Origin: an uncultured Bacteroidales bacterium
Lineage (GTDB): Bacteria; Bacteroidota; Bacteroidia; Bacteroidales; UBA932
Direction: 5' to 3'
DNA: 64,000 nucleotides
Assembly (NCBI GenBank): GCA_947168065.1
Contig: CAMVKH010000001.1
Location: forward strand, 434,001 to 498,000
Of this stretch, positions 1 through 64,000 are shown piece by piece. Numbering within the stretch: position 1 is the first letter of the stretch; every line of letters begins with the position of its first letter. The position numbers were made by a program, and so were the translations under genes. The notes below the pieces were generated by a model, which was not told where the DNA came from, ran no database searches, and saw only the letters and a list, made by a program, of their open reading frames with translations.

Positions 1-1775
1 TCGCAGGAACCTACGCAGAGCGAGACGACCGGATCGAGGTAGCTGCTGATGCCCATCTTGCGGCAGATTTCGACCATCGCGAAGGGGCCGAACTGCTTCA
101 TCAGATAAGCGGAGATATTGTTGCGGCTGTTGGTCAGACCCCACTTGAGGGTCACGATACGGTCGTCCACTTCGGCCTTGGGCGCCCAGTCGGTACCGTT
201 GACGTCGATCACGTAAGTCGAGTTGGCAACCCGGTCGCAGGGCGTGTAGCCCTCCTGCATGGCAAGCGTGTAGAGGAACGGCTTGAAGGTCGAGCCCACC
301 TGCCGCTTGCCCTGGCCCACGTTGTCATATTTGAAGAAGCGGTAGTCCGGACCGCCGACATAAGCCTTGACATAACCCGTATTCGGCTCGATGGCCATGA
401 ACGCCGCACGGAGGAACGACTTGACGTAGCGGATGGAGTCGTTGGGAGTCATCGTCGTATCGACGTAGCCCTTGCTGTTCCAGGCGAAAACGCGCATCTT
501 CACCGGTTCGTCGAACGACTTGAGGATGTCGGCCTCGGAATAGCCCGCCTCCTTCATGACACGGTAGCGGTCGCTCCAGCGCCGTCCGTTGCGCATCAGG
601 CGGTCGACTTCCTCCTTCGGGACATCGTTGGAGAAGGGGAAGTTCTTGCGGTACTTGAGTTCCTTGTCAAGTGTTTTCTGCAGGTCATTGCCCAGGTGCT
701 GGGCCACGGCCTGCTCGGCATACTTCTGCATCCGGGAGTCGAGGGTGGTATAGATGCGGAGCCCGTCGCGGTCCAGGTCCCACTGGGTACCGTCGGGCTT
801 GAGATTCTTGTTGAGCCAGCCGTAGAGGGGATTGTCGCGCCAGGCGAGGGAATCGGCGCGGAAGTCTTCCACCTGCGCATACGCGGAACGCTTGGGCTGG
901 GTGGCGTTCATGAACTTGCGGAGCATGTCGCGGAAGTACGGTCCGTAGCCGGAATTGTGGTCCTGCTGCTGGTACGTCACCACGATCGGAATCTGGGTGA
1001 TGGAGTCCAGGTCATGCCGCGAGAGATAGTCGTATTTTTCCATCTGGCGCAGCACGTGGTTGCGGCGCGCGAGGGAAGATTCGGGATTCAGGGCGGGATT
1101 GTAGCGCGTAGGCTTGTTGACCATACCCACCAGGCAGGCGCCCTCCTCGACCGTCAGGTCCTCCGGATCCTTGGCGAAGAACGTGTTGGCCGCAGCCTTG
1201 ATGCCGTAGGCATTGCCGCCGAAGAAGATCTGGTTGAGATACATCGTCACGATCTCCTTCTTGGTATAGTTGCGCTCTATCTTGACGGCCGTGATCCACT
1301 CCTTGAGCTTGATGCCGATCATCTTGAGCTGCCGCCCGCCGGGGATACGGCTGTGCACGTTCTGGCGCGGGTACAGGGTCTTGGCCAGCTGCTGGGTGAT
1401 GGTACTGCCGCCTCCCTGGGAAGAATCGCCCAGGAGCAGGGTCTTCACGCCCACGCGGGCCAGGCCGCGGAAGTCGATGCCGGAGTGGCGGTAGAACCGC
1501 GCGTCCTCGGTCGCGATCGCCGCGTCGATCACGTGTTTGGGAATCTGGTCGTAACTCACATAGGAGCGATTTTCAATATGATAGGTATTGATGATCTTGC
1601 CGTCTTCGGAGATGAGCAGGGTAGCCAGGTTGCTGTCGGGATTCTCGATCTGCTCGAAAGAAGGGATCTTGGCGAAAAGCGCTACCAGCAGCAAAGCAAG
1701 CAGCAGGCAGGCCAGGGGCAGGGTGATCACGATCCAGAACCACTTGGTTATTTTTTTCTGTAAGGACTCTTTCAT
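1..1775 (-). CDS. Penicillin-binding protein 1A (3' end outside window)
   Basis: Bifunctional class A penicillin-binding protein that polymerises and cross-links peptidoglycan on the outer face of the inner membrane. Seen: a cytoplasmic start MKESLQKK, one membrane segment at about residues 12-35, then a GT51 glycosyltransferase domain with the catalytic-Glu motif TEDARFYRH (E near 90) and STITQQLAK (about 124-132). The transpeptidase domain shows the SxxK motif GSTFKPF (near 495) and the SxN motif SRN (near 549). The KTG motif and the C-terminus lie beyond base 1, so the gene is cut by the window, not broken. The start at 1775 is the first Met before the membrane anchor and follows an AT-rich promoter region. 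It is divergent from topA. Confidence 0.93.
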   Translation of the reverse strand, partial: MKESLQKKITKWFWIVITLPLACLLLALLLVALFAKIPSFEQIENPDSNLATLLISEDGKIINTYHIENRSYVSYDQIPKHVIDAAIATEDARFYRHSGIDFRGLARVGVKTLLLGDSSQGGGSTITQQLAKTLYPRQNVHSRIPGGRQLKMIGIKLKEWITAVKIERNYTKKEIVTMYLNQIFFGGNAYGIKAAANTFFAKDPEDLTVEEGACLVGMVNKPTRYNPALNPESSLARRNHVLRQMEKYDYLSRHDLDSITQIPIVVTYQQQDHNSGYGPYFRDMLRKFMNATQPKRSAYAQVEDFRADSLAWRDNPLYGWLNKNLKPDGTQWDLDRDGLRIYTTLDSRMQKYAEQAVAQHLGNDLQKTLDKELKYRKNFPFSNDVPKEEVDRLMRNGRRWSDRYRVMKEAGYSEADILKSFDEPVKMRVFAWNSKGYVDTTMTPNDSIRYVKSFLRAAFMAIEPNTGYVKAYVGGPDYRFFKYDNVGQGKRQVGSTFKPFLYTLAMQEGYTPCDRVANSTYVIDVNGTDWAPKAEVDDRIVTLKWGLTNSRNNISAYLMKQFGPFAMVEICRKMGISSYLDPVVSLCVGSC

Positions 1776-1816
1776 TTTTAACTACGTTAAAGGCCAAACG
1801 AGGGGCGATACATCTT

Positions 1817-1825
1817 GCAAAAATA
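1817..1825 (-). promoter_or_regulatory. Promoter -7 box of the PBP1A gene
   Basis: The minus strand reads TATTTTTGC, an exact match to the Bacteroidales -7 consensus TAnnTTTG. It lies 41 bases upstream of the ATG. No convincing -33 TTG is seen at the usual 19-20 base spacing. Confidence 0.5.
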
Positions 1826-1860
1826 GAAAAAAAGATTTGGAAATTTGACTCGATTATCTG

Positions 1861-1869
1861 TTACTTTGC
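1861..1869 (+). promoter_or_regulatory. Promoter -7 box of topA
   Basis: TTACTTTGC differs from TAnnTTTGC at one position and lies 25 bases before the chosen topA ATG. A TTTG at 1836-1839 is 21 bases upstream, close to the expected -33 spacing. Confidence 0.45.
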
Positions 1870-1894
1870 ACTCCCAAAACCAAAATTGAACGAG

Positions 1895-4177
1895 ATGGGA
1901 GAGAATTTAGTCATTGTGGAGTCTCCGGCCAAGGCCAAGACGATTGAGAAGTTTCTCGGCAAAAGTTATACCGTAAAATCCAGTTTCGGCCACATCCGTG
2001 ACCTCAAGAAAGCAGGACTGGGCATCGATATCGAACATGGTTTCCTTCCGCAATATGAAATTGCGCCCGACAAGAAAAAGACGGTGGCCGATCTGACCGC
2101 CGCCTCGAAGAAAGCCGACACCGTATGGCTGGCTTCCGATGAAGACCGTGAAGGAGAGGCCATTGCCTGGCATCTGAGCGAGACCCTCGGCCTCCCGCAG
2201 GAGAAGACCCGCCGCATCGTCTTCCACGAAATCACGAAGAACGCCATCCTCGAGGCCATCGAAAATCCCCGCGACATCGACATGAACCTGGTCAAGGCCC
2301 AGCAGGCCCGTCGCATCCTCGACCGTCTGGTCGGCTTCGAACTCTCCCCCATCCTGTGGAAGAAGATCCAGCCCAAGCTCTCTGCCGGCCGCGTCCAGTC
2401 GGTCGCGCTGAGGCTCATCGTGGACCGGGAACGGGAAATCGCCGCATTCGACGCCAAACCGTTTTTCCGGGTGGAAGGCAGCTTCCTGACGCAGGGGGCG
2501 AAGAAACCCATCCACGCCACGCTCGACCGCAAGTTCGAAACCGAAGAAGAAGCGCGCGCCTTCCTGGAGCGCTGCAAGACGGAACAGTTCCGCATCGAAT
2601 CCGTTGACAAGCGCGTGGCCCACCGCACGCCGGCACCGCCCTTCACCACGTCGACCCTCCAGCAGGAGGCAGCCCGGAAACTCGGCTTCTCCGTCAGCCA
2701 GACCATGTCGGTGGCCCAGCGGCTCTACGAAGCCGGTCTGATCACCTATATGCGAACCGACTCGATGAACCTGTCGACCCTCGCCCTGGGCACCACCAAG
2801 GAGACGGTGACCCAGCTCTACGGCGCCGACTATTCCAAGGTCCGCAACTACCACACCCGCGTCAAAGGCGCCCAGGAGGCCCACGAAGCCATCCGCCCCA
2901 CCTATGTGAGCAATCTGGAAATCGAAGGCACCTCGACCGAGAAGCGCCTCTACAACCTGATCTGGAAACGCACCGTCGCCTGCCAGATGGCCGACGCGCT
3001 GGTCGAGAAGACCGACGTGGTCATCCGCGGCAACGGAATCACCGAACGCTTCCTGGCCACGGGCGAACAGATCCTCTTCGACGGCTTCCTGAAAGTTTAC
3101 ATCGAAGGGAAGGACGACGAGGAAGACGAGGTCGCGGCCGTGCTTCCGCACATCGAACCCGGCCAGGAGCTCCGCTGCCAGGGAATCACCGCCACGGAGA
3201 AATACACCCAGCATCCGCCGCGCTACAGCGAGGCGAGCCTGGTCAAGAAACTTGAAGAGCTGGGCATCGGCCGTCCGTCCACCTACGCCTCGACCGTCAG
3301 CACCTTGATCACGCGCGGCTACATCATCAAGGGAGACAAACCGGGTTTCGAGCGCGACTTCTGTGAACTCTCGCTGAAGGACGGAGCCATTGTCCGCAAC
3401 CAGAAACACGAGAAAGCGGGCGCGGAGAAAAAGAAGCTCCTGCCGGAAAGCATCGGCATGATGGTGACCGATTTCCTGGCGGCCAACTTCCGGGACATCC
3501 TGGAATACGGCTTCACGGCCGAGGTGGAAGAATCGTTCGACAAGGTGGCCAAGGGCAAACTGAAATGGGACAAGGTCATCACCGACTTCTACGGCCCGTT
3601 CCACAAGGAAGTGGAAAACAGCCTCCAGGACCGCGAGCACACCCACTCGGAGCGGCTGGTCGGCATCGACCCCAAGAGCGGCAAGCCCATCATCGCCCGC
3701 ATCGGCCGTTTCGGACCGCTCCTCCAGAAAGGGGAATCCGACGATCCGCAGAAGCAGTTCGTCAGCCTGGGAAAGGGCCAGCTCATCGAATCGGTCACGC
3801 TCGAGGACGCCCTTCAGCTCTTTGCGCTGCCGCGCGTGGTAGGCAGCTATGAGGGTGAGGAGATCACCACGGCCATCGGCCGTTTCGGTCCTTATGTCAA
3901 GCACGCGGGCAAATTCGTCTCGCTGGCCAAGGGACAGGATCCCTATACGATTACGGAAGAGCAGGCCATCGCCCTGATTGAGGAAAGCCGTAGTAAAGAC
4001 GCGAAAAAAATCATCGCCGACTTCCCGGCATCCGGCATCCAGGTGCTCAACGGCCGCTACGGTCCCTACATCAAGCGCGGAAAAGAAAACTTCAAGATCC
4101 CCCGCAAGACCGACCCTTCAAATCTGACGGAAGAGACTTGCCTGGCTATCATTTCGAAAGCCGACAAAAAGAAATAG
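1895..4177 (+). CDS. topA: DNA topoisomerase I (type IA)
   Basis: Relaxes negative supercoils by single-strand passage. The N-terminal Toprim domain begins ENLVIVESPAKAKTIEKFLG and carries the acidic metal site SDEDREGEA. The catalytic tyrosine is in the motif GLITYMRTDS. The C-terminus holds several topoisomerase C-terminal repeats (IGRFGPLLQ, IGRFGPYVKHAGKFVSL, NGRYGPYIKRGKENFKIP) and no Cys4 zinc fingers, which fits a Bacteroidota TopA of about 760 residues. An in-frame TTG at 1886 exists, but the ATG at 1895 starts exactly at the conserved N-terminus and is preferred. It is monocistronic; the next gene has its own promoter. Confidence 0.97.
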   Translation: MGENLVIVESPAKAKTIEKFLGKSYTVKSSFGHIRDLKKAGLGIDIEHGFLPQYEIAPDKKKTVADLTAASKKADTVWLASDEDREGEAIAWHLSETLGLPQEKTRRIVFHEITKNAILEAIENPRDIDMNLVKAQQARRILDRLVGFELSPILWKKIQPKLSAGRVQSVALRLIVDREREIAAFDAKPFFRVEGSFLTQGAKKPIHATLDRKFETEEEARAFLERCKTEQFRIESVDKRVAHRTPAPPFTTSTLQQEAARKLGFSVSQTMSVAQRLYEAGLITYMRTDSMNLSTLALGTTKETVTQLYGADYSKVRNYHTRVKGAQEAHEAIRPTYVSNLEIEGTSTEKRLYNLIWKRTVACQMADALVEKTDVVIRGNGITERFLATGEQILFDGFLKVYIEGKDDEEDEVAAVLPHIEPGQELRCQGITATEKYTQHPPRYSEASLVKKLEELGIGRPSTYASTVSTLITRGYIIKGDKPGFERDFCELSLKDGAIVRNQKHEKAGAEKKKLLPESIGMMVTDFLAANFRDILEYGFTAEVEESFDKVAKGKLKWDKVITDFYGPFHKEVENSLQDREHTHSERLVGIDPKSGKPIIARIGRFGPLLQKGESDDPQKQFVSLGKGQLIESVTLEDALQLFALPRVVGSYEGEEITTAIGRFGPYVKHAGKFVSLAKGQDPYTITEEQAIALIEESRSKDAKKIIADFPASGIQVLNGRYGPYIKRGKENFKIPRKTDPSNLTEETCLAIISKADKKK

Positions 4178-4198
4178 TTTCATTTTGTAAGCAACTTC

Positions 4199-4248
4199 GA
4201 AAAGGGGTGTCTGCCTAGTCAAAGAGGGACTTTTGCGGACATCCTTTG
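4199..4248 (+). terminator. Possible terminator after topA
   Basis: An imperfect hairpin: AAAGG..TGTC (4202 region) can pair with GACA.CCTTT (4238-4247), with a second small stem CAAAG/CTTTTG in its loop, followed by a T-rich run. The pairing is interrupted, so this is tentative. Confidence 0.3.
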
Positions 4249-4297
4249 TCTTTCTTATGCTTTTTCCGTTTTTCTACTTACAAATTGAAATTTTTTC

Positions 4298-4306
4298 TAT
4301 TTTTGC
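4298..4306 (+). promoter_or_regulatory. Promoter -7 box of the Lrp/AsnC gene, nearly leaderless
   Basis: TATTTTTGC matches TAnnTTTG exactly. If transcription starts about 4 bases after the box, the leader before the ATG at 4314 is about 5 bases. No -33 match is seen at 19-20 bases. Confidence 0.5.
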
Positions 4307-4313
4307 ACCCGTT

Positions 4314-4823
4314 ATGTCAAGAATGAATTATCAAGTTGACGAGATCGACCAGAAAATCCTGGCCTTTCTCGTGAAGAACGCAAGGATGCCGTTCCTGGAA
4401 ATCGCCCGTGAATGCGGCGTTTCCGGCGCCGCCATCCATCAAAGGGTGAAAAAGATGGAAAATGCCGGCGTGATCACCGGCTCCCGCCTGCTCGTCAAGC
4501 CGGAAGCCCTGGGCCTGAACGTGTGCGTTTTCATCTGCGTGTCCCTGTCTGAAGCCAATGCCTATCCGAAGGTGATCGAGTCCCTCAGGAAGATCCCCGA
4601 GGTCGTCGAATGCCACTTCGTAACCGGCGAGCACTCCATGCTCCTGAAGGTGTATTGCTTCGACCACGACCACCTGATGAAGATCCTGATCGACACCATC
4701 CAGAACATCCCCGGAATCGGCAGGACCGAGACGCTTGTCTCCCTGGAACAGGCGATCGAACGCCAGGTGTGGGTGAAGGACTACGACTACGGCAAATCTA
4801 CGCCCCGAAGGAAAAAAGCCTGA
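4314..4823 (+). CDS. Lrp/AsnC family transcriptional regulator
   Basis: Feast/famine type DNA-binding regulator, usually responding to amino acids as dimers or octamers. Seen: an N-terminal helix-turn-helix (VDEIDQKILAFLVKNARMP onward, with GVSGAAIHQRVKKME as recognition region) followed by an AsnC ligand-binding domain (VSLSEANAYPKVIESL, VVECHFVTGEHSMLLKV, PGIGRTETLVSL). About 169 residues, normal for the family. The ATG at 4314 or 4323 is likely: the open frame reaches back to 4233, but that would span the promoter. The last 26 bases overlap the convergent ispD. The ligand and target genes cannot be inferred from context. Confidence 0.9.
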   Translation: MSRMNYQVDEIDQKILAFLVKNARMPFLEIARECGVSGAAIHQRVKKMENAGVITGSRLLVKPEALGLNVCVFICVSLSEANAYPKVIESLRKIPEVVECHFVTGEHSMLLKVYCFDHDHLMKILIDTIQNIPGIGRTETLVSLEQAIERQVWVKDYDYGKSTPRRKKA

Positions 4824-5478
4824 CCAGGCCTTCGGCATACTGAAGGTCTTCCGGCGTCGTTATCTTGAGGTTCATCCGGTCGCCGGGCACGACGTGCACG
4901 CGCACGCCCGATGCCTCCACTACGGAGGCATCGTCCGTAAAGGAAGGTGAGAACGGCTGGTCATACGCCTTCCTGAGCACCTCCGCAGCGAAAACCTGCG
5001 GTGTCTGGACCAGCACCAGTCCGTCGCGGCTTACCGGCACGGACGCTTCCTCCTCCACCTTTCGGACAGACTCCACGACCGGTACGGCCGGAATGACGGC
5101 GGGCGCCTCTTCAGCGGCCGCGAAGATGCGTTCCAGCAACGGACGGCTCACCAGCGGCCGGACGCCGTCGTGTACCGCCACCAGACCCTCATTCCCCACA
5201 TACCGCAGCGCATTCTGCACGGAATGGAAGCGCGTGATACCGCCCGAAACGATCGAGTAACGCTCCAGGAAACCGCTCTGGCGGCAATATTCCCGCCACC
5301 AGTCCTTCTGCGCCGAAGGCAGCACGACGATTACCTCGAAGGAAGGGTCGAAAGCCAGAAAGCGCTCGATGGTGTGCCGCAGGATCGGCTTGCCGCCGAT
5401 CTCGAGGAACTGCTTGGGACGGTCGGCGCCCATACGGACGCCCTGCCCTCCTGCAACAATCACGACATATCGTTTCAT
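4798..5478 (-). CDS. ispD: 2-C-methyl-D-erythritol 4-phosphate cytidylyltransferase
   Basis: Third step of the MEP isoprenoid pathway: joins MEP and CTP to give CDP-methylerythritol in the cytoplasm. The N-terminus shows the nucleotide-binding signature VAGGQGVRMGADRPKQFLEI, followed by RHTIERFLAF. Later hallmarks are VHDGVRPLV and QTPQVF, and the C-terminal KITTPEDLQYAEGL. About 226 residues, typical. The frame opens 11 codons earlier, but the Met at 5478 starts directly at the conserved MKRYVVIVAGG. It converges on, and overlaps, the Lrp-type gene and is divergent from mreB. Confidence 0.95.
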   Translation of the reverse strand: MKRYVVIVAGGQGVRMGADRPKQFLEIGGKPILRHTIERFLAFDPSFEVIVVLPSAQKDWWREYCRQSGFLERYSIVSGGITRFHSVQNALRYVGNEGLVAVHDGVRPLVSRPLLERIFAAAEEAPAVIPAVPVVESVRKVEEEASVPVSRDGLVLVQTPQVFAAEVLRKAYDQPFSPSFTDDASVVEASGVRVHVVPGDRMNLKITTPEDLQYAEGLVRLFSFGA

Positions 5479-5507
5479 CTGTTGATAAAATGCTAATAAA
5501 TTGCTGG

Positions 5508-5516
5508 ACAAAAATA
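5508..5516 (-). promoter_or_regulatory. Promoter -7 box of ispD
   Basis: The minus strand reads TATTTTTGT, an exact TAnnTTTG match 29 bases upstream of the ispD ATG. The -33 element is not obvious. Confidence 0.45.
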
Positions 5517-5539
5517 ACTAATAATCCCGAGATTCTTCC

Positions 5540-5548
5540 TATTTTTGT
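5540..5548 (+). promoter_or_regulatory. Promoter -7 box of the mre operon
   Basis: TATTTTTGT matches the -7 consensus exactly, 34 bases before the mreB ATG. This is the only good promoter candidate ahead of the mreB-rodA run. Confidence 0.5.
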
Positions 5549-5582
5549 TATCCTGTATAACCTGACAAAAAGAGCACACAAT

Positions 5583-6599
5583 ATGGCATTTTCATTCTTA
5601 CAGCAAGAGCTGGCCATCGACCTGGGAACGGCCAACACCGTGATCTTCATGAACGACAAGAAGGTCATCGACGAACCCTCCATCGTGGCTATCGACAAAC
5701 TGACCGGCAAATGCGCGGCCGTGGGTACCAAGGCCAAGGCCATGCAAGGTAAGGAGAACCAGAATATCAAGACCATCCGGCCGCTGAAAGACGGCGTGAT
5801 CGCCGATTTCGACGCCTCCGAGCAGATGATCCGCGAGTTCATCAAGATGATCAACAACAAACGCTCGATCTTCGCGCCCAGCCTGAGAATGGTGGTCTGC
5901 ATCCCTTCCGGATCCACGGAAGTGGAAAAACGCGCCGTCCGCGACGCTGCCGAGCACTCCGGCGGCCGGGACGTGCAGATGATCTTCGAGCCGATGGCCG
6001 CAGCCCTCGGTATCGGGCTTGACGTCTCCGCCCCGATGGGCAACATGATCGTCGACATTGGAGGTGGCACCACCGAAGTGGCCGTCATCTCCCTGGGCGG
6101 CATCGTGGCCGACGAAAGCATCAAGACCGCCGGCGACGTGTTCACCGGCGAAATCCAGCAGTACATGCGTCAGCAGTACAACATCCGCATCGGCGAACCC
6201 ACCGCCGAGCAGATCAAGATCCGCATCGGCGCCGCCATCTCCGAACTCGACGAACCCCTCGAACCCTTCGTGGTCAAAGGTCCGAACCTGATGACGGTCC
6301 ATCCGGTCGAAGCGCCCGTCACCTACCAGGAAGTCGCCCACTGCCTCGACAAGTCGCTTGTCAAGATCGAGTCGAGCATCCTCACCGTCCTGGAGAAGAC
6401 CCCGCCGGAGCTCTACAGCGACATCGTCCGCAAAGGCATCTTCCTGACCGGCGGCGGCGCCCTGCTGCGCGGCCTGGACCAGCGCCTTGCCAAGAAGATC
6501 AACATCCCGTTCCACGTGGCCGAAGACCCGCTCCGCGCCGTGGCACGCGGCACCTGCATCGCTCTCAAGAACCCCCACTACCCCTTCTTGATGCGATGA
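5583..6599 (+). CDS. mreB: Rod shape-determining protein MreB
   Basis: Actin-like ATPase forming filaments under the inner membrane that guide lateral wall synthesis. Actin-fold motifs are visible: phosphate 1 DLGTANTVIF, phosphate 2 IVDIGGGTTEVAVISLGG, and adenosine motif IFLTGGGALLRGLDQ. About 338 residues, the usual length. The N-terminal stretch MAFSFLQQELAIDLG is the conserved start; the frame stays open to 5490, but that part overlies the promoter. First gene of mreB-mreC-mreD-mrdA-rodA; its stop overlaps the mreC start (ATGA). Confidence 0.97.
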   Translation: MAFSFLQQELAIDLGTANTVIFMNDKKVIDEPSIVAIDKLTGKCAAVGTKAKAMQGKENQNIKTIRPLKDGVIADFDASEQMIREFIKMINNKRSIFAPSLRMVVCIPSGSTEVEKRAVRDAAEHSGGRDVQMIFEPMAAALGIGLDVSAPMGNMIVDIGGGTTEVAVISLGGIVADESIKTAGDVFTGEIQQYMRQQYNIRIGEPTAEQIKIRIGAAISELDEPLEPFVVKGPNLMTVHPVEAPVTYQEVAHCLDKSLVKIESSILTVLEKTPPELYSDIVRKGIFLTGGGALLRGLDQRLAKKINIPFHVAEDPLRAVARGTCIALKNPHYPFLMR

Positions 6600-7411
6600 A
6601 AAGCCGTTACGGTCTCCTTTCGACCCTTACCGCCATCGCCCTGTTCCTCGCCCTTGAAACGATCTCCATCCTGCTCGTGGTGGAGAAGGGTGTCGTGCAG
6701 CGGTTCAAGGTCATGGGAGCCGTGCGCAGCGCCCAGTCCTGGGTCTGGACCCGGACCAGCAAAATCGGGTACTACTTCAACTATAAGGCTGAAAACGAAC
6801 GTCTTACAGCCGAGAATCTGCAACTGCGCCAGCAGCTGGTCCGTTATGCTGCAGCCCGCGCCGCACTCGACAGCGTAGCCGTAGTCGTCGAGCCGGACTA
6901 CACGTTCATCGGCGCCTCAGTCATCAAGAACTCCGTCGACCGGCAGCATAACCACCTGATCCTCAACCGCGGCCGCGAAGAGGGCATCGAAACCGGGATG
7001 GGTGTGGTCACAGCGCACGGCGCCATCGGCATCGTCAGCGCGGTAAGCCGTCACTACTGCTACGTGCTCTCGCTGCTCGGCACCGACCAGTCCGTCAGTG
7101 CGAAACTCGCCGGCAGCGGCGCCTTCGGACCGATGGTCTGGACAGGAAAACAGCCCGACCAGGCTATCCTGCGTGAGATTCCCGTCCACGTGACGGTCGC
7201 CCCCGGCGACACCGTGTACTCCAGCGGGTTTTCCACCATCTACCCACCCGACATCCCCCTGGGGACTGTCGTCGAATCGAAAGTGAGCAAAGGCTCCTCG
7301 CAGGAAATCACCGTACGCCTGATGGAGGATTTCCGTACGCTCCACAACGTCTATATCGTCAAGGACAACCGCAGAGAAGAGTTGGAAGAACTGTATGAAC
7401 AAGCCCGGTAA
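6596..7411 (+). CDS. mreC: Rod shape-determining protein MreC
   Basis: Periplasmic scaffold of the elongasome that links MreB to the penicillin-binding protein. Seen: a short cytoplasmic start, one membrane segment at about residues 8-28 (LLSTLTAIALFLALETISIL), a coiled coil (YKAENERLTAENLQLRQQL, near 63-81), then the beta-rich MreC core (SVDRQHNHLILNRG, GVVTAHGAIGIVSAVS, VAPGDTVYSSGFS). 271 residues, normal. It starts 4 bases inside mreB and overlaps mreD by 17 bases, indicating translational coupling. Confidence 0.94.
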   Translation: MKSRYGLLSTLTAIALFLALETISILLVVEKGVVQRFKVMGAVRSAQSWVWTRTSKIGYYFNYKAENERLTAENLQLRQQLVRYAAARAALDSVAVVVEPDYTFIGASVIKNSVDRQHNHLILNRGREEGIETGMGVVTAHGAIGIVSAVSRHYCYVLSLLGTDQSVSAKLAGSGAFGPMVWTGKQPDQAILREIPVHVTVAPGDTVYSSGFSTIYPPDIPLGTVVESKVSKGSSQEITVRLMEDFRTLHNVYIVKDNRREELEELYEQAR

Positions 7412-7901
7412 CATCCTGTTTTTCATCCTCGTTTTCCTGCTTCAGCTGGTCATTTCGGACTATCTGAACCTCGGTCCGTGGGTCTGCCTGACACTGGTTC
7501 CCTTCCTCATCCTGCACATCCCCCTGTCGCGGAATCCGCACTGGGTCATGCTGGCCGCCTTCGGCATCGGCCTGGGGCTGGACATCCTCTCGGCAGGCGT
7601 ACCGGGCATGAACGCCTTCGCCGCCGTCCTGACCGCCGCACCGCGCAAGTTCTTTTACCGGACCCTGGTCAACGCCGACCGTCAGGACAAGACGGAAATC
7701 CTTCTGCTCAAGGATGTGGGCTTCCTCAAATATGCCCGCTTCCTGATCGTCCTGGTCGCCATCTACCTGGCTGCCTTCATCCTGCTGGACTGCGTCAGCG
7801 TCCGGCCGGCCGGTTTCATCGCCATCCGATTCGCCGCCAGCACCCTTGCGAGTACGGCCCTCTCCCTGCTGCTGGCCATTCCTCTCCAGAACCGGTATTA
7901 G
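7395..7901 (+). CDS. mreD: Rod shape-determining protein MreD
   Basis: Small integral membrane partner of MreC in the elongasome. 168 residues, almost entirely hydrophobic, with about five membrane segments (for example ILFFILVFLLQLVISDYL and FLIVLVAIYLAAFILLDCVS). Sequence similarity within the family is low; the call rests mainly on topology, size and position between mreC and the PBP2 gene. Overlaps mreC by 17 bases; PBP2 begins 3 bases after its stop. Confidence 0.88.
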   Translation: MNKPGNILFFILVFLLQLVISDYLNLGPWVCLTLVPFLILHIPLSRNPHWVMLAAFGIGLGLDILSAGVPGMNAFAAVLTAAPRKFFYRTLVNADRQDKTEILLLKDVGFLKYARFLIVLVAIYLAAFILLDCVSVRPAGFIAIRFAASTLASTALSLLLAIPLQNRY

Positions 7902-7904
7902 CCT

Positions 7905-9749
7905 ATGGGATCGTTCAAGAGCCGTCGGACCGTCGTCGCAGCCGCGATCATCCTCGTCTTCGCGGTGATCGCCTTCCGGCTGTTCCAGGTGCAGATCCTC
8001 GACAAGGAGTACCGCATCACCGCCGAGAACAACGCGCTCAAGTACGAGACCATCTACCCTGCCCGCGGCCGGATCCTCGACCGAAACGGCCAGGTGATCG
8101 TCGACAACAAAATCTCCTACGACATCATGGTCACGCCTTTCGACGTGAAAGAGTTCGACACGCTGGCCTTCTGCAGGATCTTCGACCTGGACACGGCGTT
8201 CGTCAAGGACAAGTTCCGCGAATACCGCCTCTACCGCCGCAAGATCGGCTACCAGAGCCTGGTCTTCAAGCGTCAGGTCACCAGTGAGCAGTACAACATG
8301 TTCATCGAGAAGAGTTTCCTCTTCCCGGGTTTCACGGGTGTACCCCGCACATCCCGCTCCTACCCCTACGAGGGCGGCGGCAATCTGTTCGGTTACATCT
8401 CCGAAGTCGACGCCGACTACATCAAGGACCATCCCGAGTACAAGAGCGGAGACTATGTGGGCAAGACCGGCATGGAAGAGGCCTATGAGACGCTGTTGCG
8501 CGGCGAGAAGGGCTATAACATCTACCTGCGCGACGCCCACAACCGCATCAAGGAGCATTATAAGGACGGGGAATACGACAAGACGGCCGTCGCCGGCACC
8601 GACGTCACCACGACGATCGACGGAACGCTGCAGGCCTACGGCGAACAGCTGATGCGGGGCAAGGTCGGATCGCTGGTGGCCATCGAGCCTGCCACCGGCG
8701 AAATCCTCACGATGGTTTCCAGCCCGGGCATCGACGTGAACCAGCTCTCCGACATCAGCAAGTACTACAAAGACATCGTGACCGATCCCTACAAGCCGAT
8801 GTTCAACCGCGCCGTGATGTCGCCCCAGCCGCCCGGTTCGGTCTTCAAGCTGGTGAACGGCCTGATCGGCCTCCAGGAAGGCGTCCTCACGCCCGAAACG
8901 CTCTACGGCTGCCACCGCGGCTACGTGGTGGGCAACCTGCGCGTGGGCTGCCACGGCCATCCCAGCCCCATCAACATGTACCAGTCGATCATGATGTCGT
9001 GCAACGCCTACTACTGCTACGTGTTCCGTTCGATCCTCGACAATCCGAAATACGATTCCGTCCAGGAAGGTTTCGAACACTGGAAAGCGTACACGGAGAG
9101 TTTCGGTTTCGGCACGAAACTGGGCACCGACATCCCGGGCGAAAAGGCCGGCACGATGCCGACCGTCGAACGCTATGACCGCCTGCACGGAAAGGGGCGC
9201 TGGCGCTCCATCTCCATCATCTCGCTCTCGATCGGACAGGGAGAGATCGGCTGCACACCCATGCACCTGGCCAACCTGGCCGCAACCATCGCCAACCGGG
9301 GCTGGTTCTACACGCCCCATTTGCAGAAAGATACGCCCACCTGCCCCATCGACGACCGTTTCAAGGAACGGCATTACACAATGGTCGATACCACACATTT
9401 CGAGGAGGTGGTCAAGGGAATGGAGCTCGCCATCAACTATACCGGCGGCGGCGCCACCGCGACGGTCGCACGCATTCCTGGGATCATCGCCTGCGGCAAA
9501 ACGGGTACCGCCCAGAACCCCCACGGCGACGACCACTCGGTCTTCATCACCTTCGCCCCGAAGGACGATCCGAAGATCGCCGTGGTGGCCTATGTGGAGA
9601 ACGGCGGCTTCGGCGCCACCTGGGCTGCGCCCATCGCTTCGCTGCTGGTGGAGAAATACCTCAAAGGCGAGATTTCACCCGAGCGGAAGGCGCTGGAAAA
9701 GCGCGTCTTCGACGGAAACCTGATGCACAAGGTCAAAGTCAGGAGGTAA
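7905..9749 (+). CDS. mrdA: Penicillin-binding protein 2 (elongation transpeptidase)
   Basis: Class B penicillin-binding protein that cross-links peptidoglycan during cell elongation, working with RodA. Seen: an N-terminal membrane anchor (about residues 9-25), a dimerisation/pedestal region starting YPARGRILDRNGQVIVDN, and a transpeptidase domain with the SxxK motif PGSVFKLVNG, the SxN motif MSCNAYY and the KTG motif CGKTGTAQNP. 614 residues, standard. No early stops or gaps. It lies between mreD and rodA in the conserved elongasome order. Confidence 0.96.
   Translation: MGSFKSRRTVVAAAIILVFAVIAFRLFQVQILDKEYRITAENNALKYETIYPARGRILDRNGQVIVDNKISYDIMVTPFDVKEFDTLAFCRIFDLDTAFVKDKFREYRLYRRKIGYQSLVFKRQVTSEQYNMFIEKSFLFPGFTGVPRTSRSYPYEGGGNLFGYISEVDADYIKDHPEYKSGDYVGKTGMEEAYETLLRGEKGYNIYLRDAHNRIKEHYKDGEYDKTAVAGTDVTTTIDGTLQAYGEQLMRGKVGSLVAIEPATGEILTMVSSPGIDVNQLSDISKYYKDIVTDPYKPMFNRAVMSPQPPGSVFKLVNGLIGLQEGVLTPETLYGCHRGYVVGNLRVGCHGHPSPINMYQSIMMSCNAYYCYVFRSILDNPKYDSVQEGFEHWKAYTESFGFGTKLGTDIPGEKAGTMPTVERYDRLHGKGRWRSISIISLSIGQGEIGCTPMHLANLAATIANRGWFYTPHLQKDTPTCPIDDRFKERHYTMVDTTHFEEVVKGMELAINYTGGGATATVARIPGIIACGKTGTAQNPHGDDHSVFITFAPKDDPKIAVVAYVENGGFGATWAAPIASLLVEKYLKGEISPERKALEKRVFDGNLMHKVKVRR
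9741..9746 (+). promoter_or_regulatory. Strong Shine-Dalgarno ahead of rodA
   Basis: AGGAGG, 7 bases before the rodA ATG and overlapping the end of mrdA including its stop codon. Most starts in this window have no such site, so this one probably helps re-initiation inside the operon. Confidence 0.6.
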
Positions 9750-9753
9750 GCCG

Positions 9754-11178
9754 ATGCCGGAACTCAACTACAAGAAACTCGACTGGGTCATCATCGGCAT
9801 CTACCTGTTGCTGGTGGTCTTCGGCTGGATGAACATCTTCTCCTCGTCCGTCTCGGAAGACGGATTCACGTTCAGCCTGAAGGAGAAATATGTGATGGAC
9901 CTCATCTGGGTGGGTTCGGCGCTGGTGATCGGCATCCTGATCCTCTTCGTGATTCCTTCGAAGGTCTATCCGGCCATCTCCTGGCCATTCTATGCCTTGA
10001 TGGTCTTCCTGCTGGTGGCCGTCGCCTTCGTCGGCGTGGAAGTCAACGGATCGAAGTCCTGGTTCGCCATCGGACCGTTCCGTCTCCAACCCGCCGAGTT
10101 CTCGAAAATCTCGACGTCCGTCCTGCTGGCCTACCTGATGAGCAAATACGACTTCCGCTTCAGCAACACCCGGGACGCCCTGCGGATCGTGCTGGTGCTC
10201 GCCCTGCCGATGCTGGCCATCCTGCTGGAAAAAGAGACCGGCTCCGCGCTGGTCTATCTGGGTTTCCTGCTGGTCTGCTACCGGGAAGGGATGACCGGAT
10301 GGATCCTGGTCGCCGGCCTGCTGGCGATCCTGCTTTTCATCCTCACGCTGATCTTTTCGCCCTTCGTGGCCATCCTGGTCCTGATTGCCATGACCGGCAT
10401 CGCCGCCAGCTTTTACAGCCGCCGGCAGATGCTCGGTATGCCCCTGACAGTGGCCATCGTACTGATGCTGCCTTTCCTGCCCCGGCTTATGCGCGTGGGA
10501 GCCTTCTCTTTCCTCACCCGTTTCGACCCCGAGATCTGGCTGGCCCTGCTCGCCGGCCTCACGGCCCTCGTGCTGGCCATCCTGTACTGGGTCCGCCGCC
10601 AGCGCGCCCTGCGCAACCTGATGCTGGCCTTCCTGGTCGGTCTGGGGCTGATCTTCTCGGTGCAGATGGTCTTCGAGAAGGTGCTCAAGGAGCACCAGCG
10701 CGCCCGCATCGAAGTGCTGCTGGGCATCAAGGAAGACCCGATGGGCGTGGGCTACAACGTCCATCAGTCGCTCGTGGCCATCGGCTCCGGCGGCATTGCA
10801 GGCAAAGGCTTCCTGGGGGGTACGCAGACGCGTTTCAACTTCGTGCCGGAGCAGAGCACCGACTTCATCTTCTGCACCATCGGCGAGGAATGGGGATTCT
10901 TCGGCACCCTGCTGGTGCTGATTGCCTACCTGACACTGATCCTGCGCCTGATCGGATCGGCGGAGAAACAGAAAGACAGTTTCGCGCGCATCTACGGCTG
11001 GTGCGTGGCCATGTGCCTGCTCATGCATGTGGTCATCAACATCAGCATGACCATCGGCCTGATGCCGGTGATCGGCATTCCGCTGCCCCTGCTCAGCTAC
11101 GGCGGCTCCTCGCTGTGGGCGTTCACCATCCTGCTCTTCATTTATCTGCGATTGGATATGGAGAAGAAAAGTTTTTGA
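9754..11178 (+). CDS. rodA: Peptidoglycan glycosyltransferase RodA
   Basis: SEDS-family membrane polymerase that makes glycan strands during elongation together with PBP2. 474 residues with more than ten membrane segments. SEDS hallmarks: GSKSWFAIGPFRLQPAEFSK (near 90-110), KETGSALVYLGF, EQSTDFIFCTIGEEWGF and the C-terminal GIPLPLLSYGGSS. It is about 100 residues longer than the roughly 370-residue proteobacterial form. The extra part is an insertion of membrane segments in the middle (about residues 190-310), which I believe is common in Bacteroidota. Last gene of the elongasome operon. Confidence 0.95.
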   Translation: MPELNYKKLDWVIIGIYLLLVVFGWMNIFSSSVSEDGFTFSLKEKYVMDLIWVGSALVIGILILFVIPSKVYPAISWPFYALMVFLLVAVAFVGVEVNGSKSWFAIGPFRLQPAEFSKISTSVLLAYLMSKYDFRFSNTRDALRIVLVLALPMLAILLEKETGSALVYLGFLLVCYREGMTGWILVAGLLAILLFILTLIFSPFVAILVLIAMTGIAASFYSRRQMLGMPLTVAIVLMLPFLPRLMRVGAFSFLTRFDPEIWLALLAGLTALVLAILYWVRRQRALRNLMLAFLVGLGLIFSVQMVFEKVLKEHQRARIEVLLGIKEDPMGVGYNVHQSLVAIGSGGIAGKGFLGGTQTRFNFVPEQSTDFIFCTIGEEWGFFGTLLVLIAYLTLILRLIGSAEKQKDSFARIYGWCVAMCLLMHVVINISMTIGLMPVIGIPLPLLSYGGSSLWAFTILLFIYLRLDMEKKSF

Positions 11179-11179
11179 T

Positions 11180-11188
11180 TAAATTTGT
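11180..11188 (+). promoter_or_regulatory. Promoter -7 box of gcvP
   Basis: TAAATTTGT matches TAnnTTTG exactly, just after the rodA stop and 38 bases before the gcvP ATG. A TTG at 11152-11154 is somewhat too far away to be a standard -33 element. Confidence 0.45.
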
Positions 11189-11226
11189 AAGATATTATCG
11201 TATAACCCCGAAAAAACCTACCCAAT

Positions 11227-14037
<2,811 letters not shown>

Positions 14038-14055
14038 CTCAATAAAACCGTGTAT

Positions 14056-14583
14056 ATGAAAAAGTTGTTCTTTATCCTGGTAGCCGTCATCGGCCTGACT
14101 ACGGCCGCCTCCGCCCAGGAAAACACCTTCGGCCTCCGTGCCGGCTTCGGCGCGGCCTTCAGCCCGGAATTGTCGTACCAGCGTTTTATCGGCGACATCA
14201 ACCGGCTGGAATTGGACCTGGGTATGCGCTTCCGTCGCAACATCACCCGTAACACCGGCGACGACGCGACGAAAATTCTCTACCCCGGCGGTCCGACGCT
14301 GACCGCCATCTACCAGTGGCACTGGTTCCTGGCCGGCGGATTCGGTGTTTACGGCGGTCCCGGTGTCCAGCTCTCCATTCCTGCCTGGCACCACTTCGGA
14401 CTGGGCCTTGGCGGCCAGCTGGGTTTCGACTATCAGTTCGACGCTCCTTTCCAGATTGCCCTTGACTTCCGCCCGATCTACAACGTTATCGGCCAATTCA
14501 AAGGCGTCAAAGAAGACGGCAAGGTCCGCATCGCCGGCGGCTTCGACCCCAGCGTCGGCGTGAGCCTGCGCTACGCATTCTGA
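14056..14583 (+). CDS. Small outer membrane beta-barrel protein, function unknown
   Basis: 175 residues with a clear signal peptide (MKKLFFILVAVIGLTTAASA, cleavage before QENTF). The mature part alternates Gly and aromatic residues (FGLRAGFGAAFSPELSYQRF, GVYGGPGVQLSIPAWHHFGLGLGGQLGFDYQF) and ends in an aromatic C-terminal strand (GVSLRYAF), as expected of an 8-stranded outer membrane barrel. An in-frame GTG two codons upstream was not chosen; the ATG starts the signal peptide. It follows gcvP closely and is closed by a strong hairpin. The physiological role is not evident. Confidence 0.8.
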   Translation: MKKLFFILVAVIGLTTAASAQENTFGLRAGFGAAFSPELSYQRFIGDINRLELDLGMRFRRNITRNTGDDATKILYPGGPTLTAIYQWHWFLAGGFGVYGGPGVQLSIPAWHHFGLGLGGQLGFDYQFDAPFQIALDFRPIYNVIGQFKGVKEDGKVRIAGGFDPSVGVSLRYAF

Positions 14584-14602
14584 TACAAGGAAAACCCTTG
14601 TT

Positions 14603-14640
14603 AAAAAAGGAGTGGCCCGCGAGGGTCACTCCTTCTTTTT
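14603..14640. terminator. Bidirectional terminator
   Basis: A stem GGAGTG (14609-14614) / CACTCC (14627-14632), with extra inner CC/GG pairing. It has A-run TTAAAAAA on the left and TTCTTTTT on the right, so it reads as an intrinsic terminator from both strands. It separates the convergent outer membrane protein gene (+) and Arc gene (-); the Arc stop codon lies inside the stem. Confidence 0.75.
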
Positions 14641-14790
14641 CTTGCGGCCGGCCCGCATCAGGGCTTCGTCGATGATCCACTGGAGCTGGCCGTTGGTGCT
14701 GCGGAATTCGTCTGCAGCCCATCGTTCGACCGCTTCCAGCGTCTGGGCGTCGATGCGCAGCACGAAGCTCCTGGTTCCTTCCTTTGCCAC
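14626..14790 (-). CDS. Arc/MetJ-type ribbon-helix-helix small DNA-binding protein
   Basis: A 54-residue protein, reading V(M)[13 protein letters not shown] then [16 protein letters not shown] then [18 protein letters not shown] and a basic tail RKKKKE. This is the Arc-like fold: a short strand followed by two helices, with NGQLQWII as the second helix. The start is GTG at 14790, 7 bases after the stop of the SPFH gene; no ATG exists in frame. Translation is therefore probably coupled to the SPFH gene. I recall the pairing of a small Arc protein with an SPFH protein as recurrent in Bacteroidales. The target is unknown; it could regulate its own operon. Confidence 0.8.
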
Positions 14791-14797
14791 GGCCGGA

Positions 14798-15736
14798 TCA
14801 ATTATACAGGGAACCCGTGTTGACGACCGGCTGGGCGTTGTCCTCGGCGCAGAGGACGACGAGCAGGTTGCTCACCATGGCGGCCTTGCGTTCTTCGTCG
14901 AGTTCCACCACGCCTTCTTCTTTCAGGTGGTCGAGGGCCAGTTTGACCATGGAAACGGCGCCTTCCACAATCTTCTCGCGGGCGGCGATGATGGCATCGG
15001 CTTGCTGGCGGCGCAGCATCACGGCGGCGATTTCCGGTGCGTAGGCCAGATAGTTGATGCGGGCCTCGACGGCCTCGATGCCGGCGATGGACAGGCGTTC
15101 GTTGAGCGTAGCGGTCAGTTCGTCGTTGATTTCCTCGGCGCCGGAACGGAGCGTGACGTCATCGACGTCCGGGTTGCTGTTTTCGTCGTAGTTGTAATTG
15201 CCGGCTACCTGACGGAGCGCGGCGTCGGCCTGCACCTTGACGAAGCTCTCGAAAGCCTTCATCGTGGAGCTCAGGCTGCCCTGGGCGCTCATGGTCTGTG
15301 AGTCAATCTCGAAGAGGCTCTTATAGACATCTTTCACGCGCCAGACCAGCACCAGGCCGATGAGGATCGGGTTGCCGCTCTTGTCGTTGACCTTGATCGC
15401 TTCCGCATCGAAGTTACGGGCGCGCAGCGAAACCTTCTTCTTGGAGAAAAGAGGATTGAGATACCAGAAGCCGTTCTCACGGAACGTACCGCAGTATTTA
15501 CCGAAGAATACCAACGCACGCGCTTCATTGGGTTCGAGCTTCACCATACCGATGGACAGCAGAAGGATGAGCAGGAACGAAATGGGGATGGTCAGGCCGA
15601 ACACCAGGTCGGGCTTGGTCGAGGCGGCAGCCTGGTTGAAGATGATGATGTCGACCACAATGATGGCCAGAATCAGGAAGAGGGCCACGAAGCCACTCAT
15701 CTTGAAGCCTTTAAATTCAAATTCCTTGGTTTCCAT
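14798..15736 (-). CDS. SPFH/band 7 domain membrane protein
   Basis: 312 residues. Two hydrophobic segments at the N-terminus ([20 protein letters not shown] and [18 protein letters not shown]) are followed by an SPFH domain ([21 protein letters not shown] onward, [43 protein letters not shown]) and a helical tail. Proteins of this type form membrane-associated oligomeric rings or microdomains, often with proteases. The start at 15736 (METKEFEF) fits the promoter at 15763-15794; the frame is open 19 codons further. It is followed by the Arc-type gene on the same transcript. Confidence 0.88.
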
Positions 15737-15762
15737 AATTAAAATAGAATCATTTTGATACC

Positions 15763-15794
15763 ACAAAGATATTAAACAATTCCCACCCCGCAAA
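15763..15794 (-). promoter_or_regulatory. Promoter of the SPFH-arc operon, full consensus
   Basis: On the minus strand TTTG (15794-15791), 19 bases, then TATCTTTGT (15771-15763). Both the -33 and -7 elements and the spacing match the Bacteroidales consensus. The ATG lies 26 bases beyond the box. This is the cleanest promoter in the window. Confidence 0.75.
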
Positions 15795-15821
15795 ATATTT
15801 CTGCAAAAAAGTAATAATCAC

Positions 15822-15830
15822 TACCTTTGC
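15822..15830 (+). promoter_or_regulatory. Promoter -7 box of smpB, nearly leaderless
   Basis: TACCTTTGC matches TAnnTTTG exactly, and only 6 bases separate it from the smpB ATG at 15837. The predicted leader is about 4 bases. Confidence 0.55.
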
Positions 15831-15836
15831 GAGGAT

Positions 15837-16292
15837 ATGGCGAAAGACAAGAAAAAGAGCACGGTGGAGATCCGCAACAAGAAGGCGGGGTTCGAGTACG
15901 AATTCCTCGAGCACTTCACGGCCGGCATCGTCCTGAACGGCACGGAGATCAAATCGATCCGCGCGGGCAAGGCCTCGCTGGTGGACAGCTGGTGCTACTT
16001 CGTCAACGGAGAACTCTACGTCAAGAACATGAACGTGGCGGAATACTGGTGGGGATCCGCCTTCAGCCGGCAGGACCCGCGCCGCGACCGCAAACTCCTG
16101 CTCACGAAAAAGGAACTGCGCAAGCTCGCCCGCGCTGTCAAGGAGAAAGGCCTGACGATCGTGGCCACGCGCCTTTTCATCGCCGAGAACGGCTACGCCA
16201 AACTCAATATCGCGCTCGCCCGCGGCAAGCGGGAGTTCGACAAGCGCGAATCCATCAAGGAGAAAGACCTCAAACGATATGAAACAGATTGA
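15837..16292 (+). CDS. smpB: SsrA-binding protein SmpB
   Basis: Binds tmRNA and delivers it to stalled ribosomes for trans-translation. 151 residues, standard length. Hallmarks: [36 protein letters not shown] at the start (OB-fold core), [15 protein letters not shown], and [23 protein letters not shown] with a basic C-terminal tail that folds on the ribosome. Starts at the ATG immediately behind the -7 box. Its end overlaps the pgk start by 14 bases. Confidence 0.97.
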
Positions 16293-17532
16293 TTCCTATG
16301 ATTTCAATGGCAAGAAGGCCATTGTCCGCGTCGATTTCAACGTGCCGTTGAACGACCAGTTCGAAATTACCGACGACACCCGCATCCGGGCTGCCATCCC
16401 CACCCTCAAGAAGGTGCTTGAAGGCGGTGGCGCCCTGATCATCATGTCGCATCTCGGCCGCCCGAAGGGCCCGGCGGAGAAGTTCTCCCTCAAGCACATC
16501 CTCGCCCGCGTGTCGCAGTATCTCGGCGTGCCGGTGCAGTTCGCCCCAGACTGCCAGAAGGCCGACGAGCAGGCTGCCGCCCTCAAGCCGGGTGAAGTGC
16601 TGGTACTCGAAAACCTCCGTTTCTACGCCGAAGAGGAAGGCAAACCCCGCGGACTGGCCGAAGATGCCACCGACGAGGAGAAGAAGGCTGCCAAGGCCGC
16701 TGTCAAGGAAAGCCAGAAGGCCTTCACGAAGAAGCTCGCCTCCTACGCCGACTGCTACATCAACGACGCCTTCGGCACGGCGCACCGCGCCCACGCCTCC
16801 ACGGCGCTGATCGCCAAATATTTCCCGAACGACAAGATGTTCGGCTACCTGATGGAAGGCGAGATCCGGGCCATCGACAACGTGCTCAAGAACGCCCAGC
16901 ACCCCTTCACCGCCATCATCGGCGGCTCGAAAGTCTCCTCGAAACTCGAGGTGCTCAAGAACCTGGTCACCAAGGTCGATAACCTGATCATCGGCGGCGG
17001 CATGGGCTACACCTTCATCAAGGCGGAAGGCGGTGCCATCGGCAACTCGCTCCACGAAGACGAGCTGATTCCCGACGCCCTCGAAATCATGCAGCGCGCC
17101 AAGCAGCTTGGCGTGAACATCTCCCTTTCCGTCCAGACCCGCGTGGCCGACGACTTCAGCAACGACGCCAACGTGAAGGTCGTGCCCTCGCACGAGATTC
17201 CCGAAGGCTGGCAGGGCATGGACGCCGGCGAGAAATCGATCGAGAACTGGCGCAAGATCATCCTCGACTCCAAGACCATCCTCTGGAACGGCCCCGTGGG
17301 CGTATTCGAAATGCCCACCTTCGCCACCGGTACGCTGAAGATCGCCGAGGCGCTGGCAGAAGCCACCGCCAAGGGCGCCTACACGCTCGTAGGCGGCGGC
17401 GACTCGGTCGCAGCCGTCAACCAGATGGGCTATGCCGACAAGGTGAGCTATGTCTCCACCGGCGGCGGCGCGATGCTCGAGGCCATCGAAGGCAAAGACC
17501 TTCCCGGCATCGCAGCCATCCGCGAAGACTGA
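16279..17532 (+). CDS. pgk: Phosphoglycerate kinase
   Basis: Glycolytic enzyme: transfers phosphate from 1,3-bisphosphoglycerate to ADP. 417 residues. Substrate-binding N-terminus [13 protein letters not shown] with basic residues in MSHLGRPKG; nucleotide-binding C-terminal lobe with [23 protein letters not shown] and the glycine-rich [10 protein letters not shown] and STGGGAMLE. Overlaps smpB by 14 bases in another frame, so the two are co-transcribed and probably translationally coupled. Confidence 0.97.
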
Positions 17533-17540
17533 CGGTTCCC

Positions 17541-18671
17541 ATGGATCTGATCGTCGGGACATACGGGCAGCGCCTGCGCCTGCTCGAACTGGGCATCGCC
17601 ACCTTCGAGGTGCTCGGCAACAGTGTCTTCGAAGCAGAAAACACGTCCTGTCTGGCGCTTTCGCCAGACAGGCGTTTTCTCTTCGCCGTATCGGAGAGTG
17701 GTGACAATTCGGGCGTCTATTCCTTTGAAGTCCACCCCTATGACCGTTTGAAGCCGCTCCCTTTCGGACGTATCGTCAAGCGCTCCGAAATCCGGGGAAC
17801 TTCACCCGACCCCTGCCACCTGATCTACCTGTCCGGCTACTACAACCAGTGCGGAGACCCCGACAACGGGGCGCTGCTCACAGCCGACTATTCGGGCGGC
17901 AGCATCTCGCTCTTCCCTGTACAGGACGGACGCATCCTGCCGCCGGCCCAGGTGGTGCACTTTGAAGGGCACGGGCCGGTAGTGGAACGCCAGCAGGCCG
18001 CACACATCCACCATCTGGTGCAGCACGGCAACTTCCTGCTGGCCGTCGACCTGGGCTCCGACTGCATCCACGTGCTGCGGATGTTCGACAGCACGGTCCG
18101 TCCGCTCTGCGACAAACGGCTCAACCGTGAATTGCGGCTGGAAACACTCTTCGACATTCCAACTCCGGCGGGGAGCGGTCCGCGCCATCTGGTGATCGAC
18201 CGCAGCGGCTCGCATTTCTATGTCCTCACGGAACTGAGCAACGAACTGCTGGTCTATTCGATGCCCGACTTCACGGCGATGGGCGACCGCCCGACCTTGC
18301 TGCAAAGGCTTCCGGTCGGTAATCCCGCCTTCCCCGGGCAATCAGGCGGCGACCTGCAGCTGAGCCCCGACGGCCGTCACCTCTACGCCTCGCTGCGCAA
18401 TGGCGACGACGGACTGGTGATCGCACAGCTCCGCCCCGACGGCTTGCTGGACCGCATCGGCTACCAGCACACGGGAGCCCACGTGCGCGACTTCTTCTTC
18501 CTGCCCGAGGGCCTTCCTACCGGCGAGTACATGGCCGTCTTCTGCAAGAACGGCGGCGTTCTCCAGTTCTTCAAACGAAAAGCGGCCGACGGCTCCTTGT
18601 CGCTCTTCCGGGAGATATCCTTCAACGCTTTCTACGGAGAACCCGTTTACGGTGTCGTCTACGAACGATGA
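17541..18671 (+). CDS. Lactonase family protein (7-bladed beta-propeller, 6-phosphogluconolactonase-like)
   Basis: 376 residues starting MDLIVGTYGQRLRLLEL without a signal peptide. Repeated blade patterns are visible: SCLALSPDRRFLFAVSE, GPRHLVIDRSGSHFYVLTELSN, GGDLQLSPDGRHLYASLRNGDDGL. This is the YbhE/Pgl-type lactonase family, whose best known member hydrolyses 6-phosphogluconolactone. Substrate here is not certain: many family members in Bacteroidales have unassigned substrates. Starts 8 bases after pgk and overlaps the next gene by 4 bases. Confidence 0.82.
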   Translation: MDLIVGTYGQRLRLLELGIATFEVLGNSVFEAENTSCLALSPDRRFLFAVSESGDNSGVYSFEVHPYDRLKPLPFGRIVKRSEIRGTSPDPCHLIYLSGYYNQCGDPDNGALLTADYSGGSISLFPVQDGRILPPAQVVHFEGHGPVVERQQAAHIHHLVQHGNFLLAVDLGSDCIHVLRMFDSTVRPLCDKRLNRELRLETLFDIPTPAGSGPRHLVIDRSGSHFYVLTELSNELLVYSMPDFTAMGDRPTLLQRLPVGNPAFPGQSGGDLQLSPDGRHLYASLRNGDDGLVIAQLRPDGLLDRIGYQHTGAHVRDFFFLPEGLPTGEYMAVFCKNGGVLQFFKRKAADGSLSLFREISFNAFYGEPVYGVVYER

Positions 18672-19237
18672 TGGAAGAGCAGGAATACCTCAAGCAATAT
18701 GAAAATCGTCTCCAGAACAGTCTGGTGAGACTGTGCACGGCGGACGGAATGATGGGCGACACCCTGCTCGAGAGCGACGACATCGAGGCCAAGTTTACCG
18801 AATCCCTGGCAAAACCCTACCTGAGCGATGCGGTCCGGGAATACCAGCAGTACCCGGAAGCAGCCTTGGCCTGGGCCGGCTACCTGGGAATGGCCATGGC
18901 CAAGTTCTGGGACGCCGACTGGCAGACCTTCCAGCAAGTCCGCTACACCGACCTGCAGAGCCAGCGCGGCTTTGACGATCTCGACGAGCAGATCGTCACG
19001 CGTGTGCTCGGATACGAACTGGACAGTGAACCCGCCCGGCGCATCGCCGACACTCTTTCGAAGTGCGCTGCCGAAGCGCTCTCGATGATCCGGCACGAGC
19101 ACATCGAGGCGCAGAGTCCACGGGCCTACTATGTGTTCGCCCGCACCGTCCAGGTCTTCTACCGCATCGGTGCATCCATGGAACTTTTCCATCTCGGATA
19201 CAAGCTGGAACGCTTAACCCCACCGTTTTCCGTATGA
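18668..19237 (+). CDS. Conserved hypothetical cytoplasmic protein
   Basis: 189 residues, largely helical, no signal peptide or membrane segment, and no domain I can name. Features seen: an acidic start MMEEQEYLKQYENR, central aromatic segment YLGMAMAKFWDADWQTFQ, and a helical C-terminal part (YYVFARTVQVFYRIGASMELFHLGYKLERL). It overlaps the lactonase gene before it and the thioesterase gene after it by 4 bases each (ATGA), so it is embedded in this operon. I recall it only as a conserved Bacteroidales protein of unknown function. Confidence 0.75.
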   Translation: MMEEQEYLKQYENRLQNSLVRLCTADGMMGDTLLESDDIEAKFTESLAKPYLSDAVREYQQYPEAALAWAGYLGMAMAKFWDADWQTFQQVRYTDLQSQRGFDDLDEQIVTRVLGYELDSEPARRIADTLSKCAAEALSMIRHEHIEAQSPRAYYVFARTVQVFYRIGASMELFHLGYKLERLTPPFSV

Positions 19238-19983
19238 TCATCGATTATCCTTTCACCGTCGAGAGTTTTGAGACGGACCTCCAACGGCAGATCAAACCCT
19301 TCGCCTTGCAGAGCCGCCTCCAGGAGCTCACCTACCGCGCCTGTGCAGCCGGCGGCGCAGGATATGCCTCTTTGCGGGAACGCGGCCTCTTCTGGGCGCT
19401 GAACCGCATGCACATCGTGGTAGACCGCTGGCCCGTATGGGGCGACAATCTCGTACTCCAGTCCTGGTTCCGTGGACGGACCGGCCCGATGTACCAGCGC
19501 AACTATGTGCTGCGGCCCGCAGACGACGCGGCGGGAGCACCGCTTGTCCGGGCAACCTCCGCCTGGACCGTCATTGCCCTGGAAGGCAGGAGTGTTTCGC
19601 GCGAAATGGTCTATCCCGACGGTTTCGCCGAAGAGGAGGACCTGCTGCCCTTCTGCCAGAAGGTCCTCGTTCCGTCCGAAGTGGAACTGGCTCCGGCAGG
19701 CTCCCGCGTGGCCGCTTATTCCGACCTCGATTCCAATGGCCACGTCAACAACTGCTTCTATCCCCAATGGGCAGCCGACCTCCTGGGCATCCGTTACCTG
19801 TCCTCCCACCGCCTGACCGACATCCAGGTCGGCTACTACCGGGAGATCCATTCCGGAGAGCAGGCCGACTTCTTCCTGGGCCACAACCCCGAAGCTTCCG
19901 CCGATTCCGCTGTCTGGTACGCCGAGGGCCGCGTCGCCGGCGAGCGTTCTTTCGTGGTCCGTCTCGCTTTCGAGGCCTGCTAG
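19234..19983 (+). CDS. Acyl-ACP thioesterase (FatA/FatB-like)
   Basis: Releases free fatty acids from acyl carrier protein. 249 residues with two hotdog domains. The first includes LFWALNRMHIVVDRWPVWGD and TSAWTVIALEGR. The second carries the catalytic Asn-His motif in SDLDSNGHVNNCFYPQWAAD followed by a YYREIHSGEQ strand. Length and motif order match bacterial members of the plant-type thioesterase family. The frame is open further upstream, but the Met at 19234 is the operon-overlap start. No signal peptide. Last gene of the smpB-pgk run. Confidence 0.85.
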   Translation: MIIDYPFTVESFETDLQRQIKPFALQSRLQELTYRACAAGGAGYASLRERGLFWALNRMHIVVDRWPVWGDNLVLQSWFRGRTGPMYQRNYVLRPADDAAGAPLVRATSAWTVIALEGRSVSREMVYPDGFAEEEDLLPFCQKVLVPSEVELAPAGSRVAAYSDLDSNGHVNNCFYPQWAADLLGIRYLSSHRLTDIQVGYYREIHSGEQADFFLGHNPEASADSAVWYAEGRVAGERSFVVRLAFEAC

Positions 19984-20015
19984 CGCGGAAGTGTCTATAT
20001 ATCGGGGATTTTATG

Positions 20016-20024
20016 TATCTTTGT
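20016..20024 (+). promoter_or_regulatory. Promoter -7 box of the methyltransferase operon, nearly leaderless
   Basis: TATCTTTGT matches the consensus exactly and ends 5 bases before the ATG at 20030, giving a predicted leader of about 3 bases. Confidence 0.55.
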
Positions 20025-20029
20025 CGGAT

Positions 20030-20932
20030 ATGACGATTGAACAACCTTCCGCAGACTGGAGCGACTACGAACTGATAGACTCGGGTGATTTTTCGAAACT
20101 CGAGCGCTTCGGTCCGTATGTAACCATGCGCCCCGAGCCGAAGGCGCTCTGGCCCAAGAGTCTCTCCGAGGCGGAGTGGCGCCGGATGGCGCACACCGAG
20201 TTCAAGCCCGGCGCCGGTTTCGGCAAAGCCGGCAAAGAAGACAGCGGAACCTGGAACATGCTCCACAAGATGCAGGAGCAGTGGACAATCGCCTATCCCG
20301 CCGTGGGGTTCAAACTGCGGCTCGGCCTGACATCCTTCAAGCACGTGGGCGTATTCCCCGAACAGGCGCCCAACTGGGATTTCATCTACAAGAGCGTACG
20401 TGAGCTCGCAGGCTCGCAGGCCGAAGCACCCAAGGTGCTCAACTTGTTCGCCTATACCGGAGGTGCCTCGCTGGCCGCCTGCAAGGGCGGGGCGCAGGTC
20501 ACCCATCTCGACTCCGTACGCCAGGTCGTCACCTGGGCGCGCGGCAACATGGAGCTCAGTGGCCTGGACGGCATCCGCTGGATTATCGAGGATGCCTTGA
20601 AGTTCGCCCGGCGGGAAGCCCGCCGCGGCAACCTGTACCAGGGGCTGATCCTCGACCCGCCCGCCTACGGCCATGGCCCTGACGGAGAACGTTGGAAACT
20701 CGACGAATGCCTCTATGAACTGCTGGCCCAGTGCGCCGCCATCCTGGCGCCGGAGCGCAGCTTCATGGTCCTGAACCTCTACTCCAACGGTTACTCCGCC
20801 GTGCTGGCCGACACGCTGGTCCGCCGTGCTTTCGGCACAAAGTTCGCAAGCCTGGACTACGGGGAACTCGTGCTCCGCGACCGCGCCGGCAAGGCCCTTC
20901 CCCTGAGCGTATTTTCACGATTAAAAAGATAA
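20030..20932 (+). CDS. Class I SAM-dependent methyltransferase (RlmI-like)
   Basis: 300 residues. The Rossmann-fold SAM site is visible as VLNLFAYTGGASLAACKGGAQVTHLDSV, and a catalytic or substrate motif as LILDPPAYGHGPDGERWKL. This arrangement resembles the RlmI/RlmK group of 23S rRNA cytosine-5 methyltransferases, but the N-terminal PUA domain is missing and a specific substrate cannot be assigned. The Met at 20030 is chosen because an upstream in-frame start would cross the promoter. First gene of a tight run with lgt, CapA, CNNM, miaA and an SGNH hydrolase. Confidence 0.85.
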   Translation: MTIEQPSADWSDYELIDSGDFSKLERFGPYVTMRPEPKALWPKSLSEAEWRRMAHTEFKPGAGFGKAGKEDSGTWNMLHKMQEQWTIAYPAVGFKLRLGLTSFKHVGVFPEQAPNWDFIYKSVRELAGSQAEAPKVLNLFAYTGGASLAACKGGAQVTHLDSVRQVVTWARGNMELSGLDGIRWIIEDALKFARREARRGNLYQGLILDPPAYGHGPDGERWKLDECLYELLAQCAAILAPERSFMVLNLYSNGYSAVLADTLVRRAFGTKFASLDYGELVLRDRAGKALPLSVFSRLKR

Positions 20933-20938
20933 CTCCTT

Positions 20939-21850
20939 ATGATAGATTTCCTTTCCATCGTCTGGAACGTCGATCCGGTCATCTTCAAGATCGGACCCCT
21001 TACGCTACGCTGGTATTCGATCCTCTTCGTGGCGGGTTTTCCGCTGGGCTACTGGCTCTTCGAGCGCTTCTACAAGCGAGAGGGCGTTGACACCAAACTC
21101 CTCGAGCCGCTGCTCTACGCACTGCTGATCGGTACCATCGTGGGTGCCCGGCTCGGCCATTGCCTCTTCTACGAGCCCTCCTACTATCTGAGCAGCGAAC
21201 ACTGGGTCGAGATCTTCAAGCCCTGGAAAGGCGGTCTGGCATCGCACGGCGGCGCCATCGGCGTAATGCTGGCCGTGTGGTGGTACGTCCACCGCTATGG
21301 AAAGAAAAACGGGTTCGACATGCTCTGGCTCTTCGACCGGCTGGTCATCACGGTCGCCTTCGCCGGCTGCTTCATCCGCCTGGGCAACCTCTTCAATTCC
21401 GAGATCTACGGCGACGTGACCGATCTCCCCTGGGGCTTCATCTTCGAGCGCCGCGGCGAAACGATGCCCAAGCATCCGACCCAGATCTACGAGGCGCTCT
21501 CCTACCTGCTGCTGGGTTTCTTCCTGCTGTGGAACTACAACCACCGGCTTGAGAAACGCTACCGCGGCTGGTTCTTCGGCGTGTTCTTCATCGGCTGTTT
21601 CGGCATGCGCTTCCTGATCGAGTTCATCAAGGAACCGCAGGTCGGTTTCGAAGAGAACATGGTCCTCGACATGGGCCAATGGCTGAGCATCCCGTTCATC
21701 CTGGCGGGCATCGCGCTGCTGGTCTATGCCTATAAGAAGAAGATTCCGGCCAAACGCATCGAACCTGAGAAGACGAACTACCGACCGCTCCCGAAAGAAC
21801 AGCGCGAGGCGCAGATCAAAGAAGCGCAGAAGAAAAAGGTCAAGCGATGA
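20939..21850 (+). CDS. lgt: Prolipoprotein diacylglyceryl transferase
   Basis: First enzyme of bacterial lipoprotein maturation: moves diacylglycerol from phosphatidylglycerol to the lipobox cysteine in the inner membrane. 303 residues with seven or so membrane segments. Signature residues are seen in IGTIVGARLGHCLFYEP, KGGLASHGGAIG, and CFIRLGNLFNSEIYG. A basic, charged tail after residue 270 (KKKIPAKRIEPEK onward) is longer than in enteric Lgt. Overlaps the next gene by 4 bases. Confidence 0.96.
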   Translation: MIDFLSIVWNVDPVIFKIGPLTLRWYSILFVAGFPLGYWLFERFYKREGVDTKLLEPLLYALLIGTIVGARLGHCLFYEPSYYLSSEHWVEIFKPWKGGLASHGGAIGVMLAVWWYVHRYGKKNGFDMLWLFDRLVITVAFAGCFIRLGNLFNSEIYGDVTDLPWGFIFERRGETMPKHPTQIYEALSYLLLGFFLLWNYNHRLEKRYRGWFFGVFFIGCFGMRFLIEFIKEPQVGFEENMVLDMGQWLSIPFILAGIALLVYAYKKKIPAKRIEPEKTNYRPLPKEQREAQIKEAQKKKVKR

Positions 21851-22890
21851 AACGTTTGTCATTCCTCCTCCTGCTGGCTCTGCTTTCCCTGCAGGCCCGC
21901 GCCCAGGCGCCTGACTCGCTGCTGACGCTCGCCCTTTGCGGCGACATCATGATGGGCACCACCTATCCCACCGTCCGGCTCCCGGAAAATGAGGGCCGGG
22001 ATATCTTTTCCGATGTCAAGCAACTGTTCCTGGACGCCGACTTTGCAGCCGGTAACCTTGAAGGCGTCATCTGCGAAGGCGGCGTCTGCACCAAGAACAC
22101 CGCCAACGCCAACAACTACGCTTTCCGTATGCCCGAACGGTATGCCCACCTGCTGACCGATGCGGGATTCGACTACCTCAACCTGGCCAACAACCACACC
22201 AACGACTTCGGCAGCTTCGGCCTGGACCGGACCCGTGAACTCCTTGAGAAAGAGGGCATCAGCTACAGCGGACTGCCCGACTGCGAGAGCACCGTCGTCG
22301 AAAGGGACGGCATACGCTACGGCATCTGCTCGTTCGGCCACAACTCCTATACGCTCAAACACACCGACACGGCCGCCGTCACGCGTATCGTCACGGCGCT
22401 CCGCCCGCAGTGTGACATCCTAGTGGTAACCTTCCACGGCGGAGCGGAAGGCTCGAAATACTCCCACCTGCCCGACGGCCCCGAGACCTATCTGGGCGAG
22501 AACCGCGGCAACCTGCGCGCTTTCGCGCACCACTGCATCGACCTGGGCGCAGACGTGGTCTTCGGCCACGGTCCCCACGTGACCCGGGCGGTCGAGTGCT
22601 ACAAGGACCGCATCGTAGCCTACTCGCTGGGCAACTTCTGCACGACTTTCGGCGTCAACCTCTCCGGCGTCAATGGCTACGCCCCCGTGCTGGTGGTCAG
22701 GATCGACCGGACGGGACGCTTCGTGGAAGGACGCATCCACTCCTTCATCCAGACCCAGGGCACCGGACCCCGGCTCGACCCCACCGACAAGGTAGCGCAG
22801 CACATGCGCAGCCTCTCCGAGACCGATTTCCGGGGTCAATGCGGCCTGGACATCTCCGACAACGGAACTTTGACTAGAAAAACTCGATAA
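21847..22890 (+). CDS. CapA family protein (poly-gamma-glutamate synthesis-like metallophosphatase)
   Basis: 347 residues with a signal peptide (MKRLSFLLLLALLSLQARAQ). The mature protein shows the CapA/PGA_cap pattern: LALCGDIMMGTTYPTVR, GNLEGVICEG, FDYLNLANNHTNDFGSFGLDRT, VVTFHGGAEGS and FGHGPHVTRAVECYKDRIVAYSLGNF. These are calcineurin-like metal-binding motifs. Family members are linked to capsule gamma-polyglutamate, but no capB/capC is nearby, so the role here is open. Located between lgt and the CNNM gene with start/stop overlaps on both sides. Confidence 0.85.
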   Translation: MKRLSFLLLLALLSLQARAQAPDSLLTLALCGDIMMGTTYPTVRLPENEGRDIFSDVKQLFLDADFAAGNLEGVICEGGVCTKNTANANNYAFRMPERYAHLLTDAGFDYLNLANNHTNDFGSFGLDRTRELLEKEGISYSGLPDCESTVVERDGIRYGICSFGHNSYTLKHTDTAAVTRIVTALRPQCDILVVTFHGGAEGSKYSHLPDGPETYLGENRGNLRAFAHHCIDLGADVVFGHGPHVTRAVECYKDRIVAYSLGNFCTTFGVNLSGVNGYAPVLVVRIDRTGRFVEGRIHSFIQTQGTGPRLDPTDKVAQHMRSLSETDFRGQCGLDISDNGTLTRKTR

Positions 22891-23972
22891 TGTCGCCGAT
22901 CACCATTCTTCTGCTCTTCCTGCTGGGTGCCATGGGTATCTCTTTCCTCTGCTCGATCCTCGAGTCGGTGCTCATGTCCACGCCCATCTCCTACATCACG
23001 ATGCGGGAAGAGGAAGGGTATAAGCCCGCCACCCGCTTCATGCAGTACAAAGAGGAAAGTGCCCGGCCGCTGGCTGCCATCCTGGCCCTCAACACCATCG
23101 CCAACACCATAGGTGCGGCAGGCGTGGGCAGGCAGGCTTCCGCCATCGGCGGCTCCGAGCTCTTCGGCTGGATGTCGGCCATCACCACGCTGCTGATCCT
23201 CATCTTCTCGGAAATCATCCCCAAGACCATCGGCACGTCCTACTACCGCAAGCTGATGGGCTTCACCACGCAGATGCTCCGGGGCCTGATCGTGATCATG
23301 TACCCGATCGTCATCCTCATCGAACTGATCACCCGCATCTTCCAGAAAGACGACGACGAAGCTTCGGTGAGCCGCGAGGAAGTCTCGGCCATGGCCAATG
23401 TCGGCGAAGAGGAAGGCGTGATCGACAAAGACGAGAACCGCATCATCCAGAACGTCATCAAGCTCGACAACGTGAAAGCCTACGACGTGATGACCCCGCG
23501 CGTGGTCTGCCAGACCGCTTCTGAGAACATGTCGCTCAAGAACTTCTACAAAGACAAGGACTTTGAGCACTACTCCCGCATCCCCGTCTATAGCGAAAGC
23601 CCCGAATACATCACCGGATACATCCTGCGCAGCGAGGCGCTCGAATACCTGGCCGAAGACAAGTTCGACATGCGACTGAGCGAAATCAAGCGCGACATCA
23701 CCTTCTTCAACGAGGAACAGTCCATCGCCGACATCTGGGATACGCTGCTGGCCAAGAAAGAACAGATCGGCCTGATCATCGACGAATACGGCTGCTTCCA
23801 GGGCATCCTGACGCTCGAGGACATCATCGAGACGATCCTGGGCCTGGAGATCATCGACGAGAACGACGAAGCGAGCGACATGCAGCAGTTCGCCCGCGAA
23901 CGTTGGAAACAGCGCGCCAAGCGTTTCAAGGAAATCCAGCTTCCCGACACCGATACCGACACCGAAGACTGA
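22890..23972 (+). CDS. CNNM/hemolysin C-type transmembrane protein with CBS pair
   Basis: 360 residues. N-terminal DUF21/CNNM membrane domain of three to four segments (ITILLLFLLGAMGISFLCSILESVLM, LFGWMSAITTLLILIFSEIIPKTIG, MLRGLIVIMYPIVILIELI), then a cytoplasmic CBS-pair (VMTPRVVCQTA, YSRIPVYSESPEYITGYIL, IGLIIDEYGCFQGILTLEDIIETILG). The usual C-terminal CorC/HlyC domain is absent and the protein ends in an acidic DTDTDTED tail. Family members are implicated in magnesium efflux or homeostasis. Overlaps neighbours by 1 base (upstream) and 1 base (miaA). Confidence 0.88.
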   Translation: MSPITILLLFLLGAMGISFLCSILESVLMSTPISYITMREEEGYKPATRFMQYKEESARPLAAILALNTIANTIGAAGVGRQASAIGGSELFGWMSAITTLLILIFSEIIPKTIGTSYYRKLMGFTTQMLRGLIVIMYPIVILIELITRIFQKDDDEASVSREEVSAMANVGEEEGVIDKDENRIIQNVIKLDNVKAYDVMTPRVVCQTASENMSLKNFYKDKDFEHYSRIPVYSESPEYITGYILRSEALEYLAEDKFDMRLSEIKRDITFFNEEQSIADIWDTLLAKKEQIGLIIDEYGCFQGILTLEDIIETILGLEIIDENDEASDMQQFARERWKQRAKRFKEIQLPDTDTDTED

Positions 23973-24832
23973 TGACGGAAGGATACGACCTGATCTGCGT
24001 CCTCGGCCCCACCGCCTCCGGCAAGACCCGCTACGCGGTGCAGCTGGCCCGGGAACTCGGCGGGGAAATCCTCTCCGGCGACTCGCGGCAGGTATATCGC
24101 GGCATGGATATCGGCACGGGCAAAGACCTGGCCGAATACGGAGAAATCCCCTACCACCTGATCGACATCGTGGATGCCGGCGCCCGGTACAACATCTTCC
24201 AATACCAGCACGACTTCGAACGGACCTACCGCGACATCGTGGAGCGGGGACGGACGCCGATCCTCTGCGGCGGCAGCGGTCTCTACATCGAGGCTGCCAC
24301 CTGCGGCTACGATCTCCCCGACGTCCCGCCCGACCCGCAACTGCGCGCGGAGCTGGACAAACTTCCAACCGAAGCACTCATCGCGCGCTACGAAGCGCTG
24401 CGCACGCCGCACAACACGACGGACTACGACACGCGCCAACGCCTGATCCGCGCCCTGGAAATCGCCCTGTGGCAGGAGTCCCATCCCGTCACCCGGACGG
24501 CCTTCCTGCCCAAGCATACGAAGTACATCGGTATCGCCGTCTCACGGGAAGAACGCAACGCGCGCATCGACCGGCGGCTCCGCGCCCGTCTCGACGAAGG
24601 CCTCGTCGAAGAGGTGCGCGGCCTGCTCGCAAGCGGCCTCACACCCGAAGACCTGCTGTATTACGGTCTCGAATACAAATACGTCACCCTCTACCTGACC
24701 GGCTCCCTCGGTTACGAGGAGATGGTCTCCCGACTCCAGACCGCCATCCACCAGTTCGCCAAGCGGCAGATGACGTGGTTCCGCGGCATGGAGCGCCGGG
24801 GCATAGAAATCGAATGGAGAACCTTGTCATGA
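23972..24832 (+). CDS. miaA: tRNA dimethylallyltransferase
   Basis: Adds the isopentenyl group to A37 of tRNAs reading UNN codons. 286 residues. P-loop VLGPTASGKTRYAVQLARE, substrate motif GEILSGDSRQVYRGMDIGTGK, YHLIDIVDAG and GGSGLYIEA, later TRQRLIRALEIAL. The chosen Met opens directly onto the conserved N-terminus; an in-frame start at 23903 lies inside the previous gene. Shares its stop region with the next gene (ATGA). Confidence 0.96.
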   Translation: MTEGYDLICVLGPTASGKTRYAVQLARELGGEILSGDSRQVYRGMDIGTGKDLAEYGEIPYHLIDIVDAGARYNIFQYQHDFERTYRDIVERGRTPILCGGSGLYIEAATCGYDLPDVPPDPQLRAELDKLPTEALIARYEALRTPHNTTDYDTRQRLIRALEIALWQESHPVTRTAFLPKHTKYIGIAVSREERNARIDRRLRARLDEGLVEEVRGLLASGLTPEDLLYYGLEYKYVTLYLTGSLGYEEMVSRLQTAIHQFAKRQMTWFRGMERRGIEIEWRTLS

Positions 24833-25920
24833 AACGAATCCTGCTCATCCTGCCGGTGATTGCCTTGCTGCTCCCGGCCACCGCCTTCGCCCAGAAGGCA
24901 TCGGAACTCAAGTACGTCGACGCCCGCAGCCTGATGCTGATCAATCAGGGCTACGACAACACGGAACTGACCTATTCGCGTCTGCCGGCAGACATGAAGC
25001 CCTACACCCGCAAGGCGGTCTGGGAACTCGGACAGAATTCGGCCGGTCTGGCCATCCGCTTCTCGAGTGACAGCCGTACCATAGGCATCCGCTGGACTTT
25101 GCTCAACTATTTCATCATGCACCACATGGCCGGCACGGGCATCCGGGGCATCGACCTCTACCAGCTCGATGAGAACGATCACTGGCAGTTTGTCGGCACG
25201 GCCATCCCCAACGGAAAGGACACCACCAAGACGCAGATCGTGGTCAGCGGCATGGACGGCAAGGACCACGACTATATGGCCTACCTGCCGCTCTACGACG
25301 GCGTAACGAAGGTCGAGATCGGCGTCACGCAGGGAGCCAAGGTCGGCATGCCGCACCGCGAGGTGCTGGTCAAGGGCAAGGAGAAACCCATCGTGTTCTA
25401 CGGCACGAGCATCACCCAGGGCGGGTGCGCCTCGCGTCCGGGCATGGTCTATACCTCCATCATCAGCCGCGCCTTGCAGAAAGAGTGCGTCAACCTGGGT
25501 TTCAGCGGCAATGCCCGGATGGACAAGGCACTTGCCGAAATGGTGGCGCGCATCGACGCCGACCAGTACGTCATCGACTGCCTGGAGAACTGCACGCTCA
25601 AGGTGATGCAGGACAGCGCATGGTACTTCCTGACCTACCTGGCCAAGAAACGGCCCGAAGCGCCGATCTATATGGTGGAACACATCTGGTTCTCCCACGC
25701 ACTGGTCAACAAACCGGTTCACGACCAGATCGCGGAAAAGAACGCCTACTGGCACGAAATCTACCTGAAACTACGGAAAGAAGGCTACGACAATTTCCGC
25801 TACATCCCGGCCGACAATCTTACGGGGCCTGACGGCGAAGGCGCCGTCGACGGCTGCCACCAGACCGACCTGGGTTTCCTCAGGATGTCGGAAGAATTCC
25901 TGCGGCACCTCAAACGATAG
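24829..25920 (+). CDS. Secreted SGNH/GDSL hydrolase
   Basis: 363 residues with a signal peptide (MKRILLILPVIALLLPATAFAQ). An N-terminal beta-sandwich-like region (about 20-175) precedes an SGNH hydrolase domain with block I VFYGTSITQGGCASRPGM (nucleophile Ser), block II LGFSGNARMD, block III IDCLENCT and the C-terminal DGCHQTDLGFL carrying Asp/His. Bacteroidales proteins of this architecture act on acetylated or esterified glycans, but the substrate is not visible here. The stop directly abuts the convergent U32 stop with no spacer. Confidence 0.87.
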   Translation: MKRILLILPVIALLLPATAFAQKASELKYVDARSLMLINQGYDNTELTYSRLPADMKPYTRKAVWELGQNSAGLAIRFSSDSRTIGIRWTLLNYFIMHHMAGTGIRGIDLYQLDENDHWQFVGTAIPNGKDTTKTQIVVSGMDGKDHDYMAYLPLYDGVTKVEIGVTQGAKVGMPHREVLVKGKEKPIVFYGTSITQGGCASRPGMVYTSIISRALQKECVNLGFSGNARMDKALAEMVARIDADQYVIDCLENCTLKVMQDSAWYFLTYLAKKRPEAPIYMVEHIWFSHALVNKPVHDQIAEKNAYWHEIYLKLRKEGYDNFRYIPADNLTGPDGEGAVDGCHQTDLGFLRMSEEFLRHLKR

Positions 25921-27687
25921 CTACCGGTCCGCTGCGGGCAAAACTGCCATCTCGCAGCGGGCGCAATCGAACGCCAGCCGGAGTTTGTTTTTCTGGTTGA
26001 CCAGATACAGCGGCTCCTTCAGCCTTCCCGGCTTGACCCCTTCCGTCATTCCCGGCTTGACCGGGAATCTCGTGCAGAGTCCCAGCTCCCACTTGATGCA
26101 GTAGCGGCTGCGCAACAGTTCTTTCGGAAGGTCGAGTGTGGAGCGGTTCAGCGCAGCTGCGTCAGGCTGCGGTGTATGGGGAACTTCGTGCCGCGGGCGG
26201 GTTTCCAGTTTTTCCTGGAGGGCGGCGGCCAGCTCGCGGCGGATGCCGTTGAGCGCGGCGGCCGGATAGAAGCGGACGACATCGACGGCCAGGTCTTCGA
26301 CATGGAACGCAAAAGGGCCTGTCCGCTTGTCCAGTTGACGGCGGATCGATTCGCGGGCAGCCTCCGGCTTCTCCGCCGCAGGTGCATCGTCCGGAAAAAC
26401 CTTTTCAACGGAAAAACCATCCTCCGTGCGGGCGCTGACCCTGGTCCGGCCATCCTGCGACTGCCAGGAGACAGCCACGTCGATGATACGGACCGGCATG
26501 TCCTTCTCCAGTTCCTTTTCGAAACGGACGTCCAGATTGCGATACACCCGCATGCCGGGAAGAAGGCCTGCCGTGTCACGCAGCGTAACGCGGTTTCCTT
26601 GCACCACTTCGGCCCGGGCACCCGTCACATCGTCGCTGCGGCCAACGAAAGAGAGGCCATCGCCGTTGACGAGCATCTTGTCGGTCTTCAAAACGACGTC
26701 ACGACCCTTGACTGACAGGATTTCCCCGATAGGTTCTCCCAGTGCCTTGGCGGCATCTTCACTGGCAAGCCGCTCCTGCCTTCCCTGCAGGAACGCTTCT
26801 GTCCAGCCACGCGTGAACGTCTTTCCGGGATCGGGCGTGAAACCACCTTCCAGCCTCCCCGAAGAAGCCTTGCAATAGGCCGGATTCTCTTCGATGAAGC
26901 GGTCGATCACGTCGCGGTAATAGCGCACGACATTCTTGACATAAGCGGCATTCTTGAGCCGCCCCTCGATCTTGAAGGAGCGGATACCTGCCGCCACCAG
27001 GTCGGGAAGCAGCCGGTCGAAACGAAGGTCCTTGGGGGAAAGGAGCGTATGGTCGTGCACGAGCACCTTGCCGTCAGCGTCCACCAGGTCGTAGCGGGAA
27101 CGGCAGGGCTGCGCGCAGGCGCCGCGGTTGGCACTGCGACCCGTCAGATACTGGCTCAGGTAGCACTGCCCGCTGTAGCCCACGCAGAGCGCACCGTGGA
27201 TAAAGAACTCCAGCAGGCAGGTGTCGGGGACGGCGGCGCGGATGGCGCGAACCTGGTCGAGCGTAAGCTGGCGTTCGAGGACAAGCCGCGAAAAGCCCAG
27301 GCCAGCCAGCGCTTTGGCCCGTTCGGGCGTGCGGATGGCCGTCTGCGTGGAAGCGTGCAGTTCAACGGGAGGGAGATCCAGCGCAAGCAGGTTCAGGTCC
27401 TGGACGAGGAATACGTCCACACCAGCCTCATAAAGTTCCCACATCAACTTGCGGGCCGGCTCACGTTCATCGACTTGCAGCAGCGTGTTGACGGTCGAGT
27501 GGATCCGCGCGCCGTAGCGGTGCGCGTAGCGGCAGAGCCGGGCGATTTCATCGACCGGATTGCCCGCTGCGGCCCTTGCGCCGAACGAGGGTCCTGCGAT
27601 ATAAACGGCATCGGCACCACAGTCGATCGCTGCGATGCCGATATCCGCATTTCTCGCAGGTGCGAGAAGCTCAAGGCTTAGTTGCAT
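25921..27687 (-). CDS. U32 family peptidase / prephenate-dependent tRNA or rRNA hydroxylation-type protein
   Basis: 588 residues. N-terminal U32 domain: LELLAPARNADIGIAAIDCGADAVYIAG, followed by FLVQDLNLLAL, the Cys-containing signature LEFFIHGALCVGYSGQCYLSQYLTGRSANRGACAQPCR, and DLRFDRLLPDLVAAGIRSFKIEGR. The C-terminal part is a DUF3656-like collagenase-associated region. The family includes RlhA and TrhP, which hydroxylate rRNA or tRNA, and older 'collagenase' annotations; specificity is not resolved. Near the C-terminus two VKPG units (26025-26068) are encoded by a palindromic repeat. It overlaps the TPR gene by 10 bases. Confidence 0.87.
   Translation of the reverse strand: MQLSLELLAPARNADIGIAAIDCGADAVYIAGPSFGARAAAGNPVDEIARLCRYAHRYGARIHSTVNTLLQVDEREPARKLMWELYEAGVDVFLVQDLNLLALDLPPVELHASTQTAIRTPERAKALAGLGFSRLVLERQLTLDQVRAIRAAVPDTCLLEFFIHGALCVGYSGQCYLSQYLTGRSANRGACAQPCRSRYDLVDADGKVLVHDHTLLSPKDLRFDRLLPDLVAAGIRSFKIEGRLKNAAYVKNVVRYYRDVIDRFIEENPAYCKASSGRLEGGFTPDPGKTFTRGWTEAFLQGRQERLASEDAAKALGEPIGEILSVKGRDVVLKTDKMLVNGDGLSFVGRSDDVTGARAEVVQGNRVTLRDTAGLLPGMRVYRNLDVRFEKELEKDMPVRIIDVAVSWQSQDGRTRVSARTEDGFSVEKVFPDDAPAAEKPEAARESIRRQLDKRTGPFAFHVEDLAVDVVRFYPAAALNGIRRELAAALQEKLETRPRHEVPHTPQPDAAALNRSTLDLPKELLRSRYCIKWELGLCTRFPVKPGMTEGVKPGRLKEPLYLVNQKNKLRLAFDCARCEMAVLPAADR
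26025..26068. repeat. Palindromic repeat inside the U32 gene
   Basis: A perfect 8-bp stem ATTCCCGG (26048-26055) / CCGGGAAT (26061-26068) around CTTGA. The 14-mer TTCCCGGCTTGACC occurs at 26025-26038 and again at 26049-26062, exactly 24 bases apart, so the frame is kept. In the U32 frame it encodes a FPVKPGMTEGVKPG stretch. The CATTCCCGG.TTGACCGGGAATC pattern resembles dispersed REP-like elements known from many genomes. Confidence 0.6.
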
Positions 27688-28616
27688 TTGAGCTGGGTAA
27701 TCTGGTAGCGAGCTGCTTCACCCAACTTCGCATCCTGTGCGATGCTCTTGAAGTAACCGCAGGCCTTGGCGTTGTCACCGGTCTTGACGAGGCAGTCGCC
27801 GAGGTAGTAGATGATCTGAGGTTCTTTCTCAGCGGCCTTGGGGTTCATCGACAGATAGGCTTCGAAAGCTTCGGCAGCCACCTTGAACTGCTTGAGCTCC
27901 TTGGCGGAAAGGCCGATGAGCTTCTGGGCGTTGGCGTTGTCCACATACTGGGTCGACTTCTGGGCGTTTTCGAGCATACCCTTGTTGTCCTTGGCCTTCT
28001 GGCAGGCGACGGCTTTCTTCACATAGATGTTCGAGAGCTGCTTGGCAGCGGCTTCTTCCTGACCGTTCTCGGAAGCCAGTTCGAACGACTTGATGGCATC
28101 GTCCACCTTGCCCTGTGCGGAAAGGGCCTGGCCTTTGCGCAGATGAGCCTGACCATTGGTCGGATCGGCGTCGATCACTTTCTGATAGCCGTCAACGGCG
28201 GCTGCGTAGTCCTTGGCGTTGAGTGCCTGATTGGCATCGGCCATCAGGATCTGGGGGATGAGGGATTTAGCTTCTTCCACCACTTCGGCATCACCGTAAG
28301 CCTCGCCGAGCTCGATGGCCTTCTTGAAGCGGGCCACAGCATCGTCGAGATTCTTCTCGTTCACCAATTCCTTGCCCACGGACATATAGAGTTTCGGAAT
28401 GATGCCTTTGCACTGCGTCACGATTTCAGCTCCTTCGTCTCCGAGTTTCCCAGCCATTTCAAGCGCCTGCTCGAAAAGGGTGATGGCTTCTGCCTTGTTG
28501 TTGTCGATGGCAGCAGCAGCATTGTTGTAAAGCTCGGTGGCTTTTTCCATGTCCTGCGCTGAAGCGATGCCCAGCGTGCAGAGGACGACAATGAGGGTTG
28601 CAAAAATCTTTTTCAT
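27678..28616 (-). CDS. Secreted tetratricopeptide-repeat protein
   Basis: 312 residues with a signal peptide (MKKIFATLIVVLCTLGIASAQ). The mature part is a series of helical pairs: ATELYNNAAAAIDNNKAEAI, ALEMAGKLGDEGAEIV, DAVARFKKAIELGEAYGDAEVV, DYAAAVDGYQKVIDADPTNGQAHLRKGQALSAQGKVDDAI (the clearest TPR), and YYLGDCLVKTGDNAKACGYFKSIAQ. It probably acts as a periplasmic binding scaffold; no enzyme domain is seen. Transcribed ahead of the U32 gene with a 10-base overlap, so they form an operon. Confidence 0.82.
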   Translation of the reverse strand: MKKIFATLIVVLCTLGIASAQDMEKATELYNNAAAAIDNNKAEAITLFEQALEMAGKLGDEGAEIVTQCKGIIPKLYMSVGKELVNEKNLDDAVARFKKAIELGEAYGDAEVVEEAKSLIPQILMADANQALNAKDYAAAVDGYQKVIDADPTNGQAHLRKGQALSAQGKVDDAIKSFELASENGQEEAAAKQLSNIYVKKAVACQKAKDNKGMLENAQKSTQYVDNANAQKLIGLSAKELKQFKVAAEAFEAYLSMNPKAAEKEPQIIYYLGDCLVKTGDNAKACGYFKSIAQDAKLGEAARYQITQLKCN

Positions 28617-28673
28617 CGTTTATATGTTTTGGGTTTTATTTCCATTGTTGTTGCCTATATGCATAAAGGCTGC

Positions 28674-28705
28674 CAAAATTATCAACTATTGCTTAATTTT
28701 GCAAA
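28674..28705 (-). promoter_or_regulatory. Promoter of the TPR-U32 operon
   Basis: Minus strand: TTTG (28705-28702), 20 bases, then TAATTTTG (28681-28674). The leader before the ATG at 28616 is about 53 bases. It overlaps the divergent promoter at 28694-28702. Confidence 0.6.
28694..28702 (+). promoter_or_regulatory. Promoter -7 box of the DUF3109 gene
   Basis: TAATTTTGC, exact TAnnTTTG match, 13 bases before the ATG at 28716. Its last base is shared with the -33 element of the opposite promoter. Confidence 0.5.
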
Positions 28706-28715
28706 ACTTTTTGTC

Positions 28716-29306
28716 ATGAACGTGCCTTCTATCGTCCAAATCGGGGATATCCTGGTCTCCTCGGAAGTGCTCACGGAGTACTTCTGCTGCGATTACGCGG
28801 TCTGCCGCGGCGCCTGCTGCATCATCGGCGACAGCGGCGCCCCGCTGCTGGAAGAAGAAACGGAAGAACTGGAGCGGCACTATCCCCAGTACAGCGGCTG
28901 GATGAGTTCCGCAGGAAAGGAAAAGATCCGGGAGACCGGCTTTTTCGAAGTGGACGCCGACGGCGACCTCGTGACGCCGCTGCTCCACGGCGGCGAGGAA
29001 TGTGCGTACACCTGCTTTGAAGACGCCGGCTGTTTCTGCGCCATCGAACGCGCGCACTGCGCAGGCCGCTGCTCCTTCGTCAAACCCATCTCCTGCCGGC
29101 TCTATCCCATCCGCGCGAGCGTCTTGCGCAACGGCTTGACAGCTCTCAACCTCCACCGCTGGGACATCTGCAAATGCGCCTTCGAAAAAGGCCGCAAAGA
29201 AAAGGTCCCCGTCTACAAATTCCTCCGGGAACCCCTCATCGCCGCCTACGGCGAAGCCTTCTACACCGAACTCTGCGAAGTGGCCGCCGCCCTCCACCTC
29301 GACTAG
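28716..29306 (+). CDS. DUF3109 family cysteine-rich protein
   Basis: 196 residues with a striking set of cysteines: FCCDYAVCRGACCIIGDSGAPL near the N-terminus, then GGEECAYTCFEDAGCFCAIERAHCAGRCSFVKPISCRLYP, and WDICKCAFEKG. The spacing suggests an iron-sulfur or zinc centre, as in the related YkgJ-type family. Function of DUF3109 is unknown; I recall it as conserved through Bacteroidota. The frame is open from 28629, but the Met at 28716 lies just behind the -7 box. Cytoplasmic, no signal peptide. Confidence 0.82.
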   Translation: MNVPSIVQIGDILVSSEVLTEYFCCDYAVCRGACCIIGDSGAPLLEEETEELERHYPQYSGWMSSAGKEKIRETGFFEVDADGDLVTPLLHGGEECAYTCFEDAGCFCAIERAHCAGRCSFVKPISCRLYPIRASVLRNGLTALNLHRWDICKCAFEKGRKEKVPVYKFLREPLIAAYGEAFYTELCEVAAALHLD

Positions 29307-29327
29307 CCGTCCGACCCCCTCCGCCCT

Positions 29328-29406
29328 GGGCACAAATGCAGGCAAAAACGTGCCCCGACCGGCGGATTACCGCAGTCGGGGCACAGATCACGCGGGTTTT
29401 GTGCCC
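29328..29406 (+). repeat. 79-bp inverted-repeat element, copy 1
   Basis: Bounded by GGGCACAAA (29328-29336) and TTTGTGCCC (29398-29406), perfect terminal inverted repeats. Inside lies a second inverted repeat GTGCCCCGAC / GTCGGGGCAC around 29350-29383. A copy with about 6 differences over the same 79 bases lies at 34327-34405 in opposite orientation. It sits between the convergent DUF3109 and frr genes and could also act as a transcription terminator. Confidence 0.75.
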
Positions 29407-29430
29407 GCGGGGTATGCCGGATGGGACGGT

Positions 29431-29994
29431 CTAGACCGTCATCATCTCCTTTTCCTTGGCGACGAGGATTTCGTCGACTTTCTTGATGAAGGAGTCGGTG
29501 AGTTTCTGGACTTCGTCTTCGAAGTCTTTCTCAGTGTCTTCGGGAAGTCCTTCCTTCTGGAGTTTCTTCAGGCTCTCGATGGCGTCGCGACGGGCGTTGC
29601 GGACACCGACCTTGGTACTTTCGCCGGCTGTGCGGGCCTTTTTCACGAGTTCCTTACGCCGTTCCTCCGTGAGGGCGGGGACATTGATGCGGATCATCTC
29701 GCCGTTGTTCTGGGGGGTGAACCCCAGGTTGGCGTCCATGATGGCTTTCTCCACGGTGTGGAGGAGATTGCGGTCCCAGGGCTGGATGAGCATCGTCTTT
29801 GCGTCGGGCGTGCTGATGCTGGCGACCTGCGGGATGGGGGTCATCGTACCGTAGTAGTTGACCATGACGTTGTTGAAGATGGCCGGGTTGGCCTTGCCGG
29901 CCCGGTAGGTCTTCAAGTCTTCGTCCAGATAGGTGACAGCGCCCTGCATCTTTTCCCGGGCGGCGTCAATCACGGCTTTGGCTTTCTCAATCAT
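29431..29994 (-). CDS. frr: Ribosome recycling factor
   Basis: Splits post-termination ribosomes together with EF-G. 187 residues, the family's normal size. Conserved features: the N-terminal helix KMQGAVTYLDEDLKTYRAGKANPAIFNNVMVNYYGT, PDAKTMLIQPWDRNLL, GEMIRINVPALTEERRKELVKKA and the C-terminal helix. It lies 13 bases downstream of pyrH on the same strand, the common pyrH-frr pairing. Confidence 0.97.
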   Translation of the reverse strand: MIEKAKAVIDAAREKMQGAVTYLDEDLKTYRAGKANPAIFNNVMVNYYGTMTPIPQVASISTPDAKTMLIQPWDRNLLHTVEKAIMDANLGFTPQNNGEMIRINVPALTEERRKELVKKARTAGESTKVGVRNARRDAIESLKKLQKEGLPEDTEKDFEDEVQKLTDSFIKKVDEILVAKEKEMMTV

Positions 29995-30007
29995 TGTCGT
30001 ATCTTTT

Positions 30008-30718
30008 TTATTCGTTGCTCAATACGGTGCAGCGTCCCGTGCCTTCGACCACCTTCTCGAGCGTGCCTTCGTCGTTCATGTTGAAGACGATGATCGGCAT
30101 GCCGTTCTCCTTGCAGAGCGTGAAGGCCGTCTGGTCCATGACCTTGAGGTTGTCGGCGATGGCCTTGTCGAAGGTGAGGGTCTCGTAGCGCCTGGCTTCG
30201 GGATGCTTCACCGGATCGGCGTCGTAGACCCCGTCAACTTTCGTGCCTTTCAGCAATGCGCCGCAACGAAGTTCGCAGGCGCGCAAGGCCGCGGCTGAGT
30301 CGGTGGTGAAGAACGGGTTGCCCGTTCCGCCGGCGATCAAGGCTACGCCGCCTTGTTTCATATAGGCGTCCACTTCGTCGCGCATATAGTATTTGGCCAT
30401 CGGGCGCATCGGGGTGGAAGTGAATACTTCGGCGTCGAGGCCGGCGTTGCGCAGCGACAGGGAGAGGCCGATGCTGTTGATCACCGTGGCCAGCATGCCC
30501 ATCTGGTCGCCGCGGACGCGGTCGAACCCGCGCTGGGTGCCGCTCAGGCCGCGGAAGATGTTGCCGCCACCGATGACGATCGCTACCTGGGTGCCTTTCT
30601 TTACGACGGCCGCGATCTGCTTTGCATAGGTGGCCATCACGTTTTCGTCGAGGCCCACGCCGTCTTTGCCGCCGATCGCCTCGCCACTGAGTTTGAGTAG
30701 TATTCTGTCGTATTTCAT
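30008..30718 (-). CDS. pyrH: UMP kinase
   Basis: Phosphorylates UMP to UDP in pyrimidine nucleotide synthesis; hexameric and usually GTP-activated and UTP-inhibited. 236 residues. Amino-acid-kinase fold motifs: YDRILLKLSGEAIGGKDGVGLD, VAIVIGGGNIFRGL, GTGNPFFTTDSAAALRACEL and KVDGVYDADP. The start MKYDRILLKLSGEA matches the conserved N-terminus, and the -7 box lies just 3 bases upstream, so its mRNA may be leaderless. Followed by frr. Confidence 0.97.
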   Translation of the reverse strand: MKYDRILLKLSGEAIGGKDGVGLDENVMATYAKQIAAVVKKGTQVAIVIGGGNIFRGLSGTQRGFDRVRGDQMGMLATVINSIGLSLSLRNAGLDAEVFTSTPMRPMAKYYMRDEVDAYMKQGGVALIAGGTGNPFFTTDSAAALRACELRCGALLKGTKVDGVYDADPVKHPEARRYETLTFDKAIADNLKVMDQTAFTLCKENGMPIIVFNMNDEGTLEKVVEGTGRCTVLSNE

Positions 30719-30721
30719 GAA

Positions 30722-30753
30722 ACAAAAATAGCCATTTATTATGATTTTATCAA
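30722..30753 (-). promoter_or_regulatory. Promoter of pyrH-frr, apparently leaderless
   Basis: Minus strand: TTG (30753-30751), 20 bases, then TATTTTTGT (30730-30722). The box ends 3 bases before the ATG, so transcription would begin at or immediately before the start codon. Confidence 0.6.
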
Positions 30754-30762
30754 GTTTCGGAT

Positions 30763-30771
30763 TATCTTTGC
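30763..30771 (+). promoter_or_regulatory. Promoter -7 box of the cytochrome b gene
   Basis: TATCTTTGC, exact consensus, 32 bases before the ATG at 30804. Divergent from pyrH. Confidence 0.5.
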
Positions 30772-30803
30772 ATAATTAATGCGAAACAAATAAACAATCA
30801 ATT

Positions 30804-31505
30804 ATGGCAAGCATATTCAAGTCATCCATCGGCAAGAAGCTGATCATGAGTGTCAGCGGCCTCTGCCTCATCCTCTTCCTCACCTTCCATATGGTGATGA
30901 ACCTGACCTACGTGTTCGATCCCGACAGCGTGGTTTACGGTACGATCTGCGAGATTCTGTCCATGGGCTGGGTTAACGTGGTGGTCCCCATCCTGGCAGC
31001 CTTCTTCATCGTCCACATCGTGTATGCCTTCATCCTGACCATCGGCAACCGCAAGGCCCGTGGTGAGCAGCGCTATGAGATCCCCAACAAGGCCAAGACG
31101 GACTCCTGGTCTTCCCGCAATATGTTTGTCCTCGGCATCATCGTTCTCTGCTTCATCTTCCTCCACCTGGGTCAGTTCTGGTCCAGGATGCAGCTGCAGA
31201 ACTGGCTGGGCGGCGCGGAAGCCGATCCCTACCAGCTGATGGGTCAGGTCTTCGGAAACTGGTGGATGCTCTGCCTCTATCTGATCTGGTTCGTCGCCCT
31301 GTGGTTCCACCTCACCCACGGCTTCTGGAGCGCCCTCCAGACCATCGGCTGGAACAACAACATCTGGATGAAACGCTGGAAATGGATCACGGGCATCTAT
31401 GTGACCCTGCTGATGCTGGGCTTCGCCGTCGTGGCCATCTTCGCTTTCTGCAAGGCCAACGGTTTCTGCGGCCTTACGCCGTATATTCCGGGAATAGCCG
31501 GCTGA
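30804..31505 (+). CDS. Succinate dehydrogenase/fumarate reductase cytochrome b subunit (orphan)
   Basis: Di-heme membrane anchor that passes electrons between menaquinone and the flavoprotein/iron-sulfur subunits. 233 residues with five membrane segments (for example LIMSVSGLCLILFLTFHMVMNL, VVVPILAAFFIVHIVYAFIL, MFVLGIIVLCFIFLHLGQFW, LCLYLIWFVALWFHLTHGFW, TGIYVTLLMLGFAVVAIFAF) and candidate heme histidines in each (FHMV, VHIVY, FLHLGQ, FHLTHG). This is the Bacteroides-type single-chain cytochrome b. Normally the flavoprotein and iron-sulfur genes follow directly; here they do not, and the convergent hemW overlaps its 3' end by 32 bases. Confidence 0.92.
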   Translation: MASIFKSSIGKKLIMSVSGLCLILFLTFHMVMNLTYVFDPDSVVYGTICEILSMGWVNVVVPILAAFFIVHIVYAFILTIGNRKARGEQRYEIPNKAKTDSWSSRNMFVLGIIVLCFIFLHLGQFWSRMQLQNWLGGAEADPYQLMGQVFGNWWMLCLYLIWFVALWFHLTHGFWSALQTIGWNNNIWMKRWKWITGIYVTLLMLGFAVVAIFAFCKANGFCGLTPYIPGIAG

Positions 31506-32547
31506 TGATCCAGTCCGAGACGAAGAGTTCTTCGTCCGGAATCCGGATCCTGTCGGATTCAAGTACCAGTTTACCGGCCCTGGAGAGTTCCTCCAGGGTC
31601 GTTCTTTTAAGGACGCTGCGCCCCTCCGGCGGGAGGGAAGAAAGGTCGAGCCCACGGCAGGTCCTGAGTGAAAGCATGAGGGTTTCTTCCAGGATTTCGC
31701 GGTCTGAGAGCTGTTCGCTCCCAAACGGCCTCGAAGCCAGATAGGCGTCGATGTCGGGCGTATTCCATTGCCGCAGACGGTTCCCGTCGAAGGAATGGGC
31801 GCCTGCCCCGAGCCCCAGATACGGTTCCCGGGCCCAATAGGCGCTGTTGTGCCGTGATTCCCGGCCGGGAAGGGCATAGTTGGACACTTCGTATTGGCTA
31901 TATCCGGCCGCCACGAGCCGCTGCTGCAGCATGCCGTACTGGCGCCGGCAGTGCTCTTCATCCGGATCCGCATAGCGGCCTGTCATCTGATAACAGGAGA
32001 TGTGTTCCGGATGGAGTCCGAGCGCCTGGTCGATATTATGGGCCCACTGCGCGTCGGAGAGCCCCGTGAAGCCGAAGATCAAGTCGAGTGACAGGTTGTC
32101 GAATCCCGCCTCCCGAAGGAAGGCGAACGCCGCCACGGCCTCTTCGGCCGTATGGCGCCGCCGCATCCAGCGCAGATGCTCGTCGCAGAACGACTGCACG
32201 CCCATGCTGATGCGGTTTGCACCGGCTGTCCGCAGGGCGGCAGCCTTTTCAGGCGTGATGTCGTCGGGATTGACCTCGACGGTGAATTCTTCAAAGTCCG
32301 TCAGGCAAAAGGTTGCACGGACAGCATCGGCGACCCGCTGCAACTGCGCAGCGGGCAAAAGGGAAGGCGTCCCCCCGCCGAAGTAGAGTGTCGTCGGGGG
32401 GACGCCTTTGAGGAATTCTCTCCGCTCGGAGAGCTCACGCAGGAGGGCCTCCACGTAAGGGTTCCAATCCCGTCTCACTCGCGCGTAGAAGTCGCAGTAG
32501 ATGCATTTCGAAGCGCAGAAGGGGAAGTGGACGTAGAGGCCGGCCAT
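31474..32547 (-). CDS. hemW: Radical SAM heme chaperone HemW (coproporphyrinogen III oxidase-like)
   Basis: 357 residues. The radical SAM motif is CASKCIYCDFY (C-x3-C-x2-C) at residues about 11-18, followed by LYFGGGTPSLLP, VEVNPDDIT, RISMGVQSF and LDLIFGFTG. The Cys following the motif is absent, as in HemW (heme delivery) rather than true HemN, though the distinction is tentative. The C-terminal HemN_C-like domain ends FVSDWIISRLFPEYTA. It lies 3 bases after the stop of the coiled-coil gene, suggesting an operon, and converges on the cytochrome b gene. Confidence 0.9.
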   Translation of the reverse strand: MAGLYVHFPFCASKCIYCDFYARVRRDWNPYVEALLRELSERREFLKGVPPTTLYFGGGTPSLLPAAQLQRVADAVRATFCLTDFEEFTVEVNPDDITPEKAAALRTAGANRISMGVQSFCDEHLRWMRRRHTAEEAVAAFAFLREAGFDNLSLDLIFGFTGLSDAQWAHNIDQALGLHPEHISCYQMTGRYADPDEEHCRRQYGMLQQRLVAAGYSQYEVSNYALPGRESRHNSAYWAREPYLGLGAGAHSFDGNRLRQWNTPDIDAYLASRPFGSEQLSDREILEETLMLSLRTCRGLDLSSLPPEGRSVLKRTTLEELSRAGKLVLESDRIRIPDEELFVSDWIISRLFPEYTA

Positions 32548-32550
32548 GGC

Positions 32551-33489
32551 CTATTTCAAGATCATCTCGGCCGTTCCGAGCCTGGTCTCGTCGGTGTACA
32601 GGTCGACGGTGTACTTGCCCTTCTCAAATCCCTGGGAATTGGCAAAGTAGATGCAGATTTCGACCTCGTCGCCCTGATAGTCCACCTCGCGGGAGGCCGA
32701 GTAGATCATCTGCTCGCCGCCGCAGGTGAAGACCTTGCCGCTGTCGTCGGTCATCAGGACGCCGTCGGGACCCTTCACGCGGATATAGACCGTGCGGTAA
32801 CCGCGCTCGGCAATCGAGTTCTCGATCAGGCTCAGGCAGGCACGCAGCTTGCGGGCCCGGCTGCTGCGGTCGGTCACCTTGTTCGATTCGTTGATGGCCA
32901 CCAGGTTGAAGCCACGGCCCTTGACCACGGCGCCGGCCGAAGCTTTCTGAGACAGCTGTTCGGTGGTGGTTCGCAGGTCTTCATACTGCCGTTTGCTTTC
33001 CTGGGCCTCCTTGCGGGCTGCGGTCGCTTCGTTGCGCAGGGAGATGTTCAACGTATTGAGGGAGTCGATCTGCTTGATGTATCCCTTCATGATGGAGCGG
33101 AGCGTTCCGAGCTCCTTCTCGTATTCGCGGATCTTGGCGCGGTTGGTAGCCTCGGTCTTCTGGAGACGCTCGATCAGCTGTCCGACCTTCTCCTTCTCGA
33201 CGTTGAGCGAGTCGTTGATGGCGGCGTTGGTGGTGCTCAGAGCTTCATAGTCGCCCTGCAGCGCGATCAGTTCGTTGGTGAGGTTCTGCTTGTCGATGTT
33301 GAGGTCCTTCACGAGGGCGTTCTTCTTGCTCATCATGACGAGGAGCGCGGCCAGTAGAGCTACGGCGACTGCTCCCAGTGCAATGGAAAGGATGCGCATG
33401 GCTCCTCCGTTGCCGCTGCCTCCCGTTCCGGGTTTCTTGCTCGGATGATCCTTCTCAAACTGGATCATTTCTTCATCAAGTTCTTCCAT
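32551..33489 (-). CDS. Inner-membrane-anchored coiled-coil protein, function unknown
   Basis: 312 residues. A 30-residue cytoplasmic N-terminus (acidic, then KKPGTGGSGNGGAM) precedes one membrane segment (about 31-52, ILSIALGAVAVALLAALLVMM). A long coiled coil follows (about 58-175, repeats of IERLQKTEATNRAKIREYEKELGTL type), then a compact C-terminal domain (about 185-312) rich in beta strands (GYRTVYIRVKGPDGVLM, GDEVEICIYFANSQGFEKGKYTVDLYTDE). No named domain recognised. Topology resembles Bacteroidota cell-envelope proteins. In an operon with hemW. Confidence 0.75.
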   Translation of the reverse strand: MEELDEEMIQFEKDHPSKKPGTGGSGNGGAMRILSIALGAVAVALLAALLVMMSKKNALVKDLNIDKQNLTNELIALQGDYEALSTTNAAINDSLNVEKEKVGQLIERLQKTEATNRAKIREYEKELGTLRSIMKGYIKQIDSLNTLNISLRNEATAARKEAQESKRQYEDLRTTTEQLSQKASAGAVVKGRGFNLVAINESNKVTDRSSRARKLRACLSLIENSIAERGYRTVYIRVKGPDGVLMTDDSGKVFTCGGEQMIYSASREVDYQGDEVEICIYFANSQGFEKGKYTVDLYTDETRLGTAEMILK

Positions 33490-33516
33490 AACTATACTTT
33501 TTTACCTGTTAGTTCT

Positions 33517-33548
33517 GCAAAAATAGTTAATTTTGTGAAGATTAACAA
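33517..33548 (-). promoter_or_regulatory. Promoter of the coiled-coil gene-hemW operon
   Basis: Minus strand: TTG (33548-33546), 20 bases, then TATTTTTGC (33525-33517). It is interleaved with the divergent -7 box at 33528-33536. Confidence 0.65.
33528..33536 (+). promoter_or_regulatory. Promoter -7 box of the 33558 gene
   Basis: TAATTTTGT, exact match, 21 bases before the ATG at 33558. It lies within the spacer of the minus-strand promoter, so the two cannot be occupied at once. Confidence 0.5.
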
Positions 33549-33557
33549 TTACATGCC

Positions 33558-34043
33558 ATGCGTTACCTGATCCGCGCCCTCAAATACATCGTATACTTCG
33601 CCATCATCTTCTTCCTGATGGTCGGCATCATCTATCTCTTCTCCAGCCAGAAAGCGGCAGGCCTTTCCTTCGTGGACCTGTTCCGGGAAGGCTCGCTTCC
33701 CAAGATCGCCATCTTCTTCGTCGCAGTGGCCGCCATCTATCCGGCGCTGAGCTTCCAAAAGCGGCAGCTCTACCTGAACGGTGACTTCACAAAATATGCC
33801 GAAACGGTCGATGAGGTGATGAAAAAGTTGGAGTATGTACCGGAAAAGCGGGAACCCGGCTGCGTTACCTATATTAAGAACAGCGGCTACGCGCGCCTGA
33901 CCCGCATGTATGAAGACCGCGTCACCTTCCTGACCAGTGACAACCCGGTCATCGTGGAAGGCTACCGGAAAGACCTGCTCCGTATCCTGAGCCTGGTCAA
34001 CTATCAGATCCGGCAGGAAAACCGTGAACAGGAAAACGCATAA
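33558..34043 (+). CDS. Small membrane protein of unknown function
   Basis: 161 residues. Two membrane segments (about 9-28 YIVYFAIIFFLMVGIIYLFS and 49-64 IAIFFVAVAAIYPALS), then a soluble domain of about 95 residues (TKYAETVDEVMKKLEYVPEKREPGCVTYIKNSGYARLTRMYEDRVTFLTSD). No catalytic motif seen. I recall similar two-segment proteins in Bacteroidales without a function. Likely transcribed with the DUF2007 gene that follows 17 bases later. Confidence 0.72.
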   Translation: MRYLIRALKYIVYFAIIFFLMVGIIYLFSSQKAAGLSFVDLFREGSLPKIAIFFVAVAAIYPALSFQKRQLYLNGDFTKYAETVDEVMKKLEYVPEKREPGCVTYIKNSGYARLTRMYEDRVTFLTSDNPVIVEGYRKDLLRILSLVNYQIRQENREQENA

Positions 34044-34046
34044 AAC

Positions 34047-34052
34047 AGGAGG
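34047..34052 (+). promoter_or_regulatory. Strong Shine-Dalgarno ahead of the DUF2007 gene
   Basis: AGGAGG, 8 bases before the ATG at 34061. Unusual for this genome and the deciding evidence for that start. Confidence 0.6.
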
Positions 34053-34060
34053 AGTCCGCC

Positions 34061-34306
34061 ATGCTGAAAATCGTTGCAGAGTACATCTATGAGTATGAGG
34101 CCGAAATCGCGAAAGGCCTTCTCGAAAGCGAAGGGATCGACGCGATGGTCTCGAATGTCAACTCGCCCTATCCGGGCGTCCTGCTGGGCAAGCACGGCGT
34201 CCAGCTTCTGGTCAACGACTACGACCTGGAATCCGCCCAGATGATTCTCGAAAACGCCAGGAACGCCGAACCCGCTGATCCCACAGAACCGGCCGACGAG
34301 GCCTGA
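34061..34306 (+). CDS. DUF2007 family protein (putative signal-transducing protein)
   Basis: 81 residues. The pattern IVAEYIYEYEAEIAKGLLESEGIDAMVSN, then GVLLGKHGVQLLVNDYDLESAQMIL, is the DUF2007 fold, an ACT-like or ferredoxin-like small domain found in many bacteria with no proven role. The tail is low-complexity (AEPADPTEPADEA). Cytoplasmic. Likely co-transcribed with the upstream membrane protein gene. Confidence 0.8.
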   Translation: MLKIVAEYIYEYEAEIAKGLLESEGIDAMVSNVNSPYPGVLLGKHGVQLLVNDYDLESAQMILENARNAEPADPTEPADEA

Positions 34307-34326
34307 CGCCCCGAAGCCTGGACTTC

Positions 34327-34405
34327 GGGCACAAAAAACGCCTGATCTGCGCCCCGACTGAGGTAATCCGCCGGTCGGGGCACGTTTTTACCTGCATTTG
34401 TGCCC
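34327..34405 (-). repeat. 79-bp inverted-repeat element, copy 2
   Basis: GGGCACAAA (34327-34335) and TTTGTGCCC (34397-34405) flank the element. Its reverse complement matches the copy at 29328-29406 over all 79 bases with about 6 substitutions and no gaps. The inner CGCCCCGAC/GTCGGGGCAC repeat is retained with one mismatch. It lies between the DUF2007 gene and the holB promoter. Confidence 0.75.
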
Positions 34406-34434
34406 GGGGCGGGCGCAAGGGAAAAAAAATTGTA

Positions 34435-34443
34435 TAACTTTGT
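34435..34443 (+). promoter_or_regulatory. Promoter -7 box of holB, nearly leaderless
   Basis: TAACTTTGT, exact match, ending 6 bases before the ATG at 34450; the predicted leader is about 4 bases. No -33 motif is seen in the GC-rich spacer, which borders the 79-bp repeat. Confidence 0.5.
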
Positions 34444-34449
34444 ACGATT

Positions 34450-35496
34450 ATGCGCTTTTCGGAAATCATAGGGAATGATGCGCTCAAGGAGCAGCTGGTC
34501 CGGATGGTCCGATCCGGGCGGCTGGGACACGCCATCCTCCTGACGGAGGAGAATGGCGGCGGTGCGTTTGCCTTCGCTCTGGCGCTCGCTCAGTACGTGA
34601 ACTGCCGCGAGCAGGGTCCGGAGGATTCGTGCGGCGTGTGTCCTTCCTGCCACAAGTACCAGAAACTGATCCATCCCGACCTGCACTTCGTATTCCCTGT
34701 GAGCAGCAGCAATTTCCTGTCGGAAAGCGAGAAGAAGGGACCTGTTTCCGACTATTTCCTGGCGCCTTTCAAGGAACTGGCCCTGGCCAACCCTTACTTC
34801 ACCGAGCAGATGCTGTACGACGCGATCGGGATTGAGAACAAGAGCGGCCTGATCAGCGTGAACGAGGCCCGGCGCATCTTCGAGAAACTGTCGCTCCGGG
34901 CCGCGGAAGGCAGCTGGAAGACGATGATCATCTATCTCCCGGAAAAGATGAACCTCGATGCAGCCAACAAACTGCTCAAACTGCTGGAAGAGCCCCCGCT
35001 CGGCACGCTGTTCCTGCTGGTTTCGCACAATCCCGAACGGCTGCTGCCGACCATCCGTTCGCGTTGCCAGGCCATCGCCCTGCAACCGCTTACCCGCGAA
35101 CAGCGCCGCTCCATCGAAGGGGCCGGCCAGGACAACGCCGATTTCCGGGAGATTGCCAAGTCGATCCTGGAGGCCGGCCTGGCCAAACGCATCATCGATC
35201 TGTTCCCCCAGTGGGAAATGCTCGCCGACCTGGGACGCGAGAAGCAGCGCGAATGGTGCCTGTATATGGAAAATTATCTGAGAAAAATCTACCTGGTTGC
35301 CAATGGGCTCGACGGTCTGGCCGACCTTTCGGAACAGGAAGAGGCCACGGTGCGTTCGTTTGCCGGCCGTATCAAGCCTTCGTTCTACGAAAAGGCTTTT
35401 GCGAACCTCGATGCGGCCCTCTCCTCCATCGGCGCGAACGTCAACCCCAAACTGGTCTTCTGCGACCTGGGCAACCGGATGTTATTGGCATTATAA
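34450..35496 (+). CDS. holB: DNA polymerase III subunit delta'
   Basis: Part of the clamp-loader complex that opens the sliding clamp. 348 residues with an AAA+ fold. The P-loop position reads LTEENGGGAFAFA and lacks the GKT motif, as expected for delta', which does not hydrolyse ATP. A zinc site follows as CREQGPEDSCGVCPSCHKY. Further hallmarks are LPEKMNLDAANKLLKLLEEPPLGTLFLLV and the arginine-finger region IRSRCQAI. First gene of holB-ricT-gldH-trmB. Confidence 0.93.
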   Translation: MRFSEIIGNDALKEQLVRMVRSGRLGHAILLTEENGGGAFAFALALAQYVNCREQGPEDSCGVCPSCHKYQKLIHPDLHFVFPVSSSNFLSESEKKGPVSDYFLAPFKELALANPYFTEQMLYDAIGIENKSGLISVNEARRIFEKLSLRAAEGSWKTMIIYLPEKMNLDAANKLLKLLEEPPLGTLFLLVSHNPERLLPTIRSRCQAIALQPLTREQRRSIEGAGQDNADFREIAKSILEAGLAKRIIDLFPQWEMLADLGREKQREWCLYMENYLRKIYLVANGLDGLADLSEQEEATVRSFAGRIKPSFYEKAFANLDAALSSIGANVNPKLVFCDLGNRMLLAL

Positions 35497-35500
35497 GTAT

Positions 35501-36745
35501 ATGGAAGACATTGTGATCAAAGAAAAAGGATCCAAGCAATATGACTGCTCCCGCGGTTGCGACGTGGAGCGTACGCCTATCGGCGAACTGAAGGTCCGCT
35601 ACAATCCCCGGTGCTGCAAGCTCAGTTCCTACAACTGGATGGAGGGCATCTCCCAGAAGCGCTACAGCGACCTGTTCGAAGTCCGTTTCAAGAATACCCG
35701 CAAGATCTTCTTCCGCAACACCTCGGGCCAGATCATCAAGAAAGGCGACCTGGTGGTCGTGGAAGCGCAGAACGGACACGACCTGGGCATCGTGACCCTC
35801 GAAGGACCGGTCGTGCTCGAACAGCTGGACCGCCACCACATCGACCCCGACACCTACGAATTCCGGCGCATCTACCGCAAGGCCAAGATCCTCGACATCG
35901 AGCGCTGGCAGGAAGCCATTTCCCGCGAGCACAAGACCATGATCCGCGCCCGCCAGCTGGCAGCCCGCCTGGGCCTGGACATGAAGATCGGCGACGTAGA
36001 GTTCCAGGGCGACGGCACCAAGGCCATCTTCTACTATATCGCCGATGCACGCGTGGACTTCCGCCAGTTGATCAAGGATTTCGCTGAAGAATTCCATATC
36101 CGCGTGGAAATGAAACAGATCGGCGCACGTCAGGAGGCCGGCCTGATCGGCGGCCTCGGTGTCTGCGGCCGCGCTCTTTGCTGTTCCAACTACATGTCTG
36201 ACTTCCAGTCGATCACCACGCAGGCAGCCCGTTGCCAGGATCTGTCGCTCAACCCCCAGAAACTGGCCGGACAGTGCAGCAAACTCAAGTGCTGTATCAA
36301 CTACGAAGTCTCGACCTATGTGGACGCCCAGCGGCAGCTGCCCGAGGTCCACGGCCCCATCGAATTGGAAGACGGACCGGCCTGGCTTATGAAGACCGAC
36401 ATCCTGCGCGGTATCCTCTTCTTCTCCTACGAGCAGGGAAGCCTGTCCAACCTATATCCCCTCCCCGCCGAACGGGTCCGGGAAATCCTTGCGGAGAACC
36501 GCAAGGGCATCAAGTCCGCTTCGCTGCAGAACAGCGGTCCTGACGTCAAACAGACCGAATTCATCAGTGCCGTGGGCGACGACAGCATCACCCGCTTCGA
36601 CGAACAGAAGAAACGGCGCAACAACAACCGGAAAAAGAACAACGGACGGAAGAAAGAAGGCGGCGGTGGCAACCGGGGCGGCAACGGCAAAAAGAAAGCA
36701 GAAAAGGCCGGACCGGCCAATGGGGACAATGGTGCGCAGAAATAG
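35501..36745 (+). CDS. ricT: PSP1 domain protein, RicT-like
   Basis: 414 residues. The PSP1/RicT core is seen in EVRFKNTRKIFFRNTSGQIIKKGDLVVVEAQNGHDLGIV and RARQLAARLGLDMKIGDVEFQGDGTKAIFYYIADARVDFRQLIKDFAEEF, with four-Cys-type motifs GLGVCGRALCCSNY and GQCSKLKCCINYE that can bind iron-sulfur. In Bacillus, RicT works in RNA processing and mRNA decay control. An additional C-terminal low-complexity tail is basic and Gly/Asn-rich (RRNNNRKKNNGRKKEGGGGN), likely RNA-binding. The Met at 35501 is chosen because the frame upstream lies within holB. Confidence 0.88.
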   Translation: MEDIVIKEKGSKQYDCSRGCDVERTPIGELKVRYNPRCCKLSSYNWMEGISQKRYSDLFEVRFKNTRKIFFRNTSGQIIKKGDLVVVEAQNGHDLGIVTLEGPVVLEQLDRHHIDPDTYEFRRIYRKAKILDIERWQEAISREHKTMIRARQLAARLGLDMKIGDVEFQGDGTKAIFYYIADARVDFRQLIKDFAEEFHIRVEMKQIGARQEAGLIGGLGVCGRALCCSNYMSDFQSITTQAARCQDLSLNPQKLAGQCSKLKCCINYEVSTYVDAQRQLPEVHGPIELEDGPAWLMKTDILRGILFFSYEQGSLSNLYPLPAERVREILAENRKGIKSASLQNSGPDVKQTEFISAVGDDSITRFDEQKKRRNNNRKKNNGRKKEGGGGNRGGNGKKKAEKAGPANGDNGAQK

Positions 36746-37211
36746 TCTCATTCCCCTGCTTGTCCTGCTGTTGACGGCCGCCTGCAGCCGGCCGCAGGGA
36801 GACCACCGTTTCATCTCCACCGAAACCGCCCGCGGAAATGGCGGCACCTTCGTCTTCGAGATGGAATCCGAAGACTCGGCCGCCGTGTTCACGACAACCC
36901 TGGCAGCCCGGATCGTTGCCAGCCGGATTCCGGAGAAAACCCTCGAATTCGATATCCACCTCACACCGCCCGACGGGCAGACCTCCATCGAAAGGCACAC
37001 CTTCCCGCTGACGGAGGAACCCGGCGTACGGATCAGTCTCGGGGCCGGTTCGGTGACCGACTATGAATGGCCCTGGCGCGAAATCCGCACAGGCGGCCAT
37101 CCTGCCGGGACCTGGACGGTCCGCATCACCCCTTCCGACCCTGCCCGGCTCGAAGCCCTTTCGGGCGTCGGTTTTTCATACCAAGCCAAGACATGGGAAA
37201 AGGCAAACTGA
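36729..37211 (+). CDS. gldH: GldH-family lipoprotein
   Basis: 160 residues. Lipoprotein signal with lipobox LLTAACS, then DHRFISTETARGNGGTFVFEME and WPWREIRTGGHPAGTWTVRI, a pattern of the GldH family. In gliding Bacteroidota GldH is required for gliding motility; in Bacteroidales that do not glide it is conserved with an unknown envelope role. The start at 36729 overlaps the end of ricT; an alternative Met lies at 36720. Overlaps trmB by 19 bases. Confidence 0.8.
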   Translation: MVRRNSLIPLLVLLLTAACSRPQGDHRFISTETARGNGGTFVFEMESEDSAAVFTTTLAARIVASRIPEKTLEFDIHLTPPDGQTSIERHTFPLTEEPGVRISLGAGSVTDYEWPWREIRTGGHPAGTWTVRITPSDPARLEALSGVGFSYQAKTWEKAN

Positions 37212-37930
37212 GAAAATTCCGGGAGAACGAGACCTTCTCCTGCCTGGTGCAGCCTACCACGGAGGAAGTGCTGCACAAAGACCATCCCCTGAAAGGGAAC
37301 TGGCACCGCGATATGTTCGGCAACGACCATCCCATCGTGCTGGAACTGGGTTGCGGAAAGGGAGAATATACCGTAGCGCTGGGAGAACGCTTCCCTGAAA
37401 AGAACTACATCGGCATCGATATCAAGGGCGCCCGGCTCTGGAAAGGTGCCAAGTACGCCACGACCCATGCCATGGCCAACGTGGCCTTCCTGAGAACCCG
37501 CGTGGAATTCATCGAATCGCTCTTCGGACCCGGAGAGATCAGCGAAATCTGGATCACCTTCGCAGACCCGCAGGAGCGCAAGTCCCGCAAACGGCTCACC
37601 CATCCGCGCTTCCTGGAAAGCTACCGGCGGATCCTCGTACCGGACGGCATCATCCATCTGAAGACCGACAGCCGCCTCCTCCACCATTTTACCCGGGAGA
37701 CCGTCCTGCAGAACGGACTGCCGCTGATCGAAGCTTGCGAAGACATCTACGGCACGGGGCGTGCCGACGACCTGCTCTCGATCCAAACCTTCTACGAAAA
37801 GAATTTCCTCGCACAGGGGATCCCCATCACCTATCTGTCGTTCCGTCTGGGCGGCGACAAGCCACTGGTCGAACCCGAGTGGGACCAGGAGCCTTACGAG
37901 CAGACCTACAAGACCCTTACACGGTCCTGA
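37193..37930 (+). CDS. trmB: tRNA (guanine-N7-)-methyltransferase
   Basis: Forms m7G46 in tRNA variable loops. 245 residues. SAM-binding motif VLELGCGKGEYTVALGERFPEKNYIGIDIKGARLW, catalytic ITFADPQERKSRKRLTHPRFL, and the downstream LKTDSRLL motif. The frame is open further upstream, but the Met at 37193 begins the conserved region and overlaps gldH by 19 bases. Converges on, and overlaps by 14 bases, the polyprenyl synthase gene. Confidence 0.94.
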   Translation: MGKGKLRKFRENETFSCLVQPTTEEVLHKDHPLKGNWHRDMFGNDHPIVLELGCGKGEYTVALGERFPEKNYIGIDIKGARLWKGAKYATTHAMANVAFLRTRVEFIESLFGPGEISEIWITFADPQERKSRKRLTHPRFLESYRRILVPDGIIHLKTDSRLLHHFTRETVLQNGLPLIEACEDIYGTGRADDLLSIQTFYEKNFLAQGIPITYLSFRLGGDKPLVEPEWDQEPYEQTYKTLTRS

Positions 37931-38879
37931 TGGCGATCATGCCCGCCATTTTTTCAAGATAATCCCGGGATGGGGATGCGGGGAACGCGGCAAGCACTTC
38001 GACCGCCTGCCGGATTTCCGCGTCAAGTTTCTCTCGCGCATAGGACATCGCATCGTACTGGCGTACCCAGGCGAACACATCGGAAACCAGCTCAGCATCA
38101 GGATTTTTCATCCGGCGACGCACTTCTCGCACGACGGAGCGGGGCGCTTTTTCGAAGAACCCGAAAAGAGGAAGGGTAATCTTCTTTTCAAGGATATCCT
38201 GTCCGGTAGGCTTGCCGATGGAGAGTTCCGGGGAATAATCGAGCATATCGTCACGCATCTGGAAGGCCTGTCCGATATGCCAGGCATAGATCCGGCATCT
38301 TTCGATCTCCTTTTCGGAAGCTTCGACCGAACAGGCGGCGCTCACCATGCAGGCTTCGAAAAGCGAAGTCGTCTTGCAATAGATGATCCGGCGATAGTCG
38401 TCTTCGGTGGTATCGGCCTTTTCGGCTTTTTCCAGTTGGAGCATTTCCCCGCTGGCCAGGTCGGCCAGACATTTGGAAAAGACATGCAGTACCCGCTTGT
38501 CAGGATGGTCGATGATCAGGTCCATCGCCTTCGACAGCCAGTAGTCGCCCAGCAGGACGGCCGTAGTCGGGGAATAGACGGTCATCATCGTAGGGACGCC
38601 CCGGCGGGTCGGGGCATTGTCGGCTACGTCGTCGTGCATCAACGTAGCCGTGTGCAACAGCTCGGAAGCAGCGGCACAACGAACAACGCGCTCATTGCAA
38701 TCGCCCCGGAGGGCTTTTGCAATGAGCAGCGTGAAAAGAGGACGAAGTTTCTTGCCGCCGTGCCCGAGCAGGTACTGGTTGGCCTTGTCGAGCAAGGGGA
38801 TGTCGGACTCCAGACTCTCGGCGAAACAACGCTGGAAGTCAGTCCAGGCCTTTCCCAGGAACTGTTGGACTTCCTTCAA
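37917..38879 (-). CDS. Polyprenyl (octaprenyl-type) diphosphate synthase
   Basis: Long-chain trans-prenyltransferase supplying the isoprenoid tail of menaquinone. 320 residues. First aspartate-rich motif LMHDDVADNAPTRRG, second motif QAFQMRDDMLDYS, with GGKKLRPLFTLL and LLGDYWLSKA. Chain length cannot be read securely, although the small residues before the first motif fit a long product. It is the last gene of trxA-omp-omp-polyprenyl synthase on the minus strand (9-base gap from the outer membrane protein gene). Confidence 0.92.
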   Translation of the reverse strand: MKEVQQFLGKAWTDFQRCFAESLESDIPLLDKANQYLLGHGGKKLRPLFTLLIAKALRGDCNERVVRCAAASELLHTATLMHDDVADNAPTRRGVPTMMTVYSPTTAVLLGDYWLSKAMDLIIDHPDKRVLHVFSKCLADLASGEMLQLEKAEKADTTEDDYRRIIYCKTTSLFEACMVSAACSVEASEKEIERCRIYAWHIGQAFQMRDDMLDYSPELSIGKPTGQDILEKKITLPLFGFFEKAPRSVVREVRRRMKNPDAELVSDVFAWVRQYDAMSYAREKLDAEIRQAVEVLAAFPASPSRDYLEKMAGMIAIRTV

Positions 38880-38888
38880 CGGTGTCGG

Positions 38889-39485
38889 CTAGAACTTGAG
38901 GCCGAGGCAGATCTCAAACGTGCGGGGCGCAGCGTCGAGGGTCGGCAACTGCTTCGTATCAGCGATGGCGCCGAAATTCCAGTTGTACTTGCCGGTGATC
39001 TGGAAACGGAAGACCTGGATCCCCAGGCCGATGCCCAGACCCCACTCGGCCTTCTTGAGGCCGTCGCGGATGGCATCCATATCCGTATCTTCCCAGCCGG
39101 ATCCCCGGAACTGGTTCGAAACCTTCAGGCCCACATACGGACCGGCGAAGATGAACGGGCGGGCGATCAGCAGATCCGGACCCCACTGCACGTTCACCGG
39201 AACCTCCACATAACCGAGATTCAGGTTCTGAACGTCGGAGAACCGGTAACCGGTGACCTTGTAGATGATTTCAGGCTGGATGGAAAAACCGTGCGAGGTC
39301 TCGGACTGATAACCGACGCCGATCTGCCAGCCGGATTTACCCTTCTTGATATCGGAGACCGTGGTGCTCTTATTGATATCAACGTTGCTGTAGTTGTAGC
39401 CACCCTTGATGATGACACCCTGTGCACCGGCCGAAATGACACTGATGCAGAGAAGGCTGACAAGCAGTAAAGAAAGCTTCTTCAT
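38889..39485 (-). CDS. Outer membrane beta-barrel protein (porin-like), paralog 1
   Basis: 198 residues with a signal peptide (MKKLSLLLVSLLCISVISAGAQ). The mature part has alternating beta-strand patterns (GVIIKGGYNYSNVDI, GWQIGVGYQSETSHGFSIQPEIIYKV, FIFAGPYVGLKV, YNWNFGAIADTK) and ends with the aromatic FEICLGLKF. It is clearly related to the gene directly upstream (39490-40059), sharing EIIYKV, the FAGPYVG motif and the KYNWNFG and EICLGLKF blocks. This is the OMP_b-brl_2/porin-family pattern; cargo unknown. Confidence 0.82.
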   Translation of the reverse strand: MKKLSLLLVSLLCISVISAGAQGVIIKGGYNYSNVDINKSTTVSDIKKGKSGWQIGVGYQSETSHGFSIQPEIIYKVTGYRFSDVQNLNLGYVEVPVNVQWGPDLLIARPFIFAGPYVGLKVSNQFRGSGWEDTDMDAIRDGLKKAEWGLGIGLGIQVFRFQITGKYNWNFGAIADTKQLPTLDAAPRTFEICLGLKF

Positions 39486-39489
39486 ACCG

Positions 39490-40059
39490 TTAGAAATTCA
39501 GGCCGACACAGATTTCGATGATACGCGGCGTACCGCTCAACTCAGGAACACCCGTTGCATCGGCGATGCGGCCGAAGTTCCAGTTGTACTTGGCGGTCAG
39601 CTGCAGGATCCAAAGGTCGATACCGACACCGAGACCCAGACCGTATTCCACCTTCTTCAGGTCGTTGCGGATGGATTCGGCCGTCGCCTTGTTGCCGAAG
39701 ACACCGGCGCCGATGCCCACGTAGGGACCCGCGAAGACAAACGGATGGAGCTTGTCGGTATTGCCGATGTTGAAACCGAGCTGGACATTGATAGGGATTT
39801 CAAGATAACCGCGTCTGAGGGTTTCCCGGTCATATTCGAAACCGACGACCTTATAGACGAGTTCCGGCTGGAAGGTCAGGCCGAAGCCGTCGGGAATCTC
39901 GGTCTGGAATCCAAGGCCGAACTGATAGCCGAAAGGCTTGGACTCAATATTCTTGATGTTCGTAAAATTGGCACCACCCTTGATGACCAGACCTTCGGCG
40001 CTGGCAGTGAGGGTGCTGATGCACAAAACGCTGATGATCAGCAGGAAAAGTTTTTTCAT
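39490..40059 (-). CDS. Outer membrane beta-barrel protein (porin-like), paralog 2
   Basis: 189 residues with a signal peptide (MKKLFLLIISVLCISTLTASA). Barrel strands resemble those of the adjacent downstream gene: GLVIKGGANFTNI, GYQFGLGFQTEI, FQPELVYKVVG, FVFAGPYVGIGAG, KYNWNFGRIAD, EICVGLNF. The pair is a tandem duplication with a gap of 4 bases. The gene follows trxA by 12 bases, so the three are probably on one mRNA with the prenyl synthase. Confidence 0.82.
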   Translation of the reverse strand: MKKLFLLIISVLCISTLTASAEGLVIKGGANFTNIKNIESKPFGYQFGLGFQTEIPDGFGLTFQPELVYKVVGFEYDRETLRRGYLEIPINVQLGFNIGNTDKLHPFVFAGPYVGIGAGVFGNKATAESIRNDLKKVEYGLGLGVGIDLWILQLTAKYNWNFGRIADATGVPELSGTPRIIEICVGLNF

Positions 40060-40071
40060 ATCGATTAGGTT

Positions 40072-40389
40072 TTAAAGAATTTTTTCAATGTGCTTCTCGA
40101 TCTCCGCCTGGGAGACGGCGCCGACGACACGGTCGACCAGCTCGCCGCCCTTGAAGAAGAGCAGCGTCGGGATATTGCGGATGCCGAACTTCATCGGGAT
40201 ATCCGTGCTCTCATCGACATTGCATTTGACAACGTTTACCTTGCCCTCATATTTCTCGGCCATCTTGTCGACGATGGGAGAGATCATGCGGCAGGGGCCG
40301 CACCAGGTGGCCCAGAAGTCTACGACGACAGGCATCTGCGCCTGCTCGACGAGTTCGCTGAAATTGGAATCGGTTAATGCTTGTGCCAT
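40072..40389 (-). CDS. trxA: Thioredoxin
   Basis: Cytoplasmic dithiol reductant. 105 residues with the active site WATWCGPCRMISPIVDKMAEKY, the cis-Pro region IRNIPTLLFFKGGELV, and no signal peptide. First gene of the four-gene minus-strand operon. The upstream gap to PG0541 is 56 bases and contains TATCTTTAA, a weak -7 match with G replaced by A. Confidence 0.96.
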   Translation of the reverse strand: MAQALTDSNFSELVEQAQMPVVVDFWATWCGPCRMISPIVDKMAEKYEGKVNVVKCNVDESTDIPMKFGIRNIPTLLFFKGGELVDRVVGAVSQAEIEKHIEKIL

Positions 40390-40445
40390 AGTTTTCTTAT
40401 CAAAAAAAGGATTCAGGCGTTAAAGATAAACATTTTTTTCGAAAA

Positions 40446-40739
40446 TCAGACAGCCTGCTCGATATTCCATACGAACGCGCGCACGCCGACCGATTTGTTG
40501 CGGGCGTCGAGTTTGCGCACGGTCAGGAGCAGTTCATCCACCTTTTCGTCGGGTATGACCGTTATCACGGCCGAGTTCATTTCGGGCCAGGTATGGGTGC
40601 CGCGGCGCGGTTCCCCGTCCACGGATCCCCTGCCCTGGACCTGTTCAAAGAACGTAAAGCCTCTGATGCCCAATTCTTCCAACATATACTCCACACGGGA
40701 GGTGAAAGCCTGGTTGAATACGATAAAGACACTTTTCAT
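40446..40739 (-). CDS. PG0541-type transporter-associated protein (P-II-like fold)
   Basis: 97 residues: MKSVFIVFNQAFTSRVEYMLEELGIRGFTFFEQVQGRGS, then GTHTWPEMNSAVITVIPDEKVDELLLTVRKLDA and a C-terminal AFVWNIEQAV. This resembles small P-II-like proteins linked to RND transporters in Bacteroidales. The start at 40739 overlaps the RND gene by 4 bases; the same frame is open upstream, but only inside the RND gene. A role in sensing or modulating the pump is plausible; no ligand is known. Confidence 0.8.
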   Translation of the reverse strand: MKSVFIVFNQAFTSRVEYMLEELGIRGFTFFEQVQGRGSVDGEPRRGTHTWPEMNSAVITVIPDEKVDELLLTVRKLDARNKSVGVRAFVWNIEQAV

Positions 40740-43700
40740 CTTGCTTCCTCCTGGTCGGGATTCAAATTCATGAAGATAAATTCCTTGCGGCGTTTCTCTT
40801 TCTTGTTGCGCTCGCCGCTGCGGGAGATCAGGCCATAAACTACCGGTACGACGATCAGCGTGACGAAGGTCGAAACCAGCAGACCGCCGATCACCACGAT
40901 GCCGAGCGGATGCCACATTTCGGAACCCTCACCGCCGCTGAGTGCCATCGGAAGCATACCGAGCAGCGTCGTGAAGGCCGTCATGAGCACAGGGCGCAGA
41001 CGCGAGGCACCCGAAAGGGCGATCGCCTCGTTCAGCGCGTGGCCGCGGTCGCGCATCAGGTTGATGTAGTCCACCAGCACGATACCGTTCTTGACCACGA
41101 TACCCACCAGCATCACCACACCCAGGGCGCCGATCATATCGAGCGACGTACCCGTGAGCCAGAGGGCCAGCACCACGCCCGAAAGGCCGAACGGGATGGA
41201 GAGCAGGATGACCGCCGGTTTGTTGAGCGATTCGAACTGCGAAGCCATCACGATATAGACCAAAAGGATGATCAGCAGCAGCAGGGCGAAGATGTCCTTG
41301 AAAGTCTTCTGCTGGTCTTCGAAGTCACCGGCCAGTACCACCGAGATGCCCGACGGACGGGAGATCTGGTCTATCTGCGTCTGGATGGCTGCGGCCAGCT
41401 CGCCCAGCGAAGTCTCATACGGCATCGAGATGACGCGGACATAGCGCTGGCGGCTCTTGCGGTCGATGGTCTGCGGAGCCCAGTATTCTTCGATGGTCGC
41501 GATCTCGCTGAGCTTGATGCGGGCGCCGGTCGCCGTCGGGATTGTGAGGTCCTGGATGTCGGTGATCGAATTGCGGTCTTCCTCCTTGAGGCGGACCACG
41601 ATGTTGTACTCATCGCCGTCTTCCTTCAGGAAGCCTGCCGTGAAACCGGTCACGCGGTTGCGGATGTACTGCGATACGGTGGCCGTGTTCAGGCCGTGGA
41701 TCGCGGCTTTCTCCTTGTCGATAGTGACTTTGAGTTCCGGACGGTCCTTGTCGCGCGAGATGCGGACGTTGCGGGCGCCGGGCACGTTGTTTACGATGAC
41801 CTGGCGGACTTCCTCCGCATAGAGATTGGTCTCGTCGAAGTCATAGCCGTAGATTTCCACATCCACGGTGGAACGGCCGCCGCCGCCCATACCGCCGGAC
41901 GCATTGACCTGATACTCGATGATTTCAGGATACTGGGCCAATTCCGTACGGAGAACCTCGCCGATCTCTTCGATCGTGCGGGTACGCTCGTATTTCTTGT
42001 TGCACACCACCGTCATCGAAATCTTGTAGTTGGTGGTCGAGGAGAACAGGGCGCCGACCGAACTCTCGTCGTTCGAACCGGCGGAAGTAGAGATGCGCTG
42101 GACTTCCGGAACCAGTTCACGGAAGCGCTCTTCCAGGACGCGGGCCGTCTTTACCGTCTCTTCGATACGGGTGCCGCGCTGCAGTTCCACCGTGACGCTC
42201 AAACGGCCGTTGTCGCTGCTGGGCATGAATTCCGTACCAATCTTGCCCATCACCATCGGCAACAGCGAAACCACGAAGAATGCGATCGCGATGAGGATGG
42301 TTATCAGCTTATGGGTCAGGCACCAGCGAAGCAGGTTGGCGTAAGCCTTGTCCACCTTGTCGAGGAATCCTACCACGATACGGTCGTACCAGCCCTTCTT
42401 TTCCTTCCCCTCGATCAGATGGCCGTTCTCGTCGATTCTCACTTCCCGGGCCTTGAGGAGCTTCGAGCAGAGCATCGGGATCAGGGAGATGGCCGCCAGC
42501 GTCGAGGTCGAAACCACGATGGTCACGATCCAGCCCAGCTCCTTGAACAGGATGCCGGCCAGGCCGGTGAGCATCGTCAGCGGGATGAATACGGCTGCGA
42601 TGACGAGCGTCGTCGCAATGACGGAAGTCCAAACCTCATTGGTTGCGTAGATGGAAGCCTCATGGGGCGACGAACCGCGGTCGATGTGCTTGGTGATATT
42701 CTCCAGCACCACGATGGAGTCGTCCACCACCATACCGATGGCCACGGTCAAGGCCGAAAGCGAGATGATGTTGAGCGAACTGTCGGTAAGCAGCAGATAC
42801 ACGAAAGCCACAATCAATGCGATCGGGATCGTGATGCCGATGATCAGCGTGGCGCGCCATTTCCCGAGGAAGAAGAAGACCACCAGCACCACGAAGAGAA
42901 GGGCGTAGAGGATGGATTCCTCCAGCGAACCGATGGCGTTCTCGATCTCTTCGGAAGAGTCGTAGATCATCTTGATATGCACGTCGGAAGGCAGGGTCTT
43001 CTCGATGCGGGAGAGCTCCTTGCGCACGTCGCGGCAGACCTGGACGGTGTTGGAACCCGATTTCTTGGCCACCATCAGACGGACGGCCTCGCGGCTGTCC
43101 ACCTTCTCGTCGAGCGAGAGGTCCTTGATCGTATCGCGCACCTGCGCCAGGTCGCGGACAAAGACCTTCTTGCCGGCCATCGTGGTGGAAACCACGATGT
43201 CGGCGATGTCGGCGCTCTGCTCATATTCGCCGCGTACCTGCATCTGATACTGCTGGCGGTCCATCTTGACCACACCGCTCGACAGGTTCAGGTTGTTGAC
43301 GCTGATGGCGTTGGCTACCTGCTCGAGGGTCAGGTTGTAGGCGTCGAGTTTCGCCTGGTCGATGTCGATGTAAACATAGCGGTCGGGTGCACCCGACACC
43401 GATACGGAGCCGATGCCCTCGATGCGGTTGAGCTGCGGGACCACCTCGTCGTTGAGAATCTTCTCCAGACCGGGATAACTTTCTTCCGCCGTCACGGAAT
43501 ACTGGATAATCGGCATCAGGCTCGAATTGAGCTTGAACATCACAGGGCTCGAGCAACCGTCGGGAAGGTTGCTCTTGATCATGTCGATGTAGGAGCGTAT
43601 GTCGTTGGCCGCCTCGTCACGGTCGGTCCCCCACTCCAGCTCCAGCGAAACGACCGACATGTTGTCACGGGAAGACGAGGTGAGTTCTTTCAGGCCGTCG

Positions 43701-43921
43701 ACCGAGGTGAGGCTGTTCTCGATGATCTTGGTGACGTTGGTCTCGATTTCACTGGCGCTCGCCCCCGCGTAAGTGGTCATCACCGTGATGTACGGCGGAT
43801 CCATCTCCGGGAACTGGTCGATCGGCAGGCGCGAAAGCGAGAACAGGCCGATAACGATCACCGCCACGAAGATCAGCGCCGTGGTGACGGGCTTTTCAAT
43901 GGCTGACTTGTAGATACTCAT
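40736..43921 (-). CDS. RND efflux pump, inner membrane permease (AcrB-like)
   Basis: 1061 residues, the standard hydrophobe/amphiphile pump length. N-terminal MSIYKSAIEKPVTTALIFVAVIVIGLFSLSRLPIDQFPEMD (RND family A motif) leads into membrane segment 1. The proton relay pair lies in membrane segment 4 at AIGMVVDDSIVVLENITKHI. Membrane segments 7-12 follow the second periplasmic domain (GIVVKNGIVLVDYINLMRDRG). Part of TolC-adaptor-pump-PG0541; substrate unknown. A 2-base gap separates it from the adaptor gene. Confidence 0.95.
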   Translation of the reverse strand: MSIYKSAIEKPVTTALIFVAVIVIGLFSLSRLPIDQFPEMDPPYITVMTTYAGASASEIETNVTKIIENSLTSVDGLKELTSSSRDNMSVVSLELEWGTDRDEAANDIRSYIDMIKSNLPDGCSSPVMFKLNSSLMPIIQYSVTAEESYPGLEKILNDEVVPQLNRIEGIGSVSVSGAPDRYVYIDIDQAKLDAYNLTLEQVANAISVNNLNLSSGVVKMDRQQYQMQVRGEYEQSADIADIVVSTTMAGKKVFVRDLAQVRDTIKDLSLDEKVDSREAVRLMVAKKSGSNTVQVCRDVRKELSRIEKTLPSDVHIKMIYDSSEEIENAIGSLEESILYALLFVVLVVFFFLGKWRATLIIGITIPIALIVAFVYLLLTDSSLNIISLSALTVAIGMVVDDSIVVLENITKHIDRGSSPHEASIYATNEVWTSVIATTLVIAAVFIPLTMLTGLAGILFKELGWIVTIVVSTSTLAAISLIPMLCSKLLKAREVRIDENGHLIEGKEKKGWYDRIVVGFLDKVDKAYANLLRWCLTHKLITILIAIAFFVVSLLPMVMGKIGTEFMPSSDNGRLSVTVELQRGTRIEETVKTARVLEERFRELVPEVQRISTSAGSNDESSVGALFSSTTNYKISMTVVCNKKYERTRTIEEIGEVLRTELAQYPEIIEYQVNASGGMGGGGRSTVDVEIYGYDFDETNLYAEEVRQVIVNNVPGARNVRISRDKDRPELKVTIDKEKAAIHGLNTATVSQYIRNRVTGFTAGFLKEDGDEYNIVVRLKEEDRNSITDIQDLTIPTATGARIKLSEIATIEEYWAPQTIDRKSRQRYVRVISMPYETSLGELAAAIQTQIDQISRPSGISVVLAGDFEDQQKTFKDIFALLLLIILLVYIVMASQFESLNKPAVILLSIPFGLSGVVLALWLTGTSLDMIGALGVVMLVGIVVKNGIVLVDYINLMRDRGHALNEAIALSGASRLRPVLMTAFTTLLGMLPMALSGGEGSEMWHPLGIVVIGGLLVSTFVTLIVVPVVYGLISRSGERNKKEKRRKEFIFMNLNPDQEEAR

Positions 43922-43923
43922 CG

Positions 43924-44940
43924 TCAGTTCTCCCTCGCTACGTTGATTTTAGCGCCGTCGACCAACTTAGCCTGGCCCACGACTACCAGACGGTCGCCTT
44001 CCTGCAGCTCGTCGCTGATGACCTCGATATTCTCGTCGAAACGCTGGCCGAGTTTCACGAACACGCGCTTGGCCACGCCGCCGTCATCGAGGAAGACGTA
44101 GCGGTCGTTCGAACCCGTGAGCTTGAGCACGGCCTGGTAAGGCACCACCATGGCGCGCGCCATGCCCATCGACATTTTCGTCTTGACATACATACCCGGA
44201 CGGAGTTTCAGACCGCTGTTGGGGATGCGGAGCCGGGCCTGGAAGGTGTGGGAAGCCGGATCGACGGTCGGATAGACGATATCGATCGTGGCCGGGAAGG
44301 TCTCGCCCGGATAGATTTCCGAAGTAATCTCGACCTTCATACCCTTCTTCACCACGGGATAGTAGTTTTCCGGGATGGCGATCAGGGCCTTGAGCGTATG
44401 GATCTGTGTCAGCACAAGGATCGGCTGACCGCTGTAGAGCTCGCCGTCCTCATAGTTCTTGGCCGAGATCACGCCGGAGAAAGGCGCCCGCACATAGGTA
44501 TTCTTCTCCAGGAAATCCAGCGACTCCTTGGTCTGCTCATAGCTCAGCCGGGTCTGGTCGTAGGTCTGCTGGGACACCGCACCGCTTTCGTGCAGCGACT
44601 CCATCCGCTGCATCTCGACACCCAGGTTGGTGTAGGTCAGCTTGGTGGTGGTGTACTGGTTCTGGTCCATCCGCACCAGCATCGTTCCCGAGCCTACGTT
44701 CGTGCCGACTTCGACATAGATGTGTTCGATCTTGCCGGTCAGCGAAGGGGCCACGTTGAGGGTCTGCCAGCCTTCGAGCGTGGTGGAGAATTCCAGTTCA
44801 CGGGAGATGTCGGACATCGCAAGGGCGGCCGTCTCGACCAGTTCCGCGCGCTGCTCCACCTGCTGCTGGGCCTGCTGTCCGCCGCAAGCGCTTACGACCA
44901 GGGCCGCGAAGGCCGGGATAAAGAGGAAAAAGCGTTTCAT
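43924..44940 (-). CDS. RND efflux periplasmic adaptor (membrane fusion protein)
   Basis: 338 residues; a lipoprotein signal with lipobox VVSACGG. Architecture: a beta-barrel and barrel-sandwich/lipoyl region (LEGWQTLNVAPSLTGKIEHIYVEVGTNV) flanking a helical hairpin (TTTKLTYTNLGVEMQRMESLHESGAVSQQTYDQTRLSYEQTKESL), then VRAPFSGVISAKNYEDGELY and membrane-proximal beta domains. It links the pump to the TolC-like exit duct in the periplasm. Confidence 0.92.
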   Translation of the reverse strand: MKRFFLFIPAFAALVVSACGGQQAQQQVEQRAELVETAALAMSDISRELEFSTTLEGWQTLNVAPSLTGKIEHIYVEVGTNVGSGTMLVRMDQNQYTTTKLTYTNLGVEMQRMESLHESGAVSQQTYDQTRLSYEQTKESLDFLEKNTYVRAPFSGVISAKNYEDGELYSGQPILVLTQIHTLKALIAIPENYYPVVKKGMKVEITSEIYPGETFPATIDIVYPTVDPASHTFQARLRIPNSGLKLRPGMYVKTKMSMGMARAMVVPYQAVLKLTGSNDRYVFLDDGGVAKRVFVKLGQRFDENIEVISDELQEGDRLVVVGQAKLVDGAKINVAREN

Positions 44941-44946
44941 ATCGTA

Positions 44947-46248
44947 TTATCTTTTATTCAGGAGTTGTTCAAGGGAAACCTGGGCGTTGATGATCTCCAG
45001 CATCGACTGGACATAGCTGCTCTGGGCATTGATCAGGTTGGTGCCCGAATTGGTGACGTCGAAGCTGGAGGCCACTCCGTATTCAAACTTCTTGGCGACG
45101 TTGTCGAAGACACGCTGCGCGACGGCTACGCTCTGCTTCTGGATCTCGTACTTTTCGATGGCGTTGCGCAGGTTGTAGCACAGCTGGTCGTACTGGACGT
45201 TGAGCGAGAGTTCCGTATCTTCCAGCGTGTTGAGCTGCTTCTTGTAGGCCAGCCGGGCGTCCTTGATGGCCGCATAGTTCTTGCCGAAACCGAAAAGCGG
45301 GATGTTGAGCTGCGCGCCGATCATATTGGGCGGCGTCATGTTCATCGTAGCCTCGCTGCTGAAATTGTGACGGGCATTGAACTGGTGATAGACGCTGAGC
45401 GTCGGACCGTTGGTCCAGCCGGTCAGGGCGATCTGCTTGCGGCTCAGTTCGGTATTCTCCTTCAGGAGCCGGTAGTCGTAATTCTGTTCGATGTCAAACT
45501 CGGTGGCCAGCAGCTCGGAGGTGGTTTTCATGTTCAACAGGTCGTCGATGTCCTGGGTCAGGATGATATCCACATCCTCCTCCAGGCAGAGCTGCAGGCG
45601 CAGGGAGTTGTAAACCATCTCCAGGGAACGCTGGGCGGTCTTGATGGTGCTCTCCATCGTAGCCACCTGGACCTGGATCTGGTCGGCGTCCGTCTGCTCG
45701 GCCACGCCCACATCCACGGAGTTCTGCGTGATCTGATGCAGCTTCCGCATGCTTTCCAGATTCTTGTTCAACAGCCGGATCGTCTCCTCGGTCACAAGGG
45801 CGGAGAAATAGAGGGTTTCCACCTGGTTGGCAATCTGTCTTTCCGTCTTCTGCTGCGTGAGGTCGGCCATCCGGCGGGAGATTTCCGCAAGACCCAGAGA
45901 AACGACCTGTGCGCCATTGAGCGCCACTGTCGTGGAGACGTTGAAGGTCATGTAGGGCGTCATCGAAATCTTCATCGGACCCAGGTCCATCTTGTAGCCG
46001 AGGCTGTTGGAATAGGAGCCGCTGGCAGAGACCTGCGGCAGCAGGCTGGCGATGGCTTTCCATTTGTTCGCCTGTGCTTTCTGGATGTCGATTGAAGCAT
46101 TGGCCAGGGTCCTGTTGTGCTCGATGGCAAACTGCTGGGCTTCCGCCAGGCTGAAGGACATGCTCGAAGACCGGGTCTGGGCTTTTGCGCTGTCCGTCAG
46201 AAGAAGACTGAGCAGGAAAAGTCCGGAAAACAGAACGATATTTCTCAT
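44947..46248 (-). CDS. TolC-family outer membrane efflux protein
   Basis: 433 residues with a signal peptide (MRNIVLFSGLFLLSLLLTDSAKA). Two homologous halves of long helices and short strands: FSLAEAQQFAIEHNRTLANASIDIQKAQANKWKAIASLLPQVSASGSYS in the first, and ARLAYKKQLNTLEDTELSLNVQYDQLCYNLRNAIEKYEIQ and KKFEYGVASSFDVTNSGTNLINAQSSYVQSML in the second. Forms a trimeric channel for the pump. First gene of the operon, with its own near-consensus promoter. Confidence 0.93.
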   Translation of the reverse strand: MRNIVLFSGLFLLSLLLTDSAKAQTRSSSMSFSLAEAQQFAIEHNRTLANASIDIQKAQANKWKAIASLLPQVSASGSYSNSLGYKMDLGPMKISMTPYMTFNVSTTVALNGAQVVSLGLAEISRRMADLTQQKTERQIANQVETLYFSALVTEETIRLLNKNLESMRKLHQITQNSVDVGVAEQTDADQIQVQVATMESTIKTAQRSLEMVYNSLRLQLCLEEDVDIILTQDIDDLLNMKTTSELLATEFDIEQNYDYRLLKENTELSRKQIALTGWTNGPTLSVYHQFNARHNFSSEATMNMTPPNMIGAQLNIPLFGFGKNYAAIKDARLAYKKQLNTLEDTELSLNVQYDQLCYNLRNAIEKYEIQKQSVAVAQRVFDNVAKKFEYGVASSFDVTNSGTNLINAQSSYVQSMLEIINAQVSLEQLLNKR

Positions 46249-46278
46249 TTCATCAATTAATTATCCTGTAACAGAGGC

Positions 46279-46309
46279 GCAAAAATACAACAAATATCAC
46301 GCCATCCAA
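46279..46309 (-). promoter_or_regulatory. Promoter of the RND efflux operon
   Basis: Minus strand: TTG (46309-46307), 19 bases, then TATTTTTGC (46287-46279). Leader of about 27 bases before the tolC-like ATG. Confidence 0.7.
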
Positions 46310-46319
46310 CGCTTTTTAT

Positions 46320-46328
46320 TATATTTGT
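46320..46328 (+). promoter_or_regulatory. Promoter -7 box of the M28 peptidase gene
   Basis: TATATTTGT, exact -7 match, 23 bases before the ATG at 46352. No -33 element is obvious. Confidence 0.5.
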
Positions 46329-46351
46329 ATCTTATATAAGATTACCTTGCC

Positions 46352-47905
46352 ATGAAGAGAACTATTTCCTTCGCACTTGCGGCGCTCATCGCCACCTGCT
46401 GCTCCCTCGGCGCATTCGCGCAAGACAAAGTCGTCAAGAAAATCATCGAGACCGGAACCACTGACAACCGGACGATGGAACACGCCGATTTCCTGGCCAA
46501 CCGCATCGGCGGACGCCTCATCGGCTCCGCTGCCCTGACCGAGGCAGAAGCCTGGGTGAAGGAACAGTTCGAATCGTGGGGCCTGGAAGTGATGGTCCAG
46601 GAAGCCGGCCAGATCAACGTGGGCTTCAACCGCGGACCCTGGTTCGGCAGGATGATCAGCGAAGACGGCATGAACCTGCACTTCGCCACACCCGCCTACA
46701 CCGCCGGAACCCGCGGCAAACAGGCCGGACACGTGCTTATCGAGCCCAAGAGCCGCCGCGAATTCGACCGCATGAAGGGCCTGCTCAAGGGCGCCTGGGT
46801 GCTGCTCGACACGGAATCTGACGGCATGGCCATCAATACCACGCCCGCTGCCAATGAGAAACGCGCCGAAGCCATCGCAAAGAATGAGGAAATCGACCGC
46901 CAGAACAACGAGATCCGCCGCTGGAACTACGAGCACCGCGACGAGCCGAAGGAACTGATCCCCTACGAGAAGAGCGTCGCTCCTTTCTATAAGGAGATGG
47001 TGGAAGCCGGCGTGCTGGGCTTCATCCGTTCGGCCAAAGTCCCTTTGAAGATCATGTACGACCGGGCCGGCTGCTACGATATCACGATGGAGAACCTGCC
47101 TACCGTGTGCGACATCATGCTCGACGAGGCGCAGTTCAAAGTAGTCAGGGAAAAAGTCCTGCGCAAGGATATGTTCCAACTTGAATTCGATATCCGCAAC
47201 CACTTCTACCGGGGCCCCGTGAAGTACCACAACATCATCGGTATCCTGCGCGGCAGCAAATATCCGAAGGAATACGTGCTGGCCGGCGGCCACCTGGACG
47301 CCTATGACGGCGGCTCCGGCGCCGTGGACGACGGCAACGGAACCACCGTGACGATGGAAGCCGCCCGCCTGCTGGCCACTTCCGGCGCCAAGCCCAAACG
47401 CACCATCCTCTTCTGCATCTGGACCGGCGAGGAATTCGGTCTGCTGGGTTCGAAGTTCTTCGTGGAGAACAAGACCGTTCCGCTCGACAAGATCTCCAAC
47501 TACATCAACCGTGACGGCGGACCGCTCTGCGCCACGGGCGTTTCCGTCCCCGAAGCCATGTACGACGACTATGTGTCCATCTGCAAGCCGCTGGAAACCA
47601 TCAACCCCGACTTCCCCTTCACCGTCAGCAAGCGGGAAGGCCAGCCGCAGCCGCGTCCCACCCGGGCCGGCGGCAGCGACCATGCCTACTTCGCGATGAA
47701 CGGCGTTCCGACCATCTCCTTCCGTGAAACGGACCCGAAGGGCTACAACTTCGAATACGGCGAAATCTGGCACACCGAACGGGACATCTTCAACAAGCTG
47801 ATTCCCGAATACATGGAGCACTCCGCCGTGGTTACGGCCGTCGTGCTCTACGGCATCGCCAACCTCGACCACCTGCTTTCCCGCAAGGGTCTTTATAAAG
47901 AATAA
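46352..47905 (+). CDS. Secreted M28 family metallopeptidase
   Basis: 517 residues with a signal peptide (MKRTISFALAALIATCCSLGAFAQ). A PA-like insert lies in the N-terminal half, then the M28 zinc site: GGHLDAYDGGSGAVDDGNG (His and bridging Asp), WTGEEFGLLGS (catalytic Glu pair), NYINRDGG, and GGSDHAYFAMNGVPTI carrying a terminal His. Cleaves amino acids from peptide N-termini; probable cell-surface or periplasmic location. Divergent from the efflux operon. Confidence 0.9.
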   Translation: MKRTISFALAALIATCCSLGAFAQDKVVKKIIETGTTDNRTMEHADFLANRIGGRLIGSAALTEAEAWVKEQFESWGLEVMVQEAGQINVGFNRGPWFGRMISEDGMNLHFATPAYTAGTRGKQAGHVLIEPKSRREFDRMKGLLKGAWVLLDTESDGMAINTTPAANEKRAEAIAKNEEIDRQNNEIRRWNYEHRDEPKELIPYEKSVAPFYKEMVEAGVLGFIRSAKVPLKIMYDRAGCYDITMENLPTVCDIMLDEAQFKVVREKVLRKDMFQLEFDIRNHFYRGPVKYHNIIGILRGSKYPKEYVLAGGHLDAYDGGSGAVDDGNGTTVTMEAARLLATSGAKPKRTILFCIWTGEEFGLLGSKFFVENKTVPLDKISNYINRDGGPLCATGVSVPEAMYDDYVSICKPLETINPDFPFTVSKREGQPQPRPTRAGGSDHAYFAMNGVPTISFRETDPKGYNFEYGEIWHTERDIFNKLIPEYMEHSAVVTAVVLYGIANLDHLLSRKGLYKE

Positions 47906-47929
47906 CCCATTTCAAAAAATTATACTGCC

Positions 47930-48223
47930 ATGTGTGAAGAAACCAACAAAGATCCCCGCGACCTGAATTGCGACGGAAAAGTCTCGCTCGACGAGAAGAT
48001 CAAATATGCGGCCAACAAGGCCAGCGAGAAGCTGGGCGAAGTCGCCGATGAAATGAAAGAGAACGCCAAGGAACTCTATGCCAAGGCGGCTCCGAAAGCC
48101 AAAGAGATCTACGGCGAGATGAAAGAGAATGCCAACGAGCTCATGGACAAGGCCCGCGTCAAGATCGACAAGGCCAAGGACAAGATCGAAGAAATGAAAG
48201 AGAAAAAGGACCAGAAAGCGTAA
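47930..48223 (+). CDS. Small helical protein with an EF-hand/dockerin-like calcium loop
   Basis: 97 residues, no signal peptide. The N-terminus carries DLNCDGKVSLDEKI (residues about 12-25), a D-x-N-x-D-G-K-x-S-x-x-E pattern typical of EF-hand or dockerin calcium loops. The remainder is a repetitive amphipathic helix rich in Lys, Glu and Ala (ANKASEKLGEVADEMKENAKELYAKAAPKAKEIYGEMKENANEL, about 29-72), resembling YtxH/LEA-like stress proteins. The combination is unusual; see the finding. Located 24 bases after the M28 gene and closed by a terminator. Confidence 0.7.
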   Translation: MCEETNKDPRDLNCDGKVSLDEKIKYAANKASEKLGEVADEMKENAKELYAKAAPKAKEIYGEMKENANELMDKARVKIDKAKDKIEEMKEKKDQKA

Positions 48224-48245
48224 AACGCCCTGCGTCCCCGACAAA

Positions 48246-48276
48246 AAAGAGGCCTCCGGAATCCGGGGGCCTCTTT
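48246..48276. terminator. Bidirectional intrinsic terminator
   Basis: AAAGAGGCC (48246-48254) pairs with GGCCTCTTT (48268-48276), with inner CCGG/CCGG pairing around AAT. The left side is preceded by an A-run, the right ends in T. It separates the convergent 47930 and 48296 genes. Confidence 0.8.
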
Positions 48277-48295
48277 CGATTTGAAGGGCAGCTTC

Positions 48296-48781
48296 CTAGA
48301 ATTTGAAGGCCAGGCCAGCGTTGAACCACGGGTTGAAGCCGGTGTAGTTGACTTCGGCAGAGAGCGCCAGCGCGTCCGTCAGGAAGAAGCGCAGGCCCGT
48401 CAGACCACCGTAGCACAGATGCAGGCTCTTGTAGTCGTGCCCGAAGTACGTACCCAGACCGAGGAGGGTACCGACATGGACTTCGAAGCGGTCGGTGATG
48501 TTCAGACCATAGGTCACACGCGGGGCAACGGAGAGATAAGCATGCTTATAGCCGTTATAGCCCATGGTACCAATCTGGGCACCGACCGTGAAGTGGCCTT
48601 TCCACCAGCTGTCGACGATCACACAGTCACCATAGACGTTACCGCCGAAGTAAGGATAGTAACCGGCCTGCAAGCCGAAGAGCAGCGTCCCTTTCTGGAA
48701 CGGATCCTCGATAGCCTTTGCGGAATACGGGGCGGCCATGGCAGCCACGACGACGAGGAGCGTAACAATTAATTTTTTCAT
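48296..48781 (-). CDS. Outer membrane beta-barrel protein, function unknown
   Basis: 161 residues with a signal peptide (MKKLIVTLLVVVAAMAAPYSAKA). Strand-rich mature part with alternating glycine and aromatics (GTLLFGLQAGYYPYFGGNVYG, GHFTVGAQIGTMGYNGYKHAYLSVAPRVTYGL, LSAEVNYTGFNPWFNAGLAFKF) and an aromatic C-terminus. A small barrel of about eight strands is likely. Transported cargo or role unknown. Confidence 0.78.
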   Translation of the reverse strand: MKKLIVTLLVVVAAMAAPYSAKAIEDPFQKGTLLFGLQAGYYPYFGGNVYGDCVIVDSWWKGHFTVGAQIGTMGYNGYKHAYLSVAPRVTYGLNITDRFEVHVGTLLGLGTYFGHDYKSLHLCYGGLTGLRFFLTDALALSAEVNYTGFNPWFNAGLAFKF

Positions 48782-48831
48782 TTTGATTGTTTATTAGGTT
48801 AAAGATTAGTGAAAAAGCAATTATTAATTGC

Positions 48832-48840
48832 ACAAAGATA
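48832..48840 (-). promoter_or_regulatory. Promoter -7 box of the 48296-48781 gene
   Basis: Minus strand TATCTTTGT, exact match, with a predicted leader of about 48 bases. It sits back to back with the plus-strand box at 48855. Confidence 0.5.
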
Positions 48841-48854
48841 GAAAATGTTTTTCG

Positions 48855-48863
48855 TAACTTTGT
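48855..48863 (+). promoter_or_regulatory. Promoter -7 box of the DUF3108 gene, nearly leaderless
   Basis: TAACTTTGT, exact match, 6 bases before the ATG at 48870; predicted leader about 4 bases. Confidence 0.5.
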
Positions 48864-48869
48864 CCTTGA

Positions 48870-49655
48870 ATGAAACAATCGACACATAAATGGCTGTTGC
48901 CCGGCATTCTATGCGTGGTCGTCCTGTCTGTCTTCACCACGACTGCGGCCACGAAAGCCAGCCACGGTGCGTCACCCGAGTCTTTGGGGACTTTCAACTA
49001 TGACGTCCGCTACAAAAACGGTCTGATCAATGCGAAAGTCGCTACCGCCACCATCACCTGGGAAGAATCCAAGTGGCAGAACCGCCCTGCCTACCACTCT
49101 TCCGCCCTGGTCAAGGCGGCGCCTGTCTTCGCGCTCTTCATCAGTTCGGACTATGTTGCAGAGACCTATTTCTCCCACAGCAGCCTCGCCCCCCTGTACT
49201 TCATCAATCCTTTCAAGTATAAGGGCAAAGCGTGCAAATACGAATACGTCTTCCGCGAGGACAACAAGACCATCGAATCGATATCCATCGATGAGGATGA
49301 TGAACCGGAATACGAGACCTTCCCCCTTGACGGCCGCACGATGGACCTGCTCTCGCTCCTCCATTTCGTCCGCTTCCTCGACCTGACTCCGGACTCCGCA
49401 CCGATTAAAATGCAGATCCTGATGGCCGGCAAATCCCGCGACGCCCGCATCTTGTACAAAGGGATCGATGAGGAAAAATTTCCCGGAATCTCCGCCGAGA
49501 AAATCCTGCTGGAGATGACGGAACACGGCCTGATGGAAAACGGCAGCGGCAATGAAATCTACATCTGGCGTTCTCCCGGCCCTGACCGCCGTCTCCTTGC
49601 CCTGGAGACAGAACTCAGTTCAGGCGCCATGTTCGTCAGGCTCCGTCAGGAGTGA
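48870..49655 (+). CDS. DUF3108 domain-containing secreted protein
   Basis: 261 residues. A hydrophobic N-terminal segment (WLLPGILCVVVLSVFTTTAA) acts as signal peptide. The mature domain is beta-rich and matches the DUF3108 pattern: LGTFNYDVRYKNGLINAKVATATITWEESKW, YVAETYFSHSSLAPLYFINPFKYKGKACKYEYVF, MDLLSLLHFVRFLDLT. Proteins of this family are periplasmic and of unknown role, often near lipid or envelope genes. Here it converges on a phospholipase/barrel gene with an 11-base gap. Confidence 0.8.
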   Translation: MKQSTHKWLLPGILCVVVLSVFTTTAATKASHGASPESLGTFNYDVRYKNGLINAKVATATITWEESKWQNRPAYHSSALVKAAPVFALFISSDYVAETYFSHSSLAPLYFINPFKYKGKACKYEYVFREDNKTIESISIDEDDEPEYETFPLDGRTMDLLSLLHFVRFLDLTPDSAPIKMQILMAGKSRDARILYKGIDEEKFPGISAEKILLEMTEHGLMENGSGNEIYIWRSPGPDRRLLALETELSSGAMFVRLRQE

Positions 49656-49666
49656 ACCCCGGACGC

Positions 49667-52135
49667 TCAGAAATCGAAACCGACGGAAGCGTAAGCTGAA
49701 AAACCGGAAAATTCTCCCCACTGAACGGCAACCCTCAGCGGGCCTACCATCGTCTGGCGTGCGTATTCCAGGCCATAGGCAGGATACTTTCCCATCTGGA
49801 AAAAGTCCTTCCATTGAAAGGAATCGATGAACATGCCGGCCCGGGCCGTAACGAAATTCTTGCCGGCAAAACAATAGCGGAGATCCATCTGACCGGCCAG
49901 ACTGATCGGAAGGCAGTCCCGAAATCCCGTCGCGAAACCGAAATAAGGAATCTGGCGCTCCGTATAGCGGTTCGGAAGGAAACCGCCGATTGTGACGACA
50001 TGTTTGGGGTTCAGGTAATAGTCCACGAGATCTCCCTTTGCCGGATCTGTGACCGACGGAACCCCGTACCATCCAAAATGGATTCTGGGAAGGATGGTAA
50101 AATGGCTGCCGATGGAAAAGGCGCCTTCCAGTGAAGTCAGCATGGAAAAGTAATCCGGGACGGCACCGTCTTTCGTCGTAACAGGCTCTACTTCCTCATC
50201 ATGATAAAGCCGGTCATCGAGGTCGACGGTATAGCCCTTGAAGACGAAACGCCCATCCACGGAAAAGCGGATGCCCCGGGTCGGGAAATAGCCGTCATTG
50301 AAGCTATCGTACTTGAATGTCGCAAAGACAGACAGCCAATAGCTTTTCCAGTCCCAGCCTCTCCATTCAAAACCTTGCTGCAAATAGTGTTCATACGGGT
50401 CCATCTCCGCTGTCGCGCCGATTCTGAACGAGCCGGCCCGCATACGGGAATCCTCCAGATAGACATCCACCGCACCGGAAAGCAGCTTCTCGTAGGTTCT
50501 TGATGAATACCCCGAGAAGGTATTGATGAGTCTGGAGCGGAAGTCCACACCTACCGTAGGCAGTCCGATCCGGAACTTATAGGCGTAATCGAGGGTCAGG
50601 GCCGGATTGGTGCCGACCTTGAGATCGGCCGTGAACCGGGGACCGCCCAGGCGGCGGGTCCCGAGGCCCAGGTGCAGAAGGGCAGCCATCGCTTCATCCG
50701 TATCTGCCCGCAGACTGAGGGCAAAGTCGTTGACCTGCCCTTTCCGGCAGTCAAATACCAGCGTGAACGGCTCTTCGCTCCCTTCGAGATAATAGTTGAC
50801 CGACTCGAAGGCGTTGGTTCCATAGATCTTGTTCTGCAACTCCTCGATCATGTCCTTATCGAACATGTTGGTACGCGGATAATCACTGCGATGCAGGATG
50901 CTGCTGCGCTCTTCCTCGGTGATTCCCGTGAAGCGGATCTCCTTGACGGCGACCTTTGTCTGGGCCAGGTTGATCGCCGCCGGATGGCGGACGACTCCCG
51001 GATCGGGCTTTCCGGCCACAAGCGCCGCGATGGATTCGAACAGTTCTTTGTTGGCAACCGCATTCTGATAGCCCTGGTCGATGATGTCATCGACACTGGC
51101 ATCGTCGAACGAGAGCATGTGATAGCCCTTCAGGGCGTGATGGACATCCAGGTCAGCCATCTCCTTGGCCGGAGCGAAAGTATGGGCCGACAGGAGGGTG
51201 ATGGTCTGGAACAGGAAGTCTACCGGGGAATTCAATTCGTCGAGCCCCCGCTGGGTGGTCATTTCGGAGCCGATGATGATGTCCGCCCCCATTTCCCGGG
51301 CAAGGTCGACCGGGAAGTTGTTGCGCATACCGCCATCCAGCAGTACTTCCCCACCATCGCGGACCGCACGGAAATAGAAAGGAATGGCCATAGTAGAGCG
51401 CATGGCCGTGGTGATCTTACCTCCCGTCCAATACTTGGGAGCCAGTGCGTAGAGGTCGGTCGCGACGCAGGCATAGGGAATGGGCAGGTCAGCGAAGCTG
51501 ATGCTGTCCTGGTAACCCACGCTTACGGAGCTGAGCGTGTTGCGCACATTGAGGCCGTACAGATAGCCGTCCGGCATACCGATACCCATCTTGTTCAGCG
51601 CATTCCGCAGCGCTTCTGAAGAGCCGCTTTCCGCTTCGCTCTCCATTTTCTCCCAATTCCGCTCCAAGCGGATCCGTTCGGCCAGGTCTTCATCGTCGTA
51701 ATGGAAAGGGATGCGGATGAGGAAGCGGTCGCGATACTTCCGGAGCCGGTAGCCGATATAATCGATTGGGATGTTGTCCGACATCATCATCGGCCAATTG
51801 ATCTCACGGATCAGGGAATCCAGTTGTTCGTGCTTATAGCCAAGGGCATACAGGCCACCGACAAGGCCGCCCATACTGGTACCCGTCACGACATCCACGG
51901 GAATGCCCAGTTCCTCCATATACTTGATCACACCCAGATGGGCCAGACCACGGGCACCGCCGCCTGCCAGGACAAGGCCCACCGTAGGCCGATACTGACG
52001 GATGGAATCCAACCGGGCCCGCACTTTGGCAAAAGCCGCCGAATCAGACTGAGGCTCCGCACTGGGAAGAATCTGTGCAAAAGCACTGAAAGAAAGCGCG
52101 CAAGCCAGACACAGCGCGAAAAAAAGCTTCTTCAT
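49667..52135 (-). CDS. Patatin-like phospholipase fused to an outer membrane beta-barrel
   Basis: 822 residues with a signal peptide (MKKLFFALCLACALSFSAFAQ). N-terminal patatin domain: oxyanion loop LVLAGGGARGLAHLG, nucleophile motif GTSMGGLVGGLYALGYKH, and catalytic Asp motif EVLLDGGMRNNFP. A middle POTRA-like region (VKEIRFTGITEEERS onward) leads into a C-terminal Omp85/surface-antigen barrel ending in GEFSGFSAYASVGFDF. This is the PlpD (type Vd secretion) arrangement, in which the lipase is delivered by its own barrel; here no cleavage site is evident. Its promoter is divergent from the accessory region. Confidence 0.9.
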   Translation of the reverse strand: MKKLFFALCLACALSFSAFAQILPSAEPQSDSAAFAKVRARLDSIRQYRPTVGLVLAGGGARGLAHLGVIKYMEELGIPVDVVTGTSMGGLVGGLYALGYKHEQLDSLIREINWPMMMSDNIPIDYIGYRLRKYRDRFLIRIPFHYDDEDLAERIRLERNWEKMESEAESGSSEALRNALNKMGIGMPDGYLYGLNVRNTLSSVSVGYQDSISFADLPIPYACVATDLYALAPKYWTGGKITTAMRSTMAIPFYFRAVRDGGEVLLDGGMRNNFPVDLAREMGADIIIGSEMTTQRGLDELNSPVDFLFQTITLLSAHTFAPAKEMADLDVHHALKGYHMLSFDDASVDDIIDQGYQNAVANKELFESIAALVAGKPDPGVVRHPAAINLAQTKVAVKEIRFTGITEEERSSILHRSDYPRTNMFDKDMIEELQNKIYGTNAFESVNYYLEGSEEPFTLVFDCRKGQVNDFALSLRADTDEAMAALLHLGLGTRRLGGPRFTADLKVGTNPALTLDYAYKFRIGLPTVGVDFRSRLINTFSGYSSRTYEKLLSGAVDVYLEDSRMRAGSFRIGATAEMDPYEHYLQQGFEWRGWDWKSYWLSVFATFKYDSFNDGYFPTRGIRFSVDGRFVFKGYTVDLDDRLYHDEEVEPVTTKDGAVPDYFSMLTSLEGAFSIGSHFTILPRIHFGWYGVPSVTDPAKGDLVDYYLNPKHVVTIGGFLPNRYTERQIPYFGFATGFRDCLPISLAGQMDLRYCFAGKNFVTARAGMFIDSFQWKDFFQMGKYPAYGLEYARQTMVGPLRVAVQWGEFSGFSAYASVGFDF

Positions 52136-52160
52136 GATATCCCTTTCCTTTCTACGGAAA

Positions 52161-52169
52161 ACAAAGATA
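52161..52169 (-). promoter_or_regulatory. Promoter -7 box of the patatin/barrel gene
   Basis: Minus strand TATCTTTGT, exact match; leader about 22-24 bases to the ATG at 52135. No good -33. Confidence 0.5.
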
Positions 52170-52297
52170 CACTTTTTTCACGACCTGATACGCTTTGCCA
52201 AAGTGGCCGAATAAAACAGCCAGGTTCCAGAGAATCCGGAGAATAATGATTACCTTTGACAGTCAGACAATTTTGGCCGTTTTATCACTTTAAAGAA

Positions 52298-52381
52298 ATG
52301 AATCACGGCCAGTTTCTGATTGACCATCCGGAAGAGGTGGCGAAAAGGATCCTTACCTTTAAAGGATGGACACATCAGTAA
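52298..52381 (+). pseudogene. Possible C-terminal remnant of an alpha/beta-hydrolase
   Basis: A 27-residue frame, MNHGQFLIDHPEEVAKRIL then TFKGWTHQ. The HG-x-x-x-x-x-HPEEV-x-x-x-I pattern resembles the end of alpha/beta-hydrolase proteins (catalytic His followed by a helix). No upstream part of such a gene is present. It lies at the junction between core genome and accessory DNA. The similarity is only by eye and weak. Confidence 0.25.
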
Positions 52382-52520
52382 CCAAGCTTTTATCCACCAG
52401 AAGGATGGCGGGAGAGGACTTGTCCTCTGGCTTATTCATTAGCATCAAAAGCCTGATTCGCCAAACAGGCGCAATGGCATCCACCGTATTGTATTGATAA
52501 TCAGCGATAGTTTCTCGTAG

Positions 52521-52634
52521 GACCCCAACCCCATCGCCAAGATCTCCGGCCACGTCGAGAACTCCCGTGCCTTCAGCCGCTACCGCGACATCGACGAGGA
52601 AATGGCCAAGGAGGTTATCTTAAAACTGGAATAG
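52521..52634 (+). pseudogene. Tyrosine recombinase/integrase C-terminal remnant
   Basis: After a stop at 52518, the frame reads DPNPIAKISGHVENSRAFSR and continues YRDIDEEMAKEV then ILKLE before TAG. This is the last helix block of a phage/transposon-type tyrosine recombinase: the ISGH block carries the conserved His, and the Tyr in SRYRDI matches the catalytic tyrosine. Roughly 37 codons remain; the catalytic Arg regions upstream are missing. It marks an old insertion at the left edge of the accessory region. Confidence 0.55.
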
Positions 52635-52647
52635 TCTTGTTAATCAT

Positions 52648-52848
52648 GTGGACAAACATAAAATGATGAATCTTGCCAATAATAGAAGAGAGACAAGACA
52701 TTATGTGGGCAAGATAAACGAATCGTTTAGTCATCCTGCGATGTCAGAAGAAGAACTGAAACTGTTCTATTCTATGACTAATCAGTTATGTTTAAACATC
52801 ATACGACAATCACTGGGACTTGGTATAGTAAACTTCAGTACAGATTAA
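52648..52848 (+). CDS. Small hypothetical protein
   Basis: 66 residues from a GTG at 52648, or 61 from the ATG at 52663. The sequence (MMNLANNRRETRHYVGKINESFSHPAMSEEELKLFYSMTNQLCLNI) suggests helices and no membrane segment. No known domain, promoter or ribosome site is seen. It lies between the integrase remnant and the AbiEi-like gene; it may be a fragment of a larger lost gene. Confidence 0.3.
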   Translation: MDKHKMMNLANNRRETRHYVGKINESFSHPAMSEEELKLFYSMTNQLCLNIIRQSLGLGIVNFSTD

Positions 52849-52884
52849 GCAAGTAAGTACCCTATTTCTGGAAGATATGGTAAA

Positions 52885-53472
52885 TTATAGACGGTAAAGG
52901 CCCATTTCAAGGTATGGCTGAATTGTCGATATGACTCTCATTTGTTTAGCAAAGTCCATGAGGAGAGAGATGTTTCGTTCTCTACGATGAAGGTAGTTAC
53001 TTAGGATTTCGACAGCTACATCTGTCCCTATTTTATTGCGGAACTTGATGGCATCGCACACGCATTTCTCGATGCAAAATATCTTGACTCTGTGATTGGC
53101 GATATCAACTTCTTCAACGCCCATTGAGCAGTATTTCTCTTCCCAATAGCAAAGAATGATGCCGGTTATCTTGGGGGCTACAATCTTCCTATGCTTTTCG
53201 ATGGCGATATAGAATCCGTTGGGAATCTGTGTCGTCAGGTTATAGTAGTCCCATGCTGAGTATAGACAAACCACACCTCCGGGAACAATCCTTTCTATGT
53301 CCATCATTGTGGAGGCCTGTTCTTCCGGAAGAATATACACACCATTTTTAATCCTGATGACATTGCCGGACTTGATTTCTTTGTTGATGTCATAGTACGC
53401 CCGTGGAGCACTTAGCTCATGAGACCGGATTGTCCCTCCGTTTTTTGTAATATCTTGTTGAAACCTTGCCAT
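52885..53472 (-). CDS. AbiEi-like antitoxin, solitary
   Basis: 195 residues. A winged helix-like N-terminus (FQQDITKNGGTIRSHELSAPRAYYDINKEIKSGNVIRIKNGVYIL) is followed by an AbiEi-type domain (IVPGGVVCLYSAWDYYNLTTQIPNGFYIAIEKHRKI, IFCIEKCVCDAIKFRNKIG). The second half resembles the C-terminal domain of type IV antitoxins. No AbiEii toxin gene is next to it in the same orientation. A 24-bp palindrome adjoins its -7 box, which suggests autorepression. Visibly AT-richer than the core genes. Confidence 0.7.
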   Translation of the reverse strand: MARFQQDITKNGGTIRSHELSAPRAYYDINKEIKSGNVIRIKNGVYILPEEQASTMMDIERIVPGGVVCLYSAWDYYNLTTQIPNGFYIAIEKHRKIVAPKITGIILCYWEEKYCSMGVEEVDIANHRVKIFCIEKCVCDAIKFRNKIGTDVAVEILSNYLHRRERNISLLMDFAKQMRVISTIQPYLEMGLYRL

Positions 53473-53488
53473 ACGCTTATCATTCGCG

Positions 53489-53520
53489 ACAAATATACGG
53501 CTAATTTATAAATAAGCCGT
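53489..53520 (-). promoter_or_regulatory. Promoter and palindromic operator of the solitary AbiEi-like gene
   Basis: The -7 box TATATTTGT (minus strand, 53497-53489) is abutted by the palindrome ACGGCTAATTTATAAATAAGCCGT (53497-53520), perfect except for one mismatched pair. The palindrome fills the spacer to the -33 position, where bound protein would block RNA polymerase. AbiEi antitoxins are known to repress their own operon through inverted repeats. Confidence 0.6.
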
Positions 53521-53704
53521 TGTTTTTTGCAATTGTGCAACATGGCTATATGCTATCGAATGTAATTGGATGTCCTTATGCATTCTTTACATTCGTTCTG
53601 ATGTAGTAACCACAGAGAGGCCCCAAAATATTATAAATTTTGTCACTTTTCCATAATACTGACAGGCATTATATACTTTATCGGAAGTATAATCTTGTGG
53701 ATGC

Positions 53705-53737
53705 TTTGGACTAAAGAAATATATTTTGTACCTTTGT
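53705..53737 (+). promoter_or_regulatory. Promoter of the abiEi-abiEii operon
   Basis: TTTG (53705-53708), 20 bases, TACCTTTGT (53729-53737), close to full consensus. The leader to the ATG at 53759 is about 19 bases. The spacer contains the AAATATATTT palindrome. Between 53521 and 53704 I see no gene; the DNA is AT-rich. Confidence 0.65.
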
Positions 53738-53758
53738 AGTTAGTGATATGCTAACCGA

Positions 53759-54583
53759 ATGGAGACAAAATATAATAAAACAGTTTCTTCTTCCGAAAGC
53801 GCCCTGCTAGGACTCCTGGCTGAAGAGGGAAAGCAATGGTTTACCATTGAAGAGGCATACGCCGCCTTTCCAGACAAATCGGAAGAGGCGGTGCGTTTCA
53901 TGTTGAAGCGAATGTTGGACAAGGGGCTGTTGATTAAGATTTCCAGGAAAGTTTATTGGACGGTTCCTTTTGACCAAGAGGCGGAAGACTATCTTCCAGA
54001 CTGGCATTTGATGGCCGAACCACTAGCTGGAGGCAAACACTATATAGCCTACTATTCAGCCCTTCAGATTCACGGCCTTATTACCCAGCCGTCACTGAAA
54101 GAACAGATCGTCCGTGAGCGTCATAAAACGGAGACCATTATACTGAAAGGAGTTGAATTCCAGTTCATTTACCACAACCCCAAGCATTTTTTCGGGATGA
54201 GGAAAGTATGGATAGACTCATACAACAAAGTATCCTGCTCCGATTTGGAAAAAACGATGATTGACTGCTTGTATATGCCGGCTTATGCCGGAGGCATCGT
54301 TGAGGTGGCGAAAGCGCTTTGGACGGCAAGGGAAAAACTGGACTATGGAAAACTGCTTGCTTACGCAAAACAATTTGACAGCCAGGTTGTCATCAAAAGA
54401 CTTGGATTCTTGCTGGATAAACTGGAGATCAGCACGAATATCATAGAAGAACTTCGCAGCCTACGCAGCGCGACGGTGTCACCATTGGACACGGAAGTCC
54501 CAAATGAGGGAAAGACTTCCACCAAGTGGAGTATCCGGCAGAATGTTGAGCTCGAAACAATTATCAACGCAATAAACAACTGA
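53759..54583 (+). CDS. Type IV toxin-antitoxin system antitoxin AbiEi
   Basis: 274 residues. N-terminal winged helix (about 10-70: LLGLLAEEGKQWFTIEEAYAAF, VRFMLKRMLDKGLLIKISRKVYWTV), then the AbiEi C-terminal domain (YLPDWHLMAEPLAGGKHYIAYYSALQIHGLITQ, KVSCSDLEKTMIDCLYMPAYAGGIVEVAKALWTA). It neutralises AbiEii and represses the operon. The reading frame is intact, whereas the downstream toxin is not. Four bases separate its stop from the toxin's ATG. Confidence 0.85.
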   Translation: METKYNKTVSSSESALLGLLAEEGKQWFTIEEAYAAFPDKSEEAVRFMLKRMLDKGLLIKISRKVYWTVPFDQEAEDYLPDWHLMAEPLAGGKHYIAYYSALQIHGLITQPSLKEQIVRERHKTETIILKGVEFQFIYHNPKHFFGMRKVWIDSYNKVSCSDLEKTMIDCLYMPAYAGGIVEVAKALWTAREKLDYGKLLAYAKQFDSQVVIKRLGFLLDKLEISTNIIEELRSLRSATVSPLDTEVPNEGKTSTKWSIRQNVELETIINAINN

Positions 54584-54587
54584 TATC

Positions 54588-55391
54588 ATGATACGTCCGG
54601 CAGAAATTCAGAAGAAAGCGAACAAGGAAAAAGTGAGGGACACCCAGATAGAAAAGGATTACATCCTTACATGGATTCTCACAGGCGTAGCCAATAATGA
54701 AGTCTTGTCCAAAGCTCTGGCCTTCAAAGGCGGCACGGTCCTTAAATAATTCTACTTCAAGGACTACCGCTATTCCGAGGACCTTGATTTCACCTTGGTT
54801 GATGATCGTCTTTCCAATGATGAAATCCAGAATGCTTTCAAGGAAGTGTTCCTATATGTTCGAGAAGAAGCCAACATTCCGCTCTCCATGGAGGATTTCG
54901 GCATCCACGAAACGGGAATCATCAACTTCTATATCTCCTATGTCGGTCCCCTCGGAGGGACTGGGGCCAACAAACGCGTCAAGGTTGACATCTCCCGGAC
55001 GGAATTGCTTTGCTTCAAGCTGGAGAAACGGCCAATGTTTGACGCCTATTCCGACCAAGAAGACTGTTCGGTCCAATGTTATTCTTTGGATGAGGTGATG
55101 ACGGAGAAGATGCGGTCGCTGCTTTCCAGAACCCAGCCACGTGATTACTATGACCTATGGTATTTGTCGGAAATGGAAGGTATGGAAATGACCGATCACC
55201 GATTTGAGTTCGAGTCGAAAGCCCGACACAAAGGCCTTGATCCGGATTCCCTGCAGGAGAAACTTGACGGGAAGATTAACGTTTTCAAGTCCAGATGGGA
55301 GAGTTCCATGAAGGACCAGATCGCAGAATTACCTCCCTTCGATCAGGTCCATCGCGAACTGGGCAAACACTTCCGTCATCTGTTCAAATAG
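54588..55391 (+). pseudogene. Type IV toxin AbiEii, nucleotidyltransferase, interrupted by a nonsense codon
   Basis: The ATG at 54588 opens MIRPAEIQKKANKEKVRDTQIEKDYILTWILTGV, continues to AFKGGTVLK, and stops at TAA 54747-54749. The same frame then continues FYFKDYRYSEDLDFTLVDD and on to 55391 without any frameshift. The interruption falls between the two halves of the nucleotidyltransferase active site (GGT and SEDLDF, where the D-x-D metal ligands lie). The family has Lys or Arg at this position, so a single A-to-T change (AAA to TAA) explains it. About 267 codons in total. Confidence 0.8.
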
Positions 55392-55426
55392 TAGCGACGA
55401 CAATTATTGAGTGAATCAAAGCCGTT

Positions 55427-55969
55427 ATGCATAACGATTTGAATGAACGCAGAAAAGCCAAGAAACGCTTGGCGCTGAACTCCCGTGATATTCATGTTGG
55501 GTGGATTGTGGGAGCGGGCGTTTCTATGCTCATCTTTTTGCTGGCCACTTTCGCCACGGCTTACCGCCATGACGCGTATTCTTCAAGGTTAGGGTTAAGG
55601 GACCTGATGACTACAGATGTTTGGTTCCGGGTATTCCTAGCCTTAACCTGCTTTTCATTACTGTTGTTTCTGGGGCTGCTTGTTTACGCATTCGTCGCCG
55701 GAAGAATCAACAGATCCGGTGATAACGAAGGTGAGGAATCGCTACCGCCCGCCGAAGAGAGAGCCTCAACAACAGAGCAACCGGAACGAGTGATTATCAA
55801 TGAAGCAAAATTACGGGATATCTTTAACTCGGAGTTCATGCATGAATGGATCCGCGATGGCAAGACGTATCTCGACCAGGTCATTGAGGATTTGCAATTC
55901 GTCCGGGACCATTATTTGATGGGGGCTAAAAAGGTCGAAGATATTTACAGAGCAGTCTTATTCGCGTGA
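55427..55969 (+). CDS. Two-segment membrane protein of the mobile region, possibly frameshifted
   Basis: 180 residues: a basic start (MHNDLNERRKAKKRLALNSRD), two membrane segments (about 26-45 IVGAGVSMLIFLLATFATAY and 70-90 LALTCFSLLLFLGLLVYAFV), a charged linker, and a helical C-terminal part (KLRDIFNSEFMHEWIRDGKTYLDQVIEDLQFVRDHYLMGAKKVEDIYRAVLFA). The stop at 55967 is close to the start of a second open frame encoding a mobilization-type C-terminus; a one-base shift would join them into one protein. No other relation to a named domain. Confidence 0.55.
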   Translation: MHNDLNERRKAKKRLALNSRDIHVGWIVGAGVSMLIFLLATFATAYRHDAYSSRLGLRDLMTTDVWFRVFLALTCFSLLLFLGLLVYAFVAGRINRSGDNEGEESLPPAEERASTTEQPERVIINEAKLRDIFNSEFMHEWIRDGKTYLDQVIEDLQFVRDHYLMGAKKVEDIYRAVLFA

Positions 55970-56189
55970 GGAGTGCAGCCACATCTTTCGGACCGCCTTT
56001 CTTATCTTTGCCGGTTACGTCGATGCCGCCACCACCTTCGCGCAAAACTGCGGAGGCGGAGGCTCCGCTCCCGACCAGGACTGGGGCCGCGACAAGAACG
56101 AGGACGACATCCTCTGGACCCGCCGCTGCTTCCGCAAGGCCCGGGAGATGGTCACTATGCCGGTGATAAGGTGGGGAAGAAAAAGATAA
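55956..56189 (+). pseudogene. Mobilization-protein C-terminal remnant
   Basis: In the frame ending TAA 56187-56189: SYSREECSHIFRTAFLIFAG, then YVDAATTFAQ, NCGGGGSAPDQDWGRDKNED, and DILWTRRCFRKAREM before a basic end. A Cys-Gly-rich run followed by a W-G-R-D-x-x-E-D-D...W-x-R-R-C...A pattern is what I associate with C-termini of Bacteroidales mobilization/relaxase-like proteins. No upstream in-frame start; it overlaps the end of the preceding gene. Confidence 0.5.
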
Positions 56190-56291
56190 ATGGTTTCTTG
56201 CTTTTTATTCGCAAATTATCCTCCGAGACAAACTCACATGCAATTTATTCTTTTGAATAATCCAGTTAGGCGTCCTTATAGGGCGCCTAAC

Positions 56292-58613
56292 TTATTCATT
56301 TGCCACATTGATGTTCTGACGAATAGCAATATCGGAATGAACAAAGTTATGCTCTTCTAAAGCCTGAATACACTTATCGTATAAAACACCTTGCTCACGA
56401 GGGTCTCTAATCGTTATGACAACAACTGCTTCAACATTTCCTACATTTATCCCAGTACTTTTATCTGTTGCAGTCGCATCTTTATATGTGGCCTCTAAAC
56501 TCAAACACCACCTCCTGTCAGAACCAAGACAAGAATCTTTCTCAGCGGGAGTCATCTGCTGAAGATTGACATGATACTTTTTTACCGGACTATAATCTTC
56601 TCCGCAGATAATAGTCCGCTCACCATGGACCTTTTTTCTGAATGAGGGCTTGCTGTATCGACTCTTTGTCAGAACATTTTCTGGATCAATCAGTCTTTCT
56701 GAATTCTTATAAGTAGGAGGAGTGCCCGCAGCGCCAAGAGGACAAAAACGAATGCCTGTGTATGAAGTTAATGCAACTTTCACGTCGCTTTGACAATACT
56801 CGCTCTTTTCCACGCTTCTGAGGACAGGAGACGTGACAAGAGTTACAGTAACCTCACCCGTATAATAACCATCCTCTACCAAAGATGAAGGGAATGGGAT
56901 ATCTTGAATCTGAAGGTCCACACCATCTTGGAAGACTGGCTGCCATACCATGGTAAACTCGTTGGGATTATTAAATAGAATTTCATCAAGCAAAGCCGGA
57001 CGCCCAAAACCTAATTCATTGAACAAAGACTTTTCAGCGTCTGACGGTAAATGCGGATACTCTGCGCTATGAATCAAAAGTGCTTTGATAAGCAGGGGAT
57101 TGAAAGGACGGTTTAGCCTTTGCTCTAAACTGGCCGCCAAAGCAGAGACTCGAGGAGTCGAGTAGCTTGTCCCTGAATAACGATTCCCTTGATAGCCCGT
57201 ATCAGAAAAGGAATTCACACCAATATTCTGATTACCACCGGCATGGACAATATCCGGTTTAATGATTTCGGCAGGACCAGGACCGATTCGAGAGAATGGT
57301 GAGCGGGTGCCGATGAGCGCATCTCCCTCGGTCACAAACTTATGAGCAATTGAACCCACAGTCAAAGCTAATACAGAGTCAGCGCCTTGGGAAATTCTTT
57401 TCTTGTCTGGTTCCAAGGAAGAAATATTGCCGGCCGATTTACAGATAAGGATGCCATACTCTTTCTGCATACTGTCTAAGGCAATTGCAAAATCCGAAAA
57501 ATCATCATTTTCCACTTCATTTGTTGATCCTTGAGAAAGATTCCAAACATGAACATCGGGATTATTGACAATGGCAGTTTTTATGTGACCAACCATTTCT
57601 TCTTCCGACATCTGGATAACTCTATCATCAGTATTAACAATACAAGAACGAATCTTCATTGGCGATGTCCCGGTAAGTAGTTCTCCCTCCAGAGCATCGC
57701 CATAATTAATTACCCCGGCGACAGAAGTTCCATGGAGTCTTCTTATATCAGCTTCTACCAGACCTGCTGTATTCTCTTCTGCATCCAACCATGGGGCAAG
57801 ATGCGGAATTGCCTCAACACCCGAATCCAAAAGTCCAACAAGTGGATACTCCTCCCCATCTACTGGTTCTTTTACTTCGAGATTCGTATTATAAGGCTCT
57901 GGAGAAACCGTAAGTTCAAAATATGGCATCTTCTTCACTGATATAACAGCATCCATTGTGGCTAATGCTTGTATCGCATCCTGTGTGGCCCTTTCAACAG
58001 CGAATAAATGCAATCCAGGAGAGTAATCCAATGAACGGACCACAACATGGTTCTGTTCAGCAAACCTTAGCATGCTTTGCCGTGCAAGTTCGTTAAGCCG
58101 TTGGTTTTGATAATCAACAAGTTTAACCTTCAATAGTTTCCCCACAAGATCATCCTCAACATACGGATGAAAGAGTTGCAGATTATCAATAACCGCTACA
58201 CCACATTGTTTATCTTTACTGATATTGCCCGAAATATTGATGTTGTTCCTCATTAACTGAATATCCGCCTTGCTGTCAACCTTAACCAAAAGCCCCTGAT
58301 GTGATTCTTTTCCAATAACATTACGCTTTTGGCGGCTATCAAAAATTGAACGAGCATTGGCGCGGAAAGCTTTTCTCCGTGCTGCATTCTCATCCAAAGT
58401 CGCGACCAGAAGAATTGGTAAACCCTCTTCTTCGCGGGAATCAAAAATCTGTTCTGCAGCAGAAAAAGTGTCCGTCATCACCCTGACGTGTTCTGCCATC
58501 GATTCTTGAGTAGACCAATTAGGCAAGGAGTTATCTCCCATGCCTTCCTTTAAGAACAGATCTATTTCTCCTCTAGTCTCAACCAGTTGAATGGGTAAAC
58601 TTCTTTGATTCAT
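56292..58613 (-). CDS. Subtilisin-like serine protease of an IetAS-type pair
   Basis: 773 residues, no signal peptide, so cytoplasmic. Peptidase S8 domain from about residue 255: Asp in PLVGLLDSGV (D263), His in RRLHGTSVAG (H294), oxyanion Asn in SAGN (N396), Ser in YSGTSYSTPR (S483). A 250-residue N-terminal region and a 200-residue C-terminal region flank it. Its ATG overlaps the end of the ATPase gene (ATGA). ATPase followed by subtilase is the order of ietA/ietS, known from Agrobacterium as a toxin-antitoxin-like stability pair and later counted among anti-phage systems. Confidence 0.82.
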   Translation of the reverse strand: MNQRSLPIQLVETRGEIDLFLKEGMGDNSLPNWSTQESMAEHVRVMTDTFSAAEQIFDSREEEGLPILLVATLDENAARRKAFRANARSIFDSRQKRNVIGKESHQGLLVKVDSKADIQLMRNNINISGNISKDKQCGVAVIDNLQLFHPYVEDDLVGKLLKVKLVDYQNQRLNELARQSMLRFAEQNHVVVRSLDYSPGLHLFAVERATQDAIQALATMDAVISVKKMPYFELTVSPEPYNTNLEVKEPVDGEEYPLVGLLDSGVEAIPHLAPWLDAEENTAGLVEADIRRLHGTSVAGVINYGDALEGELLTGTSPMKIRSCIVNTDDRVIQMSEEEMVGHIKTAIVNNPDVHVWNLSQGSTNEVENDDFSDFAIALDSMQKEYGILICKSAGNISSLEPDKKRISQGADSVLALTVGSIAHKFVTEGDALIGTRSPFSRIGPGPAEIIKPDIVHAGGNQNIGVNSFSDTGYQGNRYSGTSYSTPRVSALAASLEQRLNRPFNPLLIKALLIHSAEYPHLPSDAEKSLFNELGFGRPALLDEILFNNPNEFTMVWQPVFQDGVDLQIQDIPFPSSLVEDGYYTGEVTVTLVTSPVLRSVEKSEYCQSDVKVALTSYTGIRFCPLGAAGTPPTYKNSERLIDPENVLTKSRYSKPSFRKKVHGERTIICGEDYSPVKKYHVNLQQMTPAEKDSCLGSDRRWCLSLEATYKDATATDKSTGINVGNVEAVVVITIRDPREQGVLYDKCIQALEEHNFVHSDIAIRQNINVANE

Positions 58614-59719
58614 TTTAATTCCTCCTTGTCGTTTGCGGCCAGGTAAGACTTAATCTTCCTCAAGCCTATTCCGGTACTCTTATTAATAGCGACTTGTGTC
58701 ATTCCATACTCACTCAAGAAATGAACATAAGCACGCTCGGTTTTATCCTGAACTTTGATTCCGTACAACCCGTCCAATAAGGTCAGTATCGGTATCTTTG
58801 AATTATTCCCTATCACGCATTTCACTTTTGCACGATCAAAGATCGTTTTTAGGTCAGATGGAGAAATGCCTTCTGCTAGGGTGGCAAATGCCATTTTTTT
58901 TGATGAATCTTCTGACATCTCCGTTGTGAAAGGCTCCGAAAAGATATCTATCATTTCTAATATTTCGTTTTTTCCGGGGAGGCCAATTTCCACCGTCTGA
59001 ACAAATCGGCGCCAAATAGCGTTATCCAATAATTCAGAATGATTAGTGGCGGCGATCATGACTGTCTCTGAGTTCATAGAGTCAATGTTCTGTAGAAGAC
59101 TATTGATGACCCTTTTCAACTCACCCAACTCGTGCTGGTCATCTCTGGCCTTTGCAATGGCATCAAACTCATCTAGGAAAAGGATACAAGGGATACTCTT
59201 GGCATAATCAAAAATCTTTCTCAGGTTTTTTGCCGTACTACCCAAAAGTGATGATACTATTCCATCCAGACGGGCCACTATTAATGGTAATCCTGTTTTC
59301 TCAGAAATATAATGAGCCACACTTGTCTTTCCGCATCCCGGACGCCCATGCAATAACAGCGTTTTCTTTATATCAACCCCTGCTAGTTCCAACTCGGACC
59401 GATGATTGACAATCTCTATAAACTCGGCTATTTTTATGTCCACATCGGGAGTAAGCACAACTTTATGGCGCTCCTCATCCGTTGGTATGATTTCCACTAT
59501 CTGTAAACGGCTATCAGTATCTAAAGGTAGCACTCGCATAGCATCTGCAATAGCAGCGTTCTTTGGGACGCCATTTTCTATTATCTGTCGAACGCACTTA
59601 GACAAAGCAATATCACCCTCACGTTCAAGCCGGTCTGCTAAACGTGTGGAATAAGCCAGGATTTTTCGCTTGTCATTCATCAAGCCACCTTCAATGATTC
59701 TAAGTATTTCGGTTTGCAT
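58610..59719 (-). CDS. AAA+ ATPase of an IetAS-type pair
   Basis: 369 residues from the chosen Met. Walker A GRPGCGKTS (about 125-133), Walker B CILFLDEFDAI (about 178-188), sensor 1 AATN (about 223-226), arginine fingers in NAIWRRFVQTVE. This is the FtsH/spastin-like classic AAA clade. The frame is open to 59785, but that Met lies upstream of the predicted -7 box at 59742-59750, so the start at 59719 (MQTEILRIIEGGL) or 59680 is more likely. In the Agrobacterium pair the ATPase acts as antitoxin to the protease. Confidence 0.8.
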   Translation of the reverse strand: MQTEILRIIEGGLMNDKRKILAYSTRLADRLEREGDIALSKCVRQIIENGVPKNAAIADAMRVLPLDTDSRLQIVEIIPTDEERHKVVLTPDVDIKIAEFIEIVNHRSELELAGVDIKKTLLLHGRPGCGKTSVAHYISEKTGLPLIVARLDGIVSSLLGSTAKNLRKIFDYAKSIPCILFLDEFDAIAKARDDQHELGELKRVINSLLQNIDSMNSETVMIAATNHSELLDNAIWRRFVQTVEIGLPGKNEILEMIDIFSEPFTTEMSEDSSKKMAFATLAEGISPSDLKTIFDRAKVKCVIGNNSKIPILTLLDGLYGIKVQDKTERAYVHFLSEYGMTQVAINKSTGIGLRKIKSYLAANDKEELK

Positions 59720-59741
59720 AACGAGCGTTTCTTTAGTTTGG

Positions 59742-59750
59742 ACAAAGATA
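59742..59750 (-). promoter_or_regulatory. Promoter -7 box of the ietAS-type operon
   Basis: Minus strand TATCTTTGT, exact match, with a 22-base gap to the ATG at 59719. No TTG at the -33 position; activation or repression through the nearby repeats is possible. Confidence 0.5.
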
Positions 59751-59794
59751 GTAATAAGATTTGTTTTGCGTTCTGTATTTTGCAAAATCTGTAC

Positions 59795-59839
59795 GATTTC
59801 TGTTAAAAATGTTCGATTAATTGTGATTTCTGTTCGATT
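59795..59839. repeat. Interleaved direct repeats upstream of the ietAS-type promoter
   Basis: GATTTCTGTT occurs at 59795-59804 and 59825-59834 (30 bases apart); GTTCGATT occurs at 59811-59818 and 59832-59839 (21 bases apart), on the plus strand. They lie about 45-90 bases upstream of the -7 box. This and the rest of 59751-60074 hold no gene; the DNA is AT-rich. Candidate binding sites for a regulator; none identified. Confidence 0.45.
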
Positions 59840-60074
59840 TTACATTTGTTTTGATTTCCTCAAGCATTACTATCTACCTCCCTTCTCATTTCAAAAAGGA
59901 GAATCAAAGCACCAGACCATAGTATGTATATTGAAGCAGCCATGGCGTACAACAATTCTTATGATGATACTATCTCGCTAAAGGAAACACTTTTAGAAAC
60001 AAATTGGCAATCATAATAAATGTCTGACAAGACCATAAATCCAGTATCAACGTGGAAGAATTGATCTTTTTTGC

Positions 60075-60083
60075 TAACTTTGT
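60075..60083 (+). promoter_or_regulatory. Promoter -7 box of the methyltransferase operon
   Basis: TAACTTTGT, exact match, 30 bases before the ATG at 60114. No good -33. Confidence 0.5.
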
Positions 60084-60113
60084 AAGATTAAGCCCATTAT
60101 CAATAATAATCCT

Positions 60114-61451
60114 ATGGGATTGAAATTCATAGATCTGTTTGCCGGTCTTGGTGGATTCCATCTCGCGCTCCAGAAACTGGGGCATGAGTGTGTATTTGCC
60201 AGTGAATTGAAAGACGATCTCCAGCAGTTGTATGAAATCAACTTCGGTGGCGGCGTCATTCACGGCGATATACTCTCTTTCGAACCGAAAGATATTCCGG
60301 CTCACGATATACTGTGCGCCGGTTTCCCTTGCCAACCGTTCAGCCAAGCCGGTAAACGTGAAGGGTTCAACGATTCCAAGGCTCGTGGGAACTTCTTCTT
60401 TACCATCTGCGCCATAATTAAGTACCATCGCCCCAAATATGTTCTTCTAGAAAACGTGTCCAACTTAAACGGACACGATGGCGGTGATACGATGCGTGTT
60501 ATCCTCCGGGAGCTGGACAAATTGGAATACGATGTGCCGACACCAGAGATTCTTTCCCCGCATCAATTCGGAATCCCTCAGCACCGCCGGAGGGTGTATA
60601 TTGTTGCAGCCGACCGTCGTCAAGGCGGCCTTGGTGATTTCAAATATCCAAAGCCGTTAAAGAAGAAGACCCACATCAGGACAGTCCTCGACGAATCAAG
60701 CACACAGTATATGCACCTGAAAGTTGACACTCGTTATCAGTTGGAGGTCTGGCAAGAGTTTCTGGACCTTACTCAGGAGCACGAAGGCAAGATTCCGCGT
60801 TTTCCGATATGGGCTATGGAATTCGGCGCTGATTATCCCATATCTCCTGCACCAGCCTTCAATACCGCAGACAATCTGCTTGGCAGGCACGGCAAATTGG
60901 GCCGTAGAATAGAGGGATGGAATCTTGAAGACTGCCTTGCTCAGTTGCCTGTGTACGTAAGGACGGCAACAGCCGAAGAGTTCCCCAAGTGGAAGATTCG
61001 CTATATTCAGGAAAACCGCGCGTTTTATGAACGGAACAGGGAATGGCTTGATGTCTGGCTCCGGAAAGTCCAGCACTTCGAGAATAGCCACCTTAAACTG
61101 GAATGGAATTGCGGCCCTAAGGCGACTACGACGATGGATGACAAAATCATCCAGTTCCGAGCTTCCGGTATCCGTGTCAAACTCCCGAATTTCGCCCCGG
61201 CTCTGAATCTTGTTGGTACCCAAGTCCCGATATGCCCCTGGATCAATCTTCCTCCTGAGACATTGGCCGAAGGTGAACCAGCCAAAGGTCGCTATATGAC
61301 AATGCGCGAAGCTGCGGCTCTACAGTGTATGCAAGACCTGAAATTTGGAGAAGGATCGTTCCAACTCACCCAATCGAGAGTCTATGAAGCACTTGGAAAC
61401 GCCGTGAACGTGGATGTGGTGTACAGAATCGCTAAAAACCTGATCAAGTAA
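60114..61451 (+). CDS. DNA cytosine-C5 methyltransferase
   Basis: 445 residues. Motif I FIDLFAGLGGFHLAL (5-19), catalytic Pro-Cys motif IV AGFPCQPFSQAGKREGF (C73), motif VI LLENV (E113), motif VIII QHRRRVYIV, and motifs IX/X at the C-terminus (MREAAALQCM, YEALGNAVNVDVVYRIAKNL). The target-recognition region lies at about 190-360; the recognised site cannot be read from the sequence. First gene of methyltransferase-GHKL ATPase-Z1 helicase, so probably the modification part of an unusual restriction system. Confidence 0.93.
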   Translation: MGLKFIDLFAGLGGFHLALQKLGHECVFASELKDDLQQLYEINFGGGVIHGDILSFEPKDIPAHDILCAGFPCQPFSQAGKREGFNDSKARGNFFFTICAIIKYHRPKYVLLENVSNLNGHDGGDTMRVILRELDKLEYDVPTPEILSPHQFGIPQHRRRVYIVAADRRQGGLGDFKYPKPLKKKTHIRTVLDESSTQYMHLKVDTRYQLEVWQEFLDLTQEHEGKIPRFPIWAMEFGADYPISPAPAFNTADNLLGRHGKLGRRIEGWNLEDCLAQLPVYVRTATAEEFPKWKIRYIQENRAFYERNREWLDVWLRKVQHFENSHLKLEWNCGPKATTTMDDKIIQFRASGIRVKLPNFAPALNLVGTQVPICPWINLPPETLAEGEPAKGRYMTMREAAALQCMQDLKFGEGSFQLTQSRVYEALGNAVNVDVVYRIAKNLIK

Positions 61452-61452
61452 G

Positions 61453-63003
61453 ATGAGCGATGTTATCATAGACAAAGTAAGCGTCAGAATCGGTTCCCAG
61501 ATGTATGGGCGCTTCGAGGACCTTCCCAACACGGTGCCTCACGTCCTCGCTGAGTTCGTTGACAATGCCCTGCAGTCCTTCCGGGATAGCAAGGAGGCTC
61601 TGCTGGCATTAGACCCCAACTACAAACTACGTGTGGTTATTCGTATCCTCTGGGACGAAACCGAGACGAAAATGTCCCAGCGCAAGGCGACTCAGTTCAT
61701 GATTGAGGATAACGCCGGCGGTATTGCTGCCAGTCGATTCGTAAACGCCTTTGAGCCAGCAAATGCCCCGGATGACAACACGGGGTTGAATGAATTCGGC
61801 ATGGGGCTTAAGACCGCTGCCTGCTGGCTTGGCAATAACTGGATCGTTCATACTAAAGCCCTGGGCGAAGGAGTCTCCCGCATCGTCCGCTTTGACCAGA
61901 ATGTCGTCACCAAGAATAATCTTGAGGAAGTCGATGTCAAGACCGAGCCAGCGAAACCGGAAGAGCACTTCACAAAGATTGAGATAAGCGCTCCGACTAA
62001 GAATATCCCCACAGAAAAGAGCCTTCAGAAGATTAAGACCGAGTTGGCCAGCATCTACAGGAACTCGCTCCGTAATCAAGAAATGGATCTCTATGTCAAT
62101 AATGAGCCGCTTGAATTCACGGAGTACGCCATCTTGAATGCACCTTATTACAAGGATATGGAGGGGCCGTCAAAACTGTGGAAGAAAGACATTGACTTCC
62201 AGTTTGGCTCCTACAAAGCAAAGGGCTTTATCGGTATTCTCAAAGAACTCAAGAGCACTCAGAATGGCCTTGTCCTTTCACGTCGTGGCCGCGTCATCAT
62301 AGGCGCCGAAGAAGATGGGCGTTATTTCCCCAAAAGCATCTTTGGCTCCTCTCCTGGTACATTCCGCTTTAAGCGTATCTTTGGCGAACTGGAACTGGAA
62401 GGCTTTGCCGTCTCGTTCAACAAGAATGACATCCAGGACAAAGAGAACTTGGAAATGCTTATGGAGGCTCTTCGTGATGAACTCCGTGATAAGGATTCCG
62501 ATATTCTTGCCCAGGCCGACAATTACAGAGCAGACAATACTGCGCGCCTGGTCAAAAAGATTGTTTCACGCCACGATGAAGCACCCAAGACAAAGCGTAC
62601 GCCGGTTTCCATTGACACGAAGCCCATCGAGGAGAAAGCCAAGGTTGCAGAAATACAGCCGGTTATTCCGGAGCCCGTGCCCGAGGAAAACATCATCAAC
62701 GAGTTCAAGCAGCCGGACTTCTACGATATCAACGGCAAATTGCACCGTATGATCGTCAAATTTATCGATGAAGGCTCTGACCTTTGCTGGCTGGGTGTAG
62801 CCAAGGATGACCCCGATGCCATCGTCTGCAACATCAACGTCAAGCACGATTTCTTCAAGGTATTTGGCGAGCCTACAGATCCTGTCATCGCCTTGCTTAA
62901 GACTCTTGCAGTAGCACGATATACGACCGAAGCCGTTAATAACAAAACGGCGATGGCCATGATGGACTTTTTCAATGAATACATAAAGAAGACCAAGGTA
63001 TAG
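61453..63003 (+). CDS. MORC/MutL-like GHKL ATPase
   Basis: 516 residues. Bergerat ATP site: N box HVLAEFVDNALQSF (E34, N38), G1 box MIEDNAGGIAASRF (about 80-94), G2 box GLNEFGMGLKTAACWLG (about 114-130). An S5-like domain follows (VLSRRGRVIIGAEEDGRYFP). The C-terminal third is helical and charged. MORC-type GHKL ATPases in prokaryotic restriction contexts were predicted by comparative genomics (Iyer, Abhiman and Aravind, 2008). Starts 1 base after the methyltransferase stop. Confidence 0.85.
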   Translation: MSDVIIDKVSVRIGSQMYGRFEDLPNTVPHVLAEFVDNALQSFRDSKEALLALDPNYKLRVVIRILWDETETKMSQRKATQFMIEDNAGGIAASRFVNAFEPANAPDDNTGLNEFGMGLKTAACWLGNNWIVHTKALGEGVSRIVRFDQNVVTKNNLEEVDVKTEPAKPEEHFTKIEISAPTKNIPTEKSLQKIKTELASIYRNSLRNQEMDLYVNNEPLEFTEYAILNAPYYKDMEGPSKLWKKDIDFQFGSYKAKGFIGILKELKSTQNGLVLSRRGRVIIGAEEDGRYFPKSIFGSSPGTFRFKRIFGELELEGFAVSFNKNDIQDKENLEMLMEALRDELRDKDSDILAQADNYRADNTARLVKKIVSRHDEAPKTKRTPVSIDTKPIEEKAKVAEIQPVIPEPVPEENIINEFKQPDFYDINGKLHRMIVKFIDEGSDLCWLGVAKDDPDAIVCNINVKHDFFKVFGEPTDPVIALLKTLAVARYTTEAVNNKTAMAMMDFFNEYIKKTKV

Positions 63004-63004
63004 G

Positions 63005-64000
63005 ATGGAGCAAATCATTGTAAACAAGGGCGTAAAGACCGATAACGCAAAGAAGAACGTCTTGCAGGAAGTTACCTGCGGGGAGTTCTTCGACAAGTTT
63101 ATCAGGTATATCCGCCGCTCCGAGAGCAACCCGAAAGGCCTTTCCAATCCGGCCATAGCAACCTTCCGTGAGGAGTCTTGCGATGTTCTTGCGCACTGTA
63201 ACCCTCATGATGCTGTAACCAATTCCGAGACCACCCACCTCGCCGTAGGTTACGTACAGAGCGGTAAAACGATGTCATTCACGGGTGTTACTGCTCTTGC
63301 AAAAGACAATGGCTATCGCGTTATCATTTATCTGGCCGGCACCAAGAACAACCTGCTTGATCAGACATCCAAGCGCCTCCGTAAAGATCTTATCGGGAAA
63401 AATGGAGCCAACAATGACTACTACAAGATCCACCCGAATCCTACCTTGGCTGATCTTGATGACATCATCGGCAATCTTGAATCCATCGAAAAGCCGATTG
63501 TTCTCATCCCAATTCTCAAACACTACGAACACATCCATAAGGTTCGCCAGATAGTCAATAACTCCGAGTTCAAAGAACTTATGGCGAATGAGACGGTCAT
63601 CATTATTGACGATGAGGCTGACCAGGCATCCCTGAATAGCTACGGTCGCCGTAACAGCAAATACGAGGAAGATTCCAAATCTCGCACCTACGATGCTATT
63701 TTGAAACTGCGTGCTGACCTTCCTGGCAATACGTACATCCAATACACCGCTACGCCACAGGCCAACATTCTCATCAGTATGCAGGATCTACTCTCTCCAA
63801 AGAGTCACACGCTGCTGACCCCCGGTGAGGGTTATGTAGGAGGTAAACTTTTCTTCGGTAAGGGCGATAACGGAGATCTGTATGATGGTGAACTTATCGT
63901 GGAGATTCCTGAGAAAGAAGTCTTTCACAAGAAATACAATCCTCTCACGGAAATGCCCAAATCGCTCCGTGATGCCCTGATGCTCCATATTTTGGCCGTG
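63005..64000 (+). CDS. Z1 domain-containing helicase-like protein (3' end outside window)
   Basis: 332 residues visible, no stop before the window edge. Helicase motif I LAVGYVQSGKTMSFTG (about 80-95), motif II VIIIDDEADQAS (D203-E204-A205-D206), motif III-like IQYTATPQANILIS. The long spacing between motifs I and II fits the Z1 superfamily of nuclease-associated ATPases. It starts 1 base after the ATPase gene. In related loci a restriction endonuclease gene tends to follow; it would lie beyond 64,000. Confidence 0.87.
   Translation, partial: MEQIIVNKGVKTDNAKKNVLQEVTCGEFFDKFIRYIRRSESNPKGLSNPAIATFREESCDVLAHCNPHDAVTNSETTHLAVGYVQSGKTMSFTGVTALAKDNGYRVIIYLAGTKNNLLDQTSKRLRKDLIGKNGANNDYYKIHPNPTLADLDDIIGNLESIEKPIVLIPILKHYEHIHKVRQIVNNSEFKELMANETVIIIDDEADQASLNSYGRRNSKYEEDSKSRTYDAILKLRADLPGNTYIQYTATPQANILISMQDLLSPKSHTLLTPGEGYVGGKLFFGKGDNGDLYDGELIVEIPEKEVFHKKYNPLTEMPKSLRDALMLHILAV

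Follow-up and report, generated by a model that had tools for sequence, protein, structure and literature searches.

Five genes of a locus that begins in the window (the 64,000-nucleotide stretch of DNA analysed here) encode a DNA (cytosine-5) methyltransferase (DCM), a MORC-type ATPase, an SFII helicase, a DUF4420 protein and a modular protein termed MTaX1. We estimate the probability that these genes jointly form a restriction system, with a fifth protein that possibly reads methylation, at roughly two in three. Judged from the sequences, the locus would be a complete example of an anti-invader operon type predicted in 2008. It would include the nuclease predicted for that type and, in addition, a protein of modular build, which may check DNA for the cell's own chemical marks. 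The predicted role is restriction-modification, i.e. methylating the cell's own DNA and cutting unmethylated DNA.

The operon and its relatives

The original prediction comprised a C5 methyltransferase, a MORC-type ATPase with intact N, G1 and G2 boxes and a Z1 helicase, acting in restriction. The trio proved to be real, with Pfam and TIGR matches (Table 1) and conserved motif residues. DCM residues C73, E113, V115, R158, R160, G428 and N429 were conserved in all 72 alignment rows kept of 81, and the residues checked in the ATPase boxes in all 79 rows kept of 81, save for one A88G. Restriction was likewise supported. Features of the third, MORC-containing operon type of Iyer, Abhiman and Aravind 2008 (PMC2292703), one of the closest described arrangements, were found: the GHKL ATP-binding motifs, the helicase and a neighbouring gene for a predicted RE-fold protein with E-D-ExK. 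The latter is the DUF4420 gene, a candidate for the nuclease expected among the next genes. The MORC motif GhXhhpXXRhl of the S5-fold domain (Iyer 2008) was matched at 10 of 11 positions by GLVLSRRGRVI of the window protein, with serine at one hydrophobic place; all 11 positions were fitted by 32 of 37 aligned proteins, the window protein not being among these. Judged by eye, DTIQQRCRFFG of the helicase fits about 9 of the 11 positions of the C-terminal domain motif DThhQXuRhFG. A fifth protein built of recombinase-like and SeqA-like modules does not figure in the sections of Iyer 2008 drawn on here, and the Figure 2 legend names X1-X3 only as uncharacterised domains.

The DCM is tightly linked to the system in 76 of 80 loci. 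It also evolves more slowly than the other genes, being 93% identical to its L016 counterpart, against 61% for MORC. Tight linkage and slow evolution fit a modification enzyme matched to a restriction partner, which argues against a Type IV-like system attacking foreign-methylated DNA, with a DCM that is merely protective or separate. Such a system would accord with the proposed reader module and with the GmrSD_N domain fused to MTaX1 in L102 (see below); we consider it quite improbable. A sequence upstream of the DCM matches TAnnTTTG, which we take to be the Bacteroidetes -7 promoter motif; by eye, no good -33 element was seen near it.

Table 1. Positions of the features in the window and in loci L002 and L019
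Feature	Position	Strand	Match or remark
AbiEi-like gene, followed by AbiEii-type nucleotidyltransferase gene	window 53759-55391	+	17.1 bits (below cut-off); 76.6 bits
IetA/IetS anti-phage pair	window 56292-59785	-	PADLOC 414 and 792 bits
TAACTTTG, TAnnTTTG match	window 60075-60082	+	31 bases upstream of DCM start
DCM, modification enzyme, 445 aa	window 60114..61451	+	PF00145 234 bits; TIGR00675 231 bits
MORC-type GHKL ATPase, 516 aa	window 61453..63003	+	PF13589 47 bits
SFII helicase			PF10593 111 bits
AbiGi-like gene	L002:6695-7555	+	76 bases 3' of MTaX1 gene
Longest MTaX1 protein, 958 aa	L019:14854-17730		

The MZA anti-phage system, reportedly described by Gao et al. in 2020, has an AIPR slot that is occupied here by MTaX1, and a scan of eight proteins, including the six that run from the DCM to the AbiGi-like gene, gave no AIPR match. 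Membership of MZA was rejected, as MzaC and MzaD scores of 121 and 25.7 against cut-offs of 1500 and 420 are far below the equivalog level (NCBIfam/PADLOC Mza cut-offs 1500, 420 and 850); with the same models the window MORC protein gave no MzaB match. CglI and NgoAVII (PMC4267653) are described as three genes without MORC ATPase, DUF4420 or MTaX1 protein, and their nuclease is a PLD-B3 protein.

Other defence genes lie nearby. The IetA/IetS pair, a very strong match, is divergent to the restriction operon, and the AbiEi-like and AbiEii-type genes probably constitute a type IV toxin-antitoxin pair. No relative of the AbiGi-like gene was found in 80 related loci.

Architecture of the fifth protein

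The MTaX1 gene directly follows DUF4420 in 18 of 80 loci, a count in which L013 could not be judged, and one further copy stands behind an interrupted DUF4420 in L025. All 22 mapped copies share the head modules MT and H and differ in their tails: MT-SAM-SAM-H-C-C (this locus, L014-L017), MT-SAM-SAM-H-C (L023), MT-SAM-H-C-C (L019, L020), MT-SAM-H-C (L018, L021, L022), MT-H-SAM-SAM-C (L026, L027), MT-H-SAM-C (L028, L029) and bare MT-H (L024, L025, L030, L031, L044 and both G403 copies). The module profiles were iterated on a small set from the MTaX1 protein of this locus as seed, so their E-values are rough. Tyrosine-recombinase core-binding families gave weak but repeated matches to the SAM modules. 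In the longest protein about 340 additional, unassigned residues follow the second C module.

Outside this system MTaX1 occurred in 4 other genomes of 395: joined to HNH in L101, where it adjoins a Pfam-confirmed N6/N4 methyltransferase, and in L104, joined to GmrSD_N in L102, and in broken pieces in L103. In L101, the HNH portion of this fusion is similar to the TagI restriction endonuclease (PDB match, E 0.00096). MTaX1 thus appears to act like a non-catalytic N-terminal part of restriction-type proteins; unlike these fusions, MTaX1 here is without a recognisable nuclease domain. The fifth gene might instead encode an effector or regulator in the AIPR slot of MZA-like operons, an abortive-infection component and not a reader. 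This is unlikely, because Pfam, PADLOC and NCBIfam scans of the MTaX1 protein detected neither a nuclease nor any other toxin domain, the SAM modules have the look of DNA binders, and elsewhere MTaX1 forms the N-terminal part of proteins with an HNH or GmrSD domain of their own.

Resemblance of the C modules to SeqA

When 19 C modules were compared with Pfam, seven families were matched at E up to 1, the SeqA C-terminal domain by four modules (best E 0.013) and the others by one each. With the C-module profile, the top four of ten listed PDB matches were SeqA (E 0.24-0.27, insignificant alone), followed by annexins (0.42). Comparison with six SeqA genes by hhalign gave probabilities of 84.5-87.8% for an aligned stretch of about 30 residues at the reading loop, with E-values of 3e-6 to 7e-6. 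This test is not independent, as it was the Pfam and PDB matches that led to the choice of SeqA. None of 200 column shuffles, which peaked at 22.4, and none of the 53 windows scored from other families, which peaked at 17.8, came up to the score of 35-38; the likeness is only suggestive, since SeqA was picked with the matches to some 25,000 families already in view.

Both domains have a T-x-x-x-T-x-x-K loop, which in the C modules opens a predicted helix, and all 21 C modules compared keep the residues that correspond to SeqA T149, T153 and K156 without exception. SeqA N150 and N152, which contact GATC according to the sections of PMC6225831 used here, are not kept in these 21 modules: the first position is N in 10, C in 6, H in 2 and L, R or G in one each, the second D in 9, S in 8 and P, G, T or N in one each. 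GATC reading itself is therefore not expected; a constant scaffold with changing reading positions would show the pattern of readers with different specificity. When the L014 protein was modelled with AlphaFold2 from 18 sequences (mean pLDDT 80.4), the SAM modules came out helical and the loop lay between strand and helix in both C modules (614-617 / 622-636; 730-732 / 739-753); domain placement is unreliable because pTM is 0.33.

C modules also occur outside this system, in 209-residue proteins of L145, after two large ORFs, and L154, and in a plasmid-encoded protein, close to which an SNF2-related protein, an N-6 DNA methylase and a TIR protein are annotated. The large ORFs of L145 (about 1,100 aa each) look by eye like a pair in L104 that is followed by MTaX1-HNH, as if the two following proteins were interchangeable. 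A match in G363 (E 9e-4), with internal stops and outside any called ORF, is probably due to chance.

The fifth gene could also encode a specificity subunit that recognises DNA sequence only, the SeqA likeness being a short chance motif. The 30-residue extent of the match, the varying N150 and N152 equivalents and the recombinase-like modules, which are generic DNA binders, speak for this; the shuffles, the other-family windows, the invariant residues and the annotated N-6 DNA methylase near the plasmid protein, the one of three outside C-module proteins whose neighbours were identified, speak against it. We regard it as a serious candidate, if not a probable one. More tentative still is the specific form of the methylation-reading proposal, a MORC-ATPase restriction system in which tandem SeqA-like modules of the fifth subunit read target methylation and swappable tails set the mark or sequence. 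If true, it would provide a bacterial parallel to the eukaryotic MORC proteins that respond to DNA methylation.
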